Part shown: one piece after another, positions 1 through 64,000 of the stretch
How the letters are laid out: each line of letters starts with the position of its first letter
Position numbering within the stretch: the first letter of the stretch is position 1
NCBI GenBank assembly: GCA_016280635.1
Contig: JAEEHC010000015.1
Span: 1-64,000 of the forward strand
DNA: 64,000 nucleotides
Origin: Erysipelotrichaceae bacterium
GTDB lineage: Bacteria > Bacillota_I > Bacilli_A > Erysipelotrichales > Erysipelotrichaceae
Reading direction: 5' to 3'
Position numbers and translations under genes: made by a program
The notes under the pieces: generated by a model
Seen by the model: the letters and a program-made list of their open reading frames with translations, nothing else
What the model was told of the DNA's origin: nothing
Database searches by the model: none

Positions 1-1
1 C

Positions 2-985
2 ATCTGCGGGCTGGAGAAGCCGACAAGCGGGAAAATCTTCTTCGGCGACACCGATGTGACGAACCTGGAGCCTGAACACCGAGGAGTTGGCCTTGTGTTC
101 CAGAACTATGCGCTTTACCCGCATCTGACCGTCTATGAGAACATGGCTTTCTCATTAAGACTGAAGAAACCGAAGATGAGTGAAGATGAGATCTACCAGC
201 GGGTTACCAATGCAGCCCAGATCTTAGGCATCACCGAATACCTGACCCGCAAGCCGAAACAGCTTTCCGGTGGTCAGAGACAGCGTGTCGCCATTGGACG
301 TGCCATGGTCAGAGATTCCAAGGTCTTCCTAATGGACGAGCCGTTAAGTAACCTGGATGCCAAACTGCGTAACCAGATGCGTGCGGAGATCATCCTGTTA
401 AGAGAAAAGATCGACTCAACATTCATTTACGTTACTCATGACCAGACCGAAGCCATGACCCTGGGTGATAGAATTGTCATTATGAAGGATGGCTACATCC
501 AGCAGGTCGATACCCCGCAGGGCGTATTTGACATGCCGGCCAATCTGTTCGTCGCCGGTTTCATCGGTGCACCGCAGATGAACTTCTTTGATGCTCAGCT
601 GGTAAAAGACGGAGATAAGTACTTCGTTGAGACTGAAGGCCATCGTTTCGAAGTTACCGGAGAGAAAGGTAAGGCTCTGAAGGAAAAGGGCATTGAATCC
701 CGTAAGATCACTCTCGGTGTCAGACCTGAGCACATGTCTCTGGCCCCCGGCAAGAGTGAAAACGCTCTGGAATGCGCTCTGGAAGTCAATGAAATGATGG
801 GCTCTGAGCTGCATCTGCACGTTACTACCGAAACCGGCAAGCGGATCATAGTCAGAGTACCGACCATTTCCATGGATGAGAAGTTCAGACATTCTCTCCA
901 TCATGGAACGCCGATCTTCGTCACCTTCGAAGGTAAGGCGATGCATTTCTTTGATCCGGAAACCACCAATAACATTCTGTTATAA
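2..985 (+). CDS. ugpC: Sugar ABC transporter ATP-binding protein (CUT1, UgpC/MsmX type), 5' partial
   Basis: ATPase subunit of a carbohydrate importer; it would drive uptake through membrane partners encoded outside the window. The frame is open to the left edge (reads ICGLEKPTSGKI), so the track's GTG at 56 is not the true start; the Walker A motif lies off-window. Visible motifs in order are the Q-loop (FQNYALYPH), ABC signature (LSGGQRQRVAIGRA), Walker B (VFLMDEPLSNLD), H-loop (YVTHDQTEAM) and a C-terminal TOBE-like region with GVRPEHM. The C-terminal extension is typical of MalK/UgpC/MsmX proteins, which often serve several sugar importers. The two secreted glycosidases downstream suggest uptake of alpha-glucan or galactan oligosaccharides, which is inference. 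The family is certain; the exact substrate is not, and the symbol is a family label. Confidence 0.93.
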   Translation: MCGLEKPTSGKIFFGDTDVTNLEPEHRGVGLVFQNYALYPHLTVYENMAFSLRLKKPKMSEDEIYQRVTNAAQILGITEYLTRKPKQLSGGQRQRVAIGRAMVRDSKVFLMDEPLSNLDAKLRNQMRAEIILLREKIDSTFIYVTHDQTEAMTLGDRIVIMKDGYIQQVDTPQGVFDMPANLFVAGFIGAPQMNFFDAQLVKDGDKYFVETEGHRFEVTGEKGKALKEKGIESRKITLGVRPEHMSLAPGKSENALECALEVNEMMGSELHLHVTTETGKRIIVRVPTISMDEKFRHSLHHGTPIFVTFEGKAMHFFDPETTNNILL

Positions 986-1003
986 TCACAATTCATTAAA
1001 GAC

Positions 1004-1040
1004 AGCTGAACGCAGGCGGTAATCCGTTTTGCGTTCAGCT
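1004..1040 (+). terminator. Intergenic hairpin after the ABC ATPase gene
   Basis: A perfect 11-bp inverted repeat (AGCTGAACGCA / TGCGTTCAGCT) sits 18 bases after the ATPase stop and ends five bases before the amylase ribosome binding site. The following T run is short (TTT then CC), so it may be a partial terminator or an mRNA-stabilising intercistronic hairpin that sets different levels for transporter and glycosidases. Confidence 0.6.
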
Positions 1041-1058
1041 TTCCAAGGAGGAAGAACC

Positions 1059-2588
1059 ATGAAAAGGATATTCTCATTGATATTAGCTGTGCTGCTTCTG
1101 CTGTTTTCATCCGGATGCTCGAAAGAAAACAAAAGCGTTGAAATAGTTGATGACAAATACCGCAATGTCTACGAGATCTTCGTAGCATCCTTCTGCGACT
1201 CCAACGGAGACGGGACAGGTGATATCAACGGGGTAACCTCCAAGCTGGATTATCTGCAGGAAATGGGCTATACCGCCATCTGGCTGATGCCCATCCATCC
1301 ATCCCCTTCCTATCATAAGTATGATGTGACTGATTACTATGACATCGATCCTTCTTATGGCACCTTGCAGGACTTTGACAATCTGGTAGCCAAGGCACAC
1401 GAAAAGAACATCAACATCATCATCGACCTGGTCGTCAATCATACTTCCGACAAGCATCAATGGTTCATCAATGCCTGGAAAAATGCCCTGTCAGGGCAGA
1501 GTGAGGATTATGTAAACTGGTATAACTTCTCCACTACGCCTCAGCCTGGCTACGCCACCAAGGTCAACGGTCTGTATTATGAAGCCCGCTTCGTCAATAC
1601 GATGCCTGATCTCAATCTTGATAACAAGGATGTCCGCGCTGAGATCGTCAAGATCATGAAGTTCTGGCTGGACAGGGGTGTCGATGGCTTCCGTCTGGAT
1701 GCCGTTACCAGCTATGTCACCGGAAACAGCCATGCTAACGTTACCTTCCTGGCCTGGTTGAATGAGCAGGCCAAAGCTATCAAGAATGACTGCTACATCG
1801 TCGGGGAATGCTGGGACTCGGATACCACTATCAGGAATTACTACAATTCCGGCGTTGATTCCTTCTTCCATTTCTCCTTTGCCCAGGCCGACGGTACCAT
1901 TGCCAAGACCTTGAACGTTTCTTCAGCGCCCAGTTATTTCCGCAACGCCCTTAAGAAGGCCGTGGAAATCACCAACGGACATATTCCCGCCATCTTCCTG
2001 GATAACCACGATGTCAACCGCATTACCGGCGGCATCGGACGCTCCCAGCTGGAAAAGCTCAAGTTCGTCTATGGCCTGGCCGGCATGTTCAACGGCTGTC
2101 TGTACACTTACTACGGCACTGAGATCGGCATGATCGGCTCCGGCAAGGATGAAAACAAGCGCATCGCCATGCTGTGGGACAGCGACGATGCATCAGCGCA
2201 GTGCAAGAACCCTTCAGGATCAACTCAATGGGAATACGCCTGGCCGGGTGTCAAGCAGCAGCAGAAGGATAAGAATTCCTTACTGAACTACCATAAGCAG
2301 ATCAACTATCTGCGTAACAAATATCCTCAGATCGCCAGGGGCGAGATGAAATTCTACGATGAGCTGATGGGCAACGGCATTCTGGTATTTGAAAAGACCT
2401 GGAACGAGCAGAGCGTTGCCATTGTCATTAACTTCTCCAATGAAGAAACCGCTACGGTAGATTTGTCATCGGTTGGAGAATTTAAGACATTTGAATATGC
2501 CGTGGCATCTACCGGGAAAGTTACCTATAAGGGTTCAACTCTGCAACTGCCGCCATATTCGATTGCCGTACTGGCGGATAAGAAGTAA
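1059..2588 (+). CDS. GH13 alpha-amylase-family lipoprotein
   Basis: Extracellular membrane-anchored glycoside hydrolase acting on alpha-glucans. The start was moved from the track's 1029 to ATG 1059, which follows AAGGAGG and begins a lipoprotein signal peptide (MKRIFSLILAV...SSGC, lipid-modified Cys at about residue 20); the 509-residue length suits a single GH13 enzyme. GH13 motifs are present: DLVVNHTS, GFRLDAV (nucleophile Asp), IVGECWD (acid/base Glu) and FLDNHDVNR (stabilising Asp), followed by a C-terminal beta domain. The architecture is that of oligosaccharide-cleaving amylase or neopullulanase-like enzymes; exact specificity cannot be read. It lies between the transporter ATPase and a GH53 lipoprotein gene that begins five bases after its stop, so the three probably form one operon. 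Confidence 0.93.
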   Translation: MKRIFSLILAVLLLLFSSGCSKENKSVEIVDDKYRNVYEIFVASFCDSNGDGTGDINGVTSKLDYLQEMGYTAIWLMPIHPSPSYHKYDVTDYYDIDPSYGTLQDFDNLVAKAHEKNINIIIDLVVNHTSDKHQWFINAWKNALSGQSEDYVNWYNFSTTPQPGYATKVNGLYYEARFVNTMPDLNLDNKDVRAEIVKIMKFWLDRGVDGFRLDAVTSYVTGNSHANVTFLAWLNEQAKAIKNDCYIVGECWDSDTTIRNYYNSGVDSFFHFSFAQADGTIAKTLNVSSAPSYFRNALKKAVEITNGHIPAIFLDNHDVNRITGGIGRSQLEKLKFVYGLAGMFNGCLYTYYGTEIGMIGSGKDENKRIAMLWDSDDASAQCKNPSGSTQWEYAWPGVKQQQKDKNSLLNYHKQINYLRNKYPQIARGEMKFYDELMGNGILVFEKTWNEQSVAIVINFSNEETATVDLSSVGEFKTFEYAVASTGKVTYKGSTLQLPPYSIAVLADKK

Positions 2589-2593
2589 GGAAA

Positions 2594-4543
2594 ATGAAAA
2601 GAATTATCTGTGCAATACTGAGTTTACTGATGATGTTTAGTTTTGCCGGCTGTCAGAATAAAAAGCCGGCAAATGAGCTTGCGGAGCGCTCTGAGAGCCT
2701 CTACGTACGCAAAATCGATCTGCCTGAGGATTTTATCCTGGGAGCCGATATCAGCTCCCTGAGGTCTTTGGAAGCCTCCGGTGTGAAATTCTATGGTTGG
2801 GAAGCCAATGAGCAGGACTTGCTGAAAACCCTGGCTGAAAGCGGCATCAATACCATAAGGGTAAGAGTCTGGAATGATCCCTTTGACTCCCAGGGCCGGG
2901 GATACGGCGGAGGCAACTGCGACATCAATAACGCTGTCGAGATCGGCAAAAGAGCAGCGCAGTACGGTCTTAAGCTGATCGTCGATTTCCATTATTCTGA
3001 TTTCTGGGCTGATCCCGGCAAGCAGATGGCTCCCAAGGCCTGGCGCTCACTCTCCATTGAAGAAAAAGCGGAGCAGCTTTATCAGTTTACGGTTGATTCG
3101 CTGAAACTGCTTAAGAAAAACAAAGTTGACGTTACCATGGTAACCCTTGGCAATGAGACTAACGGCAAGCTGTGCGGTGAAAGCAGCTGGATGAACATCT
3201 GCACATTGATGATAGCCGGTTCCAAGGCGGTCCGGGAAGTGCTTCCCAAGAGTTTGATCGCCGTCCATTTTGCCAATCCGGAAAACAATAACTACGATTC
3301 CTACGCTTCCAAGCTTCAGTACTATGGGCTGGATTATGATGTCTTTGCGACATCCTATTACCCCTATTGGCACGGAACACTGGAGAATCTGAACAATGAG
3401 ATGAACATGATCGCCGAAAAGTACGGCAAGAAGACCATGGTCATGGAGACTTCCTATGCCTATACCAGTTATGATTCCGATTTCTTCGGCAATACCATCT
3501 CCGACGGCTCTGCGGTCGTTAAGAACTATCCCTATACCGTTCAGGGACAGGCCAACTGCATTTCCGACATCATTTCAGCCGTCAGCAAGATGAAGAATGG
3601 TATCGGTGTCTGTTACTGGGAACCGGCCTGGCTGAGTGTGGGCATGAAGAGTTATGAGGACAATCTTAAGCTCTGGGAAGAATTCGGATCTGGTTGGGCT
3701 TCCAGCTATGCCAGACAGTACGATCCCGAAGATGCCGGAAAGTATTACGGCGGTTCTGCCGTGGATAATCAGTCCTTGTTTGATGCCGGAGGATTGCCTT
3801 TGGAATCTCTTAAGCTGTTCAATCTGATCCGCAAGGGCAATGAACTTCCTCTGGTGGCTGATGCAATCGCTGACACCGATCTGATATGTGACATCAATGG
3901 CGAGATCGTCCTTCCCGACACCGTATTTGCGATCATGTCTGACAACTCCCGAAAGGAAATACCGGTACAATGGGAACCGACTGATCTGGAAAAACTGAAG
4001 GAAAGCGGAATAGGGAAATATGTCATCAACGGTCAGGCTGGTGGTCAGAAAGCCGTCTGCAACCTTTCCCTGATCGAATATAACTATCTTCAGAATTATT
4101 CCTTTGAAACCGGTAAACCCGAGCCCTGGCAGTTTGTTGAATACGGCAAGGCCAGTGAACTTTATCTGGAAGAAAAGGCGACAGATTCTCTTACCGGCAG
4201 CTGGCATGGCCACTTCTGGTCAGCCGTACCCGGTTCAATCAACTTTGATTTGGAACAGAGCGTAAGCGACCTTCCGGAAGGAAAGTACCGCTTTTCCATC
4301 TCGATCATGGGCGGCGACGGCGGCAAGACCAACATCTACAGTTATGTAAAGATCAACGGCAAACTATACGCTACCTGTCCTTCCAGGATTACCTTCTATA
4401 ACAGCTGGGACACTCCGGTGATCAGCGACATTCCGGTTAAAACCGGTGATCTGGTAACCGTAGGAATCCATGTCGAGTGTTCCGGTGAGGGAGCCGGTGC
4501 CTGGGGTAAGATCGATGACGGTCTGCTTAACAGTCTAAAGTAG
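2594..4543 (+). CDS. GH53 endo-beta-1,4-galactanase lipoprotein
   Basis: Predicted arabinogalactan endo-beta-1,4-galactanase attacking pectic galactan outside the cell. The signal peptide ends in a lipobox (FAGC, Cys about residue 20). The GH53 fold begins near residue 48 (FILGADISSL) and contains the acid/base Glu in LGNETNG (about E188) and the nucleophile in VMETSYAY (about E285). After about residue 420 comes a bacterial Ig-like (Big_4-type) segment and then a C-terminal beta-sandwich resembling a carbohydrate-binding module (NYSFETGKPEPWQF to GAWGKIDDG), as in many gut galactanases. The SD TAAGGA overlaps the amylase stop, so translation is coupled. Family assignment is firm; the binding-module type is inferred. 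Confidence 0.92.
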   Translation: MKRIICAILSLLMMFSFAGCQNKKPANELAERSESLYVRKIDLPEDFILGADISSLRSLEASGVKFYGWEANEQDLLKTLAESGINTIRVRVWNDPFDSQGRGYGGGNCDINNAVEIGKRAAQYGLKLIVDFHYSDFWADPGKQMAPKAWRSLSIEEKAEQLYQFTVDSLKLLKKNKVDVTMVTLGNETNGKLCGESSWMNICTLMIAGSKAVREVLPKSLIAVHFANPENNNYDSYASKLQYYGLDYDVFATSYYPYWHGTLENLNNEMNMIAEKYGKKTMVMETSYAYTSYDSDFFGNTISDGSAVVKNYPYTVQGQANCISDIISAVSKMKNGIGVCYWEPAWLSVGMKSYEDNLKLWEEFGSGWASSYARQYDPEDAGKYYGGSAVDNQSLFDAGGLPLESLKLFNLIRKGNELPLVADAIADTDLICDINGEIVLPDTVFAIMSDNSRKEIPVQWEPTDLEKLKESGIGKYVINGQAGGQKAVCNLSLIEYNYLQNYSFETGKPEPWQFVEYGKASELYLEEKATDSLTGSWHGHFWSAVPGSINFDLEQSVSDLPEGKYRFSISIMGGDGGKTNIYSYVKINGKLYATCPSRITFYNSWDTPVISDIPVKTGDLVTVGIHVECSGEGAGAWGKIDDGLLNSLK

Positions 4544-4565
4544 GTTTTCCTGTTCATAATTGGTT

Positions 4566-4634
4566 AAAATGAAATCAAATTAAAAGCTGAATCTATTGAA
4601 AATGAGATCAAATCTCACTAAAATGAAATTAAAG
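4566..4634 (+). repeat. Three imperfect 15-bp direct repeats upstream of the DUF1508 gene
   Basis: Copies AAAATGAAATCAAAT (4566-4580), AAAATGAGATCAAAT (4599-4613) and AAAATGAAATTAAAG (4620-4634) lie in the GH53-DUF1508 gap. The middle copy overlaps a small inverted repeat GAGAT-CAA-ATCTC. They create the false upstream start in the ORF track. They could be regulator sites or chance A-rich repetition. Confidence 0.5.
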
Positions 4635-4652
4635 ATATACGGAGGAACGATA

Positions 4653-5018
4653 ATGGGAAAGTATGCTTTAAAGGTTAATGAGAAGGGTGCCAGATTCAAT
4701 CTGGTAGCTGGAAATGGTGAGGTCATCGGTGTTTCCGAGCAGTATACTTCTGAATCAGCGGCCAAGAACGGCATTGAGTCAGTAAGAAAGAACGCTCCGG
4801 TTGCCGAGATCGAAGACCAGACTGTTGCTGAAGTTGAGGGCAAGAAGAACCCCAAGTTCGAGATCTACAAGGACAAGGCCGGTGAATTCAGATTCAGACT
4901 GAAGGCCGGAAACGGCGAGCCGATCCTGGCTTCTGAAGGCTATGTCTCCAAGGCCGGCTGCAAGAACGGCATCGAGTCAGTAAGAAAGAACGCTGATTCC
5001 GAAATCAAGAAAGACTAA
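4653..5018 (+). CDS. DUF1508 (YegP-like) two-repeat protein
   Basis: Small 121-residue protein made of two tandem DUF1508 repeats of about 48 residues, each ending KNGIESVRKNA, with an acidic linker between them. In this family each repeat forms a small beta-alpha unit; the cellular role is unknown, although some members respond to stress. The start was moved from the track's 4596 to ATG 4653 because GGAGG lies 7 bases upstream and the conserved MGKYALK begins there. The region before it contains direct repeats, and a strong terminator follows, so it looks monocistronic. Cytoplasmic; no signal peptide or membrane segment. Confidence 0.88.
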   Translation: MGKYALKVNEKGARFNLVAGNGEVIGVSEQYTSESAAKNGIESVRKNAPVAEIEDQTVAEVEGKKNPKFEIYKDKAGEFRFRLKAGNGEPILASEGYVSKAGCKNGIESVRKNADSEIKKD

Positions 5019-5036
5019 TACGCAACCTGATGGAAT

Positions 5037-5065
5037 CACCCGGATCATTCCGGGTGTTTTCTTTT
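5037..5065 (+). terminator. Rho-independent terminator after the DUF1508 gene
   Basis: Perfect 7-bp stem CACCCGG / CCGGGTG with a 6-base loop, followed by TTTTCTTTT, 18 bases after the stop codon. Confidence 0.92.
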
Positions 5066-5122
5066 GGCTTAGGAGATTAAGGAGATATCATTAATTGTGT
5101 TATCATACTATCGGAGGTCATT

Positions 5123-5731
5123 ATGAAGAAAAGCAATTTTTCACGGATAATAAGGTTGCTTGCTGGCCTTATGGCGTCAGCTTTTCTTGTGACGGCGATA
5201 ATCAATTTCCATGTAATTTCAGTTGCCTCGCCTCTGATTGCTGATAATCCGGAAGCTATTGAAACTGAATATGACCTCATCGAAGTATTGGGAAGTCGGG
5301 TTAATGAACAGTTTCAGCCTTTAACGGTTTTGCGATTGCGGCTGGAAAAGAGCAGAGAAGTCGCCGGATTTCAAAATGAGGCTATGATAATCTGCAGCGG
5401 TGATAACCGTTTGGTAAGAAACCGGGAAACTGATGTAATGAAGAACTATCTCATCGCAGATGGACTTCCGGAAGAAAGAATAATCTGTGATGAAGACGGA
5501 TACCGTACCTGGGAGTCAATTAAAGGCCTTCAGAAGGACTTTGAGGGAAAGAACGTAATTCTTATCACTCAGCGTTATCATCTCTACAGAGCCCTCTACA
5601 TCGCTCACAGCATGGGCATTGAGGCGATTGGAATTGCTGCCGATGATCCTGGAACGGATATGCTTTATCGCAATGTCCGGGAATACCTGGCCAGGGTAAA
5701 GGATTTTGCGCTTTGTATGTTCGGCTTTTGA
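5123..5731 (+). CDS. DUF218 (SanA/YdcF-like) membrane-anchored protein
   Basis: A 202-residue protein with one N-terminal membrane segment (about residues 10-32) and an extracytoplasmic DUF218 domain. Recognisable DUF218 positions are MIICSGDN, the conserved ET after RNR, PEERIICDEDGYRTWES and ITQRYHLYRALYIA. SanA-type proteins are linked to envelope integrity and vancomycin sensitivity in Gram-negatives; the function in Gram-positives is unclear. CGGAGG precedes the ATG at good spacing. It stands between a strong terminator and the DegV gene and is probably independently transcribed. The family is confident; the biochemical role is not known. Confidence 0.85.
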   Translation: MKKSNFSRIIRLLAGLMASAFLVTAIINFHVISVASPLIADNPEAIETEYDLIEVLGSRVNEQFQPLTVLRLRLEKSREVAGFQNEAMIICSGDNRLVRNRETDVMKNYLIADGLPEERIICDEDGYRTWESIKGLQKDFEGKNVILITQRYHLYRALYIAHSMGIEAIGIAADDPGTDMLYRNVREYLARVKDFALCMFGF

Positions 5732-5842
5732 AACAGTTTAAAGCCGTTTTTGTTTTTGCGGTTGCTAAATGGGCTGATAAACGCTAATATTATTATGCGC
5801 CGGCGGAAAGCCGGACAGTTTATTATTCAGGAGAACAAATAA

Positions 5843-6706
5843 ATGAAAAAAGTTATTATCGCTAGTGACAGCACGACAGATCTGACCCGTGATCTGATTG
5901 AGAAATATGACATCAGAGTACTTCCTCTTTCCGTAAATCTTGGCGGAAATACTTATCTGGACGGCGTTGACATTGATCCTGACGCCATTTACGAACATTT
6001 TGACAAGACCGGAGAACTGCCTAAGACTTCCGCCATCAATCTGGCGCAGTTATACAAGTTTTTTGAGCAATGCAAGTCAGAAGCCGAATCAATCGTCTTT
6101 ATGACCATCAGTGCTGACATGTCCTCAACCTTTAATAACGCTCATACCGTAGCTCTCGACTTTGATGACATCTATGTCGTTGATACCAAGAATCTCAGCA
6201 CCGGAGGAGGATTGATGGTCCTGCATGCTGCAGAGATGGCACAGAAAGGGATGAGTGGTAAGGAAATCGCTGAAGAGCTGGAAAAGCTGGCCCCGAAAGT
6301 AGATGCCTCCTTTGTCATCAACGATCTGGAATACCTGACCGCCGGCGGCCGGGTATCCGCACTGAAAGCTGGGGCTGCAGCTCTTCTGAACATTAAACCA
6401 AGCATCATGGTGCGCGATGGCAAGATGGTCATCGGACGCAAGTATCATGGTAAGTTCAGGATGGTAGTCAAAAAATACGTTAATGACGTCCTTGAAAACA
6501 GTACAGACATCAATCCCAAGTTTGTCTTTATAACCCATTCGGGAGTAGATGCTGACTTACTGGAGGAAACATATCAGCAACTTAAAGAAAAGAACATCTT
6601 TGAGAACATCTTCATCAGCAGGGCCGGCTGCACGATCTCTTCACATTGCGGTCCTGATACCCTCGGCGTTCTGTTCATCAGAAAACAGGACATCGTTCTC
6701 CAGTAG
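5843..6706 (+). CDS. DegV family fatty-acid-binding protein (FakB-like)
   Basis: 287-residue DegV/EDD-fold protein. In Gram-positives such proteins (FakB) bind an acyl chain and present it to the FakA kinase for phosphorylation, feeding exogenous fatty acids into phospholipid synthesis. Visible signatures are IIASDSTTDL at the N-terminus, the PKTSA loop, MTISADMSSTFNNA and the C-terminal THSGV, SRAGCTISSHCGPDTLGV block that lines the lipid headgroup site. AGGAGA precedes the ATG. No FakA partner lies in the window, so which kinase it serves, or whether it serves one, cannot be told. A small membrane gene follows after 20 bases and may be cotranscribed. Confidence 0.92.
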   Translation: MKKVIIASDSTTDLTRDLIEKYDIRVLPLSVNLGGNTYLDGVDIDPDAIYEHFDKTGELPKTSAINLAQLYKFFEQCKSEAESIVFMTISADMSSTFNNAHTVALDFDDIYVVDTKNLSTGGGLMVLHAAEMAQKGMSGKEIAEELEKLAPKVDASFVINDLEYLTAGGRVSALKAGAAALLNIKPSIMVRDGKMVIGRKYHGKFRMVVKKYVNDVLENSTDINPKFVFITHSGVDADLLEETYQQLKEKNIFENIFISRAGCTISSHCGPDTLGVLFIRKQDIVLQ

Positions 6707-6726
6707 AACTTAAGGAGAGCATAAGC

Positions 6727-7002
6727 ATGAAGAAGATTAACTCGTTATTGGAGTTCATCTTTAACGAGATCTTCGCGATTGGATTGTTGTTGGAGTTATT
6801 TTTCATGATGTATTTTACCGCAACGTTGCCGAAGATAAGCCTGATGAACCCCATGTTGAAAATATCGATATACGCAGCTGTAGCCTTATTATTCCTTATG
6901 ATCCACATCTGGTATTTCATAAGAAAGCATTATATAACAGGCATAATGAATCTGCTTATAGTCGGAGGGCTCTGGATCGGATTACTCCTGGTAGTAGATT
7001 GA
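6727..7002 (+). CDS. Small three-helix membrane protein, unknown
   Basis: A 91-residue hydrophobic protein with three predicted membrane segments (roughly residues 12-34, 45-66 and 70-90). I do not recognise a family. AAGGAGA lies upstream of the ATG, and the gene begins 20 bases after the DegV gene and ends just before a terminator, so it is the last gene of a degV transcript. A link to membrane lipid work is guilt by association only. Confidence 0.7.
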   Translation: MKKINSLLEFIFNEIFAIGLLLELFFMMYFTATLPKISLMNPMLKISIYAAVALLFLMIHIWYFIRKHYITGIMNLLIVGGLWIGLLLVVD

Positions 7003-7016
7003 TAACTAAAACATAG

Positions 7017-7040
7017 CAACCGCAAGGTTGTTTTGTTTTA
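7017..7040 (+). terminator. Terminator with a GCAA tetraloop
   Basis: Stem CAACC / GGTTG closed by GCAA (a GNRA loop), followed by TTTTGTTTTA, 15 bases after the small membrane gene. Confidence 0.85.
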
Positions 7041-7128
7041 TATCCGATAGCCAATAATTATCAATTGATAATATTTGAACAATTTTACAATGTAATACAT
7101 TTGAACAAAATAAAGAGATATGGTTAGG

Positions 7129-7139
7129 ATTATAGCACA
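7129..7139 (-). promoter_or_regulatory. Orphan extended -10 promoter facing left
   Basis: On the minus strand this reads TGTGCTATAAT, identical to the pgsA and cvpA promoters here. It has no minus-strand gene in front of it; it points toward the 3' end of the small membrane gene. The -35 is weak. It could make an antisense or small RNA of about 100 nt. Confidence 0.45.
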
Positions 7140-7144
7140 AAATC

Positions 7145-7166
7145 TGTAATACATTGTATAATTACA
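7145..7166 (+). promoter_or_regulatory. Possible operator: TGTAAT-N10-ATTACA inverted repeat over a TATAAT box
   Basis: TGTAAT (7145-7150) and ATTACA (7161-7166) flank a TATAAT (7157-7162). A second TGTAATACATT copy lies at 7091-7101, giving a direct repeat 54 bases upstream. This resembles a repressor site, but no regulator gene is adjacent. Confidence 0.4.
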
Positions 7167-7229
7167 GCGTATTACGCATTTTTTGTAGAATTTAGCCATA
7201 ATTCACATATTAAATACATATTAGGCTAC

Positions 7230-7235
7230 TATAAT
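7230..7235 (+). promoter_or_regulatory. Candidate -10 box for the 203-residue membrane protein gene
   Basis: TATAAT 27 bases before ATG 7262 would give a leader of about 20 nt including the ribosome binding site. No good -35 is visible at 16-18 bp, so this is tentative. Confidence 0.45.
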
Positions 7236-7261
7236 GAAAGAGCAGAGAAAGAAGAAAGGAA

Positions 7262-7873
7262 ATGATGGGATTGGCTGCCATTAAATCATTCTTATACAAA
7301 ATCGCCATCGCCATATATGTAATTGTTAGAATCCTGTTTTATGCCATTGGAATATTGATCACCGTAGTATTTTCAGGTCTAATGATAGGCATAATGTGTG
7401 AACAGTTCCGGGATCTTAGAAAAGAGACTGACCTGCCAGCAGCTAACGCGAGGCCTTTAGTTAAGGTAGAAATGTATGACGAGATAACCGAAAAAACGTA
7501 TTTTGCTGTGATTTACGATGATGAAGGCATCGAATTTCTTGATGAGCCTTTCCAGACAACGATAAAACTTGCAGATACGAAATTCACTTACAAGATAACA
7601 AACAAATTGTATAAGCATACTGATGGACATGATATATTATATTCTCAATGTTTCTCGACAGGTGGCAGATATTTTGTATTCTGTCAGTTAAACGTAAACT
7701 GGTGGACGCCATCCCAGTTATATATGTGGGATGAAGAAAGTCAGGATCTAATTCTGATAAAAGAGATGGACAGTGTTCAAATTAAAGGCGTTGCAGCACC
7801 AGATGCTTCAGTACCAATTAATGTTAATTTCATACCGGTTTCAATCTATTTAAATTACCGTAAACAACAATAG
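7262..7873 (+). CDS. Membrane-anchored protein of unknown function
   Basis: 203 residues with a hydrophobic N-terminus forming one or two membrane segments (about residues 10-46) followed by a soluble mixed domain rich in aromatic residues (for example NWWTPSQLYMW). I recognise no family. GAAAGGA precedes two adjacent ATGs (7262 and 7265); the second has better spacing, so the true protein may be one residue shorter. The gene and its 220-base upstream region are more AT-rich than the flanks, which together with the lack of a family suggests a lineage-specific or transferred gene. A weak hairpin overlaps the stop codon. Confidence 0.65.
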   Translation: MMGLAAIKSFLYKIAIAIYVIVRILFYAIGILITVVFSGLMIGIMCEQFRDLRKETDLPAANARPLVKVEMYDEITEKTYFAVIYDDEGIEFLDEPFQTTIKLADTKFTYKITNKLYKHTDGHDILYSQCFSTGGRYFVFCQLNVNWWTPSQLYMWDEESQDLILIKEMDSVQIKGVAAPDASVPINVNFIPVSIYLNYRKQQ

Positions 7874-7892
7874 GGTATAACCCTCTTTGTTT
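7872..7892 (+). terminator. Weak terminator overlapping the stop codon
   Basis: AGGG-TATAA-CCCT hairpin followed by CTTTGTTTT. The stem is short (4 bp), but the position and T-rich tail fit termination of the upstream gene. Confidence 0.5.
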
Positions 7893-7960
7893 TATCTGCT
7901 TATTTATAATACTTCGCATAATGTATATTATGTTAGAAATATAGATACATTGCCAGTTGC

Positions 7961-8410
7961 TTAATCAAGCATGCCATGTGAATATACTTCCGTCGCTCCA
8001 TATTTTATAAGATCTTTTTCGATCTCATCCTGGACGCTTTCCATGAATCCCTGTTGATTGCTTCGGATGTTCAGATTCTGCGGCCAAAGATGATATGTTA
8101 TTCCTTCATAACAGTAATCAGTCTTTACCATTTTGGCATACCATTTTGGATTCTTATACCATTCCAGTTTTTCTTCCAGAAAGTCAACCTTCCATTTTTC
8201 GGTCAGGAAATCATAAAGCTGTTTGCCGGCGATCTTGGCGGCTTCCTGCGGTGATATTTCCTTTATTCTTTCCTCTGACTGATCAGCGGACATGTTACTG
8301 GATTTTACGGTAAGTACCCATCTGGCATCATGGAAAACATGGAAACCCTGGCTGTCGGTTCTGACCAGCAGATCTTTGTCAATCAGATAATAGTGGCTGT
8401 TTGTATTCAT
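7961..8410 (-). CDS. Hypothetical cytoplasmic protein
   Basis: 149 residues with no signal peptide or membrane segment. I recognise no family. The N-terminus (YYLIDKDLLVRTDSQGFHVF) is followed by a lysine- and tryptophan-rich centre. Support for coding comes from an AAGGAG ribosome binding site upstream of ATG 8410 and a protein-like composition. It is convergent with the preceding gene, and its upstream gap (8411-8683) contains no recognisable gene, only a short CTCAAG/CTTGAG hairpin at 8494-8510. Probably a lineage-specific accessory gene. Confidence 0.6.
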   Translation of the reverse strand: MNTNSHYYLIDKDLLVRTDSQGFHVFHDARWVLTVKSSNMSADQSEERIKEISPQEAAKIAGKQLYDFLTEKWKVDFLEEKLEWYKNPKWYAKMVKTDYCYEGITYHLWPQNLNIRSNQQGFMESVQDEIEKDLIKYGATEVYSHGMLD

Positions 8411-8683
8411 TTTCAGTCATCTCCTTACAAAAGGATGATAACATTGCGTTCAGATTCAGATAAGCAAGAGCCGGTTGATTTTACGACAATTTACTCAAGA
8501 TTTGCTTGAGCCTCTGCTCTTCAACCTGCTTCAGGCCGTTTTAAGCCTTTCAGGGAGACGTTTTACTTGATTAATATAGAATGTCATTCTTCTCGTAAAC
8601 ATTCATTACAGGCCTTCTCTGTGGTTCGTTTCTTTCAAAAATGCGTTGTTTTTCTTCGTAATGAATTACTACAGTGACACAAA

Positions 8684-10246
8684 TCAGAACATCGGCTCAA
8701 AGATCTTAAACAGCCGGGCTAACAGTCGCTGTTTTCTGAAGCGCTTAAGAGAGGGGTATTCGATCTTCTCCGATCTTCTGATTGTCTGCTTCATGTCCTT
8801 TTCAATGTCCTTGATGCAGGAACAGTTATACATGTATGTCGCGTTTTCAAAGCTGTAATTAAACGAACGAAAGTCGAAGTTTATGGAGCCGACGACCGCC
8901 TTCTGGCTGTCCACGACGATCTGCTTGCTGTGGATGAAACCGTTGGTAAACTGATAGACATTAACTCCGGCATTGATCAGAGAGGCGTATTTTTCCTTGG
9001 CAAAGCAGTTTGTCAGATATTTATCGGGGATTCCCGGGAAGATGATATTGACATCTATGCCGCTTAAGGCTGCCTTTCGAAGGGCCGAAACAACCATGTA
9101 GTCGCAGGCAAAGTAGGGCGTCATGATATAGATGCTTCTGGTAGCGTCATTGATCAGGTCCATGTAGACCTGCTGGCCGACATGATATTCGTCTACCGGT
9201 ATGTCAGCATAGGGAATGACGTAGCCGTTATCTTCATAAGTCTCCGTCTTTTCATCAACGAATTGATATTCAATGGCATCCTTGCCGGCGGAGAAGATCT
9301 GCAGAAACATCAGCGTATAGGCCTGTACGGCCGCTCCTTCTACCATTACCGCGGAATCCTTCCAGTAGCCGAAAGGTGAATCAATGTTGGCATATTCATC
9401 AGCCAGATTGGTTCCGCCGTTAAAGGCGATCTGACCGTCAATGACGCAGGTCTTGCGGTGATCACGGAAGTTGTAGTTCTGGGAGATGAACGGATAGATG
9501 GGGGCGAACTTGATGGTTTTGATGCCCAGCTTGTTGAGCTGACGGTAGTAATTATGCGGCAGATGCTTGAAGTCGCAGGTGCCGTCATAGATGATCCTGA
9601 CATCTACCCCCTCGCTGACCTTCTGAAGCAGTACCTCCAGTATCTCACCCCAGAGTTTTCCGGTCTCGATGACGAAATACTCCAGGAAAATGAATTTTCT
9701 GGCCTGTTTCAGCTTTTCGATCATGACCGGGAACTGCTCTTCTCCCGAGGCAAAATAAGTAACCCGGCAGTTGGTATAGATGCCGTCATTGCCGGTCTTC
9801 TCCAAATATCGGTGCAGCTTGTAAAGTTCGCTGTCTTCCTTTCTGATCTGCTCTTCCAGTTTCCTTGGCGTCTGGATGTAGCCCTTTGAACCATTCTGGA
9901 TATCGACGAAATACTTCATGAAACGGTGGTTGAAGGGGTCAAACTGGATCAGGAAATAGATAAGAAAACCCAATCCGGGCATCAGAAAGACGATGGTTAT
10001 CCAGGTCTTTTTGAAGTCAGGATTGGTGTTGCTTGAAGCAATGGTAATGGTCGCAATGATGTCCGCCAGTAATACCAGGGATATGAATTGCCAGACATAG
10101 GGCAAAAGATAACGGTATACGCTATAGATGATGAAGAATTCGATCAGGATCATAACCGCGGTAAAACCGCTTCCGGAAAAAAGAATGTTCAGAAACGTCT
10201 GTTTCTTATTGCTGATGACGTAGGTATGATCATCCTTGCCGCGCAT
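8684..10246 (-). CDS. cls: Cardiolipin synthase (PLD type)
   Basis: Membrane enzyme condensing two phosphatidylglycerols to cardiolipin and glycerol. The 520 residues comprise N-terminal membrane helices (about residues 24-105) with the PLDc_N-type pattern, then two phospholipase D HKD motifs: HRKTCVIDG (with downstream GGTN) and HSKQIVVD (with downstream GSINFDFRSF). AGGAGAG precedes the ATG. The start lies 8 bases after the rseP stop, placing cls as the last gene of the pyrH-frr-uppS-cdsA-dxr-rseP transcript. That arrangement joins it to CDP-diacylglycerol production by CdsA. No clear terminator follows. Confidence 0.94.
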   Translation of the reverse strand: MRGKDDHTYVISNKKQTFLNILFSGSGFTAVMILIEFFIIYSVYRYLLPYVWQFISLVLLADIIATITIASSNTNPDFKKTWITIVFLMPGLGFLIYFLIQFDPFNHRFMKYFVDIQNGSKGYIQTPRKLEEQIRKEDSELYKLHRYLEKTGNDGIYTNCRVTYFASGEEQFPVMIEKLKQARKFIFLEYFVIETGKLWGEILEVLLQKVSEGVDVRIIYDGTCDFKHLPHNYYRQLNKLGIKTIKFAPIYPFISQNYNFRDHRKTCVIDGQIAFNGGTNLADEYANIDSPFGYWKDSAVMVEGAAVQAYTLMFLQIFSAGKDAIEYQFVDEKTETYEDNGYVIPYADIPVDEYHVGQQVYMDLINDATRSIYIMTPYFACDYMVVSALRKAALSGIDVNIIFPGIPDKYLTNCFAKEKYASLINAGVNVYQFTNGFIHSKQIVVDSQKAVVGSINFDFRSFNYSFENATYMYNCSCIKDIEKDMKQTIRRSEKIEYPSLKRFRKQRLLARLFKIFEPMF

Positions 10247-10254
10247 GTGCTCTC

Positions 10255-11394
10255 CTATTTAAACAATTTGGTGATGTCCAGATAAGTCACAAGAAGGAAC
10301 AGGATGACGATCAGAACGACGCCGATGGTCAGTACCGTTTCCTCAAATTTACGGCTCAGCCGGTGGCCGATGATCATCTCGATGACGGTAAGAACGATCC
10401 TGCCGCCGTCAAACACCGGTACCGGAAGCAGGTTCATGATGCCCAGGGACACAGAGATGCTGCCGACCAGAGAAAGATAGGAAATGAACCCGTACTGAAC
10501 GGCTTCCTGAGTATAGCTGTAAATGCCGATGGTGCCGGAAATGGCTTCCGCGCCAACCTGACCGCTCAGCAACATTGCTACCGACTTGACGGTCATGCCG
10601 ATGACTTCAAAGGTATAGGTAAATCCTCTGACCATGGCCTGTGGCAGGGTAAGCTTGCGCTCGCTGGCCTGACCGCCAAAGGTAACGCCGATCAGATAAC
10701 GGCCGCTTTCTTCATCAAGGCGCGGTGTCAGTTTGACATCAATGCTGCTGCCCTGACGGTTTAAGGTTATGATCATCTCACCCTTATGCATTTCATTATT
10801 GATGGTGACGTCATAAGTCGATTCGATCTTAACCCGTTCACCGTTGCTGTAGGTAATGAAGGTTATCTCATCTCCCGGCTGAATGCCGCATTCTTCAGCG
10901 GCTGATCCGGGAAGAACGGTCTCAATGACCGCCTTGGGATACTGAATGTCGTAGCCGTTGATCATGAAGATGCTCATGAAGACGACGATTGCCAAAAGCA
11001 GATTTGCTACCGGGCCGGCCAGAAGCACCAGAATGCGTTTCCAGGGCTTGGCACCGTAGAAGGTACGGGCCTCTTCCACGATCGGCTGAGCAGCTTCATC
11101 ACCCTCATTATCTTTCTCAACGCCAGATGAACTCTCATCGCTGCCTTCCAGGAATTTCTGGGCGGTATTTTCCTCTTCCGATTCGATCATTCCGGTAAAA
11201 CCGCCTAAGGGGATGGCTCGCAGTGAATAGAGGGTCTCCTTGCCCTGTTTCTTCCAGATAACCGGTCCAAAACCGATGGAGAATTCACGTACATAAATAT
11301 TGAAGGCCTTGGCCACCAACATGTGTCCGGCCTCATGAATGGCGATAAGTACGCCAAGCATTAACAGAAAATAAACTATCGTCATGCAAATCAC
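10255..11394 (-). CDS. rseP: Site-2 membrane metalloprotease RseP/RasP
   Basis: Intramembrane zinc protease that clears signal peptides and cleaves anti-sigma factors. HEAGH (residues 20-24) in the first helix is the zinc site; a PDZ domain lies in the middle (PGSAAEECGIQPGDEI), and the C-terminal MNLLPVPVFDGGR provides the third ligand. An acidic insert of about 35 residues (EENTAQKF to QPIVEEA) lies between the first helix region and the PDZ domain and looks unstructured. The start overlaps the dxr stop by 4 bases (ATGA), the usual uppS-cdsA-dxr-rseP order. Length is slightly short of the 420-450 typical of many homologues. Confidence 0.94.
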   Translation of the reverse strand: MICMTIVYFLLMLGVLIAIHEAGHMLVAKAFNIYVREFSIGFGPVIWKKQGKETLYSLRAIPLGGFTGMIESEEENTAQKFLEGSDESSSGVEKDNEGDEAAQPIVEEARTFYGAKPWKRILVLLAGPVANLLLAIVVFMSIFMINGYDIQYPKAVIETVLPGSAAEECGIQPGDEITFITYSNGERVKIESTYDVTINNEMHKGEMIITLNRQGSSIDVKLTPRLDEESGRYLIGVTFGGQASERKLTLPQAMVRGFTYTFEVIGMTVKSVAMLLSGQVGAEAISGTIGIYSYTQEAVQYGFISYLSLVGSISVSLGIMNLLPVPVFDGGRIVLTVIEMIIGHRLSRKFEETVLTIGVVLIVILFLLVTYLDITKLFK

Positions 11395-12554
11395 CTGCCA
11401 AGTTCGTCTATCATGGTCTGTGCCTGTTGGCTAGCCCAGCTGTTGGCAAAGACGATGTCTTCCAGTTCACAGTCCTTTTTATATATTTCCTCACCCTTTG
11501 CGCAGACGGCAAAGTTGATCTTTTCAATGTCCAGAAAACGGCAGTGTCCGACCAGGAAGCTGTCAACAGCCACTTCATTGGCGCCGTTGAGAATGGCCGG
11601 CATGTTGCCGCCCTTCTTTCCGGCCTGATAAGCCAGATCAACCAGAGGGAAGCGCCGGGTATCCATCGGCCGGAAGTTAAGCGAGCCGAGTTTGCAGAGA
11701 TCGAGAGTCTGCGTTGAATTGGCTATCTTGCGGGGATAACTCAGGGCATACTGAATGGCTACCCGCATGTCCGCGACCGCCATCTCCGCCAGCAGGGAAT
11801 GGTCGTTGAATTCCACCAGTGAGTGGATGATGCTTTCCGGATGAATAACCGTTTCGATCTTCTCATAGGGCATGTCAAAGAGAACATGCGCTTCGATGAT
11901 TTCAAAGCCCTTGTTCATCATTGAAGCCGAATCGATGGTGATCTTGTTTCCCATTGACCATTTTGGATGCTTAAGGGCATCAGCTGCCGTTACGCTGGTC
12001 AGCTGTTCTCTGCTCAGATCCCGGAAAGCACCACCGGAAGCGGTGATGATCAGTCTTTTTACATCAGCGTAATCATAGCCGTTCATGCACTGGAAAATGG
12101 CTGAGTGCTCGGAATCAATGGGTATCAGATTGACATGCTTTTCCCTTGCCAGTCTTACCACCAGTTCTCCCGCCGCAATCAGCGACTCCTTATTGGCAAT
12201 GGCAACGTCTGTGCCCTTGTTTATGGCACTTAAGGTCGGCGTCAGCCCGTCAAAGCCCTGAATGGCATTGAATAAGACGTCGACATTATCCAGGGCCGCG
12301 ATATCATCAAGGCCATTCTGTCCGCAATGAAAACGGATGTCAGGATAACGCTGACGCAATGATTCACAGTCCTTTTCTTCGATCACGCAGACATTTTCTA
12401 CCGGATTTTCCTTTAAAAAGGCTTCCAGAAAAGCGATGTTATGGCCAACGCTGATGCCTGCCAGTTCATAGAGGTCCGGATGCTGGGCGATGACATCTAG
12501 TGTCTGCTGACCGATGCAGCCGGATGCTCCCAATACTACAATGCGTTTTTTCAT
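11391..12554 (-). CDS. dxr: 1-deoxy-D-xylulose 5-phosphate reductoisomerase
   Basis: Second step of the MEP isoprenoid pathway, converting DXP to MEP with NADPH. The N-terminal Rossmann motif GASGCIGQQTLD, the NKESLIAAGELV substrate loop, IDSEHSAIFQ and SGGAFRD are all present; 387 residues is full length. It overlaps cdsA and rseP by 4 bases each, so translation is coupled; no separate ribosome binding site is evident. Together with UppS it supplies and elongates isoprenoids for undecaprenyl carrier lipid. Presence of Dxr indicates that this organism uses the MEP route. Confidence 0.97.
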   Translation of the reverse strand: MKKRIVVLGASGCIGQQTLDVIAQHPDLYELAGISVGHNIAFLEAFLKENPVENVCVIEEKDCESLRQRYPDIRFHCGQNGLDDIAALDNVDVLFNAIQGFDGLTPTLSAINKGTDVAIANKESLIAAGELVVRLAREKHVNLIPIDSEHSAIFQCMNGYDYADVKRLIITASGGAFRDLSREQLTSVTAADALKHPKWSMGNKITIDSASMMNKGFEIIEAHVLFDMPYEKIETVIHPESIIHSLVEFNDHSLLAEMAVADMRVAIQYALSYPRKIANSTQTLDLCKLGSLNFRPMDTRRFPLVDLAYQAGKKGGNMPAILNGANEVAVDSFLVGHCRFLDIEKINFAVCAKGEEIYKKDCELEDIVFANSWASQQAQTMIDELGR

Positions 12555-13324
12555 AATATAACTGAAGCCAGAATGTAGGCAGCCGTTACGTTGAACAGCA
12601 GCGAATCAATCCGGTCAAGTACACCTCCATGTCCGGGAAAGATCGTACCGAAGTCCTTGATCTTGAAATATCTCTTTATTGCTGAGAAAGCCAGATCTCC
12701 CATCTGCCCCACGATCGGCAGCAGCAGCCCGCAGGCAATGATGAATGCCTTATTGACATCCTTGATCACCAGTAAGCCGAAGGCCGTGGTAATGATGGCT
12801 CCGGCCAGCCAGCCACAGAATGAGCCTTCAATGGTCTTTTTGGGAGATATGCGCTCATTGAGCTTATGCTTGCCGAATGCCATGCCGCCAAACAGGCAGA
12901 AGGTATCAGTAAAGTAGGTCGCAAACATGATCATGAAGTTCAGCCAGACATTGGTCTGATGCATCCTTACCAGTGTGCTGATGACGGTGATCATGAAGAA
13001 GTAAACGATGTTGACGATGCCGATTTCATCAAAATGAACCTGATCGTTCCAGATCAATAACAGAAGCAGGAAGATCAGGAAACAGCCCTGAAGGACCAGG
13101 TTATAGCGGTCAAAGTAGTTTGCCAGAACAGCTGAAACGCCAAAGAAGGCGATTATGAGAATTCTTGCCCATTTCGGCCAGCCTTGATTAAGCAGTCTGG
13201 TGATCTCATAGCCGGCCAGCAAGCCGAAAATGGTTGAAACGACGGTAAAGGCAATGCCGCCGAAGTAGATCGTCGGTACGGCTATCAGTATCAGAACGAT
13301 TGCGGTCAGTACTCTCTTGATCAT
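12551..13324 (-). CDS. cdsA: Phosphatidate cytidylyltransferase
   Basis: Integral membrane enzyme making CDP-diacylglycerol from phosphatidate and CTP, the precursor for PgsA and phospholipid synthesis. The 257 residues contain about seven membrane segments and the C-terminal CdsA signature (KDFGTIFPGHGGVLDRIDS). It overlaps uppS by 4 bases upstream and dxr by 4 bases downstream. The standard uppS-cdsA-dxr-rseP arrangement supports the call. Confidence 0.96.
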   Translation of the reverse strand: MIKRVLTAIVLILIAVPTIYFGGIAFTVVSTIFGLLAGYEITRLLNQGWPKWARILIIAFFGVSAVLANYFDRYNLVLQGCFLIFLLLLLIWNDQVHFDEIGIVNIVYFFMITVISTLVRMHQTNVWLNFMIMFATYFTDTFCLFGGMAFGKHKLNERISPKKTIEGSFCGWLAGAIITTAFGLLVIKDVNKAFIIACGLLLPIVGQMGDLAFSAIKRYFKIKDFGTIFPGHGGVLDRIDSLLFNVTAAYILASVIL

Positions 13325-14004
13325 TTCAGGCCTCCAAATCTTCTCTCCCGGTTACTGAACCATTCAACAGCTTCAGTAAGACGGTCTTCATTGAAATCCG
13401 GCCAGTAACAGTCGGTAAAATACAGTTCGGCATAGGACAGCTGCCATAACAGGAAATTGCTCAGACGGTAATCAAGGGACGTACGGATCATCAGATCGAT
13501 CTGAGGATAACCGGCCGTATAGAGGTTTTCCTCAATGTCCTGTTCAGTTAAGACGGTTTTGCCTTGAGCAATGGCTTTGTTGGCAGCCTGAACGATGTCA
13601 GCACGGCCGCCGTAATTCATCGCAAATACCAGCGTCAATCCCTTGTTTTCAGCGGTTTGTCTCTTGGCGTCTTCAATGACCTTTCTGGTAGCTTCCGGAA
13701 CGGCATCAAGATTACCGATGGTCGCAATGCGGACTCCCTTTTCCATCAGTTCCTTCATGAACTTGCGGAAAAAGACGGCAGGCAGAGACATCAGGTAGCC
13801 GACTTCATCATCCGGCCGTTTCCAGTTTTCGGTGGAAAACGCATAAAGAGTCAGGACTTTAACTCCCAACTCGTCCGCTTTTATCGCGATGTTTCTGACA
13901 TTTTCCGTACCTGCCAGATGGCCATAATTACGCGGCTTGCCCTGCTGTTTGGCCCAGCGGCCGTTGCCGTCCATGATTATGGCAATGTGCTGCGGTATGT
14001 TCAT
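13321..14004 (-). CDS. uppS: Isoprenyl transferase (undecaprenyl diphosphate synthase)
   Basis: Cis-prenyltransferase making the C55 carrier for cell-wall synthesis. The N-terminal signature HIAIIMDGNGRWAKQQ contains the catalytic Asp (about D12); YAFSTENWKRP and the C-terminal RTSLDYRLSNFLLWQLSYAE and TDCYWPDF motifs are typical. 227 residues is slightly short but complete. It begins five bases after the frr stop and overlaps cdsA by 4 bases. Confidence 0.96.
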   Translation of the reverse strand: MNIPQHIAIIMDGNGRWAKQQGKPRNYGHLAGTENVRNIAIKADELGVKVLTLYAFSTENWKRPDDEVGYLMSLPAVFFRKFMKELMEKGVRIATIGNLDAVPEATRKVIEDAKRQTAENKGLTLVFAMNYGGRADIVQAANKAIAQGKTVLTEQDIEENLYTAGYPQIDLMIRTSLDYRLSNFLLWQLSYAELYFTDCYWPDFNEDRLTEAVEWFSNRERRFGGLK

Positions 14005-14008
14005 GCGG

Positions 14009-14551
14009 CTATACCGTCATGATTTCCTTGTTTTTCTTGGCTGTGATCTCGTCGATTCTCTTAATGGCTTCGTCAGTTGCCTTCTGGATCTGCTCTACCA
14101 GGTCCTTGGAGATATCTTCGGGAATGGTCTTGTCCTTCTTGACAATGTCATTGCCGTCTCTTCTGGCGTTACGGCAGGCGATCTTGGCTTCTTCAGCCAT
14201 CTTGACGACCTTGGCTGCGTACTCTTTTCTTCTCTCTTCGGTTAATGGCGGTACATTGATCCTGATTTGAGTACCCTCGTTCTGGGGAGTAAGTCCGAGA
14301 TTGGCCGCGAAGATGGCCTTTTCGATGTCCTTTACAACTCTCATCTCGTAGGGCTTGACCAGCAGCTGTTTTCCTTCAATGACATTGATGGAAGAAATCT
14401 GATTGATCGGTGTTGCCATGCCATAATAATCAATTTCCACGTTGGCGATCAGAGACGGATTGGCTCCGCTGGTCCTGATCTGGTTCAGCGCGTTCTCGAA
14501 AACGGAAATGACACTGTTCATCTTTGTTTTGACATCATCAACCTGTGACAT
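14009..14551 (-). CDS. frr: Ribosome recycling factor
   Basis: Splits post-termination ribosomes together with EF-G. The 180 residues match the family: the N-terminal helix with LNQIRTSGANPSLI, then VEIDYYGMATPINQI, and the C-terminal helices with RRDGNDIVKKD. It lies 13 bases after pyrH, in the pyrH-frr-uppS order common in Bacillota, with GGAGG upstream of the ATG. No tsf or rpsB precedes pyrH here; ftsK does. Confidence 0.97.
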   Translation of the reverse strand: MSQVDDVKTKMNSVISVFENALNQIRTSGANPSLIANVEIDYYGMATPINQISSINVIEGKQLLVKPYEMRVVKDIEKAIFAANLGLTPQNEGTQIRINVPPLTEERRKEYAAKVVKMAEEAKIACRNARRDGNDIVKKDKTIPEDISKDLVEQIQKATDEAIKRIDEITAKKNKEIMTV

Positions 14552-14564
14552 AACATTACCTCCT

Positions 14565-15269
14565 TTATCTGTGGATTATCGTACCGATTCTCTGTCCGTC
14601 CGTGACCCGGGAAATGTTATGAAGATCTCCCATGTCGAAGACGACGGAATCGATGTTGGCATCAATGCATAGTGCGGCAGCGGTGGCATCAATGACCTTC
14701 AGCTGCTTATCCAGGATCTCCTGGTAGGTGAGCTCATCGTACTTGGTAGCCGTAGGATCAGTATCGGGGTCGGCGGTATAGACGCCGTCAACGCCGTTTT
14801 TAGCCATCAGGATGGCATCGGCCTGAATCTCGGCTGCTCTTAAGGCTGCTCCGGTATCAGTTGAGAAATAAGGATTTCCGGTACCGCCGCCATAAACGAC
14901 TATGTATCCCTGTTCCATTTTTTCAATGGCCTTGCGGTTATCAGCGAGGTCACAGACCTTCGGACAGTCAACTGCCGACTGCATGTAGGCATGCAGGCCG
15001 TTCTGTTCAAATCCGCCCATCAGGGCCAGGGCATTGATCATCGTTCCCAGCATTCCCATCTTGTCTGCTTCAACCCGGGGCAGGTTCATCTTCTGAGCGA
15101 ACTTACCGCGGATGATGTTGCCTCCGCCGACAACAATGGCTACCTGGACGCCCTTGGCTACCACCAGCTTCAGTTCTTCAGCGATCCTGGCGATCTTTTC
15201 GGCATCAAATGTCGATTCGCTGGAAGCCAGAGCTTCTCCGGAGAGCTTTAACAGTACTCTTTTATACAT
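14565..15269 (-). CDS. pyrH: UMP kinase
   Basis: Phosphorylates UMP to UDP in pyrimidine synthesis; forms hexamers of the amino-acid-kinase fold. Motifs are RVLLKLSGEAL, VGGGNIIRG, YGGGTGNPYFSTDT and KNGVDGVYTADP. I place the start at ATG 15269 (MYKRVLLK, 234 residues) rather than the track's GTG at 15278, because the AAGGTG Shine-Dalgarno overlaps that GTG and is correctly spaced for the ATG. It is the first gene of the pyrH-frr-uppS-cdsA-dxr-rseP-cls run, with a candidate promoter just upstream. Confidence 0.96.
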   Translation of the reverse strand: MYKRVLLKLSGEALASSESTFDAEKIARIAEELKLVVAKGVQVAIVVGGGNIIRGKFAQKMNLPRVEADKMGMLGTMINALALMGGFEQNGLHAYMQSAVDCPKVCDLADNRKAIEKMEQGYIVVYGGGTGNPYFSTDTGAALRAAEIQADAILMAKNGVDGVYTADPDTDPTATKYDELTYQEILDKQLKVIDATAAALCIDANIDSVVFDMGDLHNISRVTDGQRIGTIIHR

Positions 15270-15290
15270 AGTTTTCACCTTCCACTAAAT

Positions 15291-15319
15291 AATCTATCAA
15301 AATAACCGTGATAAGTAAA
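15291..15319 (-). promoter_or_regulatory. Candidate promoter for the pyrH operon
   Basis: Minus strand: TTTACT (15314-15319), 17-bp spacer, TAGATT (15291-15296) preceded by an extended TGA. It lies in the ftsK-pyrH gap and would give a leader of about 15-20 nt. Confidence 0.5.
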
Positions 15320-15329
15320 CACCTCTGAC

Positions 15330-17489
15330 CTACTCCGAGCGCTTGAGGACATCGCGGGGCTTGGAACCGCGCGGTCCGGAAATGACGCCGTTGTATTCCA
15401 GGGCATCGATCAGATTGGCGGCATGGGGATAGCCCATGTTGAAACGCCTCTGGATCTGATTGGCAGAAACGGTTTCCTGGGTCATGACCCATTTTTCCAC
15501 TTCCGGATACTGTCTGTCCTTGACACCCGAAGGTACGCTTTCGCCGCTTTCGCCTTCTTCCTGCTCATCATGCAGGAAGCGGTCATCATATTCCGGATAA
15601 TAGCCGCTCTTGGTGAAGTATTCAGTGACCGTGTCGATCTCCTGCTTGGAAACGAAGACACCCTGTATGCGTGTCGGCCTGCCGGCATCACCGGGCTTGA
15701 ACAGCATGTCGCCGTTGCCCAGCAGTTTCTCGGCACCCGGAGCATCAATGATGGTCTTGGAGTCGTATCCGCTGATTACCGCAAAGGCAATGCGGGAAAC
15801 GATGTTGGCCTTGATGGTACCGGTAATGACATCGGTAGAAGGTCTCTGGGTAGCCAGGATCATGTGAATGCCCGCTGCCCGGGACAGCGATGCCAGACGG
15901 CTTACGGAAATCTCCAGTTCCTTGCCATGGTGGTTCATGATGTCGGCGAGCTCATCAATGATGCAGACGATCCGGTAAATCTTGCGTTCCGGATACTTTT
16001 CATTGAACTCATCGATGTTGCGTGCGCCGCTGTTGGAGAACAGTTCGTAGCGTTCATTCATGATCTGTTCCAGTTTGACCAGGGCAGAAGGAACCTTGTC
16101 GGATTCGGTGATGATCGGACAGATCAGATGCGGAATGTTGGCGTAGGCGGAGAATTCCACCTTCTTGGGGTCAACCAGCAGCAGTTTGACTTCATCAGGT
16201 CTGGCTCTTAAAAGAATGGTCAGGATGATGGAATTGATGCAGACGGATTTGCCGCTGCCGGTAGCACCGGCTACCAGGATGTGAGGCATCTTATTTATCA
16301 GGCTGTAAACGCCCTTGCCGGTAATGTCTTTGCCAAGAACGAACATCAGCGGTTCGTACTGGTACTTGTCGGGAACATCCTTAAGCAGTTCCTTGAGCCT
16401 GACCAGCGTCGGCTCCTCATTGGGTATCTCAATGCCGACTGCTCTTTTTCCCGGAATCGGCGCCTCAATGCGAAGGGAAGGAACGGCCATGGCCATCTTC
16501 ATGTTGCCTTCAATGGTCGCATATTTGTTGATGTTGAAGCTGCCTTCCGGTACGATCTCAAACTGAGTGATCGATGGTCCGATGTTATAACCTTCCAGCC
16601 GGGAATCCAGGTCAAATGATTCAAGGATGTCCCGGAGAAGTTCCCACTTTTCCGCGGCGTTGCGGCGGTTGATACTGCCCTTGTTTACCGACGGAGTTTC
16701 CAGATAGGACAGGGAAGGCAGTTTGAAGTTCTTCAGCGGTGTTGGTGTGGATGAAGCCGGTACGACCGCCGGGACCTCCGCTTCCTTCTTCTCTTCTCTT
16801 CTTTCCAGCTTAGTTTCCAGCTGTTTTCTTTCATTTTCCAGTTCCAGTTTGAGCTGCTTTTCCTTTTTCCTTTCCTGCTGACTGGCTTTGATCTCGTCAA
16901 ACAGGGTAAACTGTCTTGCTTTTTCTTCTGCCGGTTTCTTCTTGACCGTCTCGGGCTTTTTCGGCCGGTTCAGCAGCTTTCTGATCTCCGGAAGGTGAAT
17001 CAGTACGCCAACCGCAAACAGCACGCAGATGACGATTATGACGCCCCAGAAGTCAGCGGCAGCCGAAATCAGTCCGTAAGTAATAACGCCGGACAGACCG
17101 CCCTTGCCCATTTCTCCACCGGAAATGATCTCTTTGCTTCGGGAAAAGAATTCCTTAATAAGATTCAGACCGCCTTCGCTTTTTCTAAAGGAAACGCAGC
17201 CGCAGATCATCAAGCTGGCCAGAAAGAACAGTCCGATGCTCGTCCAGACCTTGTTGGGTAGCCGGAAGCGGAAAGCTCGCATGATGCAGTAGATGGTGAT
17301 CAGAACATAGGGAATAAACCACAGAACGCCAAACAGAAACCGGCTCAACAGATAAAGCCAGCGGCCGAGAAAACCGGTCATCTCATGCATCAGAGCGATC
17401 AGGCACAGCACGATCGCTATGACCAGATAAAGATAACCGATGAAGTTCTCATCTGCGGTATTTTTCTTTCTGTTTCTGGTTTTGTTCAT
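15330..17489 (-). CDS. ftsK: FtsK/SpoIIIE DNA translocase
   Basis: Septal DNA pump that clears chromosome ends during division. The 719 residues comprise four N-terminal membrane segments (about residues 18-175), a charged lysine- and glutamate-rich linker (about 180-250), the motor with Walker A GATGSGKSV (about residue 405) and Walker B LVDPKKVEFS / CIIDELADIM, and a C-terminal winged-helix gamma domain (residues about 650-719, RRFNMGYPHAANLIDALE) that reads polar DNA signals. AGGAG precedes the ATG, 12 bases after the RNase J-like gene. A multi-membrane N-terminus and complete gamma domain indicate a full-length division translocase. Confidence 0.96.
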   Translation of the reverse strand: MNKTRNRKKNTADENFIGYLYLVIAIVLCLIALMHEMTGFLGRWLYLLSRFLFGVLWFIPYVLITIYCIMRAFRFRLPNKVWTSIGLFFLASLMICGCVSFRKSEGGLNLIKEFFSRSKEIISGGEMGKGGLSGVITYGLISAAADFWGVIIVICVLFAVGVLIHLPEIRKLLNRPKKPETVKKKPAEEKARQFTLFDEIKASQQERKKEKQLKLELENERKQLETKLERREEKKEAEVPAVVPASSTPTPLKNFKLPSLSYLETPSVNKGSINRRNAAEKWELLRDILESFDLDSRLEGYNIGPSITQFEIVPEGSFNINKYATIEGNMKMAMAVPSLRIEAPIPGKRAVGIEIPNEEPTLVRLKELLKDVPDKYQYEPLMFVLGKDITGKGVYSLINKMPHILVAGATGSGKSVCINSIILTILLRARPDEVKLLLVDPKKVEFSAYANIPHLICPIITESDKVPSALVKLEQIMNERYELFSNSGARNIDEFNEKYPERKIYRIVCIIDELADIMNHHGKELEISVSRLASLSRAAGIHMILATQRPSTDVITGTIKANIVSRIAFAVISGYDSKTIIDAPGAEKLLGNGDMLFKPGDAGRPTRIQGVFVSKQEIDTVTEYFTKSGYYPEYDDRFLHDEQEEGESGESVPSGVKDRQYPEVEKWVMTQETVSANQIQRRFNMGYPHAANLIDALEYNGVISGPRGSKPRDVLKRSE

Positions 17490-17501
17490 TAAAATCAGCT
17501 C

Positions 17502-19163
17502 CTATATGTTTATTTCAATGATGGCGGGCAGGATCATGGGCTTTTTGCCAGTCTCTCGGAGAACGTAGCGGGCAGCCATTTCCCGCATCTCCGCTCTGAC
17601 CTCCATGTTGTTGAATTCTTTGCGGGTTGCCTTTTCCTCAATCAATTCTATGCACATCTTGGCCAGATTCTTGATAAGGTATTCTGAATCCTTGACATAG
17701 ATGACTCCTCTGGACTGGATGTCCGGACCGGCAATGACATGCTTGGTATTATAGTCAACGGCTATGCCGATGATGATGACACCGTCCGTGCTCAACAGTT
17801 CCCTGTCGCGCAGTACTGAAGAGGTGATGTCTTTCTTTTCCTCCTCGTTGATCAGATTCTCGCCGATGTTGTCGATCACTTCGGCAGTAGTCTTCAATCG
17901 GCCGTCTTCAAATTCAGCGATCTGGCCGTTATCGAGGATGATGATCTTGTCAGGGGTAAAGCCGATGCCGACCGCCAGATTGGCAGCGTTGACAAAGTCG
18001 CGGTACGACCCGGCAACCGGCATGAAGTAGGTCGGCTTGAGCAGGGAAAGGAACATCTTGATGTCCTCCTGGGAGGGATGCATGGAAAGCACCTGCTTGG
18101 CATCCAGCTTGACGACGTGGACATTGTCGCGGTAAAGCTCATTTTCCATGGCGCTGGCTTCCTTCTCAGCTCCGGAGACGGCCGGGGAGGCGATGATGAC
18201 GGTATCGCTTTCCCGTAATTCAATCTGTTCATCCTCACCGATTGCGATCCGGTACATGCCGTTGAAGACCCGTCCGCCAAAACCGGTTACCAGAATGACG
18301 CAGTCATCCATTTCGTTGCGGAAGCTGCCGGGAGCCAACAGGACATCCTTGGGTGGTGTGTAGTAGTTGTTTTCCGCGAAGATGTTCAGATAGCTGCGGT
18401 ATTTGCTGTCGCGGATGTAGACCTTTTTATGGAATTCTCCTGCCAGATCAAAGATTTCCTTGATGCGGAAATAGTTCTGGCCGTAGACGGTAATGACGAT
18501 CCTTCCCTGAGCATCCTCAAATACCGGACGCAGAAGGTTGGTTATGCAGTGGCGGGGAGAAGTAAAGCCTTCCCGGTCAGCGTACATGCTTTCGATCATC
18601 GCAACCAGAACGCCCTTCTTGCCGATATCGGCGATCTTGCCGATGTCAGTCTTGAAGTAATCACTGGTCATGTCAAAGTAGGTGACATATTCGCTGGCAA
18701 AGACGATCTGACCCTTAGGAGTATCGATGGCTACGCCGATGGCATCAGGAGCTGAGGAAGTCAGACCGAAGCTGGTAACGGTAACGCCGTCGATCACCGT
18801 TTCACCGCTGCGGGGCAGCCTGTGAAGGGTGTATTTGGTAATGTTGTCTTCCTTGAGGTATTCTCTTAAAAAGCGCAGGCATATTTCCGTAGCGTAAACC
18901 GGGACATTCAGTTCCTTCAGGAAGAAGGGAACGGCATCCATCATGTCGTCATGCATGTTGGTTACGATGATGGCTGCCACTTTATCGCTGTTTTCCTTAA
19001 GGTAGGAAATGTCGCAGATGACATAGTCGATGCCGAACTGCGAGACATCAGTTCTCTTTATGCCGCAGTTGACCACAAAGATCCTGCCGTCTACTTCTAC
19101 ACAGTAAAGGTTCTTTCCGTTTTCATCTAATCCGCCTAAGGCGTAAAGTCTCAGATTATTCAT
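17502..19163 (-). CDS. RNase J-like protein lacking most metal ligands (predicted pseudoenzyme)
   Basis: Full-length (553 residues) relative of RNase J: an MBL half, a beta-CASP insert and a C-terminal domain, colinear with RNase J (VICDISYLKENSDKV, PSQEDIKMFLSLLKPTYF, VDYNTKHVIAGPDIQSRG). RNase J normally degrades RNA 5' to 3' and cuts endonucleolytically using two zincs. Here the ligand motif HxHxDH reads NMHDDM (residues 69-74), the later NHSIPD position reads TSSAPD, HTGDF reads FASEY and PVHGEYR reads PVAGSYR. Only some ligands remain, so catalysis is unlikely. B. subtilis RNase J2 is a partly degraded partner of J1, and this may be a more extreme structural subunit. GAGGG precedes the ATG. 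The gene overlaps miaB by 8 bases. Confidence 0.88.
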   Translation of the reverse strand: MNNLRLYALGGLDENGKNLYCVEVDGRIFVVNCGIKRTDVSQFGIDYVICDISYLKENSDKVAAIIVTNMHDDMMDAVPFFLKELNVPVYATEICLRFLREYLKEDNITKYTLHRLPRSGETVIDGVTVTSFGLTSSAPDAIGVAIDTPKGQIVFASEYVTYFDMTSDYFKTDIGKIADIGKKGVLVAMIESMYADREGFTSPRHCITNLLRPVFEDAQGRIVITVYGQNYFRIKEIFDLAGEFHKKVYIRDSKYRSYLNIFAENNYYTPPKDVLLAPGSFRNEMDDCVILVTGFGGRVFNGMYRIAIGEDEQIELRESDTVIIASPAVSGAEKEASAMENELYRDNVHVVKLDAKQVLSMHPSQEDIKMFLSLLKPTYFMPVAGSYRDFVNAANLAVGIGFTPDKIIILDNGQIAEFEDGRLKTTAEVIDNIGENLINEEEKKDITSSVLRDRELLSTDGVIIIGIAVDYNTKHVIAGPDIQSRGVIYVKDSEYLIKNLAKMCIELIEEKATRKEFNNMEVRAEMREMAARYVLRETGKKPMILPAIIEINI

Positions 19164-20610
19164 TTTCTGCCCTCTTTTCGGAAACGTCGATCCCGTTCAG
19201 GGAATTCTTCATTCCTTCCGTTATCCTTACATTAATTATATCACCTACACGGGCTTTTTCGGAACGGAAGTTGACCAGTTTCTGCTGGCGGGTATAGCCG
19301 GACATGACGCTGCTGTCAGTCTTGGAAACACCGTCAACTAAGACGTCATAGACCTTTCCTTCGCACTGTTTGTTGCGCATCTTGGAGTATTCGCCAAGTC
19401 TGCCGTTCAGCTCAGCCAGTCGTTCCTTCTTTTCCTGAAGGGAAACATTATCCTCCATCCGGGCTGCCGGGGTTGACTCCCGGGGCGAGAAGATGAAGCT
19501 GTAGGCATTGTCATATTTGCAGTAGTCAACAACGCTGAGCGTATCCTCAAACTGCTGGCGCGTTTCATTGGGGAAGCCGACTATTATGTCAGTTGAAACG
19601 GCAACATCGCTCACACGGCTTACAATGCGGTCGTAGAGGTCAAGATACTGCTCTCTGGTGTAGCGCCGTCCCATTCTCTTCAGTATTTCATCATTGCCCG
19701 ACTGCAGGGGAAGGTGAATGAAGGGCATGATGTTTTCCCGGCTGGCAATGGCATTGATCATCTCATCGGTAAAGTCCCAGGGATGGGAAGTGGTGAAGCG
19801 CAGCCTGGCAATGCCCAGATCAGCAACTTCATTAAGCAGACCGGCGAAGTCATATCCCATTTTCAGATCCTTGCCATAGGCATTTACGTTCTGACCGATC
19901 AGGGTGATCTCCTTATAGCCGGCATCAATCAGCTGACGGCATTCCTTCAGGACATCTTCCTTCAACCGGCTGCGCTGCTGACCGCGGGTATAGGGGACGA
20001 TGCAGTAGGTACAGAATTTGTCACAGCCGTCCATGATGTTGACAAAGGCCTTATGGCGACTGGAGCGGATGGTCGGCATTCCCTCAAAGATGCTGCCCTG
20101 CTGGGAAAGCACTTCGATGCTGCGCTGATCATTGACGATGATGTTTTGCAGCAGTGCCGGTAATCTATGAATGTTATGAGTGCCAAACATCAGGTCAACG
20201 ACCGGGTGCTTTTCTACGATCCTGCGGGCCATCTGCGGTTCCTGAGCCATGCAGCCGCATACTCCGATGATCAAACGCGGGTTGCGTCTTTTGTAGGCCT
20301 GCAGAAAACCGAGCTCGCCGACGACTTTGTTTTCGGCGTTCTCTCTGATCGCACAGGTATTCAGGATTATCAGATCAGCCAGGGCCATGTCCTCAACGGC
20401 TTTAAATCCCATCTGTTCAAGAATTCCGCAGATCACCTCACCGTCCCTGACATTGGCCTGACAGCCATAGGTCGAAACGAAATAATTGAGGCCGTTTCCC
20501 AGGATCTTCTGCTCTTCACTTAGGACAACGGGGTCGCGGACAATCTCGGTACGGAAACTGCTGCTTCTGATACGGGCCTGTTTCTCATCAGGAAGTCTGA
20601 ATTCACTCAT
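19156..20610 (-). CDS. miaB: tRNA-2-methylthio-N6-isopentenyladenosine37 methylthiotransferase
   Basis: Radical-SAM iron-sulfur enzyme adding the methylthio group to i6A37 of tRNAs reading U-starting codons. The N-terminal domain has three cluster cysteines (STYGCQAN about C50, LNTCAIRENAE about C86, VCGCMAQ about C120). The radical-SAM motif CDKFCTYC follows at about residue 193, and a C-terminal TRAM domain (EGKVYDVLVDG onward) binds tRNA. 484 residues is full length. AAGGG lies 9 bases before the ATG. A terminator stands only 15 bases upstream, so expression may depend on read-through from the rny-ymdB-ferredoxin transcript. Confidence 0.97.
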   Translation of the reverse strand: MSEFRLPDEKQARIRSSSFRTEIVRDPVVLSEEQKILGNGLNYFVSTYGCQANVRDGEVICGILEQMGFKAVEDMALADLIILNTCAIRENAENKVVGELGFLQAYKRRNPRLIIGVCGCMAQEPQMARRIVEKHPVVDLMFGTHNIHRLPALLQNIIVNDQRSIEVLSQQGSIFEGMPTIRSSRHKAFVNIMDGCDKFCTYCIVPYTRGQQRSRLKEDVLKECRQLIDAGYKEITLIGQNVNAYGKDLKMGYDFAGLLNEVADLGIARLRFTTSHPWDFTDEMINAIASRENIMPFIHLPLQSGNDEILKRMGRRYTREQYLDLYDRIVSRVSDVAVSTDIIVGFPNETRQQFEDTLSVVDYCKYDNAYSFIFSPRESTPAARMEDNVSLQEKKERLAELNGRLGEYSKMRNKQCEGKVYDVLVDGVSKTDSSVMSGYTRQQKLVNFRSEKARVGDIINVRITEGMKNSLNGIDVSEKRAENE

Positions 20611-20621
20611 AGCTTTTTTCC

Positions 20622-20652
20622 CTTAAAAAACCAAGCTGGTTGTGCTTGGTTT
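20622..20652 (-). terminator. Terminator overlapping the ferredoxin stop codon
   Basis: Minus strand: AAACCAAGC / GCTTGGTTT with a 7-base loop and a TTTTTTAAGG tail. It ends 12 bases before the miaB start. Confidence 0.88.
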
Positions 20653-20827
20653 AGTCTTGACTAATTGCTTCTGCCGGGCATGTTGCGACACAGGCGCCGC
20701 AATCGATGCACAGATCCTGATTGCATTCAGCCAGTCCGTCATCGCCAAGAGCAAGGGCTCCAACCGGACAAACTTCAGTGCAAGCACCGCATCCAAGACA
20801 TAATTCCTTATTTACTGTAGCAGGCAT
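20651..20827 (-). CDS. 2[4Fe-4S] ferredoxin
   Basis: A 58-residue protein below the ORF-track cutoff. It contains two classical cluster motifs, CLGCGACTEVCP and CIDCGACVATCP, in tandem pseudo-symmetry typical of clostridial-type ferredoxins, with no extra domain. AAGGAG lies 8 bases upstream of ATG 20827. It follows ymdB by 33 bases and is ended by a terminator overlapping its stop. A low-potential electron carrier; a plausible but unproven client is the radical-SAM enzyme MiaB encoded just downstream. Confidence 0.95.
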   Translation of the reverse strand: MPATVNKELCLGCGACTEVCPVGALALGDDGLAECNQDLCIDCGACVATCPAEAISQD

Positions 20828-20860
20828 AATATCAACTCCTTTTATTCCTTACGGTAATCA

Positions 20861-21643
20861 TCAGCCGTTTAGATCAGGTCTGATCTGAATGCGTCTGATT
20901 GCCGTCGCCTCCTTTTTGCTTAAATCAATATCGCAGATGATCGCTGACAGCATTCCTTCTCCCTCAGCCACCGTGTATCTGGTGGGTTCAAGGCGGACAT
21001 TGCTGGCGATCAGTTCATCGATGTCCCGGCCGATTATCGAGTGATACGGACCGGTCATGCCGATGTCGCAGATGAATGCGCACCCTTCATGGATCGCTTC
21101 ATCCGCTGTCTGAACATGGGTATGGGTACCGGCGATGAGCTGGCACTTGTCCTTGAAGTATTCCATGAACAGATATTTTTCCCCGCTTGCTTCACCATGG
21201 AAGTCCACGATGCGGATATCGCAGGGATTCTCCTTCATCAGCCTTTCAAAGGCCGTAAACGGACTTTCGGAAACCTGGTCCATGAAGACGCTGCCGTAAA
21301 TGTTGAACACCCCGATGCTGTAGCCCTGCCATTGAATGATCCGGGCTGAGCGGCCAATACCGACCGGTTCCATGTTAGCCGGTCTGATCAGGCGTTCAGC
21401 CGAATCAATGAAGGTAAGAATGTTATCCTTGCTGAAGGCATGGTTACCAAGGGTAATGCAGTCGGCGCCAAGATCAACCAGGAAATCGTAGATCTTTCTG
21501 GTGATTCCTTTGCCGTGGGCAGCATTTTCGCCGTTGACGATCATTAAGTCGTAGCCGTATTCTTCCCTGAGAGCGGGAAGACTGCTTTCCAGCATCATCC
21601 GGCCTGGGCGGCCGACGATGTCGCCGACAAACAGTACTCTCAT
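20861..21643 (-). CDS. ymdB: YmdB family metallophosphoesterase
   Basis: Calcineurin-fold enzyme of the YmdB family; the Bacillus protein hydrolyses 2',3'-cyclic nucleotides and affects biofilm and motility programmes. Metal-site motifs are present: GDIVGRPGR, VNGENAAHGKGIT, TLGNHAFSKD, DFHGEASGEK and AGTHTHVQTADE. 260 residues is full length. It begins one base after the rny stop, the conserved rny-ymdB pairing, so RNase Y and this phosphodiesterase are co-made. Confidence 0.95.
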   Translation of the reverse strand: MRVLFVGDIVGRPGRMMLESSLPALREEYGYDLMIVNGENAAHGKGITRKIYDFLVDLGADCITLGNHAFSKDNILTFIDSAERLIRPANMEPVGIGRSARIIQWQGYSIGVFNIYGSVFMDQVSESPFTAFERLMKENPCDIRIVDFHGEASGEKYLFMEYFKDKCQLIAGTHTHVQTADEAIHEGCAFICDIGMTGPYHSIIGRDIDELIASNVRLEPTRYTVAEGEGMLSAIICDIDLSKKEATAIRRIQIRPDLNG

Positions 21644-21644
21644 G

Positions 21645-23198
21645 TTATCTGGCGATTTCGTTGGCTCTGGTTTCTCTGATGACCGTTACCTTGATCTGAC
21701 CTGGATAGGTAAGTTCGCTTTCGATCTTATCCTTGATCTCTCTGGCCAGCCGGTAACAATTGATGTCATCGACCTTGTCGGGCTGAACCATAACTCTGAT
21801 CTCACGTCCGGCCTGAATGGCATAACTCTTGTCAATGCCTTCAAAGCTGTTGGCGATCTTTTCAAGTTCTTCCAGACGGTTGACATAGTTTTCCAGCGAT
21901 TCATAGCGGGCACCGGGTCTGGCAGCTGACAGTGCGTCAGCGGCAGCGACCAGGTTGGAAATGATGCTGGTGGGTTCGGTATCGCCATGGTGAGAGGCAA
22001 TAGCGTTGATGACAACATCATTTTCGCCGTGCTTCTTGGCTACCTTGACACCCAGTTCAACGTGGGAGCCTTCCTGTTCGAAGTCAATGGCCTTGCCAAT
22101 GTCATGCAGCAGACCGGCTCTTTTGGCCAGCGACTGCTTGACGCCCAGTTCAGCGGCCATCATGCCGGCCAGATGGGCAACTTCCAGGGAATGCTGAAGG
22201 ACATTCTGTCCATAGGAATAACGGTATTTCAGCCGTCCGATCAGTCTGATCAGTTCGCGGTCGATCTTTCCCAAGCCAAGCTGGAAGACAGCGTCTTCGC
22301 CGGCTTTCTGAATCACTTCATTGAGCTCCTCAGTCTTCTTGGCGACAACTTCTTCGATGCGGCCCGGCTGAATGCGGCCGTCCTTAATCAGATGTTCCAT
22401 CGTCAGTCTGGCGATTTCCCTTCTGATCGGATCGAAGCAGGAGATGGTAATGGTTTCCGGGGTATCATCAATGATGAGGTCAACACCGGTGGCCTGTTCG
22501 ATGGCTCTGATGTTGCGGCCTTCACGTCCGATGATGCGGCCCTTCATTTCTTCCGAAGGCAGACCGACAACGGATACGGTCCGGTCGATGGTTTCTTCCT
22601 GAGAATATCTCTGAATGGCCTGGCCGATGATGTTACGGGCGATGTCGGAAGCGTTGGCCTTGGCCTTTTCTTCTTCGTCCTTAATATATGCTGCCATTTC
22701 ATTGGCGGTCTGGGTCTTTACAAGATCGAATAACTGTTCCTTGGCTTCACCGGCAGTCATGCTGGCAACCTTTTCCAGGACAGCCTGCTGGCTGTTGATC
22801 TTGTTTTGCAGGTCAGCTTGCATCTTATCGAGCTCTGCAGACTTCTTTTCGTTTTCTTCTAGTTTATCGCTTAATTGTTTTTCTTTTGATTGGACTTTTT
22901 CTTCTTTAAAGTTTAAAGAACTTTCGCGCCTGATGAGCTTGTTTTCCACATCATTGAGTTCCTGGCGCTGTTTCTTTATTTCCTTCTCTGCAGCAAGTTT
23001 CAACTCATATGCTGAATTCTTTCCGTCCAGGACTGCCTGTCTCTTGATCGATTCAGCTTCAATATTAGCTTCCTTTAGAATTAAACTAGCTTTTTCCTTG
23101 TTCTTGTTAAGACCAAGGCGGGAGATGATGACCATGATGATCACACCCGCTAAAATGCCTACAATGCCGCATAAGATGTAAGGCATATTTTCTTTCAT
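21645..23198 (-). CDS. rny: Ribonuclease Y
   Basis: Membrane-tethered endoribonuclease initiating mRNA decay in many Bacillota. Layout: an N-terminal membrane helix (residues 5-26), a long charged coiled coil (about 30-190), a KH RNA-binding domain with [11 protein letters not shown] (about 225-260), and an HD domain with the catalytic HDIGKA (about 363) and ASHHGD. 517 residues matches the family. GGAGG lies 9 bases before the ATG, and an extended -10 promoter lies upstream. In this genome RNase Y may carry most of the decay load if the RNase J-like protein in this window is inactive. Confidence 0.97.
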
Positions 23199-23228
23199 TT
23201 TAAATATCCTCCATCATATACATGTAAG

Positions 23229-23257
23229 ATTTTATCACATAATTAAAATGAATACAA
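23229..23257 (-). promoter_or_regulatory. rny promoter
   Basis: Minus strand: TTGTAT (23252-23257), 17-bp spacer, TAAAAT (23229-23234) with an extended TGA. Confidence 0.7.
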
Positions 23258-23314
23258 AATATATTTGCATATTTGCGTGTTTTTGACCTGCTTTCTCCTT
23301 TCTTCATTGCCTGT

Positions 23315-23343
23315 AAAAAGTGCTGCCATGACAGCACTTTTTT
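23315..23343 (-). terminator. recA terminator
   Basis: AAAAAGTGCTG / CAGCACTTTTTT hairpin with a 6-base loop; A and T runs on both sides make it bidirectional. It ends the pgsA-cinA-recA transcript ahead of the rny promoter. Confidence 0.92.
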
Positions 23344-23375
23344 GAAATATAGTTCTTATGTTTCACTTTAACGGC

Positions 23376-24383
23376 CTACTCGCCTTCAGCGCGCTTTTCT
23401 GCCAGCAGCTTATGCAGTTTTCCGTCGATCTCCTCAGTAAACTGCGGATGCTCAAGCATGTAGGCGCGGACGTTTTCCTTGCCCTGGCCGATCTTTTCAC
23501 CGTTGTAGGAGAACCAGGCACCGCTCTTTTCAATGATCCCGTTATCAACAGCCAGGTCAATGACCTCGGAGACATGGGAGAGACCTTCGCCATAGCGGAT
23601 CTCAACAGTACAGGTCTTGAAAGGCGGAGCAACCTTGTTCTTGACGATCTTGATGTTGGTCTTATTGCCGATGATGTCGGAGCCCTGCTTGATCGGTTCA
23701 CCCTTTCTAACTTCCAGACGGATCGAGGAATAGAATTTCAGAGCCCGTCCGCCGGGAGTAGTCTCCGGGTTACCGAACATGATGCCGATTTTTTCCCTGA
23801 GCTGGTTGATGAAGATGACCGTGCACTTGCTGCGGTTCATGGCACCGGCCAGTTTGCGCATGGCCTGGCTCATCAGTCTGGCCTGAAGACCGATCGAGGA
23901 ATCGCCGATGGTGCCGTCCAGTTCAGCCTGGGGAACCAGGGCCGCGACCGAGTCAACGACGATCAGGTCAATTGCACCTGACTTTATCAGCAATTCAGTG
24001 ATCTGCAGAGCCTGGTCACCGCTGTCAGGCTGAGACAGGATCAGATCATCGATGTCAACACCCAGTTTCTTGGCATACATAGGGTCAATCGCGTTCTCAG
24101 CATCTATGAAGGCCGCCTTGCCTCCGCTCTTCTGAATTTCGGCAATGGCATGCAGGGCCAAAGTCGTCTTGCCGCTGCTTTCCGGGCCGTATATTTCGAT
24201 GATCCTGCCCCGGGGATAACCGCCAATGCCCAAAGCCTGGTCGATCAGTAATGATCCGGAGCTGATCGCGTCTTCTTCTACCTTGACACTGTCACCAAGG
24301 CGCATGATGGCGCCTTTGCCGTAGGTCTTTTCAATTTCCTTAATGGTATCGGCCAATGCTTCGTTTCTGTCTTTTTCAGCCAT
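23376..24383 (-). CDS. recA: Recombinase RecA
   Basis: ATP-dependent strand-exchange protein for recombination and SOS induction. Walker [14 protein letters not shown] (about residue 64), [12 protein letters not shown], the L2 loop region with [20 protein letters not shown], and the C-terminal domain are all present; 335 residues is normal. It overlaps cinA by 8 bases and so belongs to the pgsA-cinA-recA operon. I looked for and did not see a LexA-type GAAC-N4-GTTC box near the operon promoter, so SOS control is not evident from sequence. Confidence 0.98.
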
Positions 24384-24864
24384 CTTGTTCTTCCTCCAAA
24401 TGATATTCTTTGTTCAGTAGCTCCATAAGTCTTGCGCCGGTAAGTTCTACGATCCTTAAGCGCAGCTCGTTGCGGGGCAGATCGATGAGATCCTCAAATT
24501 CATGTACTTCGCCCTTAATGGCGATGCAGGTATATACAAGCCCCTTCGGCTTGCCTTCAAGGGTGTCCGGACCGGCATTGCCGGTAAAGGATACGCCGAT
24601 GTCGGTATGGAATATGCCGGCTACGTTTTGGGCCATTTCTCTGGCCGTCTGGCTGGAAACGACACCATAATCGTCAACAGTCTTCTGGCAAACACCAGCA
24701 ACATTGACCTTTATCTCATTCCAGTAGGTCACCAGCCCGCCTTTGAAGACGGCGCTGACGCCCGGTACTGAAGTCAGCGAAGCACTGAACAGTCCTCCAG
24801 TCAATGATTCGCATGAGGACAACGTAAATCCTAAATCAATAAGCTTTTTTACCAACAGATCCAC
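24376..24864 (-). CDS. cinA: CinA C-terminal domain protein (PncC-like NMN amidohydrolase)
   Basis: 162-residue protein containing only the C-terminal CinA (PncC) domain, which deamidates nicotinamide mononucleotide in characterised homologues. Motifs are [46 protein letters not shown] and [10 protein letters not shown]. The N-terminal MoeA-like half of full-length CinA, usual in the pgsA-cinA-recA cluster of Bacillota, is absent. GTG start at 24864 directly abuts the pgsA stop. It overlaps recA. Whether it keeps the competence-linked role proposed for cinA in naturally transformable species is unknown. Confidence 0.9.
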
Positions 24865-25458
24865 TTATTTGCTCTCCCAGATATAGGTCTTGGCCTGGTT
24901 ATAATAGGATACTCCGGAAGCCAGGGAGATAAAAGTGGAAAACCACAGCATGATGTCAGCCATTGGAATGTTGATGAACTGGAAAGGAATGTTGTTGAGC
25001 AGTATCACGATGATGCAGATCATCTGGGCAACGGTCTTGATCTTGCCAAGCATCCGGGCACTGATGACGATGTTGCGGCTGGAAGCAATCAGCCTGATGC
25101 CGTCAACGACAATGTCTCGCCAGACCATGATCAGTACCGGAACGGCGGAGATAAGGTTCTCGGCGGAAAACAGAATGAACATCGTGGTAGTAAGACACTT
25201 GTCAGCGATCGGGTCAGCGAACTTTCCAAAAGTCGTAACCTGATTGTTCAGCCGGGCCAGAAAGCCATCCAGGAAATCGGAAACCGAACCGATTACAAAC
25301 AGGACCAGTACGATGATGTTTTTAAGCGAAAGGCTCAGATAACCGATGTGATAACTCGGCAGATTGATGCCAATCTGCGCATATGGGAATACCCAGATCA
25401 ATACGATGATGGGAATTAATATCAGTCTGAATAAGGTCAGCTTATTTGGTAAATTCAT
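24865..25458 (-). CDS. pgsA: CDP-diacylglycerol-glycerol-3-phosphate 3-phosphatidyltransferase
   Basis: Makes phosphatidylglycerophosphate, the committed step to phosphatidylglycerol. A CDP-alcohol phosphatidyltransferase motif, DFLDGFLARLNNQVTTFGKFADPIAD in part, is present, with about five membrane segments. The track start (25488) lies upstream of a TATAAT promoter box, so I use ATG 25458, which follows AGGTG and gives MNLPNKLTLFRL, the usual PgsA beginning (197 residues). First gene of pgsA-cinA-recA. Confidence 0.95.
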   Translation of the reverse strand: MNLPNKLTLFRLILIPIIVLIWVFPYAQIGINLPSYHIGYLSLSLKNIIVLVLFVIGSVSDFLDGFLARLNNQVTTFGKFADPIADKCLTTTMFILFSAENLISAVPVLIMVWRDIVVDGIRLIASSRNIVISARMLGKIKTVAQMICIIVILLNNIPFQFINIPMADIMLWFSTFISLASGVSYYNQAKTYIWESK

Positions 25459-25476
25459 AGTTTTCACCTCGCAGAC

Positions 25477-25487
25477 ATTATAGCACA
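25477..25487 (-). promoter_or_regulatory. pgsA-cinA-recA promoter (extended -10)
   Basis: Minus strand TGTGCTATAAT, 18 bases before the pgsA ATG; predicted leader about 12 nt. The -35 is poor, as expected for extended -10 promoters. The block from here to the ribosome binding site nearly repeats that of cvpA. Confidence 0.8.
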
Positions 25488-25546
25488 TCCATCCGCATAA
25501 TCATAATAGCATTGACTTTACTTTATTTCAAGTTATGCATGATCCT

Positions 25547-25572
25547 GTAAAAAAGGACACCTGAGTGTCCTT
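25547..25572 (-). terminator. rnpB terminator
   Basis: AAGGACAC / GTGTCCTT stem with a 4-base loop and a T-rich minus-strand tail (TTTTTTAC), directly after the RNase P RNA. Confidence 0.92.
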
Positions 25573-25918
25573 AAACTTAACTAACTGGTAAGCCATGTTC
25601 TGTCCTTGCTGAGCAAGGGGCAATCATTTATCTACGCTTGCGCGTCCCTGGCCGCTTCATTTCGCGGTTTCGGATTCCCCTACCAAAATTTGGGTTTCTC
25701 ACTTATGGGGTTTACATCGTTCCACTTCAACCGTTTCCGGAAGAACTTCGTCACTGTTGCACTTTACGGTCCGCCACCATGGATTGCTCTTTAGGTATGG
25801 TTACCGCCGTCGGCGCCTGGCCTTATTTATTAAGCCAGCATAATCGTTACTGCCATCGCAGGCAGTGTGAGCATGGACTTTCCTCTACCCTGAAGGGCAG
25901 CGATTGCCTTGTTAGTTA
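25573..25918 (-). ncRNA. rnpB: RNase P RNA, type B
   Basis: Catalytic RNA that trims tRNA 5' leaders. On the minus strand the conserved blocks are GAGGAAAGTCCATGCTC near the 5' end, ACAGTGACGAAG, GAAACCCAAATTTTGGTAGG, AGATAAATGATTGCC and the 3' ACAGAACATGGCTTAC; these follow the Bacillus-type order. Helix P1 pairs TAACTAAC (25911-25918) with GTTAGTTA (25578-25585), so the 5' end includes the gpsB stop codon. A possible TATTTA -10 lies inside the end of gpsB. The gpsB-rnpB order is also seen in Bacillus. Ends are approximate to a few bases. ORFs called across it (25606-25794, 25638-25976) are artefacts. Confidence 0.97.
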
Positions 25919-26266
25919 TTTACGGTTAAATACTTCCTGTTCGAGTCTGGCAATGCGGCGCAGGATGTCAACCTGAGAAAGGTTGGCTACGACCGGAGCC
26001 GGCTGCTCATTGGCGTTCTTGGTCTCCGCTTCCTTGAGCCGGCTTTCCAGATCCATGACCTTGGTTTTCAGGGTGTCAACGGTCTGCTGGGCATTCCCCA
26101 GTTTTTCCTGCAGATTCTTGATCTCCAGCTCATAACTGTCATAGTCCTTGACGATCAGGTCAAGAAACTGATCGACTTCAATCGGCGAATAGCCCTTGAA
26201 TTCAACCTCAAATTCCTTATTCAGTATGGTTTCAATACTAAGATTCATATCTCTAGGCATTATCAT
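25916..26266 (-). CDS. gpsB: Cell-division regulator GpsB (DivIVA family)
   Basis: Cytosolic coiled-coil adaptor coordinating penicillin-binding proteins and division. The N-terminal DivIVA domain has ILNKEFEVEFKGYSPIEVDQFLD, then a coiled coil (about residues 40-85), a proline-rich linker and the GpsB-specific C-terminal VDILRRIARLEQEVF that trimerises. 116 residues is typical. AAAGGGGTG precedes the ATG. It has its own consensus-like promoter and its stop codon overlaps helix P1 of rnpB. Confidence 0.94.
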   Translation of the reverse strand: MIMPRDMNLSIETILNKEFEVEFKGYSPIEVDQFLDLIVKDYDSYELEIKNLQEKLGNAQQTVDTLKTKVMDLESRLKEAETKNANEQPAPVVANLSQVDILRRIARLEQEVFNRK

Positions 26267-26283
26267 TCACACCCCTTTAATTC

Positions 26284-26312
26284 ATTTTATGCAATAATGA
26301 AACAATTTACAA
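26284..26312 (-). promoter_or_regulatory. gpsB promoter
   Basis: Minus strand: TTGTAA (26307-26312), 17-bp spacer, TAAAAT (26284-26289), 18 bases upstream of the gpsB start. Confidence 0.75.
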
Positions 26313-26380
26313 GTTATCAAGGGTGAAATTAACGCCTCAGTTACACTCAGTTTGCTTAACCACGTTTATTTAAGTTCTTG

Positions 26381-27871
26381 TCAGCGACTGACGGCCGGCT
26401 GGTCAACATAGCCGACAAACATGACGGCACCGTTATTGACGATGGCAAAGAAGTAGGAACTGTCGAAGTAGAGTTTCAGCGGCTCATCCGCCGGAGCAGC
26501 ACAGGTATCAACACCGATGACGGTTACCGCGGCGGCTTCCGTGCCGTTTTCATCCAGTTTCAGATGGGTCTTCTGCAGCAACAGGCTGACAAACAGATTA
26601 CCCTTATCTGACTGGCCGATGCCGGTAAGATCAGCCTTCTGACTGTCAAAGACGTCACTGAGACCGATTGCTCTTAACGGTTCTACCAGACTCTCGGAAT
26701 ATTCAATATCCAGTTTGGGCATCTTCATTTCCGCATAGCGGTATTCAGCGCCTTCCGTCAGTCTGATCAGCGTCTGATAATCAGGAATGCCGGGCTTATC
26801 CTTGGACTTGAGGGCGATGAATTTGGTTTCACCGTCATCATAGGGAAGTACGGCACCGATCCACTGCTCATCTTCCGCGACCAGCATGTTGCCCATGTCG
26901 CCGACATACTCAGCAGTAATTTTCTTTCCGGAAGCGGTGGTAAAGTCGCCGTTCTCCAGAATGGCCAGCTGGCTGGCCCAGTTTGCCTTGAAGTAAAGGG
27001 CATTGATCAGTACCATGGCCATGCTGTCACTAAGCGGTTCATCAAAGACACCGTTGATCAGCTTTCTGGTCTTATCGCTGATCCACTGGTTGATCTGTTT
27101 GTAGGTATCACCGGTGAGATTCTGATTGAAGACCTCACTGTCATATTTCTTCAAAAGGGTATCCAGATATTCCGCATTTACCCTGAATTCATCATCGGCC
27201 CACATGCTGTTGGCCAGCATGGCTTTATCCGTTTTGATGTAAAGGGGTCCGCTCTGTTTGGCTTTAAACTGACTGAGAGTCTCACCGCCGGCTCCTTCAT
27301 AGAGCATGCTCAGGGCAATTTCCAGGGAAAGCGGGGAGAAACAGATGTTCTCATTGCGGTTTATCAGCCGCTTGAAGACTTCCATGCCGATGGTATCTCC
27401 TTCAATGGCTACCGGATCATCGCTGATGTCGCGATGGCGGAAAGAAGCTTCAACGCGGTATCCGCCTTCCTTATCGGCAGTCAGGTTGAAATCAAACTTC
27501 ATCCCTTCAATGATGTAGAAACCGATAAGCGGAGTGCATTCAACGGTTTTTCCATCTTCATCAGTTATCGTGATCACCGCGGTAACTTCGTTGCTTCCCT
27601 GACTCTGAGCAGAAAGGGTCTTCTGCTCAAAATCATGACTCATGACTTCATCCGGCTTGATAAGTTCGCCGGCCTTCTGCAGTTCAGCGGTATGGACCGG
27701 CTGGTCATCGCGCATGATCTTTACGGCAATGCTCTTCAGATTCTTGCCCGTATTATTTCTTACTTCGATGCCGAAGTAAGCCTTCCCGATTTCATTTGGC
27801 TTGCTCTGGCTGCAGCCGGAAGCGGTCATCAGCATCAACGCAGCCATTAACGTAATAAGCATTTTCTTCAT
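26381..27871 (-). CDS. Secreted lipoprotein serpin with extra N-terminal domain
   Basis: Serine-protease inhibitor fold displayed on the cell surface. I use ATG 27871 (after AGAGGTGA), not the track's 27904, giving 496 residues with a lipobox signal (MTASGC). Residues about 25-150 form an unrecognised beta-rich domain; the serpin core runs from about 160 (CFSPLSLEIALSMLYEGAGGETLSQF) to the end. The hinge GTEAAAVT starts at about residue 443, which makes the loop inhibitory type; counting by the antitrypsin register puts P1 at Cys457 and P1' at Ala. Gut-bacterial serpins (siropins) block host or microbial proteases. The core is shorter than animal serpins. Target protease unknown. Confidence 0.92.
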   Translation of the reverse strand: MKKMLITLMAALMLMTASGCSQSKPNEIGKAYFGIEVRNNTGKNLKSIAVKIMRDDQPVHTAELQKAGELIKPDEVMSHDFEQKTLSAQSQGSNEVTAVITITDEDGKTVECTPLIGFYIIEGMKFDFNLTADKEGGYRVEASFRHRDISDDPVAIEGDTIGMEVFKRLINRNENICFSPLSLEIALSMLYEGAGGETLSQFKAKQSGPLYIKTDKAMLANSMWADDEFRVNAEYLDTLLKKYDSEVFNQNLTGDTYKQINQWISDKTRKLINGVFDEPLSDSMAMVLINALYFKANWASQLAILENGDFTTASGKKITAEYVGDMGNMLVAEDEQWIGAVLPYDDGETKFIALKSKDKPGIPDYQTLIRLTEGAEYRYAEMKMPKLDIEYSESLVEPLRAIGLSDVFDSQKADLTGIGQSDKGNLFVSLLLQKTHLKLDENGTEAAAVTVIGVDTCAAPADEPLKLYFDSSYFFAIVNNGAVMFVGYVDQPAVSR

Positions 27872-27917
27872 AAAAATCACCTCTCTGAAAATATAACGAA
27901 TCAAAATGTCCTTCTGT

Positions 27918-27947
27918 CCGAAAGAAAGAGGAATTTTATTTCCTCTT
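27918..27947 (-). terminator. yebC terminator
   Basis: AAGAGGAA / TTCCTCTT stem with a 6-base loop and TCTTTC on the minus strand, just after the yebC stop. Confidence 0.8.
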
Positions 27948-27955
27948 ACTTACTC

Positions 27956-28678
27956 CTAAAGGTTTTCAACGTTGTGATATACCTGCTGGACATCATCGAC
28001 GTCATCCAGGTAAGTCAGCAGTCTGTTGAGCTGGTTGCGGTCTTCCTCACTGTCCAGAGTGATGTATTCCTGAGGAAGCATCTTGTTTTCCAGAACGGCA
28101 AACTCGATCTCACCCTTATCGGCTTCCAGGGCATCCTTGGCCTTAAACAGATCCGTGGGGGCAACATAGAGGGTAACATAACCTTCATCGTCGCTTTCGA
28201 CATCCAATACGTCAACCTCAGCCATCAGCAGAGAATCAAGGACTTCTTCCTCATTGCCCTTTAAGGAGAGGATACCGGTATTGTCGTACTGATAGGAAAC
28301 GCAACCGGCCTTGCCGAGGTTGCAGTGGGCTTTATTGAAGCAGCTTCTGACTTCCGCCAGTGTCCGGTTGGAGTTGTCGGAAAGCGTATCGACCAGAATG
28401 GTGCTTCCGCCGGGTCCGAAACCCTCATAGCGGTTTTCAATGTATGCTTCAGCGTTTGAGCCTTTTGCCTTTTCAATGTTGCGTTTGATTACATCAGCAG
28501 GTACCTGAGCAGCCTTGGCTTTTTCAATGACTCTCTTCAGCGTCTGGTTCATATTGGGGTCGGGGACACCACTCTTGGCAGCCATGTAGATTTCCTTGCC
28601 ATACCGAGAGTAAATCTTTGTCTTCTTTGCCGCAGTAGCAGCCATTGAAGCTGCTCTTACTTCATGCGCACGTCCCAT
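27956..28678 (-). CDS. YebC/PmpR family regulator or translation factor
   Basis: Conserved 240-residue cytoplasmic protein. YebC-family members were described as DNA-binding regulators and more recently linked to translation of polyproline stretches. The N-terminus MGRAHEVRAASMAATAAKKTK and GVPDPNMNQTLKRVIEKAKAAQVP, then YEGFGPGGSTILVDTLSDN, are diagnostic. The start was moved from the track's 28708 to ATG 28678 behind AGGAGG. It has its own promoter and terminator, hence monocistronic. Confidence 0.95.
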   Translation of the reverse strand: MGRAHEVRAASMAATAAKKTKIYSRYGKEIYMAAKSGVPDPNMNQTLKRVIEKAKAAQVPADVIKRNIEKAKGSNAEAYIENRYEGFGPGGSTILVDTLSDNSNRTLAEVRSCFNKAHCNLGKAGCVSYQYDNTGILSLKGNEEEVLDSLLMAEVDVLDVESDDEGYVTLYVAPTDLFKAKDALEADKGEIEFAVLENKMLPQEYITLDSEEDRNQLNRLLTYLDDVDDVQQVYHNVENL

Positions 28679-28712
28679 ATTATCAAACCTCCTGTTAAAT
28701 ATGAACACAATA

Positions 28713-28741
28713 ATTATAATTACTTAGCCTTAAGCTATCAA
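28713..28741 (-). promoter_or_regulatory. yebC promoter
   Basis: Minus strand: TTGATA (28736-28741), 17-bp spacer, TATAAT (28713-28718); near consensus. Confidence 0.85.
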
Positions 28742-28778
28742 GAACTTTGTTTGCCAGCCAACTTGGAAGACCGAAAAA

Positions 28779-28812
28779 AACCATAAGAAAAGGTACATTT
28801 CTGTACCCTTTC
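28779..28812 (-). terminator. Terminator after the subtilase gene
   Basis: GGTAC / GTACC core extended by partly paired A/T arms, with TTTCTTATGGTTTTTTT downstream on the minus strand. Confidence 0.75.
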
Positions 28813-28827
28813 CTTATTTAAACCAAT

Positions 28828-31800
28828 TTAGTTGAGACCCTTTCTTCTCTTGAATAACAGGATCGCTAAGCCTAATCCGGAGATGGTCATCATGGCAATG
28901 TAGGCACCCAGATGGCTGTGGTCGCCGGTATCCGGAGTATCCGGATTAGCCGGAATGACAACGGTCTTGGTGTCAGTATAGGTCTTGCCGTCCGGTCCGG
29001 TTACGGTAGCGGTGATTTTCTTTTCGCCATCTTCCGTGCCGGTCGGTTCCTTGACGATCTCTTCAGTGATCTCAGCATTGACTTCTTCTTCGTGCTCAGG
29101 ATCTCTCTGGCAGATGAAGGTAGCGGTGGCGGCAGTATTGTCGTCATTCCAATCCCAGGTCGGTTCACCCCACAGGTGACCGAGGCCTTTAATGGTTGCT
29201 ACCGTTTCTTCATCGAGTTCGGTATTTTCATTGGCTTCGTTCTGAACGACGGTTACATCGCTGTCCAAGCAGCCCGGTTCGAATTTGATCGTAGCCAGTA
29301 CGCTGCCGGCCTCAACGCCTTCAAGACTTACGAAAGTGAAGATGATCTCGCCCTTCTCTTCGTCAACATTGAGTGAATTGAATTCCAGTTCATCGCTGGC
29401 CTTAGCGGAGACGAAAGTCAGTTCTTCCGGATCGTAGGTGATGGTATATAAGGCGTTATTCAGATTTTCGGTATCAGTGACAGTAACAGTGGTCGTCTCG
29501 TCTGCGGTCTCGGTCTCAAGGACAGTCTTCATATTGACGGCTTCAATACCTCTGATTCTCTCAGCAGCCGGTGCGGCTGACTTGATGACATCCAGAGTTC
29601 CGTACGGATTCTTGGTTCTCTGCTCGTCCTTAATTTCAGATGCATCCTTGACTTCAGCACTCTGCAGTTTTCCGTCACTGTTCTTGAACCACTGCTGGGC
29701 TCTGGCAATGATGGATGAGTTCAGCGCATCAGTATCAGCATCGTAGGATCCCCATAAAGTGGAGATGTTTTCAGTGCCGTTTAACTGTCCGACATAAACA
29801 TCGTTGATCGGAGCGCCCTCTCTGGCTTCAATGGTGGACAGGTCAATCATGTAGACTGCCTGTGTTGTGTTGTCAGCGATGAACAGGCTTTCCTTATAGC
29901 CGTCGCCGTCTTCTTCGATCTGATAGGCCATGGAGTAGGCGGTAAGGTCTTCACCGATTCTTAAGGTTGATAAGGTACCCAGCCATGTCCACTCGCATTC
30001 CTTGCCATCCTCTGTATCCTGAACGTACATCAGGCAGAGGTCGCCATCGGAATCAAGAATCATGTAGTACAGCCTGGTATTGCCGCCATTGGCGTCAGCA
30101 CCGATGTAGTCAAGAGCTACACCGTAGAAGTAGCCGCCTTCACCTAAGGCGAAGTAAGTCAGGGACTTGTCTTCACGCAGGAATTCCCAATGTCCGACTT
30201 CACTGAAGCCGCACAGGATGAACTCATTGACGGTTTCCTCACCGGTGATGTTGCTGGTCCACTTCGGAGCGGCAGCGCCATCGATGATGGCATAGGTCGG
30301 GTTGAGTGCGAATGAGAATTCGCCGTCATAGGCAAAGTCATTAGTGGCGTCATATCTGTGGAAATCATTGTCGGAGTCATTTCCGTATACCCAGTTGCCT
30401 CCGCGTCCGCCGCCGTAGAAGGCGCTGAACGGACTGCCACCCAAATCTTTCATAGACATGTCATTCAGGTCGATGGAGACGAACTTGACATCTTCGCCGA
30501 TCTGGACCTGTCCATTGATTACAGCGTCAACTGGCGTAGCTTCCAGAACGGTAACTTCACAGGTTCCATAGACGCTCGGCGTCTTATTGGAAGTAGCTCT
30601 GATCAATACTCTGCCAGGAGCAACTGCGGTAACAGTGCCTTCAGCATCTACTGTAGCAACGCTTTCATCTTCTGATGACCAGGTAACGCTCTTATCGGGA
30701 ATTACCATCGGCTTGATGGTGGTAGTGAGCTGGACGCTTTCGTTGACACCCATGATCAGCGTGGCATTGTCGGGATTGACGATGACATCAGATACTTCAT
30801 TGGGGTCAATTTCGACTTCGATAGTTTCCACGGTCTTTTCATACAGATAGATTGCTCCCGGTGTACCGTAGAAGAACGGGTAGGTCGGGTAGTAGTTCTT
30901 ATCATAGTACATGCCGTTTCTGGTTCCCTTTACTGACAGCGTGTATCTGCTGTAGTTGAAGGTATCAGCGTCATCGGCACTTGACCAGGTAACATAAGGA
31001 TAATTGGTCTGATAGTAGCCCAGATAGCTGCCATCGGCCTTGTTGGTAAAGACACCGTTGTTAACGGTCCAGAGGATTTCATCTTCTACACCGGCTTCTT
31101 CAATGTAGGTACCGAACTGATCATCAGTCTTAACGGTAACATTGCCGCTGGTGGCAAACTCATTGGTTACGTCAGCCGGACCTGAAGTCTTCAGGGCAAC
31201 ACCGGCACCGGCCTGGTTGGTATTGAGGATGATGTATTCACCTGATGCAGCCAGGTTGGCAGTGAGCTTGTAAATGGTAACTTTTTCTTCGACTGTAACG
31301 GTTCCTTCGATGTCAGCCAGCAGATAGGAATTCTGGTTGGAGGCATAGTCGCCGATGGTCAGAGTTGCGGTTTCCGGGAATTCGATTTCCGTGGTATCAA
31401 AGGTCATTTCAATGACCTGACCAGGTTCCGTCTGCTCCGGCAGTTCAAGGTATGCCAGATTGTTGCCGCTGATATCTGTAATCATTACGGCAGCGACATA
31501 CTGGTTGTCCTGGAACTTGACGGTGACCTTGGTCTTGTCTTCGGACCAGACAGGATCTTCAAGCAGCTGCGGAGCAACGGAGTCAATCATGAAGGTATAG
31601 CCTTCCATGGCGCCCTTGCCAATCTCGCCCTTTGCATAGAGGTCGACGATGTCTTCCGCGGAGATCCTGTTATCCTTGGCGTTCTTGTCAAGCATCAGTG
31701 CATAGTATTCCGGTACGGCAAACAGACCGAAGGTGAACTTGTCGCCTTCATTCAGGCCTAAATCAGCGACCTTGGCATTGAACTTCTGGGTAGAAACCTT

Positions 31801-34800
31801 GTTGTTATACCAGACGGCACCGTTGACATAGTACCAGGCACCCTGCAGGGTCTTGGCATTGCTCTTGTAGAGGATGTTGTTATCTTCGTCAAAGGCAATT
31901 CCCTGGAAGGTTCCGGCATTTCTGGTCAGGATGTAATTGATGTCGGTGATGACAGCGTTGCCGTTGATGGCAAGTCTGTCTTCCGGCCATTCATCTTCAA
32001 CGAGATAGGGGTTGCCGGAGAAGTAAGTGCTCTTGGCATCGCCCGGGTTCTTGAAGGAAAGCATGCTGGTGAAATAGTCACCGAAGTACGGATAGTTGTT
32101 GTTTCCGTATAAGTTCTTAATGGCATTGGTGTTTTCAAACATCGTCGGATCAGTCCAGCTTCCGAAGAATCCTAAGATCGGGATGCTGTAAACGGAAGCG
32201 TCGATGTAGGCATCATCAGTGGTAACACCGGTCGGAACGGCAAAGGTAAAGCCTTCAATGTAGGCACCGTTGGGATAGTATTCGTTAAGGATTTCCTTTT
32301 CTTCATCACTGAGGGTCAGCTTGACCTTGATGGTCTTGGTCTGACCGGGCAGGATGGTTACTTCGGTTTCTTCTTCAACTTCAGTGTTCAGCCACTTGAG
32401 CAGCTTGTAGGCATCAAGGGAAGTGATCTTGCCGTTGCCGTCAAAATCAGCCTTGTCCGTATTGATGTCTTCAGCCTTCAGAATTCCGGTCAGGTAATCA
32501 AGAATGGCCTGAACGTCGTTCTTATCAGTGTCGCCGTCCTTATCAACATCATAGGTATCCGGCGTATTCTTCTGCCAGTCATAGACATCGTCGGCTTCCA
32601 GTAATCTGGTCGTCTTGAGCATGTATAACTGACCCTGACTGTCGGCTCCAAGATCCTGGGTGAACAATTCGGTGAATAAGAGGTAGGTATTCGTTTCATC
32701 AGCCATGTTGGTGATGTTGAATGAGTATTCATAAACGCCATTGCGCTTGGCATCCTGACCAAGTTCGACCTTGATCTTGCCGTCAGCGTAGGAATTGGTG
32801 GCGTCTTCATTCATCGTCAGGAATGACTTGGCGGTTACGGCAGCGTAAACATCAGCCAGACCGGAACCCTGTCTGAGAATGGGAACATATGCTACGTCAT
32901 TGATCATCGGGCTGGCCGTTGACATTAACAAGCTCTGAGTAACCGTTCTCTTATTGAGACCGAGTCTTTCATCAAGGCCGGTTTCCTCAATGTACTGACC
33001 GACTACGGCGGCCAGACCGCCGACTGCCGGTGCGGACATTGAAGTTCCGCCCATGGTCTCAAAGTCGTTATCGGTCATGCCGTTTACGGACCAGATGTTT
33101 CCGCCGGGAGCGGTAATCTCCGGCTTCATTACCAGTGAGCTGGGTACGCCCCAGGAGGAGAAGTCAGTGATGACAGCATCTTCCAGTTCATCATGAACGG
33201 TAGCTTCAGCCTTTTCATAAATGACGACGGTACCGGTATAGTAATCATAACCACCAGCGGTCTTCTTTTCGCTCTGCTTCAGCACGGCGCCATCGCTCTG
33301 AAGGATGGAGACCATCGGGAAACTGCCGGTATAATCATCAAGAGCCATGTTGATGGTTCCTGGCTGGTTGTTGACAATGATCAGGGCAGCCGGGTTATAG
33401 TCGATCAGATTGTTGCCCTTTTCCACAAAGGAGAGGGATCCACGGTTGACAAGCACGACCTTGCCGGCCAGACTTTCAACCTCATTAACAGCCTGATATT
33501 CAGCAGGATCACCAATGGCATCAATGTAGACATAGTCATAAGAGCCGCTGATGGTCCATAACTTGACAGCCTTGCTTTCGGTTTCGGTGTAGAAGGACTT
33601 CAGAGAGCCGTTAAATACGATCGGTCTGCCAACGGAACCGATGTTCTCGGCCGCGGCAACGGACAGTGAATTGATATATGTGCCCGGCGAACCGGCGGTA
33701 TTCATGTTGACATCGGTATTGTAGAGATAATTGTGATATTCCATGAAGTCCGTGAAAGCGTAGTTGTTGCCGGCGGAGATGGAAACGGTCGCGCCGCAGT
33801 CTACCAGTTTGTCCATGATGGACTGGTAGCCTTCCGCAAAGGTAAAGCCGTTAGCTGAACCTAAGGAGAGGTTGATGGCGTCCGCGCCTAAGATGACGGC
33901 GTCTTCAATGGCCGCAAAATAGTCAGAGTCATAAGCTCCGCCGCCCTTGCCAAAGACCTTCATTACCAGGATCTGAGCATCCGGAGCCATGCCTACGGCA
34001 CCGGTTTCCTCAGCGGCATCAACAAATTCGCCATTATCGCCTTCAACATAGCGGTTGGCTGCGGCAATGCCGCCGACATGTGAGCCGTGTTCACCCTGAG
34101 TATCTGAATAGTGATCAGTGGTATAGTTGCCGTCAATGTAGTTGAAGGCAAACGGGATCTTCAGGTTCTTATATGCCTCTTCTGCGGATGAGATGTTATG
34201 CTTGGCAGCGGCATTATTGGCGTTGAGCTGGGGTAACAGATCAGCGATGTCGCCTTCAAACAGCAGGTCATAATCTTCAATACTCTTGCCGTCCTTGGTC
34301 AGTGAATATGCCAATGCATCCGGATTGAAGGACAGGTGGTTATGGTTGACACCGGTATCGATGATGGCAACCTTGCTTCCGGCACCGGTATAGCCAAGAG
34401 CCCAGCTCTGCGCTGCGCCGGTCATGTATTCGGAAGTAATGGCGGTATCCGGATCGGCTCCGGAGTTCTTGTCAACCTCATAGCGGTTTTCCACGAAGAC
34501 ATTGACAACACCGTCGACCTTCTTGATCTCCATGATGTCGCCATATCTGACATTGGCGGAAATGATGTTGGCGGCCAGAGTCAGGTTCCAGACGACATCG
34601 AGTGTCTTATTAAGAGCGGACTCGATTTTTCTGGTCACGGTCTTCTGCTGGCTGGCAACGACCTGACGGTAGGAGATGGCCTTTCTGTTGTGTCCGATTC
34701 CATCAAGTTCATAGCCGGCGTCAATTACTGACGGCTTGCTTAATTCGATGGAGACACGAACGATGTCATCCTTGCTGTATCTGGCTTCATTGCTCTGCGG

Positions 34801-35007
34801 CTGCGGAGCCTTGAAGCCATCAGACAGAGTCGGAACGTGGATCTTGTCCTGATCGACGGTCTGTACGGTCAGTTCAGTCTTCACATTTCCTTCATCTGTG
34901 GCAGCTGTATTATCCGGTAATGTTTCGGCTAAGGCGCTGACAGCGTTGCCGCACAATAACATTACGCTCAATAATACTGCGAAGAAACGTTTTGTTAACT
35001 TACTCAC
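28828..35007 (-). CDS. Giant secreted S8 subtilase with dockerin, Big_2, cohesin-like and wall-anchor regions
   Basis: Cell-surface serine protease of the lactocepin/C5a-peptidase type, 2,059 residues. GTG 35007 is chosen since AAAGGGG lies 7 bases upstream and a signal peptide follows (FFAVLLSVMLLCGNAVSALA). Order: prodomain; S8 Asp in VAIIDTG (about 217), His in HGSHVGG (about 307), a PA insert, and Ser in GGTSMSAPAVGG; a Fn3-like domain; a dockerin pair (DVDKDGDTDKNDVQ, DFDGNGKITSLDAY; DNA about 32390-32570); ligand-binding-like regions; Big_2 (VTWSSEDESVATVD); a cohesin-like domain (ALYTITYDPEELTFVSA); an NPDTPDTGD tail, hydrophobic helix and KRRKGLN. PDTGD departs from LPxTG. Likely degrades host or food protein; substrate unknown. 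Confidence 0.93.
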   Translation of the reverse strand: MSKLTKRFFAVLLSVMLLCGNAVSALAETLPDNTAATDEGNVKTELTVQTVDQDKIHVPTLSDGFKAPQPQSNEARYSKDDIVRVSIELSKPSVIDAGYELDGIGHNRKAISYRQVVASQQKTVTRKIESALNKTLDVVWNLTLAANIISANVRYGDIMEIKKVDGVVNVFVENRYEVDKNSGADPDTAITSEYMTGAAQSWALGYTGAGSKVAIIDTGVNHNHLSFNPDALAYSLTKDGKSIEDYDLLFEGDIADLLPQLNANNAAAKHNISSAEEAYKNLKIPFAFNYIDGNYTTDHYSDTQGEHGSHVGGIAAANRYVEGDNGEFVDAAEETGAVGMAPDAQILVMKVFGKGGGAYDSDYFAAIEDAVILGADAINLSLGSANGFTFAEGYQSIMDKLVDCGATVSISAGNNYAFTDFMEYHNYLYNTDVNMNTAGSPGTYINSLSVAAAENIGSVGRPIVFNGSLKSFYTETESKAVKLWTISGSYDYVYIDAIGDPAEYQAVNEVESLAGKVVLVNRGSLSFVEKGNNLIDYNPAALIIVNNQPGTINMALDDYTGSFPMVSILQSDGAVLKQSEKKTAGGYDYYTGTVVIYEKAEATVHDELEDAVITDFSSWGVPSSLVMKPEITAPGGNIWSVNGMTDNDFETMGGTSMSAPAVGGLAAVVGQYIEETGLDERLGLNKRTVTQSLLMSTASPMINDVAYVPILRQGSGLADVYAAVTAKSFLTMNEDATNSYADGKIKVELGQDAKRNGVYEYSFNITNMADETNTYLLFTELFTQDLGADSQGQLYMLKTTRLLEADDVYDWQKNTPDTYDVDKDGDTDKNDVQAILDYLTGILKAEDINTDKADFDGNGKITSLDAYKLLKWLNTEVEEETEVTILPGQTKTIKVKLTLSDEEKEILNEYYPNGAYIEGFTFAVPTGVTTDDAYIDASVYSIPILGFFGSWTDPTMFENTNAIKNLYGNNNYPYFGDYFTSMLSFKNPGDAKSTYFSGNPYLVEDEWPEDRLAINGNAVITDINYILTRNAGTFQGIAFDEDNNILYKSNAKTLQGAWYYVNGAVWYNNKVSTQKFNAKVADLGLNEGDKFTFGLFAVPEYYALMLDKNAKDNRISAEDIVDLYAKGEIGKGAMEGYTFMIDSVAPQLLEDPVWSEDKTKVTVKFQDNQYVAAVMITDISGNNLAYLELPEQTEPGQVIEMTFDTTEIEFPETATLTIGDYASNQNSYLLADIEGTVTVEEKVTIYKLTANLAASGEYIILNTNQAGAGVALKTSGPADVTNEFATSGNVTVKTDDQFGTYIEEAGVEDEILWTVNNGVFTNKADGSYLGYYQTNYPYVTWSSADDADTFNYSRYTLSVKGTRNGMYYDKNYYPTYPFFYGTPGAIYLYEKTVETIEVEIDPNEVSDVIVNPDNATLIMGVNESVQLTTTIKPMVIPDKSVTWSSEDESVATVDAEGTVTAVAPGRVLIRATSNKTPSVYGTCEVTVLEATPVDAVINGQVQIGEDVKFVSIDLNDMSMKDLGGSPFSAFYGGGRGGNWVYGNDSDNDFHRYDATNDFAYDGEFSFALNPTYAIIDGAAAPKWTSNITGEETVNEFILCGFSEVGHWEFLREDKSLTYFALGEGGYFYGVALDYIGADANGGNTRLYYMILDSDGDLCLMYVQDTEDGKECEWTWLGTLSTLRIGEDLTAYSMAYQIEEDGDGYKESLFIADNTTQAVYMIDLSTIEAREGAPINDVYVGQLNGTENISTLWGSYDADTDALNSSIIARAQQWFKNSDGKLQSAEVKDASEIKDEQRTKNPYGTLDVIKSAAPAAERIRGIEAVNMKTVLETETADETTTVTVTDTENLNNALYTITYDPEELTFVSAKASDELEFNSLNVDEEKGEIIFTFVSLEGVEAGSVLATIKFEPGCLDSDVTVVQNEANENTELDEETVATIKGLGHLWGEPTWDWNDDNTAATATFICQRDPEHEEEVNAEITEEIVKEPTGTEDGEKKITATVTGPDGKTYTDTKTVVIPANPDTPDTGDHSHLGAYIAMMTISGLGLAILLFKRRKGLN

Positions 35008-35094
35008 AAAATATCCCCTTTCTATTCCACGCAAAAAGCACATACGTATGAATATAACATAATTCTAAAAGACAACCGTCCTCTTTTCAACATT

Positions 35095-35142
35095 TTTTAT
35101 CAGAAATGAAAACATCCGTCAATGTTTTCGGCGGATGTTTTC
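35095..35142 (-). terminator. Hairpin after pheT
   Basis: GAAAACATCCG / CGGATGTTTTC 11-bp stem with a 13-base loop, 19 bases past the pheT stop; the U tract (ATTTCTGATAAAA) is poor, so termination may be partial. The palindrome CATACGTATG lies nearby at 35041-35050. Confidence 0.65.
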
Positions 35143-35160
35143 AGGTTTTACTTAATCGTT

Positions 35161-37554
35161 TCAGTCTCTCAGCCGTGCCTGCAGCTTATTGGAAAGCTGT
35201 CTGAGTACATCGGCGTGGATGTCAGCGACATCGCTTTCCTTCAGCGTCTTTTCCGCTGACTGGTAGTCGATGGCTACGGCAACGCTCTTGTAGCCTTCCT
35301 CAATGTTGCTGCCGCGGTAAACGTCAAAGATCTCAACGTTCTTAAGCAGGCTGCCGCCGGCTTTTTTGATCGTGTTGACGATGTCTGCGCCGCTCACTTC
35401 TTCCCTGACAACTAAGGCCAGGTCATAGGAGATGGCCGGATAACGGTTGATGGTGGTGAATCTTATCTTTCCCTTCTTTCTTTCCAGGATCGCGGAAAGA
35501 TCCAGTTCCAGCAGATTGCAGGTCTCAATGTCATATTTCTTGTTCAGCAGCGGATGGGAGACGCCCATGATGCCGATCAGATTGCGGTCAAGGGTGATCT
35601 CAGCTGACTTGTTGGGATGGAGAACCTCATTTTCCCTTTCCGGTCTTCTGAAACCGATCCGGTTGGCTTCATAGCCAAGTTTGTCAAGCAGGGATAATAC
35701 GATGCCCTTGATGGTATAGAAGTCATTGTCGACGCTCTGCTTCTGCCACTTGCTGGCGGTAGTCTTTCCCGAAAGGGCCAGAGACAGGTGGGAGGCCTGA
35801 CGGCCGTCATCGCTGTAGACGTCGGCGATCTCGAAGAGTCCGTATTCTTCCTGATTGCGGGCTTCATTGTAGCTTACCACATCCATTAAAGAGGGAAGCA
35901 GGCTGGTACGGTAGTAGCGGCGGTCTTCGCTGATGGCGTTGGCAATGCGTACCGGCTGACCGATATTGAGCAGGCCTTCATCGATCTTTGCCTGAGATAC
36001 CAGTGAATAGGTCATGGCTTCATCAAAGCCAAAGCCGTTGAGCATCTGCTTGATGGTCCGCTTTTCCTGACCGTCCTTGGCCAGGGCACCCTGAGTGGTC
36101 GGCATCTTGGGCAGAGTTGAGACGATGTTGTCATAACCCAGGATCCTGATGACTTCCTCGGAAAGGTCCTGCCAGACCTTTACATCACTGTAACGGTAGG
36201 AAGGTACCGTAACCGTGATCTTTTCGCCCCTGGAAACCGGGTGGAAATCAAGAGTCTCAAAGACGTTATAGATCTGGGAAATCGTGAATTCGGTGCCCAG
36301 CAGGGTGTTGATCTGTCTGGCCGTCGTTTCGATTTTTCTTTCCTGATAGTCAGGCTGGCCATAAACAACGGTTTCTTCAATTCCGTCAGCCCCAGCCAGT
36401 TCGATCAGCAGCTGGGTACTTCTTTCAACAGCCTTCTGCGCGGCCAGCGGGTCGATGCCCTTGGCAAAGCGGGTCGCCGCTTCAGTGAACAGGCCCAGAC
36501 GGCGTGAGGTGTTGCGGATGTTGACCAGATTGAAACAGGCCGCTTCAATGATGATTCCGGTGGTCTCGTCATCGATCTTGCTGTCATCGCCGCCCATGAT
36601 GCCGGCATAGCCGATGGCCTTGCCCTCGGTAGTGATCATGATGTCATCTTCCCGGACGTGGTACTGAACGCCGTCCAGGGCGGTATACATCTCATCAAGA
36701 CCGGTCTTAACGGTTATCTCGCGAGCCGGGATCTTGGCCAGATTATAGAAATGCAGCGGCTGGCCGGTTTCCAGCATTACATAGTTGGAAATGTCAACGA
36801 CGTTGTTGATGGCCTTGACTCCGGCGGCATGCAGCGCCTGCTGCATCCACAGCGGTGAAGGCTTGATCTCAACATGATTTATTACCTTGCCATAGAAATA
36901 CGGACAGCGGTCGGTCAGCGAGCTTACTTTCAGGTTGGCCTGCTGCTCTTTGGCCTGGTAGCGGTAATCAGGAATGGTAACGGGCTTACCGAGGATGGCA
37001 CCGACATCGCGTCCGAAAGCCCACATGCTGTAGCAGTCGGCGCGGTTGGGAGTCAGAGAGACTTCATAGATGACATCGTCGAGACCGAGATATTTCAGAA
37101 CTTCGCGGTTGCCGACTTCAGCATCTTCGGGAAGTACTTCAATTCCCGCCAGCTGCTGTTCAGTAAGGTAGTGCTTGTCTACGCCCAGTTCAAACAGGGC
37201 GCAGATCATGCCGTCAGACTGCTGACCGCGGACTACACCGCTTTTGATCTCGCCGCCGGGAAGTCTGCATCCGGGCAGGGCAACGATCACCTTCTGACCG
37301 GCAGCGACATTGGGAGCGCCGCAGACGATCTGCCGTTCATCGCTTCCGGTATCGACCGTACAGATGTGCAGGTGGTCGGAATCGGGATGGGCAACGCAGG
37401 TAAGTACCTTACCGATGACCAGATTGGTTCCGTAGGCCTGATAATGGTAGGACTCGACCTCATGGCCGCCGTCAGTGATTCTTTCCGCCAGCTCTTCCGG
37501 GGTAATGTCACTGAGATCCATGTATTGTTTTAACCAGTTATATGTAACTATCAT
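35161..37554 (-). CDS. pheT: Phenylalanine-tRNA ligase beta subunit
   Basis: Beta subunit of the alpha2-beta2 PheRS. Domains: N-terminal tRNA-binding EMAP-like fold (VIGKVLTCVAHPDSDHL), B3/B4 editing region (residues about 200-400), B5 DNA-binding-like domain, catalytic-like core and C-terminal anticodon-binding (FDX-ACB) domain ending in LQARLRD. I prefer ATG 37554 (MIVTYNWLKQY) over the track's 37560, because AGGAGG is 8 bases before the former and only 2 before the latter; length then 797. It lies 12 bases after pheS under the same T-box. Confidence 0.97.
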   Translation of the reverse strand: MIVTYNWLKQYMDLSDITPEELAERITDGGHEVESYHYQAYGTNLVIGKVLTCVAHPDSDHLHICTVDTGSDERQIVCGAPNVAAGQKVIVALPGCRLPGGEIKSGVVRGQQSDGMICALFELGVDKHYLTEQQLAGIEVLPEDAEVGNREVLKYLGLDDVIYEVSLTPNRADCYSMWAFGRDVGAILGKPVTIPDYRYQAKEQQANLKVSSLTDRCPYFYGKVINHVEIKPSPLWMQQALHAAGVKAINNVVDISNYVMLETGQPLHFYNLAKIPAREITVKTGLDEMYTALDGVQYHVREDDIMITTEGKAIGYAGIMGGDDSKIDDETTGIIIEAACFNLVNIRNTSRRLGLFTEAATRFAKGIDPLAAQKAVERSTQLLIELAGADGIEETVVYGQPDYQERKIETTARQINTLLGTEFTISQIYNVFETLDFHPVSRGEKITVTVPSYRYSDVKVWQDLSEEVIRILGYDNIVSTLPKMPTTQGALAKDGQEKRTIKQMLNGFGFDEAMTYSLVSQAKIDEGLLNIGQPVRIANAISEDRRYYRTSLLPSLMDVVSYNEARNQEEYGLFEIADVYSDDGRQASHLSLALSGKTTASKWQKQSVDNDFYTIKGIVLSLLDKLGYEANRIGFRRPERENEVLHPNKSAEITLDRNLIGIMGVSHPLLNKKYDIETCNLLELDLSAILERKKGKIRFTTINRYPAISYDLALVVREEVSGADIVNTIKKAGGSLLKNVEIFDVYRGSNIEEGYKSVAVAIDYQSAEKTLKESDVADIHADVLRQLSNKLQARLRD

Positions 37555-37566
37555 CGTCATGCCCTC

Positions 37567-38604
37567 CTATTCAAAGCGCTTGTAGGTTTCCAGGAAGCTG
37601 ATATTGTCGGTATAGAAGTTGCGGATGTCATCAATGCCGTACTTAAGCATCGCTACTCTTTCGATGCCGACGCCAAAGGCGAAACCGGAGTACTTCGTTG
37701 AATCGATGCCGGCCATCTCCAGAACATGAGGATGGACCATGCCGGCACCCAGGATCTCGATCCAGCCGGTATTCTTGCAGGTCGGACAGCCCTTGCCGCC
37801 GCAGATATGACAGCTGACGTCAATCTCCAGTGACGGTTCGGTAAAGGGGAAGTATGACTGTCTGAGCCTGATCTGTCTGTCCTTGCCGAACATGCTGCGG
37901 GCGATCAGCTCCAGAGAACCCTTTAAATCGCCCAGGGTGATGTTTTCTCCGACGACCAGGCCTTCCATCTGAATGAACTGATGAGAATGGGTTGCGTCGT
38001 CATCGTCATTGCGGTAGACCTTGCCCGGGCAGACGACCTTAATGGGCAGATCGGAAGCCTTGGCTTCCAGAACACGCATCTGAATGGCCGTGGTCTGCGT
38101 TCTCAACAGTCTGGTCACGTCAACATAGAAGGTATCCTGCATGTCGCGGGAAGGATGGTCGGCGGGAATGTTAGCCCGTTCAAAGTTATAGAAATCGAGT
38201 TCTACTTCCGGACCTTCCCAGACCTCATAGCCCATCTGCATGAAAATGTCTTCCAGCTGCTGCTGAACGACGGTCAGCGGATGAAGAGTGCCGTAGTGGC
38301 GCTTCTTTTCCGGCAGGGTGATGTCGATGCTTTCATTCTTTAGCTGGCTGCTGATGGCCTGCGCCTTCAGCTGCTCTACCTTTTCGGAAAGCAGTTTTTC
38401 GGTAGCCTGTTTCAGGCTGTTTACCGCCATGCCGAAATCCTTCTTCTGTTCCTTGGCGACATCTTTCATCTGGCCCATCAGGGCACTGATCCGGCCCTTC
38501 TTGCCTAACAGGTCGATCCTGACCTGTTCGATGACGTTAAGGCTGTCAGCTGAGGCAATCTGCTCTTCAAACTGACTTCTAAGTTCTTCCCAGTTTACTG
38601 ACAT
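37567..38604 (-). CDS. pheS: Phenylalanine-tRNA ligase alpha subunit
   Basis: Catalytic subunit charging tRNA-Phe. Motif 2 region FRNDDDDATHSHQF-like sequence (YRNDDDDATHSHQFIQMEG), ISCHICGGKGCPTCKNTGW-type insert and motif 3 GFAFGVGIERVAMLKYG are present; an N-terminal coiled coil (residues 1-90) contacts tRNA. The track start at 38652 lies inside the T-box terminator; ATG 38604 follows GGAGGAACT and gives MSVNWEELRSQF (345 residues). Expression is set by tRNA-Phe charging through the upstream leader. Confidence 0.97.
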   Translation of the reverse strand: MSVNWEELRSQFEEQIASADSLNVIEQVRIDLLGKKGRISALMGQMKDVAKEQKKDFGMAVNSLKQATEKLLSEKVEQLKAQAISSQLKNESIDITLPEKKRHYGTLHPLTVVQQQLEDIFMQMGYEVWEGPEVELDFYNFERANIPADHPSRDMQDTFYVDVTRLLRTQTTAIQMRVLEAKASDLPIKVVCPGKVYRNDDDDATHSHQFIQMEGLVVGENITLGDLKGSLELIARSMFGKDRQIRLRQSYFPFTEPSLEIDVSCHICGGKGCPTCKNTGWIEILGAGMVHPHVLEMAGIDSTKYSGFAFGVGIERVAMLKYGIDDIRNFYTDNISFLETYKRFE

Positions 38605-38619
38605 AGTTCCTCCTATATA

Positions 38620-38812
38620 AAAGCGTCCCGCTAAGGACGCTATTTTCATCACGTGGTACCACCTTATATTTTGTGCTCATTAGACGTTAACGCCGTCATA
38701 CGGGAGCTTCTGACTCCACTCCGAGGTGAATTCATACACCGGCATCGGAAGCTTCCACCGTTTCTTCCTCGCTGTCACGCCGTTACTGTATCACGTTCCT
38801 CATCATCGCGTT
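38620..38812 (-). promoter_or_regulatory. T-box riboswitch, tRNA-Phe specific
   Basis: Leader sensing uncharged tRNA-Phe. The T-box sequence AGGTGGTACCACG is at about 38650-38664 (minus strand), followed by the terminator AGCGTCC / GGACGCT with TTTTATA. The Stem I segment GAATTCACCTCGGAGT aligns base for base with GACATCACCTGGGAGT of the ileS leader, placing UUC (Phe) where the other has AUC (Ile). Together with pheS downstream this fixes the specifier. Confidence 0.94.
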
Positions 38813-38818
38813 GTTTTC

Positions 38819-38846
38819 ATTTTAGCACATAAAACGGAAATGTAAA
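38819..38846 (-). promoter_or_regulatory. pheST promoter
   Basis: Minus strand: TTTACA (38841-38846), 16-bp spacer, TAAAAT (38819-38824) within TGTGCTAAAATG. Confidence 0.8.
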
Positions 38847-38855
38847 TACGCCAGA

Positions 38856-39275
38856 TCAGTAGCGCTGAATGGTGCCGCCCAGCCTGTTTGCCCATGATTC
38901 AGTATAAAATGACTCATAGGCAACGGCATTTCTGCGGCGGTAGCGCTGTAAGGCCGGGGTGATGTTCCAGCACATGGAAGGCAGGCCGATCAGTGGCAGA
39001 TAGAGCGGGCCAAGCATCATCGACTGCAGGCAATGGCCGTATTCATGTCTTTTCAGATGATCATTGAGGATCTCATTTCCCCGTTCAGGTACAAAGGCAA
39101 ACAGTCCCAGCGAGATACCATCGCTTCGCCGCCAGATTGTCATCAGGCAGTTTCGGTAACGGAAATGCGGACAGTCATGATACCACAGCATCACCATTGC
39201 CCCAATCAGAGTCTGAATGACGCCGTAAGTCGACTGCCACAGGGCAGCCAGAATGAAGATGATCTTATCTTTCAT
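38856..39275 (-). CDS. Small membrane-associated HEYGH protein, putative metallopeptidase-like
   Basis: 139-residue protein with a hydrophobic N-terminus (about residues 5-30) and KRHEYGHCLQS in the centre, an HExxH zinc-site pattern followed by a hydrophobic stretch (MMLGPLYLPLIGLPS) and a C-terminal YTESWANRLGG that could give a glutamate ligand. I do not recognise a named family. ATG 39275 (MKDKIIF) lies 11 bases inside the end of trmH; no good ribosome binding site is visible, so translation is probably coupled. The track's start at 39296 would overlap more. Activity is not established. Confidence 0.65.
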   Translation of the reverse strand: MKDKIIFILAALWQSTYGVIQTLIGAMVMLWYHDCPHFRYRNCLMTIWRRSDGISLGLFAFVPERGNEILNDHLKRHEYGHCLQSMMLGPLYLPLIGLPSMCWNITPALQRYRRRNAVAYESFYTESWANRLGGTIQRY

Positions 39276-39999
39276 AGCGCATCTGATAGGAAGCAACGGC
39301 CATGGCTATGGCTACATTCAGAGAATCAAAGTTATCCATTTCAATCTTGAAGCACTCATCGCAGCGCTTAAGCGTCTCTTCACTCATGCCCTGCCCTTCA
39401 TTGCCAAAGATCAGGGCAAAGCGTTCAGCCGGGACGATCTGCGCCAGAAAGCGGCTTTCCTTCAGCGAAGTGCCGTAGCAGCGGATGCCGTTAGCCCGCA
39501 GGTATTCCAATATCTCCCTGATGTCCTTTCTTATTACCGGAAGTTCAAACAGGGCTCCCTGACAGGCTGATATGGTCTTGGCGTTATAGAGGTCGGCGCA
39601 GTGGCTGGACAGTAATACTCCGTCATACCCGAAACAGCGGGCGGTGCGGATGATCGTTCCCACATTACCGGGATCCTGAACGTCTTCCAGAACGATCAGG
39701 CGGTGCGGGTCGGTGAGCTTACCTTCCCTCATGCGGCAGACGGCAATGGCATCGTTTAACGATTCGTTATCCGATAATTTACGCATGACTTCACTGCTGA
39801 CGCGGATGGCTTCATGATCAAAGGGATTATCGACATCTTCCCGTAATATCAGGGTATCCAGACAGCCGCTTTTGAGCGCTTCCTTAATCAGATGGTTTTC
39901 CTGCACCAGAAAAAGCTGATGACGGTCACGGTATTTCTTCATTTTCAGGGAATTGAACAGCTTTATGCGGCTGTTTTCCAGTGAGCGGATGATTTCCAT
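39265..39999 (-). CDS. SpoU/TrmH family RNA 2'-O-methyltransferase
   Basis: SPOUT-fold methyltransferase, likely modifying rRNA or tRNA ribose with SAM. The N-terminal substrate-binding domain (LFLVQENHLIKEAL) is followed by SPOUT motifs 1-3: LEDVQDPGNVGTIIRTA, LIFGNEGQGMS and SLNVAIAMAVASY. 244 residues matches YsgA/RlmB-like proteins; position before the HEYGH gene and next to pheST recalls the ysgA-pheS order in Bacillus. Exact target nucleotide unknown. Confidence 0.93.
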   Translation of the reverse strand: MEIIRSLENSRIKLFNSLKMKKYRDRHQLFLVQENHLIKEALKSGCLDTLILREDVDNPFDHEAIRVSSEVMRKLSDNESLNDAIAVCRMREGKLTDPHRLIVLEDVQDPGNVGTIIRTARCFGYDGVLLSSHCADLYNAKTISACQGALFELPVIRKDIREILEYLRANGIRCYGTSLKESRFLAQIVPAERFALIFGNEGQGMSEETLKRCDECFKIEMDNFDSLNVAIAMAVASYQMRYER

Positions 40000-40072
40000 G
40001 TTCTCTTCCTTCTTCGATATTATTCTACACTAAACCATGCCAAGAGATAATACCATCTGTTCGCTTTGGCCG

Positions 40073-40110
40073 GGAAAAGAAAAGCCGCCTTTTCAGCGTA
40101 AAACGGCGGC
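40073..40110 (-). terminator. Terminator after the patatin gene
   Basis: GCCGCC / GGCGGC stem extended by TTTT/AAAA pairing, then TTTTCTTTTC on the minus strand; it ends two bases after the stop codon. Confidence 0.92.
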
Positions 40111-40112
40111 CT

Positions 40113-41279
40113 TCATCTGTTAAGATATGCTTTCAGTTCATCCAGATGTTCCAGCGTCTCCCGGTAGCCTTCAAAATAGAGCTCTCCGAGTTTTTCCACA
40201 TCGGATTCGACCCGGCTGACCTTTACTTCCTTTTCCGGAGCGATGACGAAGATGCGGCCCTGCTTTTCCAGGCTGATCAGTTCATCGCACTGGCGGTTGT
40301 AGTTGATGTTGCTGTCGGCCAGAGCCTTGGCAAACTGCGGGTTACGGCGGTAGAAGAACTCTGCCATTTCATTTTCCCTGGTCATCGGCTTCTTGCGGTA
40401 TTCCCTCTGGCGGGTCCTGATGACCACGATCTTTTCATAGCCCTGGTCAATGGCCCATTGATAGGCGATCTTACAGCTGGTGCCGCCATCAAGATACGGC
40501 TGGCCGTCAATGATGACTTCCGGTGACACGTATGGCATGCTGGCAGACGCCTTTGCCGCGGCGATGATGTCGGAGCAGCTGCTCTTTTCCATGTATTCAG
40601 CCTTCCCAGTATTCACATTCGCGCAGACAGCTACGTATTTCCTTTCCGGATTGCGGAAGTATTGCTCATTAAAGGGTTCATAGGCATTGACATCCCTCAG
40701 GATGAAGTCGAGGTTTACGATGCTGTGGGCCTTTCGTAAGGCCCTGACGCCGACATAGCGGCTGTCGTGGCGGTAAGCCAGGTTTATCCGGGCTGACCGG
40801 CCGATCTGCCCGGAACAGTAATTAAGTCCTGCCAGAGCACCGGCGGAAACGCCGACGACACAGCGGAAGTTGATGTCATTTTCCATTAAGGCATCAAGCA
40901 CGCCCTGACTGTAAAGCCCGCGGAAGGCACCGCCTTCCAATACCAGGGCGCCTTCAGTTATCTTATCTGAGGCCTGTCCGTTTGGTATGTCCGCCATGGC
41001 GCTGAAACTCTTGGGCGCGGTAAATTCCCTTATCCGCTGCATCTGGCGCCGGGAAACGCGGCTGAGCCGGCTAAGCTGACCGGCAGATGCACTTCTGAGG
41101 CGGTCAAAACGTTCAGCGGATACGCTTCTCAGGCGGTTGAGCTGATTTTCCGAGGCGCTTTTTATCTGCTCCAGCGATCCTTCAGAGGCCTTTCTGAGCC
41201 GGTTTAGCTGATTAGCTGATGCTCTTCTTAGCCGGGCCAGCTGTCTTGCCGATACCCTGCGGATTTGTGAAAGATCCAT
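40113..41279 (-). CDS. Patatin-like phospholipase with N-terminal 11-residue repeats
   Basis: Predicted cytoplasmic or membrane-peripheral acyl hydrolase with a Ser-Asp dyad. Patatin motifs: oxyanion LVLEGGAFRGLYSQG (about 112), nucleophile VGVSAGAL (about 143), and YLDGGTSC (about 265). The catalytic part resembles bacterial YjjU/RssA proteins. Unusually, residues 6-82 are seven tandem 11-mers of the type LRxASxxQLxR, basic and amphipathic, with no signal peptide. Such hendecads suit a long surface-binding helix, so a membrane-docking arm is likely (inference). AAGGAATGGGG precedes the ATG; the gene is flanked by hairpins and looks monocistronic. Confidence 0.9.
   Translation of the reverse strand: MDLSQIRRVSARQLARLRRASANQLNRLRKASEGSLEQIKSASENQLNRLRSVSAERFDRLRSASAGQLSRLSRVSRRQMQRIREFTAPKSFSAMADIPNGQASDKITEGALVLEGGAFRGLYSQGVLDALMENDINFRCVVGVSAGALAGLNYCSGQIGRSARINLAYRHDSRYVGVRALRKAHSIVNLDFILRDVNAYEPFNEQYFRNPERKYVAVCANVNTGKAEYMEKSSCSDIIAAAKASASMPYVSPEVIIDGQPYLDGGTSCKIAYQWAIDQGYEKIVVIRTRQREYRKKPMTRENEMAEFFYRRNPQFAKALADSNINYNRQCDELISLEKQGRIFVIAPEKEVKVSRVESDVEKLGELYFEGYRETLEHLDELKAYLNR
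41034..41264 (-). repeat. Seven tandem 33-bp coding repeats (11-residue units)
   Basis: Residues 6-82 of the patatin: IRRVSARQLAR, LRRASANQLNR, LRKASEGSLEQ, IKSASENQLNR, LRSVSAERFDR, LRSASAGQLSR, LSRVSRRQMQR. The period is exact, with no indels. Confidence 0.95.
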
Positions 41280-41311
41280 TTATTACCCCATTCCTTTCTT
41301 TACCGTTAAGA

Positions 41312-41335
41312 GAGCCTTATCGTTTGATAAGGCTC
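41312..41335 (-). terminator. Hairpin after ileS
   Basis: Perfect 10-bp stem GAGCCTTATC / GATAAGGCTC with a 4-base loop, 11 bases past the ileS stop. The minus-strand tail is TCTTAACGG, a weak U tract. Confidence 0.7.
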
Positions 41336-41346
41336 AGTTGTTTTTC

Positions 41347-44076
41347 CTATTCACCGCAGACAACGCAGTGGCAGCGGTGACACAAGCCGTTTTCATCGAC
41401 TTCGTCAACGATGTTCCAGCATCTCGGGCAGGCCTTGCCTTCGTACTTTTCCACCTTGATCCAGCCGGTTTCATACTCATCGTATTTTTCATCGGTGAGC
41501 TTGAACTGGGATGCGATTACCAGCTGCGCCAGATCATGCTCGCTGAGTCCTTCCAGGCAATCCCGGTATTCTTCCTTGACATTCATCAGGATACGGGCTT
41601 CCAGAGCCTTTTTGGCGACACCGGCATTCTTGGCTTCTTCCAGAGCCTTGAGGATGTCGTCTCTGACGGTGAGATACTTATCCCACTTGGCCACCAGCGC
41701 TTCGTCTTCCGGATGCTTTTCACTGACCGGCATGCTTGCCAGTAAGACACTCTTTTCTTCCGGCTTGAAGATGCTGTAGACTTCCTCCATCGTGTAGGAA
41801 AGGATCGGAGCCCACAGTCTGACCAGAACATCGGTGCACTGATAGAAGACGGTCTGAATCTGTCTTCTTCTAAGGCTGTCTTTCTTCTCAATGTAGAGAA
41901 TGTCCTTGGCATAATCCATGTAGAAGGCGCTTAAAGTCTTGGACATGAAGTTAAACAGCGTGCTGGTCAGGGAGATGTAATCATAGCGGTTGTAGCCGTC
42001 TCTGACCTTGTCGATGGTCTGATTCAGCAGAGCCAGGATGTACTTGTCCAGACTCTCCAGTCTTTCGTATTCAATGTGGTCTCTTTCATAATTAAAGTCA
42101 TCGGCATTGATGTTTCCCAGCAGATAGCGGAAGGTGTTTCTGACCTTGCGGTAGAAATCGGAATTCTGCTTGAAGATGTCATCTGAGCAGGGCAGGTCAG
42201 CCTTGAAGTCAACGCTGGCGACCCATAAGCGGAGAATGTCAGCACCATACTTGGCAATGACATCCAGCGGGTTGACGGTATTACCCAGTGACTTGCTCAT
42301 CTTCAGGCCCTTGCCGTCAACGACATAGCCATGAGACAGAACGCTCTTGTAGGGTGCCTGGCCATGGGTGGCAACACCGACGGTCAGTGATGAGTTGAAC
42401 CAGCCGCGGTACTGGTCGGAGCCTTCCAGATAAAGATCACAGGGATACTTGTATCCTCTTCTTTCAAAGGTATTGTGTGAGCTTCCGGAGTCAAACCAGA
42501 CGTCCATGATGTCCTTTTCCTTGGTAAACAGGCCATTGGGTGAACCCGGATTGGTATATCCTTCCGGTAAGAGTTCCTTGGCTTCCTTTTCGAACCAGAT
42601 GTTGGAACCGTACTTTTCAAACAGCTGGGCGACGTGTTCAAATACTTCTTCTTCAATGATCGGCTTACCGGCTTCATCGTAGAAGATGGGAATCGGTACG
42701 CCCCAGACTCTCTGACGGGAAATACACCAGTCGCCGCGGTCCTTGATCATGTTATGGATCCTGATCTGGCCGAAGTCGTTCTCCCACTTGACTCCATCAA
42801 TGGCCTTCAGCAGTTCATCTCTGATCTTTTCGATGGAGGCAAACCACTGCACGGTGGCCCGGAAGATGACCGGCTTCTTCATTCTCTCATCATGAGGATA
42901 TGAGTGGGTAACAAATTGCAGCTTCAGCAGATGGCCCAGTTCATCCAGCTTGGCAACGACGGTCTTATTAGCGTCATAAACGAACTGTCCTTCCAGGAAA
43001 TCGCCGGCTTCAGCTGTCATGCAGCCCTTCTCGTCAACCGGACAGAAGGCGGGAATGCCGTACTTGGTGCCGACATAGAAGTCATCAAGACCATGACCGG
43101 GGGCGGTATGAACGCATCCGGTGCCGTCTTCGTCAGTAACGTGGCTGCCCAGGATGATCAGGGAAGTCCGATCATAGAAGGGATGCTTGACGGTGATGTA
43201 TTCGAGCTGGCTGCCCTTAAAGGTCCTTAAGACCTCATATTCCGGCAGTTCAAAGGCCGCCATCAGTTTTTCAACCATGGAATTAAGAACGATCAGCTTG
43301 CCCTTGGCCGTCTTTACGACAGCGTACTGGAAATCAGGATTGAGGCAGATAGCCAGATTTGCCGGGATGGTCCAGGGGGTAGTGGTCCAGATTACGAACT
43401 TTTCGTCGCCATCCAGAACACCCTTGCCATCAACGACATCAAAGGTTACATAGATGGTCGGGTCCTTGCGGTCCTGGTAGAAGATCTCGCTGTCGGCGAC
43501 GGCGCTCTCTCTTTCCGGAGACCAGTAGATCGGTTTCAGACCCTGGTAGATCAGACCCTTGACGGCCATCTTCCCGAAAGTGCGGATCTGATCGGCCTCA
43601 AAGGATTTATGCAGGGTAATGTATGGATGATCAAAGTCAGCTACCGTTCCCAGACGCTTTTCGGTGGCCTTCTGAATCTCAATCTGCTGGAGGGCATATT
43701 CCTCACACTTGGCGCGGAAGTCGGCGGTAGACATTTTCTTGCGGTCATAGCCGAGCTTGGGCATGGCATTTTCGATCGGAAGACCGTGGGTATCCCAGCC
43801 GGGATAGAATGGCGTATCATAGCCCATCATGTGCTTGCTCTTGACGACGAAGTCCTTCAGACAGCGGTTCATGGAAGTACCCATGTGCAGGTTGCCGTTG
43901 GCATACGGCGGACCATCGTGCAGCATGAAGCTCTCCTTGCCCTTGTTCTGTTCAGTCATCAAATCATAAAGACGCATCTCTTCCCATTTGGCCAGGATCT
44001 TCGGTTCCTTGGTCGGTAAGTTGGCTCTCATTTCAAATTCCGTTCTGGGCATTAACAGCGTATCCTTGTAATCCAT
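41347..44076 (-). CDS. ileS: Isoleucine-tRNA ligase
   Basis: Class I synthetase charging tRNA-Ile with editing of valine. Signature HIGH variant GNLHMGTSMNR (near residue 60), CP1 editing region, KMSKS in GLKMSKSLGN (about 600), and a C-terminal zinc ribbon CPRCW...CHRCHCVVCGE. The track's start is too early; ATG 44076 (MDYKDTLLMPRT) lies 9 bases after AAGGA and fits the usual IleS beginning, giving 909 residues. A T-box leader controls it, and it follows sepF-ylmH-divIVA as in many Bacillota. Confidence 0.97.
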   Translation of the reverse strand: MDYKDTLLMPRTEFEMRANLPTKEPKILAKWEEMRLYDLMTEQNKGKESFMLHDGPPYANGNLHMGTSMNRCLKDFVVKSKHMMGYDTPFYPGWDTHGLPIENAMPKLGYDRKKMSTADFRAKCEEYALQQIEIQKATEKRLGTVADFDHPYITLHKSFEADQIRTFGKMAVKGLIYQGLKPIYWSPERESAVADSEIFYQDRKDPTIYVTFDVVDGKGVLDGDEKFVIWTTTPWTIPANLAICLNPDFQYAVVKTAKGKLIVLNSMVEKLMAAFELPEYEVLRTFKGSQLEYITVKHPFYDRTSLIILGSHVTDEDGTGCVHTAPGHGLDDFYVGTKYGIPAFCPVDEKGCMTAEAGDFLEGQFVYDANKTVVAKLDELGHLLKLQFVTHSYPHDERMKKPVIFRATVQWFASIEKIRDELLKAIDGVKWENDFGQIRIHNMIKDRGDWCISRQRVWGVPIPIFYDEAGKPIIEEEVFEHVAQLFEKYGSNIWFEKEAKELLPEGYTNPGSPNGLFTKEKDIMDVWFDSGSSHNTFERRGYKYPCDLYLEGSDQYRGWFNSSLTVGVATHGQAPYKSVLSHGYVVDGKGLKMSKSLGNTVNPLDVIAKYGADILRLWVASVDFKADLPCSDDIFKQNSDFYRKVRNTFRYLLGNINADDFNYERDHIEYERLESLDKYILALLNQTIDKVRDGYNRYDYISLTSTLFNFMSKTLSAFYMDYAKDILYIEKKDSLRRRQIQTVFYQCTDVLVRLWAPILSYTMEEVYSIFKPEEKSVLLASMPVSEKHPEDEALVAKWDKYLTVRDDILKALEEAKNAGVAKKALEARILMNVKEEYRDCLEGLSEHDLAQLVIASQFKLTDEKYDEYETGWIKVEKYEGKACPRCWNIVDEVDENGLCHRCHCVVCGE

Positions 44077-44097
44077 ATTCCTCATTCCTTCTTTCCT

Positions 44098-44318
44098 TAA
44101 AAAAACGTCCTCAGATCTAAGGACGTCATAACGCGGTACCACCTTAGTTCATGAGCTCAGTGCCCATGCCCTTAATTGATCATTAACGCAGATTCACGAC
44201 ATGCCTTACTTATTTCAGGCAGGTAACTCCCAGGTGATGTCTGATGATAACTCTGACCGGCTTTCACCAACCGCCGGTTCTCTGATTGCCTCTTATCAGC
44301 AGCGCGTCCTGTTCAACG
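44098..44318 (-). promoter_or_regulatory. T-box riboswitch, tRNA-Ile specific
   Basis: The T-box sequence AAGGTGGTACCGCG (about 44132-44145, minus strand) precedes the terminator ACGTCC / GGACGT with a seven-T tail. Stem I contains GACATCACCTGGGAGT with AUC as specifier, by alignment with the pheS leader. I see no separate promoter; the leader begins directly after divIVA, so it may act on read-through. Confidence 0.94.
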
Positions 44319-44321
44319 TTT

Positions 44322-44813
44322 TTAGTTTTCTTCAGTATTTTCAGTTGTATGTTCAGTTGTGACTTCGAACGGATTGGGTACTTCCAGATCACCGTAGCTG
44401 TCGATCGTATCCAGCAGGTTGCTGATGGATTCCCGCAGCACTCTGGTCTTTTCCTGATTCTGCTCGCTGAACTTCTTCATCGTATCGACATAGCCCTGAA
44501 CCTTAAGCATGGCTTCATCAATGATGTCGTCAGCGCTCTTCTGAGCATCAGTGATGATGTTGTTGGCTTCCAGCAGCGCCAGACGGCCGACATCATCAGC
44601 CTGCTTTTCTCTGGCCTGAAGTTCACTGACCAGAAGCTGATATCTCTTCTTGATCATGTTGAACTGGTTGTTAAGCGTTTCGATCTGATTCTGATAAAGT
44701 AATATTTTTTCATTCAGCTCACGGACATGGTACTCATACCGGTCGATCTCGTTGTCGACCTGATAGCAGTCATAGCCGCTGGTTACTAAATTGAAACGAT
44801 GATTTCCGTTCAT
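44322..44813 (-). CDS. divIVA: DivIVA domain cell-division protein
   Basis: 163-residue coiled-coil protein that marks curved membrane at septum and poles. An N-terminal DivIVA-type region (FNLVTSGYDCYQVDNEIDRYE) is followed by a long coiled coil through about residue 130, then an acidic Thr/Glu tail. The N-terminal motif is divergent from the classic FRGYDxxEVDxFLD pattern, although position in the sepF-ylmH-divIVA-ileS cluster supports the name. It begins 12 bases after ylmH. A second DivIVA-family protein, GpsB, is encoded at 25.9 kb. Confidence 0.86.
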   Translation of the reverse strand: MNGNHRFNLVTSGYDCYQVDNEIDRYEYHVRELNEKILLYQNQIETLNNQFNMIKKRYQLLVSELQAREKQADDVGRLALLEANNIITDAQKSADDIIDEAMLKVQGYVDTMKKFSEQNQEKTRVLRESISNLLDTIDSYGDLEVPNPFEVTTEHTTENTEEN

Positions 44814-44825
44814 AATATCGCTCCC

Positions 44826-45581
44826 CTACTTAAACTTTCTGATAAGGATGTTGTATTTACCACTCCTCTGGTTGGTATCAATATTATCAATTTGAAAACG
44901 ACCGAACATTCTTATCGATAATATATCATTATTATTACACACTAAAGTGCAATCTTCAATAGTTTTATAATTAACATTTACCAGACCGTGAGTGATCATC
45001 TGCTTGGCTTTTTCCCGCGATTTTCTGATGACAGCCGAGACGACACAGTCCAGTCTCAGGGCGCTGCAGACTACTCTCAGAGAGTCAAATTCAAACTGCT
45101 GAGCGGCAAAGGCAACTTCCTCAAAATCGACGTTGCATCGGGAAATCCTGGTAAGTGACTGTCTTACAGCGTATGACAGTTCGCTGACAACGTACAGATA
45201 CATCTCACCGTTTCTGACCCACATGTCACCGAATTTGTCGATGTCAAAACCCAGAGCGTGAACGCTGCCCAGCAAGTCGCGATGGGTAAGGTTTTCAAAT
45301 TTCTGATTATAGCGCCCTTTCAGACAGCAGACAAAGTCTTCAGCACAAATGTTCTGACCGATGACCAGGCGTTTTTTCAGTGCCTGATCATAACCGCCTA
45401 AAGCGGAAAATGGCGCTCTTGAGCCGATGAAACTCTCCGCCGTCTGCAGTGAATCCGGGCCCATGAAGTCCAGCGGCTGTAAAAGGCCGCTGCGCTCATA
45501 TTGACGTAAAGCGTCATCCAGACGCTTTATCAGTTCTTCATATCCGCGGTAATGCTGGAGAACGGCGCCGCTAATCGGCAT
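44826..45581 (-). CDS. ylmH: YlmH family S4-domain RNA-binding protein
   Basis: RNA-binding protein of the dcw cluster, recently tied to ribosome quality control in Bacillus. Residues about 1-80 are family-specific, then a middle fold (ISRCNVDFEE) and a C-terminal S4 domain (RLDCVVSAVIRKSREKAKQMITHGLVNVNYK). 251 residues is typical. It overlaps sepF by 11 bases, so is translationally coupled. YlmG, usually between SepF and YlmH, is absent. Confidence 0.93.
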   Translation of the reverse strand: MPISGAVLQHYRGYEELIKRLDDALRQYERSGLLQPLDFMGPDSLQTAESFIGSRAPFSALGGYDQALKKRLVIGQNICAEDFVCCLKGRYNQKFENLTHRDLLGSVHALGFDIDKFGDMWVRNGEMYLYVVSELSYAVRQSLTRISRCNVDFEEVAFAAQQFEFDSLRVVCSALRLDCVVSAVIRKSREKAKQMITHGLVNVNYKTIEDCTLVCNNNDILSIRMFGRFQIDNIDTNQRSGKYNILIRKFK

Positions 45582-45966
45582 TTTCCCAGGAGCCTACCGG
45601 CAGTTCCTTCGGAGCGAACAGGAAAACGTTGTCATCGATCTTCTGAACCGTTCCGTTGATGGCGTAAATGGTACCGGACAGAAAGTCCAGCAGTCTGGTA
45701 GCGCCGCTTTCCTGCAGCCGGTGAATGTTTACCACACAGGCTTTCTTCTGCAGCAGATAATCAGCGATCTGACGGGCATCCTCATAGCTGCGCGGTTCAT
45801 TGATGATCATCTTGGCGTTGATGCTGGAGACCGCCTCATTGCTGGGCTCCTCATAATCACTGGTGTTTCTCTCTTCTTCCTTATCATCGTTAAGGTAGGG
45901 ATCAACAAAACTCTTGGTTATCTTGTGCAGCAGCCCTTCTTTTTCCTTAGGATCTTTCTCTGTCAT
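45571..45966 (-). CDS. sepF: Cell-division protein SepF
   Basis: FtsZ-binding, membrane-anchoring division factor. The C-terminal SepF domain (residues about 55-125) shows MIINEPRSYEDARQIADYL, VVNIHRL and RLLDFLSGTIYAINGTVQKI, and FLFAP; the N-terminal GLLHKITKSFVDPYL likely forms the membrane-binding amphipathic helix. The start was changed from the track's 46014 to ATG 45966 with AAAGGAAG upstream (131 residues). Confidence 0.94.
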   Translation of the reverse strand: MTEKDPKEKEGLLHKITKSFVDPYLNDDKEEERNTSDYEEPSNEAVSSINAKMIINEPRSYEDARQIADYLLQKKACVVNIHRLQESGATRLLDFLSGTIYAINGTVQKIDDNVFLFAPKELPVGSWENAD

Positions 45967-46048
45967 ATGCTTCTTCCTTTCCTGTTTCTTCAATGATAAA
46001 TCAATAGTGTCCATGTAGTTCTTGTCTACCAGAGACTATTACTAATTA

Positions 46049-46059
46049 AGTATAGCACA
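46049..46059 (-). promoter_or_regulatory. sepF promoter (extended -10)
   Basis: Minus strand TGTGCTATACT, about 80 bases before the sepF start, the same motif as in pgsA and cvpA; -35 weak. Confidence 0.65.
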
Positions 46060-46096
46060 AAACCGCACCGGTAAATCAGATGTCAATAGCCGTTTA

Positions 46097-46126
46097 GAGA
46101 AAAGACCTGCCTAATCGACAGGTCTT
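46097..46126 (-). terminator. lon terminator
   Basis: AAGACCTG / CAGGTCTT stem with a 9-base loop and a TTCTC tail on the minus strand, 10 bases past the lon stop. Confidence 0.82.
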
Positions 46127-46135
46127 ATTAGATTT

Positions 46136-48487
46136 CTATGCCTTTGAGCGCAGGGCTTTCTTTTCGAATATCTGCTTATAGACATCATCCATCGTCTTGA
46201 CGGGGATGAAATTGATATTCTCCTTGACCACCTTGTCCACTTCATCAAGGTCCTTCAGGTTGTTTTCCGGAAGGATGATGTTATGGATGTTGCAGCGGTA
46301 AGCTGCCATGGTCTTTTCCCTTAAGCCGCCAATGGGCAGGACATTTCCTCTTAAGGTTATCTCACCGGTCATCGCCAGATCCCGGCTGACTGTCTTTCCG
46401 GTCAGTGAGGAGATGATGGCGGTGGTCAGGGTGATACCCGCAGACGGTCCGTCCTTGGGAACCGCTCCCTCAGGAGCGTGGATCTGAATGTCCTGAGTCT
46501 CAAAGATCTTGGCGTCAATGCCGTAATGCTCGGCGTTGGCCTTGACATAACCGACAGCGATGGTGGCCGATTCCTTCATGACATCACCGAGATTTCCGGT
46601 AACGATCAGTCCGCCCTTGCCGGGATAATGGGTTACCTCGATGGGCAGAATGTCACCGCCGAACTGAGTATAGGCCAATCCGGTAACAATGCCGACTTCG
46701 TCCTTTTCTTCCTTCTTGCCGTATTCATAGATCTCCTTGCCAAGCCATTCATTGATCAGCTTTCGGGTGATCTTTACGGTCTTTCTTTCGCCCTTGGCGA
46801 TGGAGAGAACCGTCTTGCGGCAAAGCTTGCCGATGCATCTCTGCAGCTGTCTGACGCCGGCTTCTCTGGTATAGAAGCGGATGATGTAAAGGATCTCTTC
46901 CTCATCCAGTTTGAACTGTGATGATTTAAGGCCGTTTTCCGTCAGTTCCTTGCGGATCAGATGTTCCAGGGCGATGTGCACCTTTTCATCTTCGGTATAG
47001 GAGCTCATCTCAATGATCTCCAGGCGGTCTTTCAGGGCTTCCGGGATCGAACTGATGTCGTTAGCGGTAGCGATGAACATGACCTTGGAGAGGTTGTACG
47101 GTTCTTCAAGATAGTTGTCAGAGAACATGGCGTTCTGTTCCGGATCAAGTACTTCCAGCATGGCGCTGGCCGGGTCGCCCTTATAATCGGCTCCCATCTT
47201 GTCCAGTTCATCGATCAGGAATACCGGGTTGATGGTTCCGGCTTTCTTCATGCCCTGAATGATCCGGCCCGGAAGAGAACCCAGATAGGTCCTACGGTGG
47301 CCTCTGATCTCGGCTTCGTCGCGTACACCGCCCAGCGAGACCTTGACGAACTTGCGGTTCAGGGCCCGGGCGATGCTCTTGGCCAGAGAAGTCTTACCGA
47401 CTCCCGGCGGTCCGTACAGACACAGGATCGGAGCATTAAGCGTTCCCGTCATGTTCTTGACGGCAATGTATTCCAGTACTCTTTCCTTGACCTTCTGAAT
47501 TCCGTAGTGGTCTTCATCCAGGATGCGGGAGATCTCGTTGATGTCGCTGCTGTCTTCGCTCTGCTGCCAGAAGGGGACCTTCTGCAGCCAGTCGAGATAG
47601 GAGCGGATGACGGCGGCTTCCGAGGACATTGCCGGCATCATTTCGTAGCGTTCGATCTCTTCCTTGGCTTTTTCCTTGATGTTATCCGGATAGGGATTGT
47701 TCATGAACCAGTCCAGCAGCGAATCAGATGAATCCGGGGAATCATATCCTTCACCCAGTTCTTCCTTGATGGCCTTCAGACGTTCACGTAAGAAGTATTC
47801 CTTCTGGGAATCATCGATGGACTCCCGGACCTTTTCGGTGATCTTGTCGTCAAGCTGCTTCATCTCCCGGTTGAGTTCAAACTGCTTCAACAGCAGCAGC
47901 AGCCTTTCGTTGACATTGACCGCTTCCAGCAGATCCTGGCGGGCGGACAGAGTCATCGGCAGAAACTGGGAAAGCTGATCGGCCAGTGTTGAGGCGTTGA
48001 CTCCGCTGGTCAGCTGGGCAAGAAACTGCTTGGGAAGAGGCTTGTTGCCTTCCGTCTGAGTCTCAAATTCCTTGATGACCCGGTGAATCAATGCCAGTTC
48101 CTGCTGGGGCTCGCCGTTGACGACGTCAACAACTGAAATGTTAGCCATGAACATGGATCCGTTTGACCACACCTCATTGGCGCGGGCACGGGCCAGGCTC
48201 TTCAGCTTGACTTTATAGATCTTGTCTTCCTTGCGGACATTGGTGATCTGGCACAGCGTACCGAACATGTACATGTCGGCAGGCTGCGGAGATTCCGTCA
48301 TGATGTCCTTCTGAGTAGTGAGCCAGACCAGCGGCTTCTTGTCGCCTTCTCTGGCAAAGTTAAGCGCGTTGATGCTGATGTCGCGGCCGACGTCAATGAT
48401 TATCTCCTGTTCCGGAAAGATAATGACGCCTCTGGTACAGATGACCGGATAATCAACATTCTGATTCATATCAGCGTATACACTCAT
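46136..48487 (-). CDS. lon: ATP-dependent protease Lon
   Basis: Cytosolic AAA+ protease for misfolded and regulatory proteins. N-terminal LON substrate domain (about 10-200), AAA module with Walker [13 protein letters not shown] (about 360) and Walker [12 protein letters not shown], then the protease domain with catalytic Ser in [14 protein letters not shown] (about 680) and Lys in [12 protein letters not shown]. 783 residues is standard. AGGAGG is 8 bases before the ATG. Lying 26 bases after tig, it is probably part of the CIRCE-controlled transcript. Confidence 0.97.
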
Positions 48488-48513
48488 CTCTCATACCTCC
48501 TGAGATGGAATGT

Positions 48514-49812
48514 TTACTTTTCAGCCTTTGCCTCCTTGTTTTCCTTCTTCAGGATCTCAAGAGTCTTCTGATTCTTAATGTCCTCAGAAAGCATTTCAGC
48601 TGAGATCAGTTCCTTGATCTTTTCGACTTCCATCTTGTATTTCTCACTCATGCCTTTGTATTCGGCTTCGATGTCTTCTTCGGTTACTTCAACCTTCATG
48701 TCTTCACCGATGGCTTCCAGGATCAGTCTGATTCTGACCTTCTTTTCCGCCACTTCACGCAGTGACTGACGGAACTGTTCCTTGGTCTGGCCCATGACCT
48801 GGAGATAGTTTTCCAGTTTCCAGCCATAGGATGCCATCTGAGCTTCTCTTTCTCTTAATGTTTCGTCGGTTTCCCTTTCGATCATGACTTCCGGGATCTC
48901 GATCTTGCAGCAATCGCATAAGCCGTCCAGCAGCTCATCAGTAGCCTTCTGCTCGGCTTCCTCTGTCTTCTGATCCTTCATGGCTTTCTTGATGGTCTTG
49001 GTCAGATCTTCAACGGTCTTGACATCATCGCCGAAATCATCAAGATCGGCAACGAATTCATCGTTTAGTTCCGGCAGAACCTTTTCCTTAATGCCGTTTA
49101 CCTTTACCTTGAACTCAGCATCCTTACCAGCCAGTTCCTTGGTATATTCCTTGGGGAAGGTTACCTTGATGGTCTTTTCCTCGCCGGTCTTTAAGCCGAT
49201 GAGCTGATCCTCAAATCCGGGGATGAAGGAACCTGAGCCGATCTCCAGGGGATAATCGGTTCCCTTGCCGCCCTCAAAGGCTACGCCGTCGACAAATCCT
49301 TCAAAGTCGATGACGGCGATGTCGCCCTTTCTGACGGCGCCTTCTTCTCTCAGTTCCTCAGTGGCATTACGCTGACGGAGCTGGTTGATCTGTTCGTCAA
49401 CTTCCTTCTTGGAAACGCTGACCTTGGCCGGTTTATAGGTTACGGAGCGGTAATCGCCCAGTTCAACATCCGGGTAGATCGTCAACAAAAACTTCAGGGT
49501 TACTTCTTCCTCGCTGATGTTGTCAATGTCCAGAGACGGTCTGTCGACCAGCTTGATCTCCTTATATTCTTCAAGGCCGAATTCCAGAGCCTGCTGGGCA
49601 ACGTTTTCAGCTGCCTCTACCAGGATCTCGTTCTTGTTGATGTATCTGTCCAGCATGGCTGCCGGTACATGACCCTTGCGGAAACCCGGGATCTGGATCC
49701 TGGCTGCCACTTTCTTTCTGGCCTTTTCGCGGGCATCAGTCCACTGCTGACCATCAACAGTTACCTTTAATTCGGCTTTGCCGCTTTCTTTTTTCTCATA
49801 AACTGCTTTCAT
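48514..49812 (-). CDS. tig: Trigger factor
   Basis: Ribosome-bound chaperone and prolyl isomerase receiving nascent chains. Contains the ribosome-binding N-terminal domain with signature region IPGFRKGHVPAAMLD, a central FKBP domain (GDIAVIDFEGFVDGVAFEGG to GEEKTIKV) and the helical C-terminal chaperone arms. 432 residues is normal. AAGGAG precedes the ATG. Between a TPR-like hypothetical gene and lon; the CIRCE upstream of the hypothetical would place tig under heat-shock control. Confidence 0.97.
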   Translation of the reverse strand: MKAVYEKKESGKAELKVTVDGQQWTDAREKARKKVAARIQIPGFRKGHVPAAMLDRYINKNEILVEAAENVAQQALEFGLEEYKEIKLVDRPSLDIDNISEEEVTLKFLLTIYPDVELGDYRSVTYKPAKVSVSKKEVDEQINQLRQRNATEELREEGAVRKGDIAVIDFEGFVDGVAFEGGKGTDYPLEIGSGSFIPGFEDQLIGLKTGEEKTIKVTFPKEYTKELAGKDAEFKVKVNGIKEKVLPELNDEFVADLDDFGDDVKTVEDLTKTIKKAMKDQKTEEAEQKATDELLDGLCDCCKIEIPEVMIERETDETLREREAQMASYGWKLENYLQVMGQTKEQFRQSLREVAEKKVRIRLILEAIGEDMKVEVTEEDIEAEYKGMSEKYKMEVEKIKELISAEMLSEDIKNQKTLEILKKENKEAKAEK

Positions 49813-49869
49813 ATAAATCTCCTTTTGTCGCCATAATATCTTATCACATTTGCCGCATGCGTTTCTACT

Positions 49870-50583
49870 TTAATAATGCAAATCAAGCAGCTGTGATTCC
49901 TCAACGCCCTGACTGGCCGCAAACTGTTCCCACTGCCTTTCCTCACCATAACACTGATACAGATAGCGGATGATGCTGTAGACATATACCGCCGTATCTT
50001 CTTTCTTCAAGCCATCGGGGAAGAAGTCATAGGCGAGATTGGTAGCAAGCATCTGGGCCTGCTGCAGGAAACTGGGATTCTTGTTCAAAAGTTTCTCCAG
50101 ACTTTCCAGCACCTGAAGATAGACCGGGTCAGCGCTAACCGGGCTGAGCTTTGCCGGATTGATCTGTCTTACCCGCTCAGAACTGATGAAGGTCAGGTTC
50201 TCGTCGACCTTCTGACTTATCAGTACTTCACACAGCAGCACCTTGCAGAGATGATGGATCTCAGCATCCTGCAGACACTGCTCTATTTCCGCAAGATAGT
50301 TGCGCGCATTGGCTGCCTGCAGTCCGTTAATGGCATTCATGGCCGCTTCCCCGCCCTTTTTCAGCATGGCCTGAAGTTCCTGCGGTTTGATGATGACCGC
50401 CGATTTTTCCCTGGCTGTCAGCTCTTTAAGGTCATCTCTGAACTTCATGAGTTTTTCTTCCACCTTGCCGGGTACATAGGGCATGGCCAGTTCATCATTC
50501 ACCAGCTTTTCTGCCAGCGGATAATCGCCTTTTTCCATGGCCTCTTCAATTTTGTCAATCAGATGCGTGTAATACTGTTCCAT
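49870..50583 (-). CDS. Hypothetical helical protein (possible DUF3196/TPR-like), first gene of a CIRCE operon
   Basis: 237-residue predicted all-helical cytoplasmic protein. Repeated helix pairs (GDYPLAEKLVNDELAMPYVPGKVEEKL) suggest a TPR-like fold; I recall similar proteins as DUF3196 but cannot verify this. No catalytic motif is visible. GGGAG precedes the ATG. A consensus promoter and a CIRCE element stand directly upstream, and tig follows after 57 bases. A chaperone-associated or proteostasis role is inferred from regulation and neighbours. Confidence 0.82.
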   Translation of the reverse strand: MEQYYTHLIDKIEEAMEKGDYPLAEKLVNDELAMPYVPGKVEEKLMKFRDDLKELTAREKSAVIIKPQELQAMLKKGGEAAMNAINGLQAANARNYLAEIEQCLQDAEIHHLCKVLLCEVLISQKVDENLTFISSERVRQINPAKLSPVSADPVYLQVLESLEKLLNKNPSFLQQAQMLATNLAYDFFPDGLKKEDTAVYVYSIIRYLYQCYGEERQWEQFAASQGVEESQLLDLHY

Positions 50584-50598
50584 AAGACTCCCGTAATC

Positions 50599-50626
50599 AT
50601 TATACCGAAAGAATTAGCACTGTCAA
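50599..50626 (-). promoter_or_regulatory. Consensus promoter of the hypothetical-tig-lon block
   Basis: Minus strand: TTGACA (50621-50626), 16-bp spacer, TATAAT (50599-50604); both hexamers are perfect consensus. The -35 lies between the two arms of CIRCE. Confidence 0.92.
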
Positions 50627-50640
50627 CGCTAAAGTGCTAA
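50614..50640 (-). promoter_or_regulatory. CIRCE element (HrcA operator)
   Basis: TTAGCACTG-N9-AAGTGCTAA: matches the CIRCE consensus TTAGCACTC-N9-GAGTGCTAA at 8 of 9 positions in each arm. Flanking AAGAA/TTCTT extends the dyad. HrcA bound here would block the -35 box, giving heat-inducible expression of the genes downstream. Confidence 0.93.
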
Positions 50641-50651
50641 TTCTTAATTGG

Positions 50652-51599
50652 CTATTTAACTCCTAATGTCCGGAAAAGATATTCCTTGAATTCCTTTGCC
50701 TTGAGTTTCCAGCAGACGGCGGCATTGGCCGGTTTGCCGCTGAAACCGTAGCGGTCGATCAGCATGCTGCCGTAGGAAGGCCCTTCATTGGTATCGATCT
50801 GACAATAGAAGCGCTGACAGCCCTCAATGCACTGCGGATGCAATGCCGCGGCCATGGCCGCCGGATCTGCCATGTCCAGACAATCTCGGCCGAAACGTTC
50901 CCGGTTGAGCCGCATCAGCACGCGGTTGCTATCAATGCAGAAGGCGCCTAAGGGTGAATTGGAGCGGATCTGTCCAATCTCCTTTTCATCAAGCATTGCC
51001 TCATCAAGGCAGGCGTCCCAACCCACAAAGGTCAGATCTTCGATCCCGGCTTCCAGAACGATGCGCGCCGCTTCGCCATCCTGCCAGATGTTGAATTCAG
51101 CGGCTTCACTGACATTGCCGAAGCCTAGTCCGGCGGAGCCCATTACCACTACTCTTCTGACCCTCTGGAAGGTCTGCGGCTGCAGTCTGATGGCCAGGGC
51201 GAGGTTGGTAAGCGGGCCGAGGGTAACGATGTCAATGGTCTTTTTTTCATTTTCCGCCAGCGCCTCCAGCATCTTCAATACGCCATGTCCTTCGCTTTTC
51301 TTCAGGAAACAGGGATGATAGCCCAGATCACCCATGCCGTCATAGCCGTGGGTATCTCTTGAGCCTTCCCATTTCTTCACCAGCATTTCCCCACAGCCCT
51401 GATAGACCGGCGGATAATAGCTGCCGGTCTGTTCCAGGGTGGTCAGAACATTGACCGTCGCCTGATTTACAGGAACATTGCCGGCTACCGTGGTGATCAT
51501 GATGATCTCATGGTTTTCATCATTCAGAGCCATGGCTATGGCCACAGCGTCATCAGATCCGCAGTCGGTATCGATGATCAGTTTTCTCTTTTCCTTCAT
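50652..51599 (-). CDS. Nucleoside hydrolase (IUNH family)
   Basis: Predicted N-ribohydrolase releasing base and ribose from nucleosides. N-terminal calcium-site motif DTDCGSDDA departs from the common DTDPGxDDA (Pro to Cys), with the metal-binding aspartates kept; further motifs TLGPLTNLALA, EFNIWQDGEAA and MADPAAMAAAL follow. 315 residues is full length. CAGGAGAAG precedes the ATG. Nucleoside preference, inosine-uridine or other, cannot be told. It seems transcribed alone, ending just before the CIRCE promoter. Confidence 0.91.
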   Translation of the reverse strand: MKEKRKLIIDTDCGSDDAVAIAMALNDENHEIIMITTVAGNVPVNQATVNVLTTLEQTGSYYPPVYQGCGEMLVKKWEGSRDTHGYDGMGDLGYHPCFLKKSEGHGVLKMLEALAENEKKTIDIVTLGPLTNLALAIRLQPQTFQRVRRVVVMGSAGLGFGNVSEAAEFNIWQDGEAARIVLEAGIEDLTFVGWDACLDEAMLDEKEIGQIRSNSPLGAFCIDSNRVLMRLNRERFGRDCLDMADPAAMAAALHPQCIEGCQRFYCQIDTNEGPSYGSMLIDRYGFSGKPANAAVCWKLKAKEFKEYLFRTLGVK

Positions 51600-51644
51600 A
51601 TTGCTTCTCCTGCTAAGCTAATCATATCATTTTGTTCTCTTCAT

Positions 51645-51670
51645 AAAAAACCAAAACGGCTCAGCCGTTT
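51645..51670 (-). terminator. typA terminator
   Basis: AAACGGC / GCCGTTT stem with a TGA loop and TGGTTTTTT on the minus strand, touching the typA stop codon. Confidence 0.9.
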
Positions 51671-53508
51671 CAGTTTTCTTCTTCGTTAAGCTTTTTCTTT
51701 TCCCTGAATGCCGTCTTTCTTTCCAGATCAGTCAGCCAGCGCTTTCTCAGCCGGATGGCATCGGGAGTGACTTCGACCAGTTCATCGTCGCCAATGAACT
51801 CCAGAGCGTACTCCAGGGTCAGCTGAATGGGCGGGGTCAGCAGCATCGCGTCATCATGACCGGTGCTGCGGACCGCGGTCATCGTCTTGTTCTTGGTCGG
51901 ATTGACCGGCATGTCCATGTCCTTGTTGCAGACTCCCACGATCATTCCCTCATAGACTTCCGTCTGCGGACCGATGAAGAAGGAGCCTCTTTCCTGAAGG
52001 TTGAAGATCGAATACTTCATCGCCGTACCGGTGGCGTTGGAAACCATGACGCCGTTCTGACGGGTATTGATCTCCCCCTGATAGGGTTCATAACCGTCAA
52101 AGGAACGGATCAGAATACCTTCACCCCTGGTAAAGTTGATGAAATCGGAACGGAAGCCGATCATACCCCGGGTGGAGACCCGGAAGATGATGGTCGTGTA
52201 GTTGCCGTTATTCTGAACGTCGACCATCTGGCCATTGCGCAAATTTAGCTTGGAGATCGTCGTGCCTTCATATTGCTGGGGCACTTCACAGATGACCTTT
52301 TCTACCGGTTCGCAGCGCTTGCCGTCAATGTTCTTGAAGATGACCTGCGGCTTGGAGATCGCCAGTTCATAACCTTCTCTTCTCATGTTTTCGATCAGGA
52401 TGGTCAGGCCCAGCTCACCGCGGCCGGAAACCTTGAAGGTATCAGTGGAGTCAGTAGGTTCAACGCGTAAGCCGACATTTACTTCCAGTTCCCTTTCCAG
52501 TCTTTCCTTGAGGTTGCGGGAAGTTACATACTTGCCGCTGCGGCCGGCAAAGGGAGAAGTATTGACCATGAAGTTCATTGACAGGGTCGGTTCGTCAATG
52601 TGAATCGGCGGCAGCGGATCAACGAAATCGCGGTCGCAGATGGTTTCACCAATCGAAATGTCAGGAATGCCGGCAATGATGACGATGTCGCCGCTTTGGG
52701 CTTCGCTGATGGCCTTGCGCTTGTTGCCTTCATAGTTGAACAGCTTGGTGATCGTGCAGCGCTGCTGCTTGCCGTCAGACTTGCACAGGATGACCTGTTC
52801 ATTGGTCTTCAGACGTCCCTTGTATACCCGGCCGATGCCAAGCCGGCCGATGTATTCGTCATAGGCCAGATTAGAGATCTGCATCTGCAGAGGTTCTTCA
52901 TCACGGTCAGGGTAGGGTTCGATGTATCTGATGATGGTTTCAAACAGCGGCCTGATGCCTTCATCAGGATCATCTTCATGCAGCTTGACGATGCCTTCCT
53001 TGGCAATGCCGTAGAGGATCGGGAACTCAATCTGCTGTTCATTGGCGTTCAGTTCAAAGAAGAGGTCGTAGACCAGGTTGATGACTTCCTGAATGCGGGA
53101 ATCCTTCTTGTCGATCTTGTTTATCAGCAATATCGGCCTTAAGCCCAGTTCCAGTGACTTCTGAAGGACAAAGCGGGTCTGCGGCATTGGGCCTTCCGAG
53201 GAATCGACCAGCAGGATGACGGTATCAACGGTCTTGATGATCCGTTCAACCTCACTGGAGAAATCAGCATGCCCCGGGGTGTCGACGATGTTGATCTTAT
53301 AATCCTTATAATAGACGGAACAGTTCTTGGAATAGATGGTGATGCCCCGTTCTCTTTCCAGATCATTGGAGTCCATGACCAGAACGGTGTTTTCATCAGC
53401 TGAGGAGAGGGCGCCTGACTGCTTTAAAAAGGCATCGACCAGAGTGCTCTTACCGGCATCGACATGGGCGATGACCGCCAGGTTAATGATTTTCTTCTTA
53501 TCTTCCAT
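51670..53508 (-). CDS. typA: Translational GTPase TypA/BipA
   Basis: Ribosome-associated GTPase for assembly and stress growth. G1 AHVDAGKST (residue about 14), G2 region [10 protein letters not shown]3 DTPGHADF, G4 NKIDK; then EF-G-like domains and the TypA-specific C-terminal domain. 612 residues is typical. It has a candidate TATAAT promoter (53536-53541) and its own terminator, so appears monocistronic. Confidence 0.97.
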
Positions 53509-53535
53509 AAAAATACACCTCTCAAAAACTTAAAC

Positions 53536-53541
53536 ATTATA
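53536..53541 (-). promoter_or_regulatory. Candidate -10 box of typA
   Basis: TATAAT on the minus strand, 27 bases before the start; no strong -35 visible. Confidence 0.55.
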
Positions 53542-53549
53542 TAACAAAT

Positions 53550-54011
53550 CTACAGATATTTTCTACTGACTTCCACTTTCCCAGCATCGCTTATTTCGAT
53601 GATGAGATAGCCAATGTCCTGCCCTGAGCGGTTATACATCAGCGAACCGGGATTCAGCAGCCTGATGCCGTCAACTTCCTCATCGCAGAAGTCGTGAGTA
53701 TGACCGAACAGCACATAAGGGCATTTGTTTTCCCGCCCGGCCCGGGCCAGGGCTTCTTCCCGGCAGTAGAAGGGATAGCGATGACCATGACACATCAGAA
53801 AACGGATGCCGTTGAACTCGCTGACCAGCTGCAGCGGCAGGTCATAGTCATAGTCATTGTTGCCCCTGAGGATGATCAGCTTGGGGAACTTATGGCGGTC
53901 GGAACAGAGATCACCGAGATGGATAAAATAATCAGCCTTTCTTTCCTTTTTTAAAACCGCGCTGACATTTTCATCATATCCGTGTGAGTCGCTCATGATT
54001 ACCAGTCTCAT
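53550..54011 (-). CDS. YfcE/MJ0936 family phosphodiesterase
   Basis: 153-residue calcineurin-like metallophosphoesterase, probably a cytoplasmic phosphodiesterase of unknown natural substrate. Metal motifs: MSDSHG, IHLGD, LRGNND, MCHGH, GHTH and LLNPGS. AGGGGGG lies close to the ATG, and a good promoter gives a very short leader of about 10 nt. It is situated between uvrC and typA, with a terminator separating it from uvrC. Confidence 0.92.
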   Translation of the reverse strand: MRLVIMSDSHGYDENVSAVLKKERKADYFIHLGDLCSDRHKFPKLIILRGNNDYDYDLPLQLVSEFNGIRFLMCHGHRYPFYCREEALARAGRENKCPYVLFGHTHDFCDEEVDGIRLLNPGSLMYNRSGQDIGYLIIEISDAGKVEVSRKYL

Positions 54012-54027
54012 AAAAAACCCCCCTGAA

Positions 54028-54056
54028 AGTATAAATTCTCATTGCCTTCTTTTCAA
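54028..54056 (-). promoter_or_regulatory. Promoter of the YfcE-like gene
   Basis: Minus strand: TTGAAA (54051-54056), 17-bp spacer, TATACT (54028-54033). Confidence 0.8.
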
Positions 54057-54068
54057 TAAAAATCCGTC

Positions 54069-54093
54069 CTGAAGAAAACGCCGTTAACGGCGT
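54069..54093 (-). terminator. uvrC terminator
   Basis: ACGCCGTTAACGGCGT palindromic hairpin followed by TTTCTTC on the minus strand, just after the uvrC stop. Confidence 0.85.
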
Positions 54094-54098
54094 CTTTC

Positions 54099-55883
54099 TT
54101 ACATTATCTCCATCTCTGTCTCTTCGCTTTCATCTGGCTGATGATAATAGCTGTAGATCTTCTCCGCCGTATCGCTCGGGACCGCTTCAGCAAGCTGTTC
54201 AATTGTGGCCTGTTTGATGCGGCTGATCGATCCGAAATGCTTCAGAAGCCGGCTGCGGCGCTTGGGACCGACGCCTTCAATGTCTTCCAGAGAAGAATGG
54301 CTCATCTGCTTGCTGCGCAGACGCTTATGATAGCTGATGGCAAAGCGGTGGACTTCATCCTGCATGTTGGTAAGCAGAAAGAACAGTTCCGATTGCCGGT
54401 CGATTTCCATGATCTGATACTGGTCATTCATCAGTGATGCCGTCTGGTGCTTGTCATTCTTGACTAATCCCAGCAAGGCAACGGAAGTGAGCTGCAGGCT
54501 GTCCAGGATCTCCCGGCCGGCCCTGATCTGGCTTTCCCCGCCATCAACGATGATGACATCCGGCAGCACGGTCTTTTCCTTGATGGCTCTGAACAGGCGG
54601 CGGTAGAGAACTTCCTGCATGTTGGCAAAGTCGTTATTACCGTTGGATACCTTATAGAGCCGGTAGTCCTTCTTGCTGGGACGGCCGTCAATGTAGACAA
54701 CCTCACCGGCAACGGCATTGCTGCCGGAAATGTGGGAGTTATCGTAGAGTTCGATGCGCCCGCAGTCGGTTTGCACCAGATTCTCCAGCTGCTGCAGCGC
54801 CAGCTGGGTATTGAGCTGTTCCCGGTTGAGAATGTCGAACTTCTGATTAAGGATCACTGAGGCATTTTCCTGAGCCAGTTCGATCATCCTGACCTTGGTA
54901 CCTCTTTGTGGAATGACGACCTTGGTATCCAGTATCTCACTGAGCGTTTCAATTATCTCTCCCTTAGGCAACAGCAGTTCTCCGGGCAGTTCATTAGCCC
55001 CGTAGTACTGCTGCAGGTAGGAAACAAAAGCCTCTTCCGGATCGTCATAGACCGGCTTGAGCAGACTGTGACGGTGCAGCAGCTGTCCCTGACTGTAAAG
55101 CAGGCCGACAATGCTGATATAGCCGCGGTCAACGAAGTAATTAAAGACATCGAGGGAATTGCGCCGGTTATTGGACTGCATCAGCTGATTGGCGGTTACA
55201 TGTTCAATTGCCTGCAGCAGTTGCTGCTGTTCAGCCGCCTTTTCAAACATCAGCTTTTCCGAATACTCGTTGCGCAGTTCGGTGATGTGGTCTTTGATCT
55301 CCCTGGTATTACCGCGCATGAAATCGGTGATGGAATCAATCATCCGCTGATAGACTTCCTTCTTTATCTCGTGTTCACAGGGCCCCAGACATAATCCCAG
55401 ATGATAATACAGACAGACCTTGCCGGGCATGTTGTTGCACTTGCGCAGCGGATACAGTTTTTCCAGTAATCCCACCAGTTCCCTGGCATAGGTGACATTG
55501 GGATAAGGACCGAAATAGAGAGCGTTTTTCATCCTCTTGCGGTCCCTTACCAGCCTGATGGTCGGATACTGCTCTTTGGTCAGCCGGATGTAGGGATAGG
55601 AAGAATCGTCCATGAACATGATGTTGAAGCGGGGACGGTACTGCTTGATGAGGTTGAATTCCAGAATGAAGGCTTCCTTTTCACTGGGAGTCACGATGAA
55701 ATCAAAGTCGGCAATGTTGCTGACCAACTTGGTCGTCTTGTTGTTATGCGAACCGGTGAAATAGGAATTAACCCGGTTTTTCAGTTTCTTAGCCTTGCCG
55801 ACATAGATTACCTCGCCGTTTTTATCCTTCATCAGATAACAGCCCGGTTCCATGGGTAGGGTAGCCAGCTTGTTTTTAAGCAT
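54099..55883 (-). CDS. uvrC: Excinuclease ABC subunit C
   Basis: Incises DNA on both sides of lesions in nucleotide excision repair. GIY-YIG domain (PGCYLMKDKNGEVIYVGKAK), UVR motif (about 200-235, EKLMFEKAAEQQQLL), RNase H-like endonuclease domain (LYDNSHISGSNAVAG, IIVDGGESQI) and C-terminal HhH pair (IEGVGPKRRSRLLKHFGS). 594 residues is full length. It begins three bases after mutS2, so both repair genes are cotranscribed. Confidence 0.97.
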   Translation of the reverse strand: MLKNKLATLPMEPGCYLMKDKNGEVIYVGKAKKLKNRVNSYFTGSHNNKTTKLVSNIADFDFIVTPSEKEAFILEFNLIKQYRPRFNIMFMDDSSYPYIRLTKEQYPTIRLVRDRKRMKNALYFGPYPNVTYARELVGLLEKLYPLRKCNNMPGKVCLYYHLGLCLGPCEHEIKKEVYQRMIDSITDFMRGNTREIKDHITELRNEYSEKLMFEKAAEQQQLLQAIEHVTANQLMQSNNRRNSLDVFNYFVDRGYISIVGLLYSQGQLLHRHSLLKPVYDDPEEAFVSYLQQYYGANELPGELLLPKGEIIETLSEILDTKVVIPQRGTKVRMIELAQENASVILNQKFDILNREQLNTQLALQQLENLVQTDCGRIELYDNSHISGSNAVAGEVVYIDGRPSKKDYRLYKVSNGNNDFANMQEVLYRRLFRAIKEKTVLPDVIIVDGGESQIRAGREILDSLQLTSVALLGLVKNDKHQTASLMNDQYQIMEIDRQSELFFLLTNMQDEVHRFAISYHKRLRSKQMSHSSLEDIEGVGPKRRSRLLKHFGSISRIKQATIEQLAEAVPSDTAEKIYSYYHQPDESEETEMEIM

Positions 55884-55886
55884 TTT

Positions 55887-58181
55887 CTACTCCCGGAAGG
55901 TAACGACGGTTACCCCGCTTGAGCCTTCCGCCGCCGCGGCATGCTCGAACTTCTTTACGAATTTATAAGTTCTAAGCCGATTCCAGATGGCGCTGCGCAG
56001 CGCTCCGGTACCCATGCCGTGGACAATGCGGACAAAAGGCACGTTGGCTACCAGAGCGTTGTCAAGGAACTTATCCATGGCTTCAAGGGCTTCATCAACG
56101 CGGTAGCCCAGAAGATTGAGTTCAATGGAGAAACCGGAAGAACGCACCACCTTGGAAGCCGCCTTCTTAACTTCTGCCTTAGCCTGCGGTCTGGCCAGCT
56201 TGACCAGGTTATTGAGCTTGGATTGGATCTTCAGCCCGTCACAGTTGACGATGGCACTCTTGCGGTCCATCTCAATTACCTCACCTTTCTGAGAAGAGGA
56301 GCCGATGCGGACATAGTCGCCGATGGTTATCTCACCGTCGATCTCCTGTTCGATTTCAGGGGAAAGCTGACTGATCTCATGCTTAAGTCTGGCTACATCC
56401 TTGACGCTGTAGCTGTTCTGCTTCTTCAGCTCATCGATGATCTCTTCAGCTCTTTCACTGGCCTGGGAAACAACTTCGGCAGCCTGCTGCTGGGCCTTGT
56501 CGATGATCTCCCGCTGGTCAATCTTCAGCTGACGCTTCTGCTGCTTAAGCTCATCGTTTTCCCGTTTCAGTCTTTCCGCTTTGCGGTCGAGTCTTTCCTT
56601 CTGCTGCCTTACTTCCTCGATCTGCTGCTGAAGGTTTTCCAAAAGGATGTCGGAATCGGTCTGCTGCTCTCTTTTGAAGGTCAGAGCGTTTTCAACTATC
56701 TTTTCATCGATGCCGTAACGGCGGGCGATCTCAATGGCGTAGGACTGCCCGATGGTATTTTCGATGTAACGGTAAGTCGGCTTAAGGTCCTGCTGGTCAA
56801 ATTCCATGGAGGAGATCATTATGTCGCCGTGCTGTCGGGCGTAGCTTTTGAGCTTGTTGAAATGGGTCGTTGCCACTACGTAGACACCGCGGGTGCGCAG
56901 ATGTTCAAGTACCGCGGAAGCCAGAGCCTGTCCTTCAGCCGGATCAGTAGCTCCGCCCAGCTCATCAAGAATGACCAGCGAGCGGCCGGTAGCCTGATCA
57001 CAGATCCGGGCCAGTTTCTGGATGTGGCCGGAGAAAGTGGAAAGGTCATCGGTGATGGACTGCGAATCGCCGATGTCACTGTAGATCTCGTCAAACAGCG
57101 GAATCGCAGCCGACTGGCATAACAGCGGCATGCCGCAGGCCAGCATCAGAGAAAACAGGCCGATGATCTTCAATGATACGGTCTTGCCGCCGGTGTTGGG
57201 ACCGGTTATCAGGATCGTACGGACCGGCTTGACCATTGAATAGGAATTAGCCACGACCTTGGCGGAATCGATCAGCGGATGTCTGGCCTTGCTGATGATC
57301 AGATCACTTTCGGAAATCTCACCTACGGTACCGTCATTAGCGGCCGCCCATTGGGCCATCGCAAACAGGCAGTCCAAAACACCCAAGGTCTCGGTATTGG
57401 CCAATAGTTTCGCGCCATCCTTCTTGACTGACTGAGACAGGGAGAAAAGGATCTTCTTTATCTCTTCCTGCTCATCGCTTCGGGTCTGCTGGAGTTCATT
57501 GTTCAGCCCGACCAGGGCGCTGGGTTCAACGTAAACGGCCATGCCGGAAGCGCTGCTGCCATACTGCAGGCCTTCAACGGTGTTCTTATAGGTATTCTTG
57601 ACCAGCACAACGGTACGGTCATTGCGGGTGGCGGTAATGTTTTCCTGCAGATAACGGCCGTTATGGCTGATGAATTCAGCCATCTTGCGGCTAATGGAGG
57701 CCTGCAGATTCTTCAGCTGTCTTCTGATGGCCGCCAGATGCGATGAAGCATTGTCATTAACATTTCCGTCATTGCTGATGCAGCGGTTGATCTGCGCTGA
57801 GGTATCCCGACAGACATACAGCGCCGCTACCAGATCTTCCAGATTCTTCTTCTCCATCTGACTGGAGGCAAAGTAATCCTTGATCTTCTCAATGCCATAA
57901 GCCTGATCAGCTATCCGCAATAGTTCGGAAGGATTAAGAGTACCGTCCTTAAGGGCCAGGCTTACTTCATTACTGATGTCATGAATGCCGCTGAAAGGCA
58001 TGGGGCCATAGGAGACCGTTAAGGCCAGAGCCTCCTTCATCCTGTCCAGTTTAAGCTGCAGCTGAAGCCTGCTTCTTACCGGTTGCAGCGCCTTGATGTT
58101 TTCTTCGCCAAGGGAAAAACTGCTGAACTTGCAGATCAGCTGCTTTACTTCTTCAAACTGCAGATTCCGGTAATCGTTCAT
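55887..58181 (-). CDS. mutS2: MutS2 family protein (Smr domain altered)
   Basis: ATPase acting on branched DNA, and in Bacillus on collided ribosomes. MutS core with Walker A GPNTGGKTVSLK (about 335) and Walker B LVILDELGGATDP, then a coiled clamp (about 515-630), a KOW-like segment, and a C-terminal Smr domain with HGMGTGALR. The Smr LDLRG motif reads LNLLG here, losing Asp and Arg, while HGxGTG remains. 764 residues is near normal. AAGGAG precedes the ATG, with a terminator-like hairpin between cvpA and it. Confidence 0.94.
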   Translation of the reverse strand: MNDYRNLQFEEVKQLICKFSSFSLGEENIKALQPVRSRLQLQLKLDRMKEALALTVSYGPMPFSGIHDISNEVSLALKDGTLNPSELLRIADQAYGIEKIKDYFASSQMEKKNLEDLVAALYVCRDTSAQINRCISNDGNVNDNASSHLAAIRRQLKNLQASISRKMAEFISHNGRYLQENITATRNDRTVVLVKNTYKNTVEGLQYGSSASGMAVYVEPSALVGLNNELQQTRSDEQEEIKKILFSLSQSVKKDGAKLLANTETLGVLDCLFAMAQWAAANDGTVGEISESDLIISKARHPLIDSAKVVANSYSMVKPVRTILITGPNTGGKTVSLKIIGLFSLMLACGMPLLCQSAAIPLFDEIYSDIGDSQSITDDLSTFSGHIQKLARICDQATGRSLVILDELGGATDPAEGQALASAVLEHLRTRGVYVVATTHFNKLKSYARQHGDIMISSMEFDQQDLKPTYRYIENTIGQSYAIEIARRYGIDEKIVENALTFKREQQTDSDILLENLQQQIEEVRQQKERLDRKAERLKRENDELKQQKRQLKIDQREIIDKAQQQAAEVVSQASERAEEIIDELKKQNSYSVKDVARLKHEISQLSPEIEQEIDGEITIGDYVRIGSSSQKGEVIEMDRKSAIVNCDGLKIQSKLNNLVKLARPQAKAEVKKAASKVVRSSGFSIELNLLGYRVDEALEAMDKFLDNALVANVPFVRIVHGMGTGALRSAIWNRLRTYKFVKKFEHAAAAEGSSGVTVVTFRE

Positions 58182-58194
58182 TGTTACTCCTTCA

Positions 58195-58220
58195 TTTAAA
58201 AATGTCTGCGGGCAGACATT
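58195..58220 (-). terminator. Hairpin between cvpA and mutS2
   Basis: AATGTCTGC-CC-GCAGACATT with a TTTTTAAA tail on the minus strand, overlapping the cvpA stop. It may attenuate mutS2-uvrC relative to cvpA. Confidence 0.75.
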
Positions 58221-58935
58221 AGTTTTGTTCTCCGTTTAAAAGTCTGTTGATGTAATCGACGTCAATGCCGTAATTGGAAAGGAATTCCCGGATGGAATCG
58301 GCAGAGATCTTGTTATTCTTCATCCAGCTTACGATGTTTCCCAGATCGCCTTCGGTCAGGCTCTTGGGATCATTGATCATCTTCTGAATGGCAACGTTCT
58401 CCCTGAAGACACCCTTGAAGACATCGCTGGCCCATTCAATGGCCGGTTCGGTATAGCGCAAAAGTGACTTTTTGACGACATCCTTGCCGTTGGAAAAGAT
58501 GGCGCTGTTGAGGATGTAGGTAAATACCACTATCAGCAGCAGGGCCGGTATCAGCGATAAAAGCGCGCCCAGTGATTTGTTCAGTCCCTTGATGATGGGA
58601 ATCTCGGTAATGGCGTTGAACAGCGGTTTGAGAATGGCCAGAATGATCAGTCCGGCGATAAAGAGGATCAGAAACCAGCAGATGGTATTGATTTTGCCGT
58701 AGAAAAGGTCAGCCAGTCCGGTCGAGGCAAAGGGAGCATACTTGCGCGGGAAGATCTGGATCAGATCGCTCAGTCCGGAAGAAAGGATCCAGGAAAGAAT
58801 GATGATGGCCAGAATGCCGATGATCTTCAATACCTGCCATAAGAAGCCCTTTACATAGCCGATGATCAGAGATATGACGATAATTGCGATGACCGCAATG
58901 TTGATGAACAGTTCGCTGTTTTGCGGTAGAGTCAT
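58219..58935 (-). CDS. CvpA family membrane protein
   Basis: 238-residue CvpA/YshB-type protein: four hydrophobic segments (about residues 10-30, 34-52, 80-105 and 120-145), then a soluble C-terminal tail. CvpA is named for colicin V production in E. coli; the role in Gram-positives is unclear, perhaps envelope stress. The track start (58968) lies upstream of the -10 box, so ATG 58935 behind AGGTGA is used. Located divergently from rnhC and before mutS2, as in Bacillus. Confidence 0.85.
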   Translation of the reverse strand: MTLPQNSELFINIAVIAIIVISLIIGYVKGFLWQVLKIIGILAIIILSWILSSGLSDLIQIFPRKYAPFASTGLADLFYGKINTICWFLILFIAGLIILAILKPLFNAITEIPIIKGLNKSLGALLSLIPALLLIVVFTYILNSAIFSNGKDVVKKSLLRYTEPAIEWASDVFKGVFRENVAIQKMINDPKSLTEGDLGNIVSWMKNNKISADSIREFLSNYGIDVDYINRLLNGEQN

Positions 58936-58956
58936 GTAAATATCACCTCGCTGGAC

Positions 58957-58967
58957 ATTATAGCACA
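58957..58967 (-). promoter_or_regulatory. cvpA promoter (extended -10)
   Basis: Minus strand TGTGCTATAAT. The next bases GTCCAGCGAGGTGA nearly match the pgsA leader GTCTGCGAGGTGA. Confidence 0.82.
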
Positions 58968-58978
58968 TTATTCACCAT

Positions 58979-59005
58979 TTGAAAAACCGGCCGATGCGCT
59001 ATAAT
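58979..59005 (+). promoter_or_regulatory. rnhC promoter, predicted leaderless
   Basis: TTGAAA (58979-58984), 15-bp spacer, TATAAT (59000-59005) in TGCGCTATAATG. The next six bases GAAGAC lead straight into ATG 59012, where transcription should begin. No Shine-Dalgarno sequence. Confidence 0.75.
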
Positions 59006-59011
59006 GAAGAC

Positions 59012-59863
59012 ATGAAAAACTACTCTTTTAAAGCAAGCAGGGAAGAGATCGAACGCATTCTGTCTGACTATCGCAACAGCGGCAAGCTTTCTTCTGGTGA
59101 TGACATTCTGAAGTGGAAGATCCGCGACTCCGGCTTCAGCATCAACATATACAATAGCGGCAGTGTCGTCTTTTCCGGTCAGAAAGCGGAAGAATTATAC
59201 CGCAGGTACCGTTCATTGATTCAGCCCGTTTTACCGCAAGCCGGAAGCGACGAGGTCGGGACCGGTGATTTCTTCGGTCCGATATGCGTCTGTGCCGCCT
59301 TTGTTGATGAAGACATCTTCAGCCAGATCGCCCGGATGAATCTCACTGATTCCAAGCAGCTCACCGATATTTACATCCGCGAGATCGCTCCTGTTCTCAT
59401 TGATAAAGTACCTCATTCATTACTGGTTCTCGAAAACAGCCGCTACAATCAGGTCATCAGAAGCCATAACATGAACGCCATTAAGGCCATGATGCACAAT
59501 AAGGCCTATCTGAATCTTCAGGGTAAGGGTATTACCCTTCCATCCCAGTGCGTCGTTGACGACTTCTGCGGTGAGACTTTGTATTACCGCTATCTTTCCG
59601 GTGAACCTGAGGTCTTTCACGGTCTGACTTTCCATACCAAGGCGGAAAGCCAGTTCATTTCCGTTGCCATCGGTTCGATCATCAGCCGCTACGCCTTTCT
59701 TAAGTACATGGACGAACTCTCCGAGCGCTATCTCAGCGTCTTTCCTAAGGGTGCTGGTGAGCCGGTTGATCAGTTTGCGGCGGAATTTGTCCGTCAGCAC
59801 GGCCTTGAAGAGTTAAGAAAAGTTGCCAAATGCAACTTCAGGAATTATCAGAAACTGTTATAA
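59012..59863 (+). CDS. rnhC: Ribonuclease HIII
   Basis: Removes RNA from RNA-DNA hybrids. The N-terminal TBP-like substrate-binding domain (residues 1-85) precedes the RNase H fold with GSDEVGTGDFFGP (catalytic Asp/Glu), LTDSKQLTD, and QCVVDDFCG; KAESQFISVAIGSIISR is typical. 283 residues. The track start at 58979 would place the ATG upstream of the -10 box, so the start is ATG 59012, likely the first base of the transcript. It is the only plus-strand gene in this half, divergent from cvpA; its last bases overlap the end of trmK. Confidence 0.95.
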   Translation: MKNYSFKASREEIERILSDYRNSGKLSSGDDILKWKIRDSGFSINIYNSGSVVFSGQKAEELYRRYRSLIQPVLPQAGSDEVGTGDFFGPICVCAAFVDEDIFSQIARMNLTDSKQLTDIYIREIAPVLIDKVPHSLLVLENSRYNQVIRSHNMNAIKAMMHNKAYLNLQGKGITLPSQCVVDDFCGETLYYRYLSGEPEVFHGLTFHTKAESQFISVAIGSIISRYAFLKYMDELSERYLSVFPKGAGEPVDQFAAEFVRQHGLEELRKVAKCNFRNYQKLL

Positions 59864-60502
59864 AAGGCTTTCCAGTTCATTTATCTTATCTACGATCTTC
59901 TGATGATCGCTGCTTGACGGGTCGATCTGCTCCAGTATCAGCCGCTTGCGGGCGATCTGGTCATTAAGATAATCAACAAAGATCTGGCTGTGCTGGCTTA
60001 ACAGCACCGGACCGTACATTATTTCCAATTCGGAGAGCTTCTGCTCTCCTTTTCTGATGTCCATGATCTGATAATAACGGTAATCCTTTATCATCTTTTC
60101 ATCAACGATCATATAGCCGTTTTCCATCAGCCAGCGCCGCAGCTTATCCTGCAGGGTATTTATCTGAATGATCAGTCTTTCGCACAGGTCAAAATAAGGC
60201 CGGCTGGCGGTTATTATGTCAGTGACCGTCTGGTAACCAAGCCCGCTCATTACTACGGTATGGACCGGTTCAGTGATCTTCTCTGCTCCGCTGGTGAGTA
60301 CGAAGCTGATGTCATCATAGCCCAACAGATTCTTGCGGGCATTATTAAGAGGACCGATCTTGTTATCGGAACAGATGATGGGCCGGAAGTTGCCGTTAAG
60401 GCGCAGCTGCAAAGCCAGATAGCCATGGTCGCAGCCGATGTCCAGAACGCTTTCCTCATTGCTGATCATGGAAGCGATCAGTTTTATTCTCTTACTTATC
60501 AT
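59858..60502 (-). CDS. trmK: tRNA (adenine22-N1)-methyltransferase
   Basis: SAM-dependent enzyme making m1A22 in tRNAs of Gram-positives. SAM motif VLDIGCDHGYLALQL (about residue 19), then ICSDN and MSGLGYQTVTDI; C-terminal coiled coil (about 165-214). 214 residues. It overlaps the sigma-factor gene by 11 bases (coupled) and shares 6 bases end-to-end with rnhC on the other strand. TrmK next to a sigma-70 gene is the usual rpoD-trmK arrangement. Confidence 0.94.
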   Translation of the reverse strand: MISKRIKLIASMISNEESVLDIGCDHGYLALQLRLNGNFRPIICSDNKIGPLNNARKNLLGYDDISFVLTSGAEKITEPVHTVVMSGLGYQTVTDIITASRPYFDLCERLIIQINTLQDKLRRWLMENGYMIVDEKMIKDYRYYQIMDIRKGEQKLSELEIMYGPVLLSQHSQIFVDYLNDQIARKRLILEQIDPSSSDHQKIVDKINELESLL

Positions 60503-61424
60503 AATTTTCCCTTATGTACTGTTTGGCCGAATCGATGATCTGACCGACTCGCTGCTTGCTTAATGAAAGCTTATCAGCAATCTGCTGCATCGTTAGCGGA
60601 GCGTCAGATCCCAGTCCGTAGTACATTACCATGATTTTCCTATCGCGCTCCGACAGCATCCCCAGCAAGGCCTTCAGCCTTTCGTGAACCAGAAAGTCAT
60701 TCTGACTTACGAAAGATGAGCTTACCGGTATTCTTCTCTGGCCGAATATTTCTTCCAGTGATATTATGCTGACCTGATAGCTGAGCAGTTCCTCTACTTT
60801 CTTTACACTCAGATTCAGTTTTTCGGCAATGTAGGCGTTGTCCGGTCTTTCGTCGTTATCAGTAAGATATTCTTCAATGACATCATTAATCTTGGCCAGC
60901 TGTTCATAGATCGGTTGAGGTATCCTGATCATCTGCGCCTTGTTTATCGCCTCAATGATGGCCTTGCGGATCCAATAGGCACTGTAGGAGGCGAAAGGTA
61001 CGTTCATATTAGGATCAAAGTGGTCAACGGCTTTCTGCAGGCCGATGTTTCCCTCCTGGAAAAGGTCATACTGGGTCAGAAATTCGCTGCTGAACTGTTT
61101 TGCCTGCTTTACCACCAGTCTCAGATTGGCCTTGATGAAACGATCGCGGGCCAGAAGGTCGCCCTCTCTGATCTTTTTCGCCAGCTGATTCTCTTCTTCC
61201 CGGCTTAAAAGCGGATAGATGGAGATTTCCGTGAAATACTGATCGGAATATCTGATCGGTTCCGTTGTCTTTACGTTGAAATCGTTCTGGTTTATCCAGA
61301 CGATCAGTTCATTGATCTGTTCATCGGAAAGACCATACGGCCTGATGAGCTCATCAACATCATCATAGTCGACATAACCCTTTTCCCTTATCAGTTTAAG
61401 TAGTACTTCCTTAACCTTTTCCAT
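60492..61424 (-). CDS. Divergent sigma-70 family RNA polymerase sigma factor
   Basis: 310-residue sigma with regions 1.2 through 4 (IYPLLSREEENQLAKKI; NLRLVVKQAKQF; QEGNIGLQKAVDHFDP; region 4 with PLTMQQIADKLSLSKQRVGQI). It sits before trmK, where rpoD normally lies. In region 2.4, FASYSAYWIRKAIIEAI replaces the RpoD YATWWIRQAITRAI: Gln and Thr contacting the -10 become Lys154 and Ile157, and the first Trp becomes Tyr150. Region 4.2 TRERIRQI becomes SKQRVGQI. It is either a degenerate primary sigma or an alternative factor; no dnaG is adjacent. Predicted leaderless start at ATG 61424. Confidence 0.9.
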   Translation of the reverse strand: MEKVKEVLLKLIREKGYVDYDDVDELIRPYGLSDEQINELIVWINQNDFNVKTTEPIRYSDQYFTEISIYPLLSREEENQLAKKIREGDLLARDRFIKANLRLVVKQAKQFSSEFLTQYDLFQEGNIGLQKAVDHFDPNMNVPFASYSAYWIRKAIIEAINKAQMIRIPQPIYEQLAKINDVIEEYLTDNDERPDNAYIAEKLNLSVKKVEELLSYQVSIISLEEIFGQRRIPVSSSFVSQNDFLVHERLKALLGMLSERDRKIMVMYYGLGSDAPLTMQQIADKLSLSKQRVGQIIDSAKQYIRENYDK

Positions 61425-61430
61425 GCCGTT

Positions 61431-61458
61431 ATTGTATCACAATATCCCGCTTTAACAA
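61431..61458 (-). promoter_or_regulatory. Sigma-gene promoter, predicted leaderless
   Basis: Minus strand: TTGTTA (61453-61458), 16-bp spacer, TACAAT (61431-61436) with extended TGA. Exactly six bases, AACGGC, separate it from the ATG. No Shine-Dalgarno sequence. Confidence 0.72.
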
Positions 61459-61534
61459 TAAGAGGGTTTGTGATTGCGGATGCATGAAAGGATATGCAGC
61501 TTTTTAAAGTCATTATTTATGCCGGATGGGCCGG

Positions 61535-61562
61535 ATAAAAGCCGGGATTTTATTCCCGGCTT
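61535..61562 (-). terminator. Terminator downstream of the cysteine-protease gene
   Basis: AAGCCGGGA / TCCCGGCTT stem, 6-base loop, TTTATCC tail on the minus strand. It lies about 230 bases past the protease stop, leaving a long 3' region (the gap 61425-61787 has no convincing gene). Confidence 0.85.
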
Positions 61563-61644
61563 CAAAGTTCATAATCACCGTACCTCGTTTTATGAACAGT
61601 CAGTCAGGCTGTTTCCATGGCAACGAGAACCTTCAAATCAACAG

Positions 61645-61696
61645 GCATCTGCCTGCAGACAATCCATTTATTCTGGATCGCCTTGCAGGCAGATGC
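61645..61696. other. Nested inverted repeat in a long intergenic region
   Basis: Outer perfect 13-bp arms GCATCTGCCTGCA (61645-61657) and TGCAGGCAGATGC (61684-61696) enclose inner arms ATCCA / TGGAT (61662-61666, 61674-61678). The rest of the 363-base gap shows a terminator (61535-61562) and the sigma promoter. It may be a structured 3' UTR, a small RNA or a mobile repeat. Confidence 0.6.
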
Positions 61697-61787
61697 TGAT
61701 TTATTTGATTATTGTTCTTTGTCAGACACAGGATTTTCTGTCAGGCCAGGATTTCAGTCCTTCAGCATTATCCCGGTCAGTATTTAG

Positions 61788-64000
61788 TCAATTCGGTGAT
61801 TCTACTGCAGAACCGGCATGCATCAGGGAATCCAGCTTGTACAGGAAGGTGCATAACTGCTCTCTCTTGCACGGCTGATCAGGACTGAAAGTCGTGGCAG
61901 TAGTGCCGCTGGTAATGCCGTTTTCATAAGCCCAAATGATGGCCTTCTTCTCATTCTTGGACAGACCGTTGATATCGGTGAACGGATTGCTTGCCGTTGC
62001 TTCGGGTTTGCCGACAGCCTTCCAGATCATGATGATGACCTGTTTTCTGGTGACTTCACCATAAGGAGTGAAGGTTCCGTTACCGGTGCCGTTAACAATG
62101 CCGTTTTCATAGCACCACTGGATGGCCTTCTTCTCGTTTGCTGAGCAGTCGCCGATATCGTTAAATGAAGCCGTACCCTGAGGCTCCGGTTTGCCCACGG
62201 TCTTCCAGAACATGATTGCAAATGATCTTCTCTGTGCGGTACCCTTGGGATTGAAGGTCGTCTTGCTGGTGCCGGAAACGATCTTGTTGTTGTAGGCCCA
62301 GCAGATCTTCTTGAAGAATGAACTGTTTTCATCAACATCGCTGAAGGGGTTGAAGACGAAGGTCTTCTTATTGCTGTAGGCAGAGTACTTCTTTAACGAA
62401 CTGTTGTAAGCTTTGACGGCATAGGTGTACTTTTCACCGGCCAAGGCTGTTGCGTCAGTATAAGTCGTCGTGGTGACGGTCTTAAGCTTTGTATAATCGC
62501 TTTCTCCGGCTGCCTTTCTGTAGACCATGTACTTGTCAGCGTTGCTTACAGCGCTCCATTTCAGATGGACGCCATCAGTGTCCATGGTTACCTTGGTGAT
62601 TTCCGGTGCTTCAACAGTTCCCTCTCTGGTAACGGCCTTTATTCTGTTGGTCCAGCCTTCTTCAACAGAAAGGTTGTCCCAGCTGCTGCCATCCAGACTG
62701 GCATAGCTCAAATCATTAGTAGTGTCATTATAGTTGTAAATGGTAATTCCATTACTGTCGTTGCTTCCGGTTTCGTCGAAATAGATGTAGACTTTGTCCG
62801 ATGGAACTGTTTCTTTGATTACTACGGAATACTTCTTGCCCTTGGTCAGGCTAACCGGGTTCTTCAATGAAATCAGGTAGTAACCTGCATCAGTCAGAGT
62901 ACCGCTCTGGCTTGTAGCCAGGGTGCCGGTGGAAGGGTCGCCAGTGACATTGTTATAGATATAGATGGTATAACTGGTATTGGCAGCATCAGCGATGAAA
63001 CCGACATCAGTCAGAACTTCATTATCCCCCTGAGTAGTATAGACATTGGCCTGATAAACAGTCTTAGCAGTTCCCCAGTTCCAGACGCCGCCATAGTTGC
63101 TGCCATCGTACTGGTACAGTTTGGTATTTGATGAGGAATAATCCATGTCAACATCAAAGAAGGTGACCATGCTGTTCATGATGCTGGTATCTTCATAGGA
63201 GATCCAGAAGTAGCCATCCTTGCCCCAGCCAGTACCCCAGCTGTTCTTGATCAGCCAGGCGCCGTTTGATGACGGTCTCTTGCTTGAGGGGAAGTTGGTG
63301 CGTGAATAGTTATCATTCCAGCCTACCAGGGTAACGGCATGGTTTGAACCGGTCTGGGAATTCTGATAATAGACGCAATCACCTGATGAAGTGTAAGTGA
63401 CATAGCTGTCGCTGTGGTAATAGGAAACAGCGGCCGCGCCGTAATCGATCAGTGCCTGCTTGACTAAGTTGGGTTCATCCATGAACAGCCATCTGGCCGC
63501 TCTCAGCATGTAGGCTGAGTTGTAGCAAGCCTTGCTGGTGCCGCTGGAAATGTAGGTTGCAGCGTTAGTATAGGGGTAGGAAGCTTCCTTGGAGAAGCCG
63601 ATTCCGTTAGCGGTAGACAGGGTAGCTCTGAAGGAGTTGCCGCCCATGTCGAGGATATAATTGTTGGTGGAAAGCTTGACACCGTCATTGGTGATCAATG
63701 ACAGCAGGTCAGCCTTCTTGTAGCTGTTGTAGTTGAAGTAGGCCAACTGAAGTTCAGCCAAATCGAGAGTCTTGCCATACTTCTTCAGGATGCCGCTTTC
63801 AGCGGAAGCCATGGTAGCGAAAGTCCAGCAGGTACCATAGGGATTCTGGTCCTTTACCGGGGTTACCAGGCCCTTGCTGACCAGATTGTAGCTGGCGGCA
63901 AGATAATCGTTATTGCCGGATTTCTGCTCGGTTGATCCGTGCAGCAGATGGGTCTTATCGATTTCCTCATCGATGAAACCTAAGGCATTTTTCTGACCCG
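61788..64000 (-). CDS. Secreted C1 papain-like cysteine protease with SLH-like repeats, 5' partial
   Basis: The reading frame runs past the track's start (63812) to the window end, taking in the catalytic Cys (QNPYGTCWTFATMAS at 63805-63850). Active-site His is in NHAVTLVGWNDN and Asn in WLIKNSWGTGWG. Next are a beta-sandwich like the lectin-like domain that follows C1 proteases (SYTIYIYNNVTG), a Fn3 domain (APEITKVTMDTDGVHLKWSA) and three SLH-like repeats (FSDVDENSSFFKKI; FNDIGDCSANEKKA; FTDINGLSKNEKKA) that should tether it to the wall. The true N-terminus and signal peptide lie off-window. Product: a surface or secreted peptidase; substrate unknown. Confidence 0.93.
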   Translation of the reverse strand, partial: GQKNALGFIDEEIDKTHLLHGSTEQKSGNNDYLAASYNLVSKGLVTPVKDQNPYGTCWTFATMASAESGILKKYGKTLDLAELQLAYFNYNSYKKADLLSLITNDGVKLSTNNYILDMGGNSFRATLSTANGIGFSKEASYPYTNAATYISSGTSKACYNSAYMLRAARWLFMDEPNLVKQALIDYGAAAVSYYHSDSYVTYTSSGDCVYYQNSQTGSNHAVTLVGWNDNYSRTNFPSSKRPSSNGAWLIKNSWGTGWGKDGYFWISYEDTSIMNSMVTFFDVDMDYSSSNTKLYQYDGSNYGGVWNWGTAKTVYQANVYTTQGDNEVLTDVGFIADAANTSYTIYIYNNVTGDPSTGTLATSQSGTLTDAGYYLISLKNPVSLTKGKKYSVVIKETVPSDKVYIYFDETGSNDSNGITIYNYNDTTNDLSYASLDGSSWDNLSVEEGWTNRIKAVTREGTVEAPEITKVTMDTDGVHLKWSAVSNADKYMVYRKAAGESDYTKLKTVTTTTYTDATALAGEKYTYAVKAYNSSLKKYSAYSNKKTFVFNPFSDVDENSSFFKKICWAYNNKIVSGTSKTTFNPKGTAQRRSFAIMFWKTVGKPEPQGTASFNDIGDCSANEKKAIQWCYENGIVNGTGNGTFTPYGEVTRKQVIIMIWKAVGKPEATASNPFTDINGLSKNEKKAIIWAYENGITSGTTATTFSPDQPCKREQLCTFLYKLDSLMHAGSAVESPN

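Follow-up and report, generated by a model that had tools for sequence, protein, structure and literature searches.

An RNase J2 orthologue with two of the seven metal ligands of RNase J1 in an Erysipelotrichaceae gut bacterium

RNase J1 of Bacillus subtilis holds one metal ion with H74, H76, H142 and D164 (site 1) and the other with D78, H79, D164 and H390 (site 2) (PMC5383250), and F52 and R267 are the RNA-sandwich residues of RNase J (PMC4652760). It is unsettled whether RNase J2 is an enzyme or a partner, because its activity is needed in Enterococcus faecalis and its role looks structural in Staphylococcus aureus. The E. faecalis RNase J2 activity is required in vivo, and active-site mutants of this protein still bind RNase J1 (PMC5383250). 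The H76A/H78A mutant of S. aureus RNase J2, in which both histidines of the HxH motif are replaced, grows like the wild type, and deletion of RNase J2 makes the cells sick; the authors have proposed that RNase J1 supplies the active site and that RNase J2 is mainly structural (PMC3937233). S. epidermidis RNase J2 has endonuclease activity with a single metal ion, its activity is affected by mutation of the metal ligands, and its binding to RNase J1 is weak; the structure paper leaves open whether other RNase J2 proteins bind one metal ion (PMC7864078). The C-terminal domain of Streptococcus mutans RNase J2 binds RNase Y and FtsZ (PMC6759994), and RNase Y is a degradosome partner of RNases J1 and J2 in other Firmicutes (PMC4419217). 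A literature search found no paper on RNase J in Erysipelotrichia and no paper naming RNase J2 a pseudoenzyme.

The gene described here lies in the window, which is the whole 64,000-nucleotide stretch of contig JAEEHC010000015.1 that was analysed. The features of the locus are as follows.

15330..17489, minus strand: ftsK/spoIIIE, DNA translocase, 12 bp downstream of the RNase J2 gene and its conserved neighbour
17502..19163, minus strand: rnjB, RNase J2 orthologue of 553 amino acids with 2 of 7 metal ligands (open reading frame list, alignment, tree and fold model)
17511..17816, minus strand: RNase_J_C, the C-terminal domain (residues 450-551), which is more conserved than the other domains in the family RNase J2 proteins (Pfam, 90.2 bits)
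18942..18959, minus strand: former HxHxDH motif, codons for N69-M70-H71-D72-D73-M74 (translation and alignment)
19156..20610, minus strand: miaB, tRNA methylthiotransferase, upstream of the RNase J2 gene and overlapping its start by 8 nt
20861..21643, minus strand: ymdB, phosphoesterase, between rny and miaB
21645..23198, minus strand: rny, RNase Y, upstream of the RNase J2 gene

Thus, rny, ymdB, miaB, the RNase J2 gene and ftsK are carried on a single strand. The ATG codon of the RNase J2 gene is located 8 nt inside the 3' end of miaB and is preceded by the Shine-Dalgarno-like sequence AAAGAGGG. This sequence and the uninterrupted 553-residue reading frame agree with the first-pass annotation, in which the gene was described as intact with a good ribosome binding site. 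The GC content and third-position GC content of the gene are those of the neighbouring genes, giving no sign of recent import. A second metagenome-assembled genome (MAG) record, JAFRZA010000040.1 (Goat_Omasum; loci L004/L017), encodes an RNase J2 that is 87% identical and has identical letters at the seven ligand positions. The ligand losses are therefore not a sequencing accident, and an assembly error is ruled out by this separate record.

Three other features of the window were recorded, all on the minus strand. A 2071-residue open reading frame with subtilase, PA, dockerin type I and Ig-like domains (28828-35043) encodes a large dockerin-carrying protease in an Erysipelotrichaceae genome, which is presumably secreted. 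A class B RNase P RNA is located at 25584-25915. A T-box leader at 44116-44325 lies just upstream of a 931-residue open reading frame (41347-44142) and slightly overlaps its listed GTG start.

The window gene is not an orphan but rnjB, the RNase J2 orthologue of this Erysipelotrichaceae gut bacterium. A tree was built from 121 RNase J proteins (quick LG+G4, ligand columns removed, without bootstraps); in it, the window protein groups with S. epidermidis RNase J2 and the RNase J2 proteins of the class, apart from RNase J1, with an SH-aLRT support of 99. Its best PDB sequence matches are S. epidermidis RNase J2, and its fold model is structurally closest to 9a5v, a crosslinking-based model of B. 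subtilis RNJ2-RNJ1; the text of the paper behind this entry does not mention RNase J. The gene order rnjB-ftsK/spoIIIE, which is also that of B. subtilis, is found in the window. ftsK is located directly downstream on the same strand in every RNase J2 locus of the same family with enough sequence (locus L048 is truncated by the end of its contig) and in 26 of 30 sister-family loci. ftsK adjoins none of the RNase J1 loci. The first-pass annotation treated the protein as a free-standing oddity, and missed both its identity as RNase J2 and the graded loss of ligands across the order.

A search of the genome for a second, intact RNase J, as had been suggested, finds RNase J1 with the motif HGHEDH on contig C5. 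This protein scores 821.1 bits against the RnjA model, above the cut-off of 820, and is 26% identical to the window RNase J2. Each of the seven genomes of the genus encodes an intact RNase J1, and no RNase E/G that could replace it was found in the genome of the window. In two relatives that are near-complete by their stated figures (G022 and G061), neither RNase J nor FtsK is found. The joint absence of RNases J1 and J2 was considered as evidence of mutual dependence and rejected as an artefact, because FtsK is equally missing from these records; negatives from both are unreliable. Third copies of RNase J with all seven ligands, which branch outside RNases J1 and J2 in the tree, are present at loci L144 (G068) and L154 (G298), and an FtsK match is located 1.4 kb away from the former.

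The window open reading frame spans all of RNase J, as the first-pass alignment had indicated, and has the full metallo-beta-lactamase (MBL)/beta-CASP/RNase_J_C architecture. The Pfam scores for RNase_J_C (90.2), b-CASP (55.7) and RMMBL (23.1) each exceed their cut-offs, while that for Lactamase_B_2 (23.2) is below its cut-off of 27. The AlphaFold2 model built with 93 sequences has the RNase J fold with a pLDDT of 88.5, which is low only around residues 441-456, and superposes on S. epidermidis RNase J2 at 2.0 A (439 columns). Among the family RNase J2 proteins, conservation is highest in the C-terminal domain (mean identity 60.8%) and, of the folded domains, lowest in the beta-CASP domain (45.5%); the corresponding values for RNase J1 are closer together (78.1% and 71.9%).

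The ligand positions were compared by aligning the window protein with its own RNase J1, B. subtilis RNase J1, S. epidermidis RNases J1 and J2 and Streptomyces coelicolor RNase J. The positions of the seven B. subtilis RNase J1 ligands H74, H76, D78, H79, H142, D164 and H390 are occupied by N, H, D, M, S, E and A, so that two of the seven are kept. Site 1 is represented by N69, H71, S136 and E158, and site 2 by D73, M74, E158 and A384. Thus, the HxHxDH motif and the two-metal ligand set of active RNase J are absent. All residues named in the first-pass annotation, NMHDDM at 69-74, S136 for H142, E158 for D164 and A384 for H390, are correct. Its description of the protein as stripped of its metal-binding residues is to be qualified in two respects: H71 and D73 are kept, and the change from D164 to E158 is not by itself a loss, as the glutamate at this position (E166) is a metal ligand in S. 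epidermidis RNase J2 (PMC7864078). H362 also remains. The single-metal site of S. epidermidis RNase J2 (H76, H78, H144 and E166) reads N, H, S and E in the window protein, although this site is known from one RNase J2 and does not define orthology. The protein falls below the NCBIfam cut-offs of TIGR00649 (393.4 bits, cut-off 400) and NF047419 (414.5 bits, cut-off 820).

Ligand loss is graded among the RNase J2 proteins. With the seven ligands written in the above order, all sampled RNase J1 proteins read HHDHHDH and the RNase J2 proteins outside the order often read HHDHHDI. Among the 105 RNase J2 proteins of the order (76 of the same family and 29 of the sister family), the sister-family proteins read HHDVHEK or HHDAHEK in 28 of 29 cases and those of the same family mostly HHDVHEK (32) or HHDVQEK (17). 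HHDMHQM is found in ten proteins, from the other members of the genus and from a related genus, and NHDMSEA in the window protein and its sister species. Site 2 is degraded in all 105 proteins, in which H79 is always lost, D164 is replaced by E or Q, and H390 usually by K. In contrast, most of these proteins retain site 1, like the single-metal S. epidermidis RNase J2, but the window lineage has lost it by H74N and H142S. H390 is thus the most widely changed ligand position among RNase J2 proteins, and site 1 goes last. The histidine triad of site 1 has changed its state at least eight times on the tree, and the RNase J2 proteins of loci L056 and L137 likewise keep only two ligands, so that the window lineage represents the far end of a recurring trend and is not unique. 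Lysine takes the place of H390, together with glutamate at the D164 position, in 58 of the 76 family proteins and in 28 of the 29 sister-family ones (loci L018-L122). This Lys-Glu pair might take over the role of the second metal ion; the window lineage has alanine instead of the lysine.

The RNA-tunnel residues F52, R267 and Q311 are replaced by R, S and G in the window protein. F52 and R267 are conserved in RNase J1 and in the sister-family RNase J2 proteins but lost in most RNase J2 proteins of the same family, 42 of 76 of which have Asp or Glu at the R267 position. The 5'-phosphate pocket S-x-H-x-S is kept, and its H368 is present in all 76 family RNase J2 proteins. The window protein is strongly acidic, with a net charge of -20 as compared to -4 for its own RNase J1.

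We infer, with a probability of about 70%, that the window RNase J2 is catalytically dead and is a structural or regulatory partner of the intact RNase J1; it would neither hold metal nor cleave RNA, and would bind RNase J1 and affect its function. The RNase J2 lineage of the order lost site 2 long ago, and the window lineage then lost site 1 as well, probably to become a pseudonuclease. This protein most likely pairs with RNase J1 through its C-terminal and beta-CASP regions and would support the 5' exonuclease work of RNase J1 as a subunit that does not cut RNA itself. The first-pass annotation had listed a scaffold or regulator of RNase J1 among its options, and this is the best-supported one, because the protein is an RNase J2 orthologue, an intact RNase J1 is present, and a structural role has been proposed for S. 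aureus RNase J2. The window lineage is naturally near the state of the S. aureus mutant, which suggests a non-catalytic partner of RNase J1.

It is highly improbable that the gene is decaying and on its way out after loss of function. The protein evolves faster than RNase J1 and the stem branch of its lineage is long (0.42), which would fit decay, but the reading frame is intact in both species and all residues conserved in at least 97% of the family RNase J2 proteins are retained. Comparison of the window and sister-species genes gives a dN of 0.094, a dS of 0.972 and a dN/dS of 0.097, about twice the dN/dS of 0.053 for the RNase J1 genes of the same species. Because the two species share the ligand losses, their divergence is most simply later than these losses, and the dN/dS of about 0.10 measures constraint on the ligand-poor protein. 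This result indicates that the protein is kept by selection, and, with the intact frames, leads us to reject a pseudogene. The earlier suggestion that the fold is kept without the chemistry is borne out by the losses common to two species, this dN/dS value and the confident RNase J model.

Weak endonuclease activity with a single metal ion, on the model of S. epidermidis RNase J2 and using H71, D73, E158 and perhaps H362, is unlikely for the window protein. These four residues could bind metal weakly, which argues against a dead partner; the equivalents of H76, D78 and H368 are invariant or nearly so in the family RNase J2 proteins, and the S. epidermidis enzyme, which is active with one metal ion, uses glutamate at the D164 position as a ligand. 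However, two ligands of the single metal ion, H74 and H142, are replaced here by N and S, and mutation of such ligands affects the activity of the S. epidermidis protein. RNase J2 function differs between species, and the E. faecalis and S. epidermidis proteins show that it is not uniformly structural, which lends residual activity some probability. An action independent of RNase J1 is quite unlikely; in that case the protein would be a regulator with RNA 5' ends as its target, or with another partner such as RNase Y or a division protein. The retained 5'-phosphate pocket, the binding of S. mutans RNase J2 to RNase Y and FtsZ and the adjoining ftsK are consistent with such a role, whereas the loss of the RNA-tunnel residues and the acidic net charge argue against it. 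RNase J2 genes that keep the site 1 ligands also adjoin ftsK, so that the neighbourhood says nothing special about the window protein. The earlier proposal of an RNA-binding factor near the division machinery is not supported, because ftsK adjacency is the general RNase J2 gene order and F52 and R267 are replaced; the division part of it draws only on old synteny. Given the S. mutans interactions, a division link nevertheless keeps a small probability.

A non-catalytic partner of RNase J1 can be compared with several known systems. RNase J1 (contig C5; B. subtilis, 3zq4) has the same fold and domain order as the window RNase J2, but has the seven ligands and the RNA-sandwich residues. The S. 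epidermidis (6k6w, 8yyk) and S. aureus RNase J2 proteins share with it the full RNase J architecture, the RNase J2 clade, coexistence with RNase J1, loss of H79 and H390 and replacement of D164 by E. S. epidermidis RNase J2, however, keeps site 1, at which one manganese ion is held by H76, H78, H80, H144 and E166 (PMC7864078), and the equivalents of H76 and H144 are N and S here. The S. aureus H76A/H78A mutant, which is still a functional partner (PMC3937233), resembles the window protein in that site 1 histidines are altered. That mutant was engineered at both HxH histidines, whereas in the window lineage natural changes of H74 and H142 are fixed in two species and H76 is kept. The window protein is thus a real, conserved and extreme variant of a known protein and a natural test of the structural RNase J2 model. 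The series under purifying selection, from seven ligands in RNase J1 through site 1 only in most RNase J2 proteins of the order to neither site in the window lineage, allows a structural role to be tested directly, with no need for designed mutants. CPSF100 and INTS9 are inactive MBL/beta-CASP partners of the active CPSF73 and INTS11, and the arrangement of the window RNase J2 with RNase J1 appears similar; motif 2 of INTS9 is NYHC (PMC7980224), which can be compared with NMHDDM. CPSF100 and INTS9 are eukaryotic and have their own insertions and C-terminal domains, so that the resemblance is convergent and does not indicate membership. With odds that we regard as roughly even, a bacterial RNase J2 has naturally turned into a metal-free pseudonuclease and an obligate non-catalytic subunit of RNase J1, as an independent counterpart of CPSF100 and INTS9, and the repeated loss of site 1 histidines across Erysipelotrichaceae reflects the same path taken more than once.
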